Source of the DNA: a virus
Virus record (IMG/VR): IMGVR_UViG_3300030116_002466
Span: 1-25,050 of that record
Reading direction: 5' to 3' (one strand)
Length of the DNA stretch: 25,050 nt
Part shown: one piece after another, positions 1-25,050 of the stretch
How positions within the stretch are numbered: position 1 is the first letter of the stretch
Layout of the letters: every line of letters starts with the position of its first letter
Position numbers and translations under genes: made by a program
The notes under the pieces: generated by a model
Database searches by the model: none
What the model saw: only the letters and a program-made list of their open reading frames with translations
Told to the model about the DNA's origin: nothing

Positions 1-1340
1 TCTAAGTAACCAAGAACAGGGAACGCTTCCTTGCCAACAAAAGGGACTGAGAAGGGTTGTACCATTCCTGGCGCACGAACACGAATAGGCTGTCCAATGT
101 CTGTGTTTAAGACATCATCGATGTTGACTTGTCCTTCGACAACAGCCATTCGTGGGAAAATAGAATGTCCTAGCGAGTCGAGTGTATCTCGCATGATCTG
201 TGATTTTGCTGCTTGGATTGGTTTGAGATAATCCGCAGGGCATGATCCGATAGCTGTATGAGGTTCAGGATCAGGGCAAAACATAACAATAGGCAAATCA
301 TCCCATTGTTCAACATTGAGAATATGTAACCCATCTCCGATTGTGCATACTCTGATTCTTTCATCAATACCATCGCCATCAAAATCATAAAACAGATAAT
401 GTTCGATGTATAAAACATCTTTACCGCCTGAATCATTACGATCTGGATAAACCATATTATCAAATGGATTACGCGCTTGTTGCTCATCGTAACTCTCAGG
501 ATCGAGAGTTGTACCTGCATATGAGGCATACTCTTCTATTTCGTCTGCATCATAACCCATCGCAACTAACTCTGAAACTGACTTAATCATTCGGTGTGCT
601 ACATACGAGGCAGATTTAATATCTCTTGCGTGTCTTGAGATCAATACCTCTTCAGGTGGTATGGCCTCTAAACACACTTGGTTTTTAGCTTTCACTCTGC
701 GAATGGTAATGTCATACATCGCAGGGATTTCTTGTGTTACCTCTTCACCACTCACAGGATCAACTGTGGTAATGCTTTGCATGGTGACAGACTCTTCAAC
801 AATCTCAACATTCGGATCTAACACTAAGGCTTGATAAGCCTGTGGATCTAACCCGGTATATTCATGGGTGGATGCTGTGATTGAATCGTCCCAAAAGCCC
901 TTAACAAAACCTGTCTTTCTCACCAACGCATCTTTAAATGCAGAGTACAAAACATTGAAACCCTGATTCTTTTGTTGAACGATGTAGTTGATGTAGTCGG
1001 TTTGTTGCTCTGCCAGGGGAATATCTTCAGGGCCATTGGGGACGAACTCGACTACCTTCTTAGTACCAAAAAAAGTACGCATAACAGAAGGCAACATAAA
1101 TAAAACTGTATCTCTAACATCGGTAGAAACAAATTCTGACTGTAAGGTCGAAGTGGCTTCAGGTTCACTACCAAGATAATACTCAGTTGACTCAGCTCTC
1201 TCTTCTCCGACTTGGTGGATGAAGTCTTTTGCATCATCCATCTCAGATTTAATTACACCGACTAAATCGATCATGCTTGATTCTTCATCAACTTGCATCT
1301 CGATTTCTGCTTCGATTTCTTTAACTTTCTTTTTCGCCAT
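1..1340 (-). CDS. Phage portal protein, P22-type, partial (C-terminus beyond window start)
   Basis: The reading frame is open from an ATG at 1338-1340 to the window edge, giving 446 residues without a stop. It starts MAKKKVKEIEAEIEM and continues with an acidic, helical N-terminal region and then segments such as SVMRTFFGTKKVVEFVP and RHARDIKSASYVAHRMIK, which are typical of podovirus P22-like portals. Portals form the dodecameric ring at the packaging vertex through which TerL pumps DNA and to which the tail attaches. P22-type portals are usually 600-750 residues, so roughly a third is missing. The start lies 6 bp after the TerL stop, so the two genes are co-transcribed in the usual terS-terL-portal order. 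The family call rests on pattern recognition and position; I am confident of portal, less so of the exact subfamily. Confidence 0.82.
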   Translation of the reverse strand, partial: MAKKKVKEIEAEIEMQVDEESSMIDLVGVIKSEMDDAKDFIHQVGEERAESTEYYLGSEPEATSTLQSEFVSTDVRDTVLFMLPSVMRTFFGTKKVVEFVPNGPEDIPLAEQQTDYINYIVQQKNQGFNVLYSAFKDALVRKTGFVKGFWDDSITASTHEYTGLDPQAYQALVLDPNVEIVEESVTMQSITTVDPVSGEEVTQEIPAMYDITIRRVKAKNQVCLEAIPPEEVLISRHARDIKSASYVAHRMIKSVSELVAMGYDADEIEEYASYAGTTLDPESYDEQQARNPFDNMVYPDRNDSGGKDVLYIEHYLFYDFDGDGIDERIRVCTIGDGLHILNVEQWDDLPIVMFCPDPEPHTAIGSCPADYLKPIQAAKSQIMRDTLDSLGHSIFPRMAVVEGQVNIDDVLNTDIGQPIRVRAPGMVQPFSVPFVGKEAFPVLGYL

Positions 1341-1346
1341 ATAAAA

Positions 1347-2879
1347 TTATCCCACTCTAAATATTCTGGACTTCAGAGGTTTCTTGAAATTATAACCTAA
1401 ATAACTTTGGCTTCCACCAAAACTTGCGGCACTACTCGCCATGGTCAACGCAAGTGCATCGGCTTTGTCAGGAGATTTTATACCTCTTTTTCGCATTTCG
1501 TCTTTACTCTCTATCTTTATCTTCCCGGTAGAGGTATATTTATATTGAGGCGCAGCCAATTCCGAGGCAAGCTCATCATTTTCAGGAAGTCGGCAATCAC
1601 GCTGCGCCAACCAATCTTTTACAGCAAACCAAAGTTCTGCTCTTAAATTCAAATAGTTCTTTTTCGTACTTGGTGCTTCCGCCACATTCACTCCGCGCAC
1701 AGGGAGATTTTGCTCTGCGAGGCGATCCACGACTCCTGATCCTAGACCAATCACATCAACTAAAATCTCTTGTGGTTGTTCCATCGCAGTCGCATCGTCA
1801 TAAAGATTCTTCACCGCACCGCAGAGTTGCATCAAGTCCATCGACTGGAAGGTTTTAATCTCAATGACAGTATTCCCTTGGCGCACGCACAGCGCGGAGT
1901 TATCGCCACCGAATCTTGCAACGTCTAACCCCCAGAGAATGGGCGCGGAGGCGGCGAGGGCTACGTCACGTCCCATAGCCGATCTAATTAATTCCATTGG
2001 TATGACAGTATCATCGTCTGCTTTGGGAAACTCGCCCATAACTTCCACACGCGATACAGTCGAATCTTCTCCGTATTGTTCGATCATCTTTTGGAACAGA
2101 TCTTTGTCTGTGCCTTCAACATCGCGAGAGTCGATTTGTTCTGATTTCCAGAAAGCGCGTTTGGAGTGGAATGAATCGTAGAATGGCCCTGTGTTTCTGC
2201 GCGGGTTGGAGAAAGTAAACCAATAGCGATTGGGCGTGGGTTCTGAGAAGAAACCTTCAGATACCGAGTAGATGGGCGCAGGGATACCTGAAGCCTCATC
2301 CATAATTAGACAAACACCATATGAGGAGTGAATACCTGCAAACGCATCTGGATTTTCTTCAGACCAAAGCTGTGCTTGTGCGTAGTAATATCCTGTGTCT
2401 ATTTTTAGATCACGCACTAAGGCTTCTTCAAACCAACCAGCAGGTTTAATCGTGGTTGCTGTTTTTTGAAACCAATGTGAGTTAATTGCTAGGGTTAGCC
2501 ATTTACCTAACTCAGCCCATGTTCTACTTCTAAGCTGTTGTTCTGTGTTAGCTGTAACGATAATCGTGCCACCTAATCTTGTGGATAACATCCATAAAAT
2601 GATCCAAGCCACTAATGCTGATTTACCAATACCACGACCTGAAGCTACTGCAAGTCTAAACATCTCAGGCATATCAATTACATTGTTTCTTTGAATATGT
2701 GTCGAAATTTCCCTCAAAATTTTTTCTTGCCACTTCCTTGGCCCTGAGAAATGTTCGAGGGGGGTGTCCTTTTGTCCCCAAGGGAATACGAATTTAACAA
2801 AATTATATGGATCATCTTTGATATTAATTGACCATATTTCAGTCATTAATTCTTGTTCTTGTTTTACATCGTATTTCAT
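1347..2879 (-). CDS. terL: Terminase large subunit (TerL), ATPase-nuclease
   Basis: This 510-residue protein is the packaging motor. Visible motifs are a Walker A (GRGIGKS, about residues 81-87), a hydrophobic strand ending in a Walker B with catalytic acid (CLIMDEA, about 190-196), a coupling-type segment FTFSNP (about 221-226), and a C-terminal RNase H-like nuclease with acidic residues in WGLDVARFGGD (about 317-326), ILVDVIG (about 372-378) and SPDKADAL (about 470-477). Both domains are intact and the length is normal for TerL. It translocates DNA into the prohead through the portal encoded just downstream, and cuts the concatemer. A 144-base noncoding island separates it from terS upstream, which is unusual because these genes normally abut. 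The ATG at 2877-2879 is the only good start; no strong Shine-Dalgarno is visible in front of it. Confidence 0.95.
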   Translation of the reverse strand: MKYDVKQEQELMTEIWSINIKDDPYNFVKFVFPWGQKDTPLEHFSGPRKWQEKILREISTHIQRNNVIDMPEMFRLAVASGRGIGKSALVAWIILWMLSTRLGGTIIVTANTEQQLRSRTWAELGKWLTLAINSHWFQKTATTIKPAGWFEEALVRDLKIDTGYYYAQAQLWSEENPDAFAGIHSSYGVCLIMDEASGIPAPIYSVSEGFFSEPTPNRYWFTFSNPRRNTGPFYDSFHSKRAFWKSEQIDSRDVEGTDKDLFQKMIEQYGEDSTVSRVEVMGEFPKADDDTVIPMELIRSAMGRDVALAASAPILWGLDVARFGGDNSALCVRQGNTVIEIKTFQSMDLMQLCGAVKNLYDDATAMEQPQEILVDVIGLGSGVVDRLAEQNLPVRGVNVAEAPSTKKNYLNLRAELWFAVKDWLAQRDCRLPENDELASELAAPQYKYTSTGKIKIESKDEMRKRGIKSPDKADALALTMASSAASFGGSQSYLGYNFKKPLKSRIFRVG

Positions 2880-2910
2880 AGCAAAAATTTAGTTATGTAG
2901 TTCTATATTT

Positions 2911-2983
2911 TTAACCCCCGCCGCAAAAGTGACCTGGGGGGTAACAAGATCGGAGAGTTTGATCCTGCCGGGCAACCCAGGTC
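2911..2983 (-). other. GC-rich structured intergenic island between terS and terL
   Basis: The 144 bases between the TerS stop and the TerL start carry no ORF. In 2911-3010 I count about 56 G+C per 100, well above the surroundings. Two strong pairings are visible. An exact 8-bp stem joins GACCTGGG (2931-2938) with CCCAGGTC (2976-2983). A second stem joins TTAACCCCC (2911-2919) with GGGGGGTAA (2936-2944), 8 of 9 pairs. They share bases 2936-2938, so they exclude each other. On the transcribed (minus) strand the island is part of the TerL leader. Likely roles are a packaging start site (pac/cos), which often lies next to terminase genes, or an RNA element that controls TerL translation. The choice is inference. 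Confidence 0.55.
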
Positions 2984-3023
2984 TGACATGATAACCAGTA
3001 AGGGAGATGAGAAGTGACCACGC

Positions 3024-3494
3024 CTAGCCCGTATTTTCTTTGTTTGACAGCGTGTCCTCTGAAAGGACACGTTGTGAAGTAAGTTCTGGTTTGTTTATGT
3101 GGCCTTCAATCACACGATTTTTAGCCGAATCTAGGATTTGCGCAAGATTAACTTGATGCTGCACCTCATTTTTATCCATCCAAGCGGAGCTGTCCCTGTT
3201 TTTGAGGAAAAATATCTGCGCTTGAACAGATCCGTTGATTGCTTCCTGGTACAAAGCGTTGGTTACATCGGCAACTGCTTTTGCTCTTCCTTTCTTCAAA
3301 GCGCTATCAAAATTTCCCTTTTCGCGTTTTCTACGAGCTATCGTGGAAACAGATGTATTCAACAGCTCTGCAATTTGTCGTTCAGACAAACCATTACCTG
3401 ACCATTTTTCAATGTTTGCATAATCTTCTTCGCTAAACTTAATTCGTTTGCGACCAGATTTACCTTTTAAATAACTATAATCTTTATCCGACAT
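3024..3494 (-). CDS. terS: Terminase small subunit (TerS)
   Basis: A 156-residue protein with a basic N-terminus (KGKSGRKRIKF), a helix-turn-helix around residues 22-55 (EEDYANIEKW...LSERQIAELLNTSVSTIARRKR), and then a helical segment with AQIFFLKNRDSSAW at about 92-105. This last motif is characteristic of phage small terminases and terminase-like DNA-binding proteins. TerS recognises the packaging site and loads TerL. Its place upstream of terL and portal on the same strand supports the call. The C-terminal 40 residues are polar and look disordered. The start codon sits next to the divergent control region at 3495-3641; I see neither a strong Shine-Dalgarno nor a convincing sigma-70 promoter directly upstream, so late transcription may come from elsewhere or need an activator. 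Confidence 0.85.
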   Translation of the reverse strand: MSDKDYSYLKGKSGRKRIKFSEEDYANIEKWSGNGLSERQIAELLNTSVSTIARRKREKGNFDSALKKGRAKAVADVTNALYQEAINGSVQAQIFFLKNRDSSAWMDKNEVQHQVNLAQILDSAKNRVIEGHINKPELTSQRVLSEDTLSNKENTG

Positions 3495-3510
3495 ACTCAG
3501 ATTCTACTTT

Positions 3511-3578
3511 AATGCAACAAATATCCCTATAGGTTTTGACATACTTAATGAGGTAAGAGTGTAGATTTGTGTTGCATT
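3511..3578. promoter_or_regulatory. 9-bp inverted repeat in divergent control region (putative operator pair)
   Basis: AATGCAACA at 3511-3519 and TGTTGCATT at 3570-3578 are exact reverse complements, centred 59 bp apart, between the divergent terS and the rightward small-gene operon. The right copy overlaps the -35 hexamer of the rightward promoter, and the left copy lies about 17 bp upstream of the terS start. This geometry fits a regulator that binds both sides. The palindrome CCTATAGG lies between them at about 3525-3532. Function is inferred from position only. Confidence 0.4.
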
Positions 3579-3599
3579 GTGTATGCTATTTGATATAAT
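3572..3599 (+). promoter_or_regulatory. Sigma-70-type promoter with extended -10 for the rightward small-gene operon
   Basis: TTGCAT (3572-3577) as -35, a 16-nt spacer, and a perfect TATAAT (3594-3599) as -10, preceded by TG one base upstream (extended -10). Transcription should begin near 3606, leaving a leader of about 35 nt before the ATG at 3642. It is the best promoter in the window. Confidence 0.7.
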
Positions 3600-3605
3600 T
3601 ATTTT

Positions 3606-3623
3606 GTAGCCAAGGAAAGCTAC
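3606..3623 (+). promoter_or_regulatory. Small hairpin at the predicted 5' end of the rightward transcript
   Basis: GTAGC (3606-3610) and GCTAC (3619-3623) can pair around an 8-nt purine-rich loop CAAGGAAA that itself resembles a Shine-Dalgarno. The real ribosome site, AAGGAAGG at 3631-3638, follows. A 5' hairpin can stabilise a transcript; whether it does so here is inference. Confidence 0.35.
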
Positions 3624-3641
3624 CAAATTTAAGGAAGGTAA

Positions 3642-4034
3642 ATGAGAGTTAAATTAAAAGAAAACAAAGATTGGGAAGGAAACTTCAATGGCACATATTG
3701 TGTTTTTCTAAACGGAAGAGAAGTTGGTAATGATGCCAATAACATTACACTTGATAACGAGTGGAATCCTAGAGGTATTAAAACAATTTATATTGAAAGC
3801 CCTTACAACTATGCTGAATATATTGTCGGCGAAACAAAGACCAACAAGCGCTTTGAAATTTCTGGTGGTCGTAAAGCTGGTGGTAGACATAACGATTGGT
3901 GGCTTGACGTTGATGGTGTTTGTGTTGGTTACGACAACAATGCAAAAAGACTTATTCAGTTGTTAGTTTGTGTAGAGTGGACTGATGAGCAGATTGAATT
4001 ATCTAATCGTATTTATAAAAGACAGGTTAGCTAA
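3642..4034 (+). CDS. Hypothetical protein, first gene of rightward small-gene operon
   Basis: A 130-residue soluble protein that I do not recognise. It has no signal peptide or membrane span, is rich in aromatic residues and Asn/Gly, and reads like a beta-rich fold (for example NGTYCVFLNGREVG, then KTIYIESPYNYAEYIVGE, then HNDWWLDVDGVCVGYD). The start is well supported: a purine-rich ribosome site AAGGAAGG lies just upstream, about 35 nt after a predicted transcription start. Its stop overlaps the ATG of the next gene (TAATG), so the two are translationally coupled. As the first gene behind the strongest promoter here it is probably made early or in the lysogen, away from the replication and virion operons. 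Confidence 0.7.
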   Translation: MRVKLKENKDWEGNFNGTYCVFLNGREVGNDANNITLDNEWNPRGIKTIYIESPYNYAEYIVGETKTNKRFEISGGRKAGGRHNDWWLDVDGVCVGYDNNAKRLIQLLVCVEWTDEQIELSNRIYKRQVS

Positions 4035-4276
4035 TGATCCAATACCAAGAAGAAAAAGTTACAGCTAAGACAAAAGCTAAACACGAAGTATCAGACTATC
4101 TCATGGAGTTGTTTAACAATCCTCAGAGATACATCAAAGACTTAGGCGAGCTAACCACCAAAGAGCAAGATGAAGTCCTCAGACATATTAGTTTGTTTGA
4201 GGATCGAATCCATAAAGTTCTTGGTGTTAGTTTCAAACAGATAGACAGTAAAACCAATTTCATTAAAAATATATAG
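4034..4276 (+). CDS. Hypothetical small helical protein
   Basis: An 80-residue protein of unknown function. The sequence is charged and predicted helical (KEQDEVLRHISLFEDRIHKVL), with no cysteines, no membrane span and no motif that I recognise. It starts at the ATG that overlaps the stop of the preceding gene, and ends at the TAG that overlaps the Shine-Dalgarno AGGAGA of the next gene. These tight joints show it belongs to the operon. It could be a DNA- or protein-binding accessory factor, but nothing in the sequence decides. Confidence 0.65.
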   Translation: MIQYQEEKVTAKTKAKHEVSDYLMELFNNPQRYIKDLGELTTKEQDEVLRHISLFEDRIHKVLGVSFKQIDSKTNFIKNI

Positions 4277-4286
4277 GAGAGTAATT

Positions 4287-4427
4287 ATGGCAATTCATAT
4301 GACAAGATATAAAGGTAAGAAGGTTCAAGGCAAAGGAGAAGAGTTCATGGAAGAACTTAGACGAATGGTCGCTGAACACAAAGCCAAGGAGAAGAAAGGT
4401 GACTCAGTACAAAGACAAGCTAAATAA
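4287..4427 (+). CDS. Hypothetical 46-residue basic protein
   Basis: ATG at 4287 and TAA at 4425-4427 enclose 46 codons: MAIHMTRYKGKKVQGKG, then a helical EEFMEELRRMVAEHKAKEKK and a polar tail. It is strongly basic. The Shine-Dalgarno AGGAGA at 4275-4280 gives a 6-nt spacing to the ATG, which is why I accept so short a gene. Its 3' end overlaps the next gene by 29 bases in another frame, and that next gene has its own ribosome site inside this one. Function unknown. Confidence 0.6.
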   Translation: MAIHMTRYKGKKVQGKGEEFMEELRRMVAEHKAKEKKGDSVQRQAK

Positions 4428-4641
4428 TCGGAGAGAAGAATTGATAGAAGAACAAATGGATAAGACTTGGACTTCTATCTATTCTCAATGGGACAAGCGC
4501 AATCCAAACGCTGAGAACTACAGAAAGACCATTTATGCAAGTGGTAGAGAAGTTACACAAAACCATGATAGTGATTGGAATGAAGTAACTTATCAAGAAC
4601 CAATGCGCAGATGGGTTTTCAGGAAAGCATTTAAAAAATGA
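4399..4641 (+). CDS. Hypothetical protein with GTG start
   Basis: An 80-residue charged protein of unknown function. The start is a GTG at 4399, chosen because AAGGAG (4386-4391) lies 7 nt upstream; the first in-frame ATG is 19 codons later and lacks such a site. The middle is rich in aromatic and polar residues (DKTWTSIYSQWDKRNPNAENYRK) and the C-terminus is basic (RRWVFRKAFKK). It starts inside the preceding gene, and its stop overlaps the start of the next (ATGA). No membrane span or metal-binding motif is visible. Confidence 0.6.
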   Translation: MTQYKDKLNNRREELIEEQMDKTWTSIYSQWDKRNPNAENYRKTIYASGREVTQNHDSDWNEVTYQEPMRRWVFRKAFKK

Positions 4642-4739
4642 CACAAGTTTTGCTATGGGTACTGTTTTTTCTCTGTTTACTTGTATTTATATCAACAGTA
4701 TCCATGGCACTCTATCTAATCGTTAAGGACAAGGTATGA
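4638..4739 (+). CDS. 33-residue single-span membrane peptide
   Basis: ATG at 4638 overlaps the preceding TGA (ATGA), and the TGA at 4737-4739 overlaps the next ATG. The product is almost entirely one hydrophobic helix (VLLWVLFFLCLLVFISTV, then MALYLIV) followed by KDKV, so it should lie in the membrane with a short charged C-terminus on the inside. Phage membrane micro-proteins of this size include holin-like, superinfection-exclusion and inner-membrane regulator peptides. No endolysin is adjacent, so a lysis role is not supported by context. It probably depends on translational coupling, as there is no good Shine-Dalgarno at the right distance. Confidence 0.55.
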   Translation: MTQVLLWVLFFLCLLVFISTVSMALYLIVKDKV

Positions 4740-5062
4740 AAAAATTTATTGAGTGTTCAGAGTGTGGTAATTATTTTGTTAAATACCATAAACGTAAAAC
4801 TTGTAGCAACGAATGTTCAAGGCAACGTCAATATAGACTGAATAGAAATTCATGTAGTGTTGGAGATGTAACAGAATCAGAGGGTTTTGATATCTATGAG
4901 CTTGAGTGTTGTTCAGTTGATCCAAATATTCTAAGACAAGCAGAAGAATATGAAAGTCGTTCAAAATATGATTGGGAGATGTTTAGATTCTTTGTTTTAT
5001 TAAACAAAACCAGATCAGGTCAATTTCCAAACAAACCAAAAGACACAAGTTCAATTAAATGA
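4736..5062 (+). CDS. Small Cys4 zinc-ribbon-like protein
   Basis: A 108-residue protein with an N-terminal zinc-binding pattern: C7-x2-C10 in ECSECGNYF and C23-x3-C27 in KRKTCSNECSRQRQ, followed by a basic stretch. This is the pattern of short FCS/zinc-ribbon-like modules that bind nucleic acid or proteins. The remaining 70 residues are acidic and aromatic with two further cysteines (LECCSVD), and I do not recognise them. It is coupled at both ends by ATGA overlaps. A nucleic-acid-binding or regulatory role is likely, but the target is unknown. Confidence 0.6.
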   Translation: MKKFIECSECGNYFVKYHKRKTCSNECSRQRQYRLNRNSCSVGDVTESEGFDIYELECCSVDPNILRQAEEYESRSKYDWEMFRFFVLLNKTRSGQFPNKPKDTSSIK

Positions 5063-5193
5063 GCAAACAAGAACACAGACTGATCCAACACCTCAAGAAC
5101 GAATATAAAAAGATGAATAAGGATCAGCTTATAGAAATTATCCTTAATCAACTAAGGCCACACATAAACAGAAAACCAAGCAATGGGAGATAA
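5059..5193 (+). CDS. Hypothetical 44-residue basic helical protein
   Basis: The ATG at 5059 overlaps the preceding stop (ATGA), and a TAA lies at 5191-5193. The product MSKQEHRLIQHLKNEYKKMN, then a helix KDQLIEIILNQLRPHI and a basic tail, looks like a compact two-helix peptide. It is too short for domain assignment. It is included because it lies exactly between two genes in an otherwise gap-free operon and is joined by coupling. Confidence 0.5.
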   Translation: MSKQEHRLIQHLKNEYKKMNKDQLIEIILNQLRPHINRKPSNGR

Positions 5194-5196
5194 ATT

Positions 5197-5247
5197 ATGG
5201 TTAATTATCCTTGTGGATGGTTTGATCCAGAACAATTACCAAAATGA
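5197..5247 (+). CDS. 16-residue micro-ORF with good ribosome site
   Basis: ATG at 5197 follows GGGAG about 8 nt upstream; the peptide is MVNYPCGWFDPEQLPK and its TGA overlaps the ATG of the next gene (ATGA at 5244-5247). The unusual Pro/Cys/Trp content suggests either a real micro-protein or a short translated leader that couples ribosomes into the next gene. Evidence is only positional. Confidence 0.3.
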   Translation: MVNYPCGWFDPEQLPK

Positions 5248-5417
5248 GCAAACTTAAACACCAACAAGTAATGAAACTTTGTGTCATGACAGAAGAAGAT
5301 GTGTTTAACGACAAGACATCAACTGAAGAAATGATGGAGATCATTGCGGATGCAATCACTAATAAAAGATTTTACTTTGAATTAATTAATCCAAAAAAAG
5401 ATAAGGAGAGCAAATGA
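5244..5417 (+). CDS. Hypothetical 57-residue protein
   Basis: ATG at 5244 (ATGA overlap with the micro-ORF) to TGA at 5415-5417. The product is charged and helical: MSKLKHQQVMKLCVMTEEDV, then TSTEEMMEIIADAITNKRFYF and a Lys-rich tail. No motif recognised. The tail encodes the next gene's ribosome site (AAGGAGAGC), a common economy in phage operons. Coupled to the following gene by another ATGA. Confidence 0.55.
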   Translation: MSKLKHQQVMKLCVMTEEDVFNDKTSTEEMMEIIADAITNKRFYFELINPKKDKESK

Positions 5418-5596
5418 CTTACGAAATAGCAGAATATAAATATGCGTGTCACCTTAGAGATAAAGGTTATGTCGGTGAATTACCCTATCCAAGTCCAAAA
5501 CATTCTAAGATGGATGCAGAGGGTAATTGGCTGCTTATTAATCGTGAGGGCCACAAACTTGCAAAAGTATTCATTGGCGGAAAAGTAATAGCATGA
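5414..5596 (+). CDS. Hypothetical 60-residue protein
   Basis: A small soluble protein: MTYEIAEYKYACHLRDKGYV, a proline-rich turn ELPYPSPKHSK, then MDAEGNWLLINREGHKLAKVFIGG, which reads like a short beta-sheet. AAGGAG lies 6 nt upstream of the ATG, which supports this start. Function unknown. Both ends overlap neighbours by four bases (ATGA). Confidence 0.6.
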   Translation: MTYEIAEYKYACHLRDKGYVGELPYPSPKHSKMDAEGNWLLINREGHKLAKVFIGGKVIA

Positions 5597-5676
5597 TTGA
5601 GAGTCTAACCATTACAGTCGCAATAGCTTTACTGATCCTCATTGTTATCTTTGACGATAACTTCCCAAACACATAA
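5593..5676 (+). CDS. 27-residue single-span membrane peptide, last gene of rightward operon
   Basis: ATG at 5593 overlaps the preceding TGA; TAA at 5674-5676. The peptide is MIESLTITVAIALLILIVIF plus an acidic tail DDNFPNT, that is, one membrane helix with almost nothing else. It is the second such micro-membrane protein in the operon. It is followed by a convergent hairpin and the end of the leftward operon. Function unknown. Confidence 0.5.
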   Translation: MIESLTITVAIALLILIVIFDDNFPNT

Positions 5677-5688
5677 GTTTAGGGCGAA

Positions 5689-5731
5689 GGCTACTCAGGT
5701 TTATTCATACCACCTTCCTTAGAGAGTAGCC
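5689..5731. terminator. Inverted repeat at the meeting point of two convergent operons
   Basis: GGCTACTC (5689-5696) pairs exactly with GAGTAGCC (5724-5731); inside it, AGGT (5697-5700) can pair with ACCT (5712-5715). The repeat lies just after the last rightward gene and includes the last codons of the leftward HTH gene. There is no long T-run, so this is a possible bidirectional terminator or RNA-stabilising hairpin, not a textbook intrinsic terminator. Confidence 0.4.
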
Positions 5732-6136
5732 CAAGCCCACCAATAAAATATGTTTTCTTTTACCAGCAATCGCTTTCTCAACGAGCTTTCTTTCTTCCTC
5801 TAAGGCAACCCGGATTAAACCCTTCTCAGCCAAAGCGCTGACAGCTCTACCAACAGATCTGCGGTTCATACCTATCATCTTGGCGTAATAACTATAAGCA
5901 TCATGCGAACTAAAGGTTTCATAGCGATAGCGCTCAACCACCGCCCACAGCACGAGCGTTTCTACCGGGCTAATATCTGTTCTCCCTGCTCGCGCCCTGA
6001 ACCACGCCCACAGATGCGTTCTTAGTTTCTTCCAATCCCTGAAATCATTAACGAATCTTACATGCACAAACGCTGAATGTTCCTCGTTCTTTGGCACTCC
6101 ATTAACGATCCACCAATATTGATCTTGCTCTCTCAA
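5705..6136 (-). CDS. Winged-helix/HTH protein, replication-initiator-like
   Basis: The conserved core runs from QYWWIVNGVPK through FVHVRFVNDFRDWKKLRTHLWAW to a helix-turn-helix (SPVETLVLWAVVERYRY, then AKMIGMNRRSVGRAVSALAEKGLIRV). This last block is the HTH_36-type arrangement seen in phage and plasmid replication initiators. It is the last gene of the leftward replication operon, close to 21-bp iterons at 6419-6502, which suits an origin-binding protein. The start is uncertain: I choose TTG at 6136 (143 residues), which overlaps the upstream stop as TTGA. A GTG at 6193 would add a poly-arginine leader that is only the hexamer repeat read in a second frame. A transcription regulator is the alternative. 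Confidence 0.65.
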   Translation of the reverse strand: MREQDQYWWIVNGVPKNEEHSAFVHVRFVNDFRDWKKLRTHLWAWFRARAGRTDISPVETLVLWAVVERYRYETFSSHDAYSYYAKMIGMNRRSVGRAVSALAEKGLIRVALEEERKLVEKAIAGKRKHILLVGLGYSLRKVV

Positions 6137-6348
6137 TGTAGCGTTTCTCCCTCGCCTTCGCCTTCGCCTTCGCCTTCGCTCACGCTCTCGCACACGCTCT
6201 CTTCATCTACGACTGCCTCTAATGTTCCTAACAGAGTCACTCCCAGGTATTCGGCTTGCGCTTGCGCGCTAGCGAAATCTTTCGCATAGATCTTAGGCCC
6301 ATCGTATTTAACTCCGTCCCACTCAAACTCAGTAATAAATATTTTCAT
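6133..6348 (-). CDS. Small acidic hypothetical protein with Gly-Glu repeat tail
   Basis: A 71-residue protein: MKIFITEFEWDGVKYDGPKI, then YAKDFASAQAQAEYLGVTLLG, which looks like a beta-alpha-beta unit, and an acidic C-terminus ending in (Gly-Glu)5-Thr-Leu-His. The ATG at 6348 is chosen because AAGGAGAG lies 5-6 nt upstream; a longer frame begins at 6393 but has no ribosome site and would run through a palindrome. The tail is encoded by a hexamer tandem repeat. The first part resembles the small phage proteins that follow the pattern KIYA.DFA.A...A. It is coupled to the downstream HTH gene. Confidence 0.65.
   Translation of the reverse strand: MKIFITEFEWDGVKYDGPKIYAKDFASAQAQAEYLGVTLLGTLEAVVDEESVCESVSEGEGEGEGEGETLH
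6152..6181. repeat. Hexanucleotide tandem repeat (TCGCCT)4 plus a partial unit, spanning two reading frames
   Basis: Four exact copies of TCGCCT run 6152-6175, followed by TCGCTC. On the minus strand this encodes Gly-Glu repeats at the C-terminus of the small acidic gene, and arginines in the frame of the HTH gene. The unit length is a multiple of three, so copy-number changes keep both frames. Confidence 0.9.
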
Positions 6349-6361
6349 GCTCTCTCCTTGT

Positions 6362-6393
6362 GTGAGAAAAATGCGCCAAGCATTTTCTCTCAC
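6362..6393. promoter_or_regulatory. Long palindrome upstream of the small acidic gene
   Basis: GTGAGAAAAATGC (6362-6374) pairs with GCATTTTCTCTCAC (6380-6393) around a 5-nt loop; 13 pairs form with a single bulged base. It lies between the iterons and the ribosome site of the gene starting at 6348. No T-run follows on either strand, so a terminator is unlikely. An operator, an mRNA leader hairpin or a structural part of an origin are possible. Confidence 0.55.
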
Positions 6394-6418
6394 TCTTATT
6401 ATGTTATGTAGGGATATA

Positions 6419-6502
6419 TGACGCTCTACGCTACCGCATAGGTACTGTACGCCACCTCATGGGTACTGTACGCCACCTCATGGGTACTCTACGCCACATC
6501 TC
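6419..6502. repeat. Direct 21-bp iterons, candidate replication origin or operator array
   Basis: The unit GTACTGTACGCCACCTCAT, with two preceding bases, occurs at 6440-6460 and 6461-6481 almost identically, again at 6482-6502 with a few changes, and as a degenerate copy at 6419-6439 (about 15 of 21 positions). Each good unit contains the odd palindrome GTAC-T-GTAC. An AT-rich stretch (about 6394-6418) adjoins. The last repeat overlaps the final codons of the methyltransferase gene. Iterons plus AT-rich DNA plus a nearby HTH initiator-like gene are the classic parts of an initiator-dependent origin; the role is inferred. A cooperative operator is the alternative. Confidence 0.7.
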
Positions 6503-7404
6503 TCTTTAATTATTTTAATGTAATCCGGGTTTAATTCGATCAAAACTGCGTTGCGTTTATGGTTGTTTGCGACCAACCCGGTTGTGCCTGATCCAGCAAA
6601 TGGATCTAGAACCAAGCCATCTTCTGGACAACCAGCTAAGATACAAGGTTCGATTAAATCTTGGGGAAAGGTTGCAAAATGAGCTCCCTTAAATGGTTTG
6701 GTGGTAACAGTCCAGACACTACGTTTGTTTTTCTTAGCAAGAGCTCCTATCTTAGACAAACCACCTCGTGTGTCCATGCCATACATCCCTTTGCCTTTTT
6801 TAATACTTTGAGGTGAGTTAGGCCCTTGTGGATACTTAGCATCTTCTTTAATTGCCTCATGATCGTAATAATATTTAGGTTTCTTTGAAAGTAAGAAGAT
6901 ATATTCATGGGCTTTGGTACAACGATCTCTAACACTTTCAGGCATAGGATTAGGTTTGTGCCAGATAATATCTTGTCTAAGATACCAACCATCGGCTTGT
7001 AAGGCCAAAGCCAATCTCCAAGGCATACCGATTAAATTCTTTTGTTTTAAATTAAAAGGTAAGTTTCTTTTACCAAGTTTTATAGATCCTTCCTTACCCC
7101 AATGCTTGTGTGATCCAATATCACCTGTGAATTCTTTGTTACCCCCTCTTATATAAGACATGGCATAACTATCACCCATGTTGAGCCATAAAGTCCCATC
7201 ATCGCGCAGACAACGCTTTACTTCGCTAAAAACTGCAACCATGTTATCAATAAACTCTTCTGCGGTTTCTTCTAAACCAAGCTGATCTTCTTGGCCATAG
7301 TCCCTTAAACCCCAATAAGGTGGACTTGTAACGCAAGTATTAATAAATCCATCGTCTAATTCTTTGAGTTTTGTTAGCGCATCTCCTTGTAAAATCTGAA
7401 TCAT
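6478..7404 (-). CDS. DNA methyltransferase, N4/N6 (N6_N4_Mtase) family
   Basis: A 308-residue amino-methyltransferase with the catalytic motif IV TSPPYWGLRDYG (about 26-37) and the AdoMet-binding motif I LDPFAGSGTTG near the C-terminus (about 266-276). This order, IV before I, marks the beta group. SPPY is most often seen in N4-cytosine enzymes, but some N6-adenine enzymes share it, so the modified base is not decided. Between them lies the target-recognition region (about 90-230). No restriction endonuclease is adjacent, so it is an orphan and probably protects phage DNA or marks it for regulation. Its last codons overlap the iteron array, so translation and origin/operator share sequence. 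Starts by TGATG overlap with the gene upstream. Confidence 0.9.
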   Translation of the reverse strand: MIQILQGDALTKLKELDDGFINTCVTSPPYWGLRDYGQEDQLGLEETAEEFIDNMVAVFSEVKRCLRDDGTLWLNMGDSYAMSYIRGGNKEFTGDIGSHKHWGKEGSIKLGKRNLPFNLKQKNLIGMPWRLALALQADGWYLRQDIIWHKPNPMPESVRDRCTKAHEYIFLLSKKPKYYYDHEAIKEDAKYPQGPNSPQSIKKGKGMYGMDTRGGLSKIGALAKKNKRSVWTVTTKPFKGAHFATFPQDLIEPCILAGCPEDGLVLDPFAGSGTTGLVANNHKRNAVLIELNPDYIKIIKERCGVEYP

Positions 7405-7586
7405 CAGTAATTCTCCTTGGCAAACGCTATTTGATGGATAATTTTTTCAATCGAATTCATTTCTTTTTGTTCATCTCTGGTTAATTTAGATGCCTTTTCT
7501 TTATCCACCAACAACTTACCTTTATCTGCAAGTGCATCAATTAGCAGTTGTTTTTCCTGGCTTGTAAGTATTAGTTTTATAGCCAT
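7404..7586 (-). CDS. Hypothetical 60-residue helical protein
   Basis: A charged, helical small protein: MAIKLILTSQEKQLLIDALA, then DKGKLLVDKEKASKLTRDEQ and SIEKIIHQIAFAKENY. It looks like a two- or three-helix bundle with the phrase LTSQEKQLLIDALAD, reminiscent of small phage proteins of unknown role. It lies between two methyltransferase genes with no space on either side (2 bp gap to the MT-A70 gene, 1-base TGATG overlap with the other). A partner or modulator of one of the methyltransferases is possible, but only by position. Confidence 0.65.
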   Translation of the reverse strand: MAIKLILTSQEKQLLIDALADKGKLLVDKEKASKLTRDEQKEMNSIEKIIHQIAFAKENY

Positions 7587-7588
7587 AG

Positions 7589-8149
7589 TTATACCTCATT
7601 ACCCCAAACGTCCCAACCAGGCGTTTTATCTCTTGCAAACAGTTCTATTCTTGGTAAATCGCCAAATAATAATTCAATGCGATTTCTTACCTCTTGTGGT
7701 TTTTTGCTGTGCTTAGTTCTCTCTGCTATTACCAATGATTCTATGTTGTTAGCCTGTTTGTATTTAGACATAGTGCCTTTTACTCCTAGCAGACAGATTT
7801 CACTACTTTTCATAGTCCAAGGTGCTACATTTTTACAGTAATTACCCTTTGATGTAGTTTTAATCCAATTAAATGCTATGGTTTTATATTTAAAACCCCA
7901 TGCTTTAAACACCTCTAATGCCTCGTCTAAATGCGAATCTGTTACCCACATAAAGCAAACAGCATCATTTTTAATTATATTTTTTATTGGTAACTCTATA
8001 AGTTCTTGTAGTGTCATGGTGTTGTAATGATCACTTAAAGGTTTTATTTGGCTACCAATCGTATTATTAACTGCTGATTTGCTGCCATAGTGCCAAGGCG
8101 GATCAGCGTACACAATATTATATTTTTTGTTTGGTAGGTTTATTTGCAT
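7589..8149 (-). CDS. MT-A70 family adenine-N6 methyltransferase
   Basis: A 186-residue enzyme with the family's catalytic DPPW at residues 16-19 (NIVYADPPWHYG), followed by LPIKNIIKNDAVCFMWVTDSHLDEAL, FNWIKTT, EICLLGVKG, SKKPQEVRNRIELLFGDLPRIELFARDKTPGWDVWGNEV, all typical of phage MT-A70 proteins. It transfers methyl from AdoMet to adenine N6 in DNA. I start it at the ATG at 8149, with AGGAGAG 8-9 nt upstream; an in-frame ATG at 8200 would overlap the upstream gene more deeply and has no ribosome site. It is the second of three unpaired methyltransferases in the window. Confidence 0.92.
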   Translation of the reverse strand: MQINLPNKKYNIVYADPPWHYGSKSAVNNTIGSQIKPLSDHYNTMTLQELIELPIKNIIKNDAVCFMWVTDSHLDEALEVFKAWGFKYKTIAFNWIKTTSKGNYCKNVAPWTMKSSEICLLGVKGTMSKYKQANNIESLVIAERTKHSKKPQEVRNRIELLFGDLPRIELFARDKTPGWDVWGNEV

Positions 8150-8246
8150 TTTTTTTCTCTCCTTTTCTTTTGTTAAAAATTCTATCGAAGTTCTCATCAA
8201 ACTTAGATTTATCTATTGGTCTTGGTCTATCACCTTTTCCTGTCAT
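8118..8246 (-). CDS. Conserved phage micro-protein (MTGKGDRPRP type)
   Basis: A 42-residue basic protein starting MTGKGDRPRPIDKSKFDENF and continuing DRIFNKRKG. The G.GDRPRP...FD.N.DRIF pattern recurs in small proteins of many marine and enteric phages; its function is not known. AAGGAG lies 6 nt before the ATG at 8246. The start overlaps the upstream stop (ATGA), and the 3' end overlaps the MT-A70 gene by 32 bases in another frame. The family motif makes this short gene credible. Confidence 0.7.
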   Translation of the reverse strand: MTGKGDRPRPIDKSKFDENFDRIFNKRKGEKKNANKPTKQKI

Positions 8247-8365
8247 TGTTTCTCCTTCTCCGCTTTGGCTAATTCTTCCTTACAATGATCAAGTCTTTCT
8301 TTAATTAGATCGTTTAATCTTTGAATCCAATCTAACTCTTTGTTTATTTTTTCTAATTTATCCAT
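8243..8365 (-). CDS. Hypothetical 40-residue coiled-coil peptide
   Basis: From ATG at 8365 to TGA at 8243, the product is MDKLEKINKELDWIQRLNDL, then IKERLDHCKEELAKAEKEKQ. Leucine/isoleucine spacing and the high charge predict one continuous amphipathic helix or coiled coil. It is coupled by ATGA to the next gene, and its last codons encode the ribosome site of that gene. Function unknown; possibly an oligomerisation peptide or an adaptor. Confidence 0.6.
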   Translation of the reverse strand: MDKLEKINKELDWIQRLNDLIKERLDHCKEELAKAEKEKQ

Positions 8366-8378
8366 AGTTTTACTCCGT

Positions 8379-10220
8379 TTAAAAACCTTTCAAATCAAAG
8401 GCACTATCTACATAAGGTTCTAACACAGCATCTCGCCTAAACAATGTCTTGACAGACATATCGACTTCACCTGAGTTAGCCTTCACCACACCCCCTCGCA
8501 CCACGCGCAGTCTGTCGTACTCCACTCCGTTTTCCAGACAAATACGCTCTGCTTCTGACTCATCGCCAAGCCATAGGCCTAAACACAGCCTATGACCATC
8601 CACGATGCCAGTTGCGCCTCGGAAACTTTCACGCGCTGCCAAAGCAGAATCTTCGCCACTTAGGGCTTGTTTCCGCATATGATGGATCGACAACACGCTA
8701 CAGTTCATACGCGAGGAGATCGAGGCGCAGAGCTGACAATATAATTGTGCGGCTTCATTTGAACTACTTATCGGTGCGGCAGCCACCGCAGATAAGGTAT
8801 CAATGCACACAAACTCTAAATTCTTGATGCCTTCTAACTCTTCAATGAGTTCATAGGCTTGTTCTGTAATATTTAACCCGGACGAATCTTCTCTAATAAG
8901 TGTCATAGGTTTAGGGGTGTCAGGGATGGTATAAGCAAAAACGTCATACTTTGTGTCATACCTTTTACCATGTGGATCAAGTGCTTGCAATCGTCTGGCG
9001 ATTTCGCCTTGATCATCCTCGGCTGAGATATAAACTGCATTGCCTTGAGCTTTAACAGGTTGTCCCAACCACTCGCCCTCGCCTTGTGCTACTTTAAGTG
9101 CAAGATCTAAAGCCAACATCGACTTACCGACACCGCCAATCGCTGCAAGTAGGCTTGGTTTATTCTTTTCTAAGAGTCGGTCAACCAACCAAACTCTAGG
9201 CGGTGGATCACCAACAATGTTTCTAATGGCATACCGGGTTATACCAAACCCTTGTTCTAATATCTCTTGTTTGACCTTTTCCAAACCATGTTCAGCAAAC
9301 ATGTCGTTGTAATCGCCTGTAAGGCTCGGTATGCGCATGAAACAATTATAGATACCCGAGCATATGTCTTGTGCTTTACGCTGTCCCACGCCATGAGAAT
9401 CGTTGTCAAAGCATATATACATCTTTGCATCGGTTTTCTTGCGTAAATTATTAACTGCATCCATACCAAAGTTAGCAGAGAATACACAGGCCACAGGGAT
9501 GCGTGTTGCTTCCCAAATGGTGCTTGCAGTTGCGTAACCTTCACAGATTGCAAGTTCTTGTACGCTTCTTAACGAGTTGAAATCTGTACCAATCAAGAAC
9601 ACATTACCCTTGATTTCTCCACCCCCAGCGAATCTTTTACCCCCCTTTTTGTCAATGTACTGTAGAGAACGAATGTTGCCTGTAGTATCATATACACCGA
9701 CTACAAGATTTCCCTTCTGGTCAACTTTTAAACCATAATTTTTAACTTTTTTACTTGTAAGGTACTCATGCTCCGTAATATTTTCAAAAGAACCGAAGAG
9801 AAGTTTTATCTCTTTAGCCACTTCTTCATGCCTCTCTTTTTCAGCTTTATCACGCCTCTCATGAGCCTCAAGCATTTGTTTCTTTAATTCTTGGTTCTGC
9901 TTGGGTGTTAGAGTATTGGTGTTAATAGAACTCCACTTACCCTCAAAGCCTGACTTCCAATTACCAAAGACAGCAAAGTAATTACCTTTGAGTTCATTAA
10001 TACAATACCAACCTGATCGCTGATTAGATCTATCAGCCTTCGCGCCTGCGCCCTCTGCAACTCTTACTCTCACTAACTGCCCGGACGTATCTAAATGATC
10101 CACCAATAGACCATGATTACGCATTTCGTTAATGAGTTCGTTTAAATCTTTACCTTGTTTGTAGATGTTGTCCTGATTGACAACGATGCCTTCCTCTCCA
10201 AAAAATCTAGTCAGATCCAT
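8379..10220 (-). CDS. Bifunctional TOPRIM primase and RepA/RecA-like helicase
   Basis: A 613-residue replication protein. The N-terminal half (to about 320) carries a TOPRIM domain with the catalytic Glu in LAICEGYATA (about 223-232) and the metal-binding DxD in MYICFDNDSHG (about 267-277). The C-terminal half is a RecA-fold hexameric helicase: Walker A AIGGVGKSM (about 360-368), ISAEDD (about 398-403), Walker B FVCIDTLSA (about 470-478), and a SIHHMRK motif (about 511-517) as in RepA-like helicases. No zinc-ribbon is present at the N-terminus, so the template-recognition module is reduced or lies elsewhere; the adjacent Cys-rich gene could be relevant. A charged helix at about 105-140 links the halves. 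It is expected to prime and unwind at the phage fork. Confidence 0.92.
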   Translation of the reverse strand: MDLTRFFGEEGIVVNQDNIYKQGKDLNELINEMRNHGLLVDHLDTSGQLVRVRVAEGAGAKADRSNQRSGWYCINELKGNYFAVFGNWKSGFEGKWSSINTNTLTPKQNQELKKQMLEAHERRDKAEKERHEEVAKEIKLLFGSFENITEHEYLTSKKVKNYGLKVDQKGNLVVGVYDTTGNIRSLQYIDKKGGKRFAGGGEIKGNVFLIGTDFNSLRSVQELAICEGYATASTIWEATRIPVACVFSANFGMDAVNNLRKKTDAKMYICFDNDSHGVGQRKAQDICSGIYNCFMRIPSLTGDYNDMFAEHGLEKVKQEILEQGFGITRYAIRNIVGDPPPRVWLVDRLLEKNKPSLLAAIGGVGKSMLALDLALKVAQGEGEWLGQPVKAQGNAVYISAEDDQGEIARRLQALDPHGKRYDTKYDVFAYTIPDTPKPMTLIREDSSGLNITEQAYELIEELEGIKNLEFVCIDTLSAVAAAPISSSNEAAQLYCQLCASISSRMNCSVLSIHHMRKQALSGEDSALAARESFRGATGIVDGHRLCLGLWLGDESEAERICLENGVEYDRLRVVRGGVVKANSGEVDMSVKTLFRRDAVLEPYVDSAFDLKGF

Positions 10221-10560
10221 TTTGAATTACTCTCTCTATTCTCCCACTACGCGCTTGCTCATTCGCCCAAGTCATGTAGTTGTTTACAATAACACTAAAG
10301 AGTAACTCTCGATCCTTCCTTTCCCATTCGTGCATAACGTAACTCCCATTACTCTTTGCTATGTCTAAATAGGTTTGTTTAGATTTTTTGATAGTGTAGT
10401 CGATGCCATCCTCACAAGCTACAGCTATTCTTTTTAATTGTTTACCCTCGCGCACTTTCTCCATGTGTTCTATACAACATGCTCCATAAATTTTATTCTC
10501 TTGAACCACCATGTATGGCCCTGACGGAATGTAGCAATAGCCACATAACGCAGGGCGCAT
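10207..10560 (-). CDS. Small Cys/His-rich, zinc-binding-like protein
   Basis: A 117-residue protein with an N-terminal metal-site pattern, C6-x2-C9 and CC-x2-H (C28, C29, H32), followed by basic helices (HMEKVREGKQLKRI). The rest is mixed alpha/beta with no recognised domain. The frame stays open upstream to 10629 but only via a TTG inside the SSB-like gene, so I use the ATG at 10560; there is no strong Shine-Dalgarno, and expression may depend on coupling to the gene ending 11 bases upstream. Its stop overlaps the primase-helicase start by 14 bases. A possible role is a zinc accessory domain for priming, but this is inference from location. Confidence 0.65.
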   Translation of the reverse strand: MRPALCGYCYIPSGPYMVVQENKIYGACCIEHMEKVREGKQLKRIAVACEDGIDYTIKKSKQTYLDIAKSNGSYVMHEWERKDRELLFSVIVNNYMTWANEQARSGRIERVIQNGSD

Positions 10561-10570
10561 CTTTAGGGGG

Positions 10571-11038
10571 TTAAAATGGTATTTCGTCTGTTTCACTAGA
10601 CTCTTCTTTTGGTGCTTCTTCTTTAGCAACCTTTGGAGTTTCTGTCACTTGCTCCGCAGGTTTCCAAGAATTACCAAATTTAGAATCTGTTTCAGGATAA
10701 CCATTATCGTTAAGTACCACCGAACAGCTTACGCTTGTTCCTTTAAGATCATCGGTATCTTTAATACCACCATTAATGCCAGCAGCTTTAGCTAGCTTGG
10801 TCATTTCCTCTGCACCCATCTTCACATACTTTGGATCATCATGTCCGACTGTAATAGTGTGTGGGACAAAGTGTCCTGTACCTTGAATCTTAAAGTTAAG
10901 TTGCATACCCAACCATCCATTCTTTCCACTCTTGAGTTCCTCATTGGTTGAATTGTACTCAAGATTATATCTACCGGGTTTAAGTTCAGGTTTTGATTCC
11001 TCAACCTCAACACCATCAAAAAAGTTTGTAATATCCAT
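10571..11038 (-). CDS. DUF669-type single-stranded DNA-binding protein
   Basis: A 155-residue protein with an N-terminal MDITNFFDGV, an OB-like beta region (KPGRYNLEYNSTNEELKSGK, GWLGMQLNFKIQG) and an acidic C-terminal tail ending in SSETDEIPF. The tail mimics the DDIPF tip of bacterial SSB that recruits partners. This combination and its place between a Sak4-type ATPase and the primase-helicase fit the DUF669 family, treated as phage SSB analogues. It should coat single-stranded DNA during replication and annealing. A leader with AAGGG lies before the ATG. Confidence 0.8.
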   Translation of the reverse strand: MDITNFFDGVEVEESKPELKPGRYNLEYNSTNEELKSGKNGWLGMQLNFKIQGTGHFVPHTITVGHDDPKYVKMGAEEMTKLAKAAGINGGIKDTDDLKGTSVSCSVVLNDNGYPETDSKFGNSWKPAEQVTETPKVAKEEAPKEESSETDEIPF

Positions 11039-11060
11039 AATTTACCCTTACTTTTTAAAA

Positions 11061-11261
11061 TTAACCTGGATCATAAGAATCGTAGTCAGATAAATATTTA
11101 ACTAGATCCTTACAATCCGCCTCAAGAGAAATAAGCCAATGTAGACCATCAACAGGTAAAGAATTGTCCTCTGGGTTAATTGAATCAATTTCATTATTCA
11201 AAGCATCTCTGCATAACTCTAAGGTTTTCTTCACTCTGTCAACTTCTCTAAATTGACTCAC
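11061..11261 (-). CDS. Hypothetical 66-residue acidic protein
   Basis: A small, helical, acidic protein: SQFREVDRVKKTLELCRDAL, then DSINPEDNSLPVDGLHWLI and ADCKDLVKYLSDYDSYDPG. I start it at a GTG at 11261, whose bases overlap the upstream TGA (GTGA) with AGAGGA upstream; a TTG at 11291 would lengthen it into the neighbouring gene. No domain recognised. It lies between the Sak4-type ATPase and the SSB-like gene, so a role in the recombination module is plausible but not shown. Confidence 0.6.
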   Translation of the reverse strand: MSQFREVDRVKKTLELCRDALNNEIDSINPEDNSLPVDGLHWLISLEADCKDLVKYLSDYDSYDPG

Positions 11262-11986
11262 TTCAACATTTCCTCTCGAATGGTACTCCAATCAAAAGGC
11301 ATTTCACCAGGTAGGCCATAGCGATTTTTTGCTAAGTAACCCGGCGCTTGTTCTGTAAAGATCTTTCTATCGCCTGCAATGGTTTTAGTAGTCATACCAC
11401 CACCTTTGCCTTTGACCTGAACAGTACCAAGTTTGTAGTTACAAAAGAAAACTGCATCAGAATGTTCGACAATTAAGTCAGCAGCTTTTCTATGTAATTT
11501 GATTTCATGTCTATCATGCGGTTCTTGAGATGGATCTTCGTATCTCTTGATTTGGTTGTGTGCAATTTGCAAGACAGTAAAACCCTTATCTCTAAGTTTA
11601 TTTAATATCTCAACATATTCTTTCCAACCATTAAGAGCTGTGACGTAACCTTTACCATATGCTGGTGTATCAATTTGCGCCCAACCATTCTCTTCACAGA
11701 CATGATCCCATAATAAAGTTTCGCACCAATCAAGCGAATCAATGCAAATAACTTTATATTCTGTGTCGTTATTTAGTAACTCTCTAAGATTATCTAAAAA
11801 TTCAACCCAAGACTTTGCTACAGGAAAGTGATCGCACTCAATCTTTCCTATGCCATCTTCTGATTGCACAATAATTACTTTACCCATGCTTGCAGCAAAG
11901 GTAGTTTTACCAATTCCGCCGGGGCCATATAGAACCATGATAGGCGGTTTTAATTTAGCTTTTTTTCTAATTGCAGATAGGCTCAT
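11258..11986 (-). CDS. Sak4-like RecA-fold ATPase (AAA_24), single-strand annealing
   Basis: A 242-residue P-loop protein: Walker A YGPGGIGKTTFA at about 20-31, a strand KVIIVQSEDG, and Walker B YKVICIDSLDW at about 76-86, followed by VLQIAHNQIKRYEDP (about 157-171) and the C-terminal half typical of phage AAA_24 nucleotide-binding proteins. These are the Sak4 type of recombinases, which promote single-strand annealing together with a phage SSB; that partner is encoded two genes downstream. It starts within the ATGA overlap with the upstream gene. The length and core motifs are complete. Confidence 0.88.
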   Translation of the reverse strand: MSLSAIRKKAKLKPPIMVLYGPGGIGKTTFAASMGKVIIVQSEDGIGKIECDHFPVAKSWVEFLDNLRELLNNDTEYKVICIDSLDWCETLLWDHVCEENGWAQIDTPAYGKGYVTALNGWKEYVEILNKLRDKGFTVLQIAHNQIKRYEDPSQEPHDRHEIKLHRKAADLIVEHSDAVFFCNYKLGTVQVKGKGGGMTTKTIAGDRKIFTEQAPGYLAKNRYGLPGEMPFDWSTIREEMLK

Positions 11987-12228
11987 TTAACCACCTCAAC
12001 TTTTTTCTTAGGTTCTACAGCTTCTTTTAGTAAGTTGCTGTAATGCTTTGCGAGAATGTCTAGCTTTTCAACCTCAAAGTTTGCATTGCTAACAATCTCA
12101 TTTTTTTGTCTATTGATTAACATTACCTTGTCATAAACAAGTCTATGTTCTTCAGACAGATCGCTTACTTTGTATTCTTTGTCATCATCAGCAAAGCCAA
12201 AAGTAAGTTCTTCGTTCTCTTTCGTCAT
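11983..12228 (-). CDS. Hypothetical coiled-coil protein, DUF6447-like
   Basis: An 81-residue charged protein with a short beta start (EEYTFG-like: LTFGFADDDKEYKVSDLSEE) and then a long helix (VYDKVMLINRQKNEIVSN through KLDILAKHYSNLLKEAV). The arrangement, a small acidic head, DLSEE, and a long helix with repeated hydrophobic spacing, resembles the DUF6447 phage/bacterial proteins as I recall them; this is a weak assignment. The leader GGAGAGTAATT before the ATG is identical to that of the 4287 gene. Coupled to the Sak4 gene by ATGA. Confidence 0.6.
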   Translation of the reverse strand: MTKENEELTFGFADDDKEYKVSDLSEEHRLVYDKVMLINRQKNEIVSNANFEVEKLDILAKHYSNLLKEAVEPKKKVEVVK

Positions 12229-12230
12229 AA

Positions 12231-12953
12231 TTACTCTCCAGAGTTGCGTTTATATTCATCACAATCAGCTTTAGCATTACAAAATCTGCAATGATCTCCA
12301 AAGCTATATCGTGGGCTTTCCTCATCGCAAGCATCAGTAGCCTGCTTTAAGTCTGTAAAACCCCACTCCACTAAATTGGGAGCTGAGATTTCAAATGTCT
12401 TGATTTGATTTTTAACTCTTGGTTGCACAATAGTCAGCTCTAATGTGATATCCGGGTTGCTTGCACCATATCTAGTTAATGCACCAAGGCCATAAATCAT
12501 AAGCTGTTTGTTCTTCATGGCTTCTACATTCCACTTGCCAGACTTTAAATCTATAACACAGATTCGATTGTCTGCTAGTAAAATGCAGTCAGCAGTACCA
12601 TGACATTTATCAGAAATCTCTCCTAGATAAACTTTTTCTTCAATAACACGCTTTGCATTAAGTTCTTTTTGTCTTTTAATTATGTAATTGACATAAACTT
12701 CAGCACATTCAACCATATCTTCATCTATCTCAATCTCAAAATCTTCTACTATCTCTTTCCGCCCAAGCCAATAATCGCGCAAGCTCATATCGTTTAACCG
12801 ATCCTTTAATAACATTTCAGTCATGGAATGGATCAATGTACCTGTAGCTGCAGGCAATCCAACAGTATATTCTGCTTGGTAATTTAGATATGCGGATGCC
12901 GGGCATTTGAACCAGCGATCAGCAGAAGAAGGACTAAATATCGCGTGAGTCAT
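12231..12953 (-). CDS. DUF2800/Cas4-like PD-(D/E)XK nuclease with putative Fe-S cluster
   Basis: A 240-residue protein. The start SPSSADRWFKCPAS and the core HGTADCILLADN (D122), CVIDLKSGK (D135, K137) and KNKQLMIYG (Q150) give the PD-(D/E)XK catalytic set of the RecB/Cas4 lineage. C17 near the N-terminus plus C222, C225 and C231 at the C-terminus match the four-cysteine layout that holds a 4Fe-4S cluster in AddB and Cas4. DUF2800 proteins often accompany Sak4 or other annealing proteins, and probably act as the exonuclease that makes single strands. It is the second gene of the leftward operon, overlapping the HTH gene by 20 bases. Confidence 0.85.
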   Translation of the reverse strand: MTHAIFSPSSADRWFKCPASAYLNYQAEYTVGLPAATGTLIHSMTEMLLKDRLNDMSLRDYWLGRKEIVEDFEIEIDEDMVECAEVYVNYIIKRQKELNAKRVIEEKVYLGEISDKCHGTADCILLADNRICVIDLKSGKWNVEAMKNKQLMIYGLGALTRYGASNPDITLELTIVQPRVKNQIKTFEISAPNLVEWGFTDLKQATDACDEESPRYSFGDHCRFCNAKADCDEYKRNSGE

Positions 12954-13134
12954 TATAGAGAACCCTAGAACCTTGTTCGAAGTTTTCGATATCTTTTATA
13001 TCGTATAGGATCTTACCCTCTATCTTGTAATAGGCAGGGCCTATCTGTTTACCGCGCCAATTCTCTAATGTTCTGGAGCTTCTACCCCAACGATCAGCGA
13101 GTTCTTTGGTATCTATGAATTTTCTTTCGTTCAT
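12934..13134 (-). CDS. Small helix-turn-helix protein (excisionase/HTH_17-like)
   Basis: A 66-residue protein: RKFIDTKELADRWGRSSRTLENWRGKQIGPAYYKIEGKILYDIKDIENF. This is the winged HTH of the MerR/Xis-like class: helix, recognition helix (SSRTLENWR), the GPAYYKI wing and a Y-x-x-x-D motif. It is the first gene after the leftward early promoter, so it may be an early regulator or an excisionase. The integrase is only 600 bp to the right on the other side of the divergent promoter region, which supports Xis as an alternative. The leader ATAAGGGAACAATC before the ATG closely matches that of the 16217 gene. Confidence 0.8.
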   Translation of the reverse strand: MNERKFIDTKELADRWGRSSRTLENWRGKQIGPAYYKIEGKILYDIKDIENFEQGSRVLYNDSRDI

Positions 13135-13165
13135 GATTGTTCCCTTATTGATTTGTTTCTTGTCG

Positions 13166-13194
13166 AATATACTAAATTACACTATCATATGCAA
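13166..13194 (-). promoter_or_regulatory. Sigma-70-type promoter of the leftward early/replication operon
   Basis: On the minus strand, TTGCAT (plus 13189-13194) and TATATT (plus 13166-13171) are separated by exactly 17 nt. Transcription would begin near 13159, about 25 nt before the HTH gene start. The -35 TTGCAT is the same hexamer as in the rightward promoter at 3572. On the plus strand only a weak match (TTGTCG at 13160, 18 nt, TATCAT at 13184) could drive the DUF3310 gene. Confidence 0.65.
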
Positions 13195-13216
13195 ATAATA
13201 TTTAACTGGAGATGAT

Positions 13217-13519
13217 ATGAGTATAGATGATGTGAGTGCGAGAGAGTGGGACGAAGCAATCAATGGTTTAGCTACCAACAGACAAGTAGGTGGCGATCAT
13301 TATAAAAAGCTCAAAATCACTCCTACGGACTATGTTTATGCTAACAACTTGTCTTGGAATCTTGGTAATGTTGTTAAGTACGTTACCAGGAATAAGGACG
13401 ATAGAGTCAAAGACTTGTTGAAAGCCAAGCACTATATCGACTTAGAACTTGAGATGGTGCATGGTGTTGATAGTGAGGGTAACAATATTGGGCCTTACAC
13501 CATTGAAACTAAGGTCTAG
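13217..13519 (+). CDS. DUF3310 family protein
   Basis: A 100-residue protein whose core is VGGDHYKKLKITPTDYVYAN (GGDHY at about 25-29), NLSWNLGNVVKYVTRN and DLLKAKHYIDLELE. This is the phage DUF3310 domain (SaV-like), sometimes annotated as a nucleotide-kinase-related protein; its activity is not established. Such proteins usually sit in early phage modules, as here. TGGAG lies upstream of the ATG. It is transcribed away from the replication operon, together with a second small gene. Confidence 0.9.
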   Translation: MSIDDVSAREWDEAINGLATNRQVGGDHYKKLKITPTDYVYANNLSWNLGNVVKYVTRNKDDRVKDLLKAKHYIDLELEMVHGVDSEGNNIGPYTIETKV

Positions 13520-13529
13520 GAGTATGGAT

Positions 13530-13736
13530 ATGAACTTTGCAGACTTTGATGATCCTGTAAAAAACGAATGTGAAGGCAAAAAGCCTATCCATTTGGACAG
13601 AGATTTAATGAGAGATTTTGTAATGTTTTGTCGTGCAAATCAAAAAGATCCTCAATGTGTAGCTGAATACCTAATTAAATTAGGTATTCATACACCAAAT
13701 GAGAATCGTGTTTGTATTGATATAGGTAACTTATAG
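13530..13736 (+). CDS. Hypothetical 68-residue protein containing a palindromic DNA site
   Basis: Product: MNFADFDDPVKNECEGKKPI, then HLDRDLMRDFVMFCRANQKD and a tail AEYLIKLGIHTPNENRVC. I choose the ATG at 13530 because AGGAG (13518-13522) is 7 nt away; the ATG at 13524 would leave only one base. The helix MRDFVMFCRANQKDPQCVAEYLIKLGI has the look of a small DNA-binding or ribbon-helix-type dimer, but I cannot assign it. Its end overlaps the integrase stop by 6 bases on the opposite strand. Its 3' part contains a perfect 27-bp palindrome at 13664-13690, listed separately. Confidence 0.65.
   Translation: MNFADFDDPVKNECEGKKPIHLDRDLMRDFVMFCRANQKDPQCVAEYLIKLGIHTPNENRVCIDIGNL
13664..13690. repeat. 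Perfect 27-bp palindrome near the integrase 3' end
   Basis: TGAATACCTAATT (13664-13676), a central A (13677), and AATTAGGTATTCA (13678-13690) are exact reverse complements, 13 bp each. It lies inside a coding region (codons Glu-Tyr-Leu-Ile-Lys-Leu-Gly-Ile) about 40 bp from the end of the integrase gene. No T-run follows. Candidates are a regulator or recombinase binding site; this is inference. Confidence 0.8.
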
Positions 13737-14576
13737 ATCTCTTTCTATAATACTTTCTATGTGCTGACCAACCACCTGCGCATTAGCTATCGCTTGGTCT
13801 TGATGAATATGAGCATACCTTTGAGTGGTCGCTACATCTTTGTGGCCTAACAAGTTACCTACGTCTGATAAATTAATCTTTTGTAAAGACCAACTAGCAT
13901 AAGAGTGTCTTATGTCATGCAGTCTTGCATCCGCACACCCCAGGCGCTTGCGCACCACATCCCATGCGTATCTGGGCGATTGGATGCCAATGATGTACTC
14001 GCTGTATCTATCGCATCGCTCAAGAATCTTGCGTACACCGGGCGTTATGTGAATGATGCGATCCTCACCAAGTTTATCGGTCTTATGCTCTTTAATAATC
14101 AATACATCGCCTTTGATGTCTGACCATTTAGCTTTCGCTATCTCACTCACTCGCGCACCTGTTAAGAGCAATAACCAGATAAAATTACACGCTTGCGTAT
14201 AGCGTTTGTTCTCTCCTAGTACATCTAACTCTTCAGTTATTGCAATTAACTCATCATTCGTGAGATAGCGTTTGCGTTTGACTTCTCTGTTTTTAGGAAT
14301 ATGCAAAGCAGGATTGTTGTCAACCAAACTAAGCGTAATCGCTAAATTAAACATAGCCTTGAGGATAGAGAGGCACTTATTTGACGTATAGGGGGAACGA
14401 TCAGTTATATCAAACAATAATGATGCAATATCACCACGAATGATATCTGATACCTCTCTATCTCCAAGAACTTTTCTTATGTCGTTGTCATAAAACTGTT
14501 GGGTACGTTTGATGCTTTTAACACCACGTCTTTGCATATCTTTGATGTAGGCCCTAAATAAATCATTGAGTTTCAT
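13731..14576 (-). CDS. int: Tyrosine-type site-specific integrase
   Basis: A 281-residue phage integrase with an N-terminal core-binding domain (about 1-100: SIKRTQQFYDNDIRKVLGD...SNKCLSILKAMFNLAI) and a catalytic domain with a complete active set: R142 in TGARVSEIAKAKW, K165 in KEHKT, H220-D-I-R223 in LHDIRHSYASW, H245 in LLGHKD and the nucleophile Y254 in TTQRYAH. It inserts the phage into the host chromosome between attP and attB and marks the phage as temperate. It follows the C5 methyltransferase with one base between them and has no promoter of its own visible, so its expression may be tied to the upstream genes. No attP core could be recognised next to it. It converges on the small gene at 13736. 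Confidence 0.95.
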   Translation of the reverse strand: MKLNDLFRAYIKDMQRRGVKSIKRTQQFYDNDIRKVLGDREVSDIIRGDIASLLFDITDRSPYTSNKCLSILKAMFNLAITLSLVDNNPALHIPKNREVKRKRYLTNDELIAITEELDVLGENKRYTQACNFIWLLLLTGARVSEIAKAKWSDIKGDVLIIKEHKTDKLGEDRIIHITPGVRKILERCDRYSEYIIGIQSPRYAWDVVRKRLGCADARLHDIRHSYASWSLQKINLSDVGNLLGHKDVATTQRYAHIHQDQAIANAQVVGQHIESIIERDL

Positions 14577-14577
14577 G

Positions 14578-16038
14578 TTACAGCTCCATGTTTTTTAAGA
14601 TGTGCGTAATCACTTCGATTGTCCAACCATTGCCTAACATCTTATATCTTTGTGTGTTGGATACATGATTGGTGTAATTATCTGGCACAGTCTGTAAGCG
14701 TTCACACTCTAAGGGCGTGAGCTTGCGCCAATAAACCTCTTGTGTGTTATCTCTTGTAAGGCTAATTCTGTGATCGTTATTTAAAGCAGGAGTTACTGTA
14801 CCGACTTTACCATCATCTCTTGGTTGTAATTCCTTGGCTCTGAAAGGTGTATGATCTTTACCTGTCTTTTGCCTATTCTCTTTACGAGCCTTCTTAGCTT
14901 CTTCTGTTCTAACTTCTCTATAAGATTGAACAACAAGGTTGTCTTTAGTAAATGTACTAACTGCATTACTCTTTTCATCTTTTCTTGTTTCAAGCATTTG
15001 TTTAGGCTTAGTTTCTTTCCACTTAACATTTTTACCATTAACATATAAAGATCGACCACGCCATGCACCTGCTACTACTTTTGCATGTGTATTACCACCG
15101 CCACAAGTATTTAAAGTAGGCGATTTACCATCAGGCGAATACACACGTTTTAATATATCGTGACCATTGACATCAACTGCTGTTCCTACTTGTATGGGTT
15201 TTTGCTTTATGCCTGTTGCAGAAAATTTACCACCTTTACTTGTGTCATTTTCAAAATTAGCCTTAGATGATTTGTAATAATTACTTTTTATTACTGTCGA
15301 TTTATCTGGTAAATCACTTGTATCGTCAACTAACATATTATCATCAACTGCTGTACCTATGTCTTGCGGAACTAAAGTCATACCATTATTACCTGCACCT
15401 TTATACATGGTTGCAGTCATACACAATGATTTTTCATCAAGGTTTTTATAATGCCTTTGGTTTCTTGCAGTATCTTTTACAGGATTTTCCCCATGATTTT
15501 CTTCTAATATATCTCTCAACACAATCCCTCTCTCTTCAGGTTGGCTTATGTTAGGTATATTAGTCCAATAATATCTTTGTCTGTTTTGTGCTGATACCAA
15601 TGAACTATTAATAAAGATAGGCTCAATACCAAATGGAATCTCAGGATAACAAGCTGATACTTGTTCTGAAATAACTTGTAAGTATTCTTTTTTCATCTTG
15701 ACATTCTCAAGCAAGAAATACTTAGGCTTGATTTCTTTTAATAAACGAATGAACTCAAAGAATAAAGCTGATCTTGGATCATCAAAAGCAAGTTGTTTAC
15801 CTGCGAAACTAAATCCTTGGCATGGTGATCCTGCTAACATCAAGTCAACATCTTTAAAATCATTTGGATCTAAATTACAAACATCTCCAACTTGTATGGT
15901 TTCTGGAAAGTTTGCTTGAGTTACTTGCATAGCGTATTTATCTATCTCGCTTGCATAATAGGTGTCAACTTTAATACCAAGGCGATTGAGTGCTAGTTGT
16001 CCGCAACTCATACCATCAAATAAACTTAATACTTTCAT
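14578..16038 (-). CDS. C5-cytosine DNA methyltransferase with a long repeat-bearing target region
   Basis: A 486-residue enzyme with the classic motif order: I LSLFDGMSCGQ (4-14), IV GSPCQGFS with catalytic Cys73, VI ENV (111-113), VIII QNRQRYYW (151-158), IX RKLTPLECERLQ (438-449) and X YKMLGNGWT (465-473). The region between VIII and IX, 160-437, is about 280 residues, unusually long. It contains several copies of a loose motif D-(E/G)-K-x-x-x-(hydrophobic)-(T/S/N): at about 201, 303, 354 and 409. It methylates cytosine C5 in a specific DNA site; which one is unknown. No paired endonuclease is certain, though a PD-(D/E)XK protein is encoded two genes upstream. ATGA-coupled to the small gene before it. 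Confidence 0.93.
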   Translation of the reverse strand: MKVLSLFDGMSCGQLALNRLGIKVDTYYASEIDKYAMQVTQANFPETIQVGDVCNLDPNDFKDVDLMLAGSPCQGFSFAGKQLAFDDPRSALFFEFIRLLKEIKPKYFLLENVKMKKEYLQVISEQVSACYPEIPFGIEPIFINSSLVSAQNRQRYYWTNIPNISQPEERGIVLRDILEENHGENPVKDTARNQRHYKNLDEKSLCMTATMYKGAGNNGMTLVPQDIGTAVDDNMLVDDTSDLPDKSTVIKSNYYKSSKANFENDTSKGGKFSATGIKQKPIQVGTAVDVNGHDILKRVYSPDGKSPTLNTCGGGNTHAKVVAGAWRGRSLYVNGKNVKWKETKPKQMLETRKDEKSNAVSTFTKDNLVVQSYREVRTEEAKKARKENRQKTGKDHTPFRAKELQPRDDGKVGTVTPALNNDHRISLTRDNTQEVYWRKLTPLECERLQTVPDNYTNHVSNTQRYKMLGNGWTIEVITHILKNMEL

Positions 16039-16217
16039 CTTATCTCCTCAAATGTATTTTTATCATATTCATGTTGGTCGATGGATGGTTGGTATTCATC
16101 ATTCATATTGTTGAAGGTGATATTTTCTGCCAATTTAGTAGCTTCATTGTAATCCTTTGCTTCAACTTCTAAGTATGATTTATATTCAACTCTCGTAGCT
16201 ATTCTAAATAATTTCAT
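16035..16217 (-). CDS. Hypothetical 60-residue protein
   Basis: A small acidic protein: MKLFRIATRVEYKSYLEVEA, then KDYNEATKLAENITFNNMND and a His/Asp-rich tail. The start at 16217 is chosen for the leader ATAAGGGAACGATT directly before it; the longer frame from 16274 would cover the promoter. The first 35 residues (beta strand, beta strand, AKDYNEATKLAE) resemble the small phage proteins in which a strand is followed by A.d..eA...Ae, comparable in pattern to the 6133-6348 product, but the function is unknown. It is coupled to the methyltransferase by ATGA and probably co-regulated with it. Confidence 0.65.
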   Translation of the reverse strand: MKLFRIATRVEYKSYLEVEAKDYNEATKLAENITFNNMNDEYQPSIDQHEYDKNTFEEIR

Positions 16218-16245
16218 AATCGTTCCCTTATGTGTATATAAGCGT

Positions 16246-16274
16246 AGATTAGTGTATATCAGATAATATGTCAA
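16246..16274 (-). promoter_or_regulatory. Sigma-70-type promoter for the methyltransferase-integrase unit
   Basis: On the minus strand a consensus TTGACA (plus 16269-16274), a 17-nt spacer and TAATCT (plus 16246-16251). It overlaps the last codons of the nuclease-like gene and would start transcription near 16239, about 22 nt before the 60-residue gene. It could drive that gene, the C5 methyltransferase and the integrase. Confidence 0.6.
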
Positions 16275-16647
16275 TTATGTTTTTTATCGCATCATTGTTC
16301 TTCATATGTTCATCATCAATGGTGAGTTGATTTTGTTGCATAGGTTTTACAAAAACCACGTTGCGATATTTAAGAGAAACCAAAGCGAATATATCTATGG
16401 CTTGGTCTTTGTAAAATCTATCTTTGGTGTGCGCGCCTCTGCGCATATCAAATCGCCAATTAACTCTGCCTGTGTTGATCTTAGATGCGGTTTTGACTTG
16501 AACTTTATACAGCCGGGCTTCGTGTTCAAAGACTATATCTGCTTCTGAACCATGCGGAACAATAAGGACTGTATCAGATATTTGAGAGAGGAGTGCTGCT
16601 GTGAGATATTCACCTGATCGACCAACTCGTTCTGTGGCCCTTGGCAT
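16249..16647 (-). CDS. PD-(D/E)XK nuclease-like protein (PDDEXK_5 type)
   Basis: A 132-residue protein with GRSGEYLTAALLSQ (E13), VPHGSEADIVF (D37) and YKVQVKTASK (Q50-V-K52), then AIDIFALVSLKYRNVVFV. The order E...D...(E/Q)xK followed by a strand is the small PD-(D/E)XK fold seen in PDDEXK_5 proteins, a group that includes the I-SspI homing endonuclease and many phage proteins. Gln in place of the usual Glu before Lys is also found in I-SspI-like members. Possible roles are a structure-specific nuclease, a homing-type enzyme, or the cutter for the nearby C5 methyltransferase. No ribosome site is obvious. It directly follows the virion operon by 11 bases. Confidence 0.75.
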   Translation of the reverse strand: MPRATERVGRSGEYLTAALLSQISDTVLIVPHGSEADIVFEHEARLYKVQVKTASKINTGRVNWRFDMRRGAHTKDRFYKDQAIDIFALVSLKYRNVVFVKPMQQNQLTIDDEHMKNNDAIKNIIDILSDIH

Positions 16648-16658
16648 GGTTTAGATCA

Positions 16659-18143
16659 TTATTCTGGGGTTGGTGATAACCTTCCTGATATATATGGAGC
16701 AGTTCTTTGTAATGCTTGTGATCCTGCCATTAGAGATCTTAATAATGCTTGTTGTGTTTGTGGTGTTTGATATGCACCCAAGACAGCAGAAGAAATGCCT
16801 AAAGATAAAGGATCGACAGCTCCTAAACCAGTTAAAGCTCCAGATGCTGTTAAAAATCTTGGTATCGTTCCTGATTCAGGTATCTCTCTGCCAATAACTT
16901 TTTCGGCTGCTTTACCAATATCTTGTAATCTACCCTCTCCAACAAAAGTTTTTCTTTTTCCTGTTGTTCTATCAAACCCTCTTGATTGTCTTAACAATTG
17001 TGTAGGTGTAAATAATGTATCTCCACCGCCTGCTGTTGCTGCTTTTGATATAACCAATAAGTCACCATATGCACTTTTAGCTTGCTGATAATTTTTAACA
17101 GCGCTTATTGGATTATTTTTAACCAAGTAATTAGAAAAATTATCGTAAAGAGAGCTAAAAACATCTCCTATTTCTCTTTGGTAAGCATCAGGGCTAGTAG
17201 AAAATCTTCTTGTTTCTCTATTTAAAAATGAATCTGCCTTTTGCAAATCTTCGCCAAAAAGTTTTCCTTCTTTGGCTTTTTGAAAAATCATTTTGTCCAA
17301 CTTTTTATTAATAGATTTTATTTGTGTTTTTTCTAATCCACTATCTAGTAATAAGTCATCAAAAATAGTTTTGACTTCATTCACATTTTTAATTCGTAGA
17401 TTTCTTACAGTTTGATTTAGTCTATTAGTAATTACATCCGCAAATTGTTTTGGAGCATCTTCAACACTAATATTTTTTGGTAATTGAAAACCTATTTTGT
17501 CTAAAACTTTATTGTAAGTTGCAATGTTAAAAGTTTCCTTACTTCTTTCAAGCGCTTCTTTTGTTCCAATAAAAGGTAAAGACGTAGCAGTTTCTTCAAT
17601 TCTTCTTATTCCTGTGCCTATAGGGCCACCAAGTGCTTGTCCCGGTGTAAGTTCAACACCTTCTTCTATAAGTTTTTTAGCTTCAGGAGTTCTTGTAGGT
17701 AATACTTTTGCTGCTACACCACCAAGAACACCAGATATTGGAGCTGTAATTGCAGCGCCTTTTGCTCTTTCTTTGATGTCACCTTCTGTCATTCCTGCGC
17801 CATACAAAGCACCAACCCCTGCGCTTCTTGCTGCTGTACCTAATGCAGTTCTACCTAGACCTAAACCACCTGTTAATATACCGCCTGCTATTTCAGATCC
17901 ATATGCTAGTCCAGGTGCTTGTTTTCTAAATGTTTCTAAGTCTGATCTTATTTCTTGTACTAAATCTTCGTATTTTTTATCGCTGCTTAAAGATCCTACA
18001 AATGCTTCAACCTCATCTCCAAAACCAAAAGCCAATCCTTGGCCTAAAGCAGATCTTAGAATATTTTTAAAATTTACTGATTCTTGTTGTTCAGTAATGC
18101 TTTTGTTTGGTGTGTAAGTTTTACCTTTTAGTTTTTCTGCCAT
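16659..18143 (-). CDS. Putative internal virion / DNA-ejection protein
   Basis: A 494-residue protein with Gly/Ala-rich segments (about 75-155: GGILTGGLGLGRTALGTAARSAG, KGAAITAPISGVLGGVAAKV shape) that could be membrane-active, a central charged helical region (about 190-370), and another hydrophobic Ala/Gly stretch near the C-terminus (GALTGLGAVDPLSLGISSAVLGAY). This profile is common in podovirus ejection proteins such as the P22 gp16/gp20 group, which leave the head with the DNA and form a conduit in the host envelope. Three such genes lie in a row here. The identification rests on composition and place; I see no sequence motif that proves it. Confidence 0.6.
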   Translation of the reverse strand: MAEKLKGKTYTPNKSITEQQESVNFKNILRSALGQGLAFGFGDEVEAFVGSLSSDKKYEDLVQEIRSDLETFRKQAPGLAYGSEIAGGILTGGLGLGRTALGTAARSAGVGALYGAGMTEGDIKERAKGAAITAPISGVLGGVAAKVLPTRTPEAKKLIEEGVELTPGQALGGPIGTGIRRIEETATSLPFIGTKEALERSKETFNIATYNKVLDKIGFQLPKNISVEDAPKQFADVITNRLNQTVRNLRIKNVNEVKTIFDDLLLDSGLEKTQIKSINKKLDKMIFQKAKEGKLFGEDLQKADSFLNRETRRFSTSPDAYQREIGDVFSSLYDNFSNYLVKNNPISAVKNYQQAKSAYGDLLVISKAATAGGGDTLFTPTQLLRQSRGFDRTTGKRKTFVGEGRLQDIGKAAEKVIGREIPESGTIPRFLTASGALTGLGAVDPLSLGISSAVLGAYQTPQTQQALLRSLMAGSQALQRTAPYISGRLSPTPE

Positions 18144-18144
18144 A

Positions 18145-19176
18145 TTAATCGAAGTCTGTTAATCTAAATACTGTCAATCTTGGTTGTCTAGGATTTGTAA
18201 CATCAATATAAACTTCACCATTCCTAATTTTTCCTTTATCAAACAAATCTCCTATATCTTCAGTTTGCAAGTTTATTTGTTGATAAAGTGCAGGAACTAA
18301 ATCATTTTTTCTTATAAATCTGTTAAAACCAGTTGTGTCGCCTTTAAATTTTTTAAAATAATCTTCTTTCAATTCAAGTAAGATTTGATCTCTTTTAGCT
18401 TGCTGTATCATTGTTCCTAACAATAATTCGTTTGCCTCTTTAGTATTACCAAGACCAATAGTTGCTTGACTAAATAAATTTGCCTCAAAATCAGAAGTAG
18501 CACCAGATCCGGGTGGTCGCATACGCGGAATAGTATAACTAGATAATGCATTAAATAATTGTTGTTGATTCACCTCAGTAGCATCTTGACCAGTTATATC
18601 ATTATAAAAAGTTTTTAAATCTAAGGTTAATTCTTGTGTAGGCCCTGTTTTGAAATCTTCCCCTTGAACTATAATTTGTGCTGTTTCAAGTTTTGGTAAT
18701 AATTCATTGGATGTAGCTGAAAGTTCTCTTGTATCTTCAAGATCTTTTTTACCAAGTTCAACTAAACTTTTTGCAAAATCTGTTTCTTTAGTTTGGTCTA
18801 TATTAAAAGACATTGCTCCTGACTTTTTAAAATCAGCATATGTGCCTGTATAACCTTGTCTTTGAGCATATTCGAATTCTTCTACTGAAGAAGGTTTATC
18901 AAAATCAAATGTTGAAGTTAATATTTGTGAGGCTAGTGTTGGGCTTTCTGAAACAAGTTTTATCATTTCTTCGTTTGCACCTTGTGACCTTAAATAATTA
19001 CCTGCATATTTCGCTAAATTTTCTTGCTTTTTCATTTCTTGCAAAGCAAGTGCTTGTTGTGCAAATTGTGGATCACCACGCAAAGCACCGCCTAAAGCAA
19101 AAGCCATAAGACGTAATCTTTCGTTTTTATCAGAAGTTTGCGGTGTTGGTGTTGTTGGTAAAGTTCCTCTTGACAT
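18145..19176 (-). CDS. Putative virion (ejection-associated) protein
   Basis: A 343-residue, polar and mostly helical protein rich in Gln, Asn, Lys and Leu. It begins SRGTLPTTPTPQTSDKNERL, contains ALGGALRGDPQFAQQALALQEM near residues 28-49, and has a long helical middle (KSLVELGKKDLEDTRELSAT). No enzymatic motif or membrane span is visible. It lies between two other putative ejection proteins with no gap (1 base to the gene downstream, 4 to the one upstream), a place that P22-like phages use for proteins packaged inside the head. It could also be a scaffold or tail chaperone; the sequence does not decide. Confidence 0.55.
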   Translation of the reverse strand: MSRGTLPTTPTPQTSDKNERLRLMAFALGGALRGDPQFAQQALALQEMKKQENLAKYAGNYLRSQGANEEMIKLVSESPTLASQILTSTFDFDKPSSVEEFEYAQRQGYTGTYADFKKSGAMSFNIDQTKETDFAKSLVELGKKDLEDTRELSATSNELLPKLETAQIIVQGEDFKTGPTQELTLDLKTFYNDITGQDATEVNQQQLFNALSSYTIPRMRPPGSGATSDFEANLFSQATIGLGNTKEANELLLGTMIQQAKRDQILLELKEDYFKKFKGDTTGFNRFIRKNDLVPALYQQINLQTEDIGDLFDKGKIRNGEVYIDVTNPRQPRLTVFRLTDFD

Positions 19177-19180
19177 TATT

Positions 19181-20089
19181 CTAATATGATCCCCCAGGTA
19201 AAAATCTTGTTATTCCACCACCCATTCCTGATCCTGCCGCACTTGCGCCACCACTAAACAATCCTGAGAATGGATTACCAAATAATCCGTAGAGCTGTAA
19301 ACCTGTACCTATCACATCGCCTAGACCTGTACTTCTTTTGCTTGCTGTAGAAACAGGAACTTGTCCTGGTAAACCACTTTGTAATAAACCAAGTTGTTGA
19401 GGGCCATAAGCTAATGCTCTTTGGAACTCTTGGTAAGGCACTTGAAGTGCTTGTTGTTGCAACATTCTTTGTTGCTCGCCTATCGCACCCAAAGCACCAA
19501 GTCTTGCTCTTTGTTCAGCACCAAGACTACCTAATAAACCTGCTTGAAACTGTCTACCTGCCATTTCTCTAGCAATATCAGACTCGGCTGCTCTTTGAGC
19601 TTGCTCAAATCCTGCTTGTCTTAGCCCGGCAGAAGTTCTAGCCATTTGCTCTATAAATGGTCTTTGTGATTCTGCCTCTAAAATAGCAGATCGTGAACCA
19701 CCAAAAGCACCTGCGCCAAGCGCTACATCTTGTGCTTGTTGTCTAGCTATGTCAGCTCTACGCTGAATATCACCAAGTGTGGTTTCTATAACTTGTTCTT
19801 GAAAAGGTGATTGATATGCACCAATGTCAGCTCCTAAAAGACTAGGAGTAGGTGCTTGAGCTATATCTCTAATACCTGTAACAGGATCGTATTCCATGCC
19901 TGTTTCAAACAATCCGCGAGTTGCTTCAAACTGTCTTAATTGATCCGGGGTAAATCCTGCAACTCTTGGCCCTGTATATGGAACAAAAGGTTGCCCGGCT
20001 ACACCTCTAGCAGCTTGGAAAACTTCCTGCTGTTGTTGTTGAACATACTCTGGGATTGATTGTGTTGTTGTAGTTTTGCCTTTACTCAT
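19181..20089 (-). CDS. Putative virion / ejection protein with Gln-rich coiled coil
   Basis: A 302-residue protein. The N-terminus is SKGKTTTTQSIPEYVQQQQQEV, then a proline/glycine region, then ADIARQQAQDVALGAGAFGG at about 112-131 followed by SRSAI. The AxxAFGGSR phrase recurs in structural proteins of marine phages. Long Ala/Gln/Arg helices follow (QAGFEQAQRAAESDIAREMA), and the C-terminus is very Gly/Ser-rich with the hydrophobic GLQLYGLFGNPFSGLFSGGA. The overall plan, coiled coil plus a hydrophobic glycine-rich end, suits an internal virion protein that inserts in membranes. ATGA overlap with the upstream gene. Confidence 0.6.
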   Translation of the reverse strand: MSKGKTTTTQSIPEYVQQQQQEVFQAARGVAGQPFVPYTGPRVAGFTPDQLRQFEATRGLFETGMEYDPVTGIRDIAQAPTPSLLGADIGAYQSPFQEQVIETTLGDIQRRADIARQQAQDVALGAGAFGGSRSAILEAESQRPFIEQMARTSAGLRQAGFEQAQRAAESDIAREMAGRQFQAGLLGSLGAEQRARLGALGAIGEQQRMLQQQALQVPYQEFQRALAYGPQQLGLLQSGLPGQVPVSTASKRSTGLGDVIGTGLQLYGLFGNPFSGLFSGGASAAGSGMGGGITRFLPGGSY

Positions 20090-20490
20090 AAGTCTTTTCT
20101 TATCATATATTCTGGCTCAAAGCCTAAATGTTTTAGTTTTCTTAACCATCCTTTTCGACCACCGCCATATAATCTTTTACATCCTGCGGCTTTTGCAAAT
20201 GCCTCTATAGATGGCAACATTTCTTCTAATTCTTTGTAATCTCCACCACAAAACAACAAGTTTAATGCTGTATTCTGTGGGAATACTACAAATTCTGTAA
20301 CCATTGCAGATCTCTCTGCGGGCCACAAATGGAATAATCCATGCCTTATTTTATCTTCAATATCGTCTAATGTATAGGAATCTTGGTGTTTGATAGCCTT
20401 TGCAATCCAATGTTTACAGCGATTCCATTCAATCTCCCAAGCATCTTTCTTGGGAAACTCAACAATATTAGTCGCCTTTTCCATATTCAA
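20086..20490 (-). CDS. GNAT-fold-like virion-module protein
   Basis: A 134-residue protein: a helical start, then HGLFHLWPAERSAMVTEFVV, NTALNLLFCGGDYKELEEML and IEAFAKAAGCKRLYGGGRKG with the closing WLRKLKHLGFE. The strand-helix-strand plan, with the phrases WPAERSAMVTEF and GGGRKGW, matches the GNAT-like proteins found next to gp10-type tail genes in podoviruses; these often lack proof of acetyltransferase activity. The GGGRKG segment sits where GNATs bind acetyl-CoA. It overlaps the upstream gene by 23 bases, and no ribosome site is obvious, so coupling is likely. Confidence 0.6.
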   Translation of the reverse strand: MNMEKATNIVEFPKKDAWEIEWNRCKHWIAKAIKHQDSYTLDDIEDKIRHGLFHLWPAERSAMVTEFVVFPQNTALNLLFCGGDYKELEEMLPSIEAFAKAAGCKRLYGGGRKGWLRKLKHLGFEPEYMIRKDL

Positions 20491-20833
20491 TAATGCTTAA
20501 AACCAAGTCAATGTTTGCATGATTGACTTGTGCTTTTAATATTTCACCTTGTAATAGAACAATACCTGCATTGGTAACTAATTCTTCAGTAGCGTGTGCT
20601 GCTATGTTTTTTTGTTTATAAATAAAAAATTCAGTAGAGCTAGTATCAGTAATTGATACATCTAAATTAGTTTGCTGATTACCATGATCGCAAGCTAAAA
20701 AACTTTTAACAATAACAAAGTCAAAATCACCACCGCTAGGTGCTGTGTATATGGTTTGCTGTGTGGTAGCTGAAAAAGAATATTTAACATTGATAGCACG
20801 TTGTATGTACTGTCGTTGTGAGGATAGATCCAT
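20468..20833 (-). CDS. Small structural protein of unknown role
   Basis: A 121-residue, beta-rich protein: QRAINVKYSFSATTQQTIYT, then FDFVIVKSFLACDHGNQQTN, DVSITDTSSTEFFIYKQKNI and a final LVLSIIEYGKGD. The alternation of strands without charge clusters and its place directly after the gp10-like gene (TAATG overlap) point to a tail- or neck-associated structural protein. In similar phages, a small beta-sandwich head-tail or fibre-attachment protein occupies this slot. No motif fixes it. Confidence 0.55.
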   Translation of the reverse strand: MDLSSQRQYIQRAINVKYSFSATTQQTIYTAPSGGDFDFVIVKSFLACDHGNQQTNLDVSITDTSSTEFFIYKQKNIAAHATEELVTNAGIVLLQGEILKAQVNHANIDLVLSIIEYGKGD

Positions 20834-22341
20834 TATCTTTTACCTCTATTCTTTACATCTAAGCGTATATTACCGACTTGAAAGTCTTGAGTTTTACTGC
20901 CTGTGACTGTCATTTGTACTTGTCTTGCGGTAAATCTTGCATCGGTATAACCATCATTTTCAAAAGTAAAACTACCAAAGTCTGTTTCAGGGCCTAGAGG
21001 AGTAAATTTTCCTTTGAAACTAAGGGTTACACCAGGTAAAGAGTTTGCTTCTTCGTCTGGAATAATCTGATTACATTGCACATATCTGTCACCATTACCT
21101 ATTTGTATTGGCCCTGTTTGACAGAAAGGTACTTGAGAATTAATGCTGGGTGAATTATCTAAAGATGTTGATTCGTGTTCGTAAACAAAACCACTAGAAT
21201 CACCTGCGATTGGATAAGTAAATGCACCTTGGTCAATCCATGCACCACGATCCATAGAACCTATTGACCAAACATTATCAACATAGTTCCATATCACATA
21301 TTTGTTTGATGAATATTGCGAATCGCCTACAGGAAATCCCCACCATATCTCATTAAAGTTAGAGTTATGTCCACCCCATGATGCGGCTCTACCTGGCACA
21401 TTGATGTTATCAAAAACATAATCATGCACATCGCATTTGATCTCTCTAACCACACCATCATAAACAAAGAACGAATTTTCACCCATCCATGCTAAAAAGT
21501 TTCCTGTAGATACTACAGCTTTAGGGCTTATGGATTTACAGTTTTGACCTGCATCAGCAATTCCATAAACAAAAGGTGAGCCAGAATAATACATTCTGTT
21601 GATACCTGTATCACTAAAAATTATGACATCAGATCTAAACTTAACAGCAAATAAGGCTCGTCCACCTGTAGGGATAATTAAATCACCTGCAGTATTGGTT
21701 GCTTTTGATGTCCAAGTATTACGATCTTCTCTAGTTGACCATGCAATCTTTCTTGGATCACTTGCTGAACCTATGGCTACTAAATGTCTTTCATTGGTTA
21801 CCAGTGTTGATAAATTACCTGTAGGTGCGTTGGTGACTACAGTTGCAATGGTGTCGGCTGTACCGCCTGAGTTTGGTCGCCATTTGTAAATTTTGCCATC
21901 TTTAGAAAAGGTAAAGACTAAATCCTCACCCCAATTATCAAAAGAAAAATAACCTGCTTGTAAAACTAAACCTGATTGACTTCTTGCATCGCCATAATCT
22001 TCAACACCCCAATGATAAGCACCATAGCCTAAGGGATCATCGCTTGCATCATTTACAAAACCTACGGGTGTTATATCAGTCCAAGTGTTGTTATATAAAA
22101 CATATACCTTTTGTCGCGTACCAACCGCAAGGATGTTTTCACCTGTGTTGTCTTTATATGCAAATAGACCAATAACTCCGCCTGTGAGTGCTGTATCTCT
22201 TAATTTATCCCAACCACCGATAGGTTTTAGGTAGCCATTCTCAAAACGCACTAAATCACCATCTACCCAACGACCTTTGTTAGCGTAGTCAGTTCCGTTT
22301 TTTACGATCCCTGCTGGGGGTGTTATTGGAAATAATGCCAT
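20833..22341 (-). CDS. Tail hub / packaged-DNA stabilisation protein, P22 gp10-like
   Basis: A 502-residue protein beginning MALFPITPPAGIVKNGTDYANKG-like (first 20 residues MALFPITPPAGIVKNGTDYA) and GRWVDGDLVRFENGYLKPIGGWDKL, followed by repeated beta segments with aromatic turns (LVAIGSASDPRKIAWSTRED, YYSGSPFVYGI, FLAWMGENSFFVYDG, EIWWGFP). Such repeats form the beta-propeller-like body of P22 gp10, which plugs the portal and binds the tail needle and tailspikes. The opening P.G....GT.Y...GRW.D...VRF..G...P.GGW is diagnostic for this family in marine and enteric podoviruses. Length is near P22 gp10 (472 residues). GAGG lies before the ATG. It is the key marker that these tail genes are P22-like. 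Confidence 0.85.
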   Translation of the reverse strand: MALFPITPPAGIVKNGTDYANKGRWVDGDLVRFENGYLKPIGGWDKLRDTALTGGVIGLFAYKDNTGENILAVGTRQKVYVLYNNTWTDITPVGFVNDASDDPLGYGAYHWGVEDYGDARSQSGLVLQAGYFSFDNWGEDLVFTFSKDGKIYKWRPNSGGTADTIATVVTNAPTGNLSTLVTNERHLVAIGSASDPRKIAWSTREDRNTWTSKATNTAGDLIIPTGGRALFAVKFRSDVIIFSDTGINRMYYSGSPFVYGIADAGQNCKSISPKAVVSTGNFLAWMGENSFFVYDGVVREIKCDVHDYVFDNINVPGRAASWGGHNSNFNEIWWGFPVGDSQYSSNKYVIWNYVDNVWSIGSMDRGAWIDQGAFTYPIAGDSSGFVYEHESTSLDNSPSINSQVPFCQTGPIQIGNGDRYVQCNQIIPDEEANSLPGVTLSFKGKFTPLGPETDFGSFTFENDGYTDARFTARQVQMTVTGSKTQDFQVGNIRLDVKNRGKR

Positions 22342-22375
22342 AGCCTCATTGTATAAGAGCTTGGTTTATGTGTCA

Positions 22376-22948
22376 TTAAGAAGATGGAGCTGTAGGCCAT
22401 TCTCCTAATGGTCTTACTGGTGGGTTGGCATCATTGTAAACATAGAGTGCTTCTAATCCATCAACATCAGTTACATCATCAATTAAACCCTTCATGGTTG
22501 CGGCTGTTGACCTAACATTAGTTCTGTAAGTTGACCAATCTGAAGGTATAGCTGTACCTGCTTCTTGATTTCGTACAACTAACCAATCGTTTGGTTTTAA
22601 AAATCCATAAGCCTGACTATCTATAACTTCTTTATGTAATGTTTTAAGGCCTTTGGTTACAACACCATCATCATTGGTTGAATCATCTAATGGCCTTGCA
22701 GTTGCAGTTCCGTATGAAGCGGTGACTGTGTCGTCTGCAAAACTAAATGATTGATCGGTGTTAATGTAATATTCAGGGTTTTTATAATTGGTGTTATCAA
22801 TAACCACCTCATATATACCTATGCCCTCAAGATCATCGCTTGACCATATGCTAAAGATATTGGAAGGATAGTTTACATCCCCAATAGTGATAGCTTTGGC
22901 TCTTGGAAAGACCTTGCTTACTTCGTTGTTTTCTACTAATGCCCACAT
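22376..22948 (-). CDS. Putative tail fibre-associated / assembly protein
   Basis: A 190-residue protein. The start MWALVENNEVSKVFPRAKAI is typical of phage proteins that follow fibre genes, and the middle contains WSSDDLEGIGIYEVVIDNTN. The C-terminal part (VIDSQAYGFLKPNDWLVVRN, then NVRSTAATMKGLIDDVTDVD) resembles the helical domain of tail-fibre assembly or DUF4376-like proteins. Its place, after two adhesin genes and before the gp10-like gene, fits a fibre chaperone or a minor fibre subunit. AGGAA precedes the ATG. Family assignment is by resemblance only. Confidence 0.6.
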   Translation of the reverse strand: MWALVENNEVSKVFPRAKAITIGDVNYPSNIFSIWSSDDLEGIGIYEVVIDNTNYKNPEYYINTDQSFSFADDTVTASYGTATARPLDDSTNDDGVVTKGLKTLHKEVIDSQAYGFLKPNDWLVVRNQEAGTAIPSDWSTYRTNVRSTAATMKGLIDDVTDVDGLEALYVYNDANPPVRPLGEWPTAPSS

Positions 22949-22967
22949 AATTAATTCCTATTATATA

Positions 22968-24020
22968 TTATCTTGCTGTTGTTGGTATCCCTGTTGATGT
23001 TACAAATGGTTGGTGTGCAAAACACATATATACATATGTGCCGCCACTAACATTTATTTGTGATGATGTTCTAAGTTTGAAGCCATTACTTAAAGCATCT
23101 ATATCAAAGTCTGAGGCATGAGTGCCTTCAGCTTCATCTAAATTTGCGTTAACTCTTTCATCTAATGGATTGCTACCATCTGATGAGCTTCTTTTAGTAT
23201 CATAAATTCTCCAATGATAGCCTGAAGTGTCTGATCTTTTTACCATAATCCAACGAGGCTTAAAACCTGTATAAACAAAAACACCATCCGAGCTTCCATT
23301 ACCAAAATATTTCCCAAACTTTGAAAAGCCTTGTTTTTCTGCAAATACATAGCTTACATAGTTATAAGCACCATTAACACTAAAATCTGTACCTACTCCA
23401 AAAGTTGTTGATGCAACCCCTGTATGCAAAACTGTGCTTGAATTGTGAGCAGAAGTATCATTTAAATTTAATGAGCCTGTAGAGCCTGCACCACTATGGA
23501 AAACTCTCCAATCTTCAGCCCTATTTCTTGCTCTAGTAATAACAACTGAAGGGGTAGTTCCCAATCCATGTCCTATATTTCTTGCAGTATTGTTTGCAGG
23601 GGAATAAGTGACAATGCTAAATCCTGCATCAGAGTTTACTTGTACTGTAGAATTTATATCCCCGTCTGAATTAGTTGAGGTAGTGCCACCATTAGCTTTC
23701 CATTGAAAAGCAACAAATGTATCGCTTGCACCATTAACACCACTATTTGTTCCTACTGTAAAACCATCGGTATCAAATTGTGTTAAAAGCTGTGCATCGG
23801 CAGCTTCTACACCACTTCCGTTTGTTACTAATTCATTTGTTGCACCTCTAGTAGAATCAAATAAACTATTATTTCCTGATGAGTTTCTTTTTTTAATCCA
23901 AACCCAGTCAGGTTTTAAATCAGAATTTCCATCATTACCAACCGATTGTGTTGAGCCTGTTCCTGTATAAAGTTGCACATGAAAATTTGCTGATGGATCA
24001 TTAATACTTGTATAAGCCAT
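22968..24020 (-). CDS. Putative tail fibre / adhesin, DUF7483-like
   Basis: A 350-residue, Ser/Thr/Asn/Gly-rich beta protein. Phrases such as SANFHVQLYTGTGS, KPDWVWIKKRNSSG, NSLFDSTRGATNEL, FDTDGFTVGTNSGVNG, SFTFVAFQWKANGG-type (DTFVAFQWKANGG) and ITRARNRAEDWRVFHSG define the DUF7483-type domain common in marine phage fibres, seen twice here as the second half repeats the plan (PRWIMVKRSDTSGYHWRIYD, FDIDALSNGFKLRTSSQINV). Two copies of one domain suggest repeated receptor-facing modules. It starts in a TAATG overlap with the upstream fibre gene. Expected on the virion surface, in host attachment. Confidence 0.75.
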   Translation of the reverse strand: MAYTSINDPSANFHVQLYTGTGSTQSVGNDGNSDLKPDWVWIKKRNSSGNNSLFDSTRGATNELVTNGSGVEAADAQLLTQFDTDGFTVGTNSGVNGASDTFVAFQWKANGGTTSTNSDGDINSTVQVNSDAGFSIVTYSPANNTARNIGHGLGTTPSVVITRARNRAEDWRVFHSGAGSTGSLNLNDTSAHNSSTVLHTGVASTTFGVGTDFSVNGAYNYVSYVFAEKQGFSKFGKYFGNGSSDGVFVYTGFKPRWIMVKRSDTSGYHWRIYDTKRSSSDGSNPLDERVNANLDEAEGTHASDFDIDALSNGFKLRTSSQINVSGGTYVYMCFAHQPFVTSTGIPTTAR

Positions 24021-25050
24021 TATCCGTACTCCGCTAAATTTTTAGTGCAAATTGCATAGTAGCCTGTCGGTGGTGCAAATTCAAAAACACCATACCCATT
24101 TGCATCACTTACCGCACTAGATACTGGAAAAGCGTTATAGCCACCAAAGTTTACAAAAAAGTTTTTATTAGGATGATACATAGATGTGCAAATCATGTGA
24201 GGTTCGTCTGCTACCGCAAAACCACCTGTACCACTAGAACCACTTGTCGGATCGCCATCGGCTGAACCATTATTATGCCAAGCACCGCCATTTATTCTTG
24301 AATAAACAAAATTATTATCCATGTCTAATGCGATGCATAAAATGTCACCTGAATTTACAGTATTGGTAGGTGGACTAATGGTGCTTCCATCATCATACCT
24401 AAATCTTGTTGAATCCCAATACCATCCTATGCCATCACCACTTGATTGACCACCATAGAAACTTGCATAGGCACTGTTTCCAAATCTAGCAGTAGGCACA
24501 ATACTTGTCATAATTGCATCACCATCAATCGTACCAGGATGCTTTGCTTCAAAATACCATTTTCCACTGGACAAAGATATGGTTGCCATATTAGTTCTCC
24601 AACCTGTACCTGAATCTGTTGTAAGTTTTGTGCCACCTTCTGTATGTGAAATACTATCTGTACCATTATAAGGTTGAATTAAAAGTGGAGTACAAAAACT
24701 ATTAGTAGGTGTATCACCAGCTTGGTCAACTGCTGATACATTATTTAAAGTAAAGTCGTGATTATTACCACTTTTATCTTCACCTAAATTAGAAGAATTT
24801 TCAAAGTCTAAGTAAAACCCATTGTTACCATAAGTGCCAGTATATTGTTTAGGTTTCCAAATTCCACTATCCCCATCATATTCACCAAAGTCTGTAGGTG
24901 CTAATGCTTGACCATCTACAAAGTGTGTTTCAGCGATATAAGCAGAAATGTCATACACACCCTCACCAATTAATACAGACTTACCATTTTCTCCATTTGG
25001 TGTATCGTGATTTAATGGAATTACTGAGGAACGATTATCAGTATCAAATG
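24020..25050 (-). CDS. Tail fibre / adhesin with SPRY-like domain, partial (N-terminus beyond window end)
   Basis: The frame is open from the stop at 24020 to the window edge: 342 residues. A GTG at 24958 is possible, but the upstream codons (NGKSVLIGEGVYDIS) fit the protein and carry on past 25050, so the gene is longer than the window. The part near 90-230 has KWYFEAKHPG, GDGIGWYWDS, FRYDDG and SGDILCIALDMDNNFVYSRI-type phrases of a SPRY/B30.2-like fold, an interaction domain often found in marine phage fibres. The DFENSSNLGEDKSGNNHDFT segment before it resembles a LamG-type start. It is a likely receptor-binding protein, first of three fibre genes here. Confidence 0.72.
   Translation of the reverse strand, partial: FDTDNRSSVIPLNHDTPNGENGKSVLIGEGVYDISAYIAETHFVDGQALAPTDFGEYDGDSGIWKPKQYTGTYGNNGFYLDFENSSNLGEDKSGNNHDFTLNNVSAVDQAGDTPTNSFCTPLLIQPYNGTDSISHTEGGTKLTTDSGTGWRTNMATISLSSGKWYFEAKHPGTIDGDAIMTSIVPTARFGNSAYASFYGGQSSGDGIGWYWDSTRFRYDDGSTISPPTNTVNSGDILCIALDMDNNFVYSRINGGAWHNNGSADGDPTSGSSGTGGFAVADEPHMICTSMYHPNKNFFVNFGGYNAFPVSSAVSDANGYGVFEFAPPTGYYAICTKNLAEYG

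Follow-up and report, generated by a model that had tools for sequence, protein, structure and literature searches.

What does the long noncoding stretch between the two terminase genes of this virus encode, and on what might it act? The DNA analysed here (the window) is a stretch of 25,050 nucleotides, positions 1 to 25,050 of the 25,501-base IMG/VR virus record IMGVR_UViG_3300030116_002466. An initial annotation had described the space between terS and terL as a structured, GC-rich island with two mutually exclusive stems, and had offered two possible functions for it, recognition by TerS as a packaging site or control of TerL as an RNA switch. The genes concerned follow one another on the minus strand in the order terS, terL, portal:

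3024-3494, minus strand: terS, from the list of open reading frames; terminase small subunit by PHROG family phrog_309 (E 1.4e-24)
3024-3026, minus strand: terS stop codon TAG, at the 5' edge of the RNA element
1347-2879, minus strand: terL, from the list of open reading frames; terminase large subunit by PHROG family phrog_2 (E 1.4e-45), directly 3' of the element in the window
3-1340, minus strand: SU10-type portal gene, after terL

By the coordinates of the open reading frames, the gap is exactly 144 nt long (2880-3023), as originally described. Both of the proposed pairings were found at the expected places: GACCTGGG at 2931-2938 pairs with CCCAGGTC at 2976-2983 in 8 of 8 positions, TTAACCCCC at 2911-2919 pairs with GGGGGGTAA at 2936-2944 in 8 of 9, and the two stems overlap at 2936-2938. 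The gap has a G+C content of 50-51%, above the 23-36% found immediately to its left, but to call it an island was an overstatement, since terL itself reaches 50-52% at ≈2150-2299. Nor are all other junctions tight, as had been thought: the spacer between terS and the divergent gene at 3642 measures ≈147 nt, and 178 nt lie between the open reading frame ending at 8200 and the one starting at 8379.

Relatives were collected from viral contigs by TerL similarity, using the best 80 per search; most were 84-100% identical, with a lower limit of 70%, and the loci were redundant between the TerL searches. The clade is common, with at least 600 matches in each of three single-protein scans of the viral collection. 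A readable terL start was present in 260 loci, 249 of which had at least 150 nt of upstream sequence. A C-tract of at least five residues followed by an A/T block was present ahead of the next gene in 246 of these 249, a count that includes redundant loci and comes from a search that required both features. The only three loci without them were the distant named phages L087-L089, in which TerL is ≈49% identical; in one of these, DSL-LC05, terS and terL overlap by one base. The 246 loci were reduced to 132 unique elements (31 of type I, which is the type of the window, 44 of type II and 57 others). They include L484, an artefact that lies within terL, and 129 of the 132 had an identifiable TerS. 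Leaving aside the nearest relatives of the window, TerS identity is only ≈26-59% where that of TerL is mostly 84-92%; judged by these alignments, terS and the gap probably evolve far faster than terL. No cultured member of the clade was found in the phages collection, since all relatives there had less than 60% identity. One phage contig, L507, with a TerL 85% identical to that of the window, was assigned by binning to an uncultured Candidatus Pelagibacter genome, which is a weak hint of the host.

Comparison of the type I elements yielded the following arrangement, listed from 5' to 3' in the sense of terL:

3027-3031, minus strand: helix P5, 5' arm CGGGC, overlapping the last terS codons; covaries with 2969-2973 across type I, the arm in the window being assigned by homology
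2985-3024, minus strand: hairpin P2 (arms 3014-3024 and 2985-2995), loop 2996-3013 with a conserved UCUCCC at 3002-3007; loop motif enriched
2976-2983, minus strand: helix P4, 5' arm GACCTGGG, half of the first stem; permutation tests and covariance-model alignment
2969-2973, minus strand: helix P5, 3' arm GCCCG, inside P4; covariation and permutation tests
2945-2967, minus strand: hairpin P3 (arms 2961-2967 and 2945-2951), loop 2952-2960 AAACTCTCC, containing CUCUCC; permutation tests and covariance-model alignment
2936-2941, minus strand: C-tract of six C's, the last three of which are part of P4
2931-2938, minus strand: helix P4, 3' arm CCCAGGTC, the other half of the first stem
2915-2919, minus strand: G-run from the second stem; lacks conservation and may pair with C's of the C-tract that P4 leaves free
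2881-2908, minus strand: A/T block, consensus approximately AACTnnTGAAnTAAAATTTTT, directly before the start codon, without a Shine-Dalgarno sequence

P4 encloses hairpin P3. Because the 3' arm of P5 lies inside P4 and its 5' arm outside, P5 and P4 together make an H-type pseudoknot whose long loops each contain a hairpin. The arms of P5 change in concert across type I, as in CTGGTA/TGCCAG, AGGCA/TGCCT, TGGGAT/ATCCCA and TGGGC/GCCCA, and likewise in GGCAAT/ATTGCC, CGAGCT/AGCTCG, CGGGCT/AGCCCG and GGCGTA/TACGCC. For the window itself an automatic search favoured another pairing; CGGGC/GCCCG is the homologous one.

One explanation for such stems is chance pairing in a noncoding gap, and the window taken alone gives no reason to reject it. 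Single-sequence folding of 126 nt of the window was no better than that of dinucleotide shuffles on either strand (z -0.60 on the minus strand, with 46 of 200 shuffles as good, and z +0.21 on the plus strand, with 117 of 200). The relatives gave a different result. In 17 sequences with arms read by hand, pairing of each arm with its own partner was 100% for P5, 100% for P4 and 98.8% for P3, compared to 47.1%, 59.6% and 48.8%, respectively, when partners were swapped. With windows placed around the hand-read arms of 23 sequences, none of 20,000 permutations matched the observed pairing for P3, P4 or P5. As the arms had first been chosen by eye, the permutation test was rerun with windows placed by reference to two landmarks, the terS stop codon and the C-tract. 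For type I this gave z 10.0 for P4 and z 6.3 for P3, and for P5 z 6.4 with the 5' window on the stop codon and the 3' window on P4, or z 4.8 without reference to P4 (0 of 20,000 permutations in each case). Relatedness stays in these statistics, an effect that is lessened by using one sequence per sub-clade (n = 15); the values were then 8.4 for P4, 4.8 for P3, and 5.0 and 4.6 for P5, all with 0 of 20,000. Over all gaps of at least 15 nt, the P4-type and P3-type windows gave z 9.1 and 5.8 (0 of 20,000 each) and the P5-type windows z 4.1 (1 of 20,000).

A covariance model, R1, was built from P4 and P3 only, using nine sequences and leaving the window out. Searched over 98 sources (544,012 bases), it returned 28 matches up to E 1, including the window at 2933-2981 on the minus strand (23.0 bits, E 0.009), and it scored three class D elements outside the training set at 26.4-30.5 bits. 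In the resulting alignment of 20 distinct rows, 255 of 257 cells (99.2%) pair, and both sides have changed in 11 of the 14 pairs; the covariation score was 0.666, compared to 0.191 for shuffled alignments and at most 0.077 for slid structures, with the caveat that an alignment fitted to a structure leans towards that structure. Among 159 mostly unrelated loci, R1 matched three places in 79 and two in the other 80 at E up to 1; the 79 came from element pattern scans of viral contigs, in which the matches listed were mostly chance. Four of these five places proved to be terS-terL gaps of the same clade, and the fifth (L255, E 0.8), which has neither a terS nor a terL match, was taken as a chance hit. 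R1 did not match 48 loci, namely the 44 type II elements, contig L507 from the Pelagibacter bin and the distant named phages L087-L089, and by this test type II is therefore a different scaffold. RNAalifold found no structure in a plain MAFFT alignment of type I, because MAFFT puts the arms out of register.

The compensatory changes that had been proposed as a check on the stems are thus present in the first of them, which is P4, and they occur also in P3 and P5, two helices that lay outside the original observation. They go beyond chance for P3, P4 and P5, as expected of a conserved structured RNA, and for the long stem P1 of type II in three of five measures. The permutation, covariance-model and slide controls refute chance for P3, P4 and P5, though not for the second stem; as an account of the element, chance pairing is now next to negligible. 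By comparison of relatives, then, helices P3, P4 and P5 exist and P5/P4 form a pseudoknot, and the gap appears to encode a fast-changing but strongly conserved folded RNA with two constant loops.

The second stem fared differently. Of the unique elements, 22 of 31 in type I, 5 of 44 in type II and 30 of 57 among the others have four or more consecutive G's in the 32 nt that follow the C-tract, and no compensatory changes in this stem were seen among the relatives. Since the stem is not conserved, a two-state switch is unsupported, and we rejected a mutually exclusive pair of helices on the G-run counts. The two stems need not even exclude each other, as the G-run could pair with the spare C's of the C-tract while P4 is formed. 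The earlier suggestion of an RNA switch on TerL therefore holds in its first half only: an RNA is indicated by the compensatory changes in P3, P4 and P5, by the wobble pattern of P1 and by the place before a start without a Shine-Dalgarno sequence, but not its switching.

The wobble pattern also bears on which nucleic acid is the functional form. The stem search penalised G.T and A.C equally, yet among the distinct variants of the type II stem P1 (44 unique elements) there were 54 G.T and only two A.C, together with 22 other mismatches. The numbers were smaller in P4 (four G.T versus two A.C) and type I P3 (five versus two), and hairpin P2 showed no strand preference (24 G.T versus 19 A.C in type I, six versus six in type II). 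In the type II alignment of 38 sequences, three adjacent P1 pairs vary only as A-U and G-U, apart from one G-C. The covariation score of P1 was 0.315 versus 0.203 for shuffled alignments, and none of 500 shuffles reached it, although the number of double-change pairs (4 versus 2.7) and of pair types (12 versus 10.7) did not go beyond the shuffles, 76 and 105 of which did as well. On the opposite strand, a G.U pair of the minus-strand RNA would read as C.A; the functional form is therefore likely to be the terL-sense (minus) RNA rather than DNA, a conclusion that rests mainly on P1. The 54 G.T against two A.C and the A-U/G-U pairs make a DNA cruciform or a plus-strand RNA unlikely. We also considered that the gap might be coding, or reached by stop-codon read-through. 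The elements of close relatives have lengths of 93, 94, 96 and 97 nt, and since these do not differ by multiples of three, there is no conserved reading frame.

What persists across the clade is the loops. TCTCC, CTCCC or CTCTC was present between the terS stop codon and the C-tract in 107 of the 122 gaps of at least 15 nt: 31 of 31 in type I, 42 of 42 in type II and 34 of 49 among the others, where fractions of 0.42, 0.09 and 0.23, respectively, would be expected. The scaffolds that carry them differ among clades while the loops mostly persist; L507 has yet another scaffold, again showing TTCTCCC and CACTCTCC. The motif was missing from 15 of the 122 gaps, and seven of 129 gaps were shorter than 15 nt. 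Hairpins are thus not indispensable, as some lineages do without them; the C-tract and the A/T block remain in those lineages, but were features that the search required.

Constant loops on changing scaffolds are also what would be seen if the RNA acted in trans, its pyrimidine loops pairing with the GGAGA Shine-Dalgarno sequences of phage or host messages and shutting them off late in infection. Small RNAs with CU-rich loops are known to bind Shine-Dalgarno sequences, for instance the UCCC-loop RNAs of Staphylococcus, and the gap RNA resembles them in its conserved UCUCC(C) loops on variable stems. UCUCC complements GGAGA, which is found before several start codons in the window. Furthermore, two long records, G005 (C1:36271-36319, plus strand) and G003 (C1:13533-13581, minus strand), share a conserved hairpin in an intergenic region, on the strand opposite to terL and ≈3-4 kb upstream of that gene; its long loop is rich in C and U (CTCCCCCTCCTC). 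A search of six long records and the window for such CU-loop hairpins found none in G004, which lacks the module. Any C/U-rich loop, however, complements Shine-Dalgarno sequences, and the gap RNA differs from the small RNAs in lying within an operon. Consensus scans found no terminator-like site (U-run) of its own beside the element and no promoter-like site either, the sole one being at 3626-3598 on the minus strand, upstream of terS, so that a separate short RNA would need processing. We regard a trans-acting RNA as rather doubtful.

The sequence at 2950-2966 on the plus strand of the window, CGGAGAGTTTGATCCTG, is presumably that with which many bacterial 16S rRNA genes start (the 27F primer region). 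An antisense relation to 16S rRNA was considered and taken as coincidence, since relatives keep the CTCTCC loop and change the flanking stem.

Where terL comes directly after the element, a Shine-Dalgarno-like sequence was present within 20 nt in none of 113 starts, and where another gene has been inserted in front of terL, in two of 17 first genes (one of the 17, L484, is the artefact), compared to 61 of 138 other open reading frames of at least 150 aa in six sequences. In the loci with inserted genes, the element with its A/T block, or the C-tract with the block, still lies behind terS and ahead of the inserted gene. Two kinds of insert were seen. In L017 (1127-1684), L018, L040 (996-1550) and L043 (1577-2083), inserts lie between the A/T block and terL and overlap the terL start; they differ in sequence between relatives, and we take them, from their motifs, to be MT-A70-like methyltransferase genes. 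In L039 (3784-4011), L041, L048 and L051, a conserved 75-aa open reading frame (MKINRKAFIESVTDTTLGA...) lies between a hairpin-less element and terL.

The preferred reading, to which we give about an even chance on the strength of these comparisons, is that the gap encodes a cis-acting leader RNA on the terS-to-terL transcript, acting on whichever gene follows terS. As for its transcription, partner and effect, we infer the following. The RNA would act in cis as a leader, of terL in most genomes and of an inserted gene in some, and would hold the ribosome or the polymerase at the terS stop codon. Its two conserved loops would recruit a partner that is constant throughout the clade, either a host factor or purine-rich GGAGA sequences, and the downstream gene could then do without a Shine-Dalgarno sequence and be expressed at a fixed ratio to terS. 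A bolder version, which we think rather improbable, is that the pseudoknotted RNA uses its two constant pyrimidine loops to capture a translation factor or purine tracts of the Shine-Dalgarno type. A ribosome that has finished terS would then begin the next late gene with no need of a Shine-Dalgarno sequence, and other GGAGA-led messages would be held back. If true, this would be a phage-encoded translation switch in the packaging operon of an abundant uncultured clade, its loops kept while its scaffolds were repeatedly rebuilt, and a new class of phage RNA.

A leader RNA might instead act on transcription. Among ten long records, the A/T block pattern (with up to one mismatch) occurred once per record in eight and was absent from two, which led us to reject it as a general late promoter. 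The block could still be a single promoter, in which case the RNA would belong to the terS transcript, at its 3' end. Alternatively, the element could be an antitermination or termination site that acts on RNA polymerase or Rho and sets the read-through into the late operon. The put sites of HK022 and the nut sites of lambda act on RNA polymerase, and Rho prefers C-rich stretches; the element has put-like hairpins and C-rich stretches, and it is followed by a long late operon of co-directional genes, at the start of which it lies. It has no U-run terminator, however, and its loop CUCCCUU resembles boxA only loosely, for which reason a boxA-like reading of the loops was rejected. Moreover, the pseudoknot begins at the stop codon of terS, which points to the ribosome rather than the polymerase, and we consider a role in termination or antitermination unlikely.

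The other suggestion of the initial annotation was a packaging site. In this case TerS would bind the gap as a DNA pac site from which headful packaging starts, and the folds would matter as DNA or be incidental. Like the pac and cos sites of tailed phages, the gap is noncoding and adjoins terS, directly behind which it lies; lineages that have lost the hairpins keep the C-tract and the A/T block, and the block is found once per record in most of the long records. The gene positions fit a circular map of ≈36-38 kb opened at different points in different records, the distance of the primase from terL being, for instance, -7.3 kb in G001 and +29.1 kb in G008, and such an order would suit a circularly permuted genome; the IMG/VR class of all records examined is linear. 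The contig ends, however, do not gather at one point. There were 32 ends within 1200 nt upstream of terL, of which eight were at 0-199 nt, two at 200-399, three at 400-599, eight at 600-799, seven at 800-999 and three at 1000-1199, plus one just inside terL. They are thus spread, with two mild peaks (0-199 and 600-799 nt), one on each side of terS, and in the assemblies contigs run through the gap. The spread of the ends and the permuted gene order make a cos-like fixed end in the gap unlikely, and a cos site was rejected on this indirect evidence from assemblies. Nor would a double-stranded DNA site need covarying helices or a strand-specific wobble in P1; the gap differs from pac and cos sites in being conserved as a base-paired RNA fold and in having no single fixed genome end. 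The packaging site is therefore not supported by these data, and a pac site bound by TerS seems improbable to us.

RNA can also be tied to DNA packaging, as is the pRNA of phage phi29. A structured RNA with a similar role, made beside the terminase genes as part of the packaging machine, would agree with the place between terS and terL, with the compact pseudoknotted fold and constant loops, and with the occurrence at one place per genome as far as searched. The likeness to pRNA is that of a phage RNA linked with packaging genes. The gap RNA comes from a different phage group and matches neither pRNA nor any other Rfam family, and some lineages lack the hairpins. Rfam (release 15) had no match at the gathering threshold in the whole window; at a loose threshold there were three matches in 2800-3150, all below gathering (E 2.8 to 6.4), and the 18 related loci had none up to E 0.5, so that no phi29-type family match or fold was found in either. 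Membership of a packaging motor is at best a candidate role, and a very improbable one.

The leader reading has a parallel in the leader RNAs and riboswitches of marine phages, such as the glutamine riboswitch of phage Melnitz, which are structured cis-acting RNAs of open-ocean phages (PMC9004378); the gap RNA differs in having no Rfam riboswitch match and no alternative fold supported by comparison. The closest parallel in position is the cabRNA of staphylococcal phages, which is a structured RNA from the terS-terL region that activates a CBASS CdnE cyclase (PMC10686824). Its template is the coding sequence of terS and terL, and in one phage the terS-terL boundary, and its sequence is changeable while its hairpins remain. 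The gap RNA fills a noncoding stretch and has compensatory changes and a pseudoknot. As cabRNA, from the same place in other phages, triggers host immunity, the same role is worth considering for the gap RNA. A report of the gap RNA itself was not found among the open-licence papers searched. It is a well-supported pseudoknotted RNA of a very common clade that lies outside the Rfam families, and it offers concrete material for testing RNA control of a terminase operon, together with a Shine-Dalgarno-free translation start; its constant loops on rebuilt scaffolds would show what a partner must recognise.

Several further features of the region were seen in passing. In L009, L038, L042, L049, L050, L065, L472 and L478, the hairpins and the C-tract are separated by a palindromic insert of the type GATAGTAAGTnnTTACT...ACTATC, which looks like a mobile hairpin. 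In L430 and L431 a hairpin with the loop CCTCTCTCCC lies downstream, not upstream, of the A/T block, as though the module had been relocated. In the window, terS itself contains a hairpin in its 3' end (GTGTCC..GGACAC, 3043-3078), and relatives have hairpins of other sequence at about the same place.
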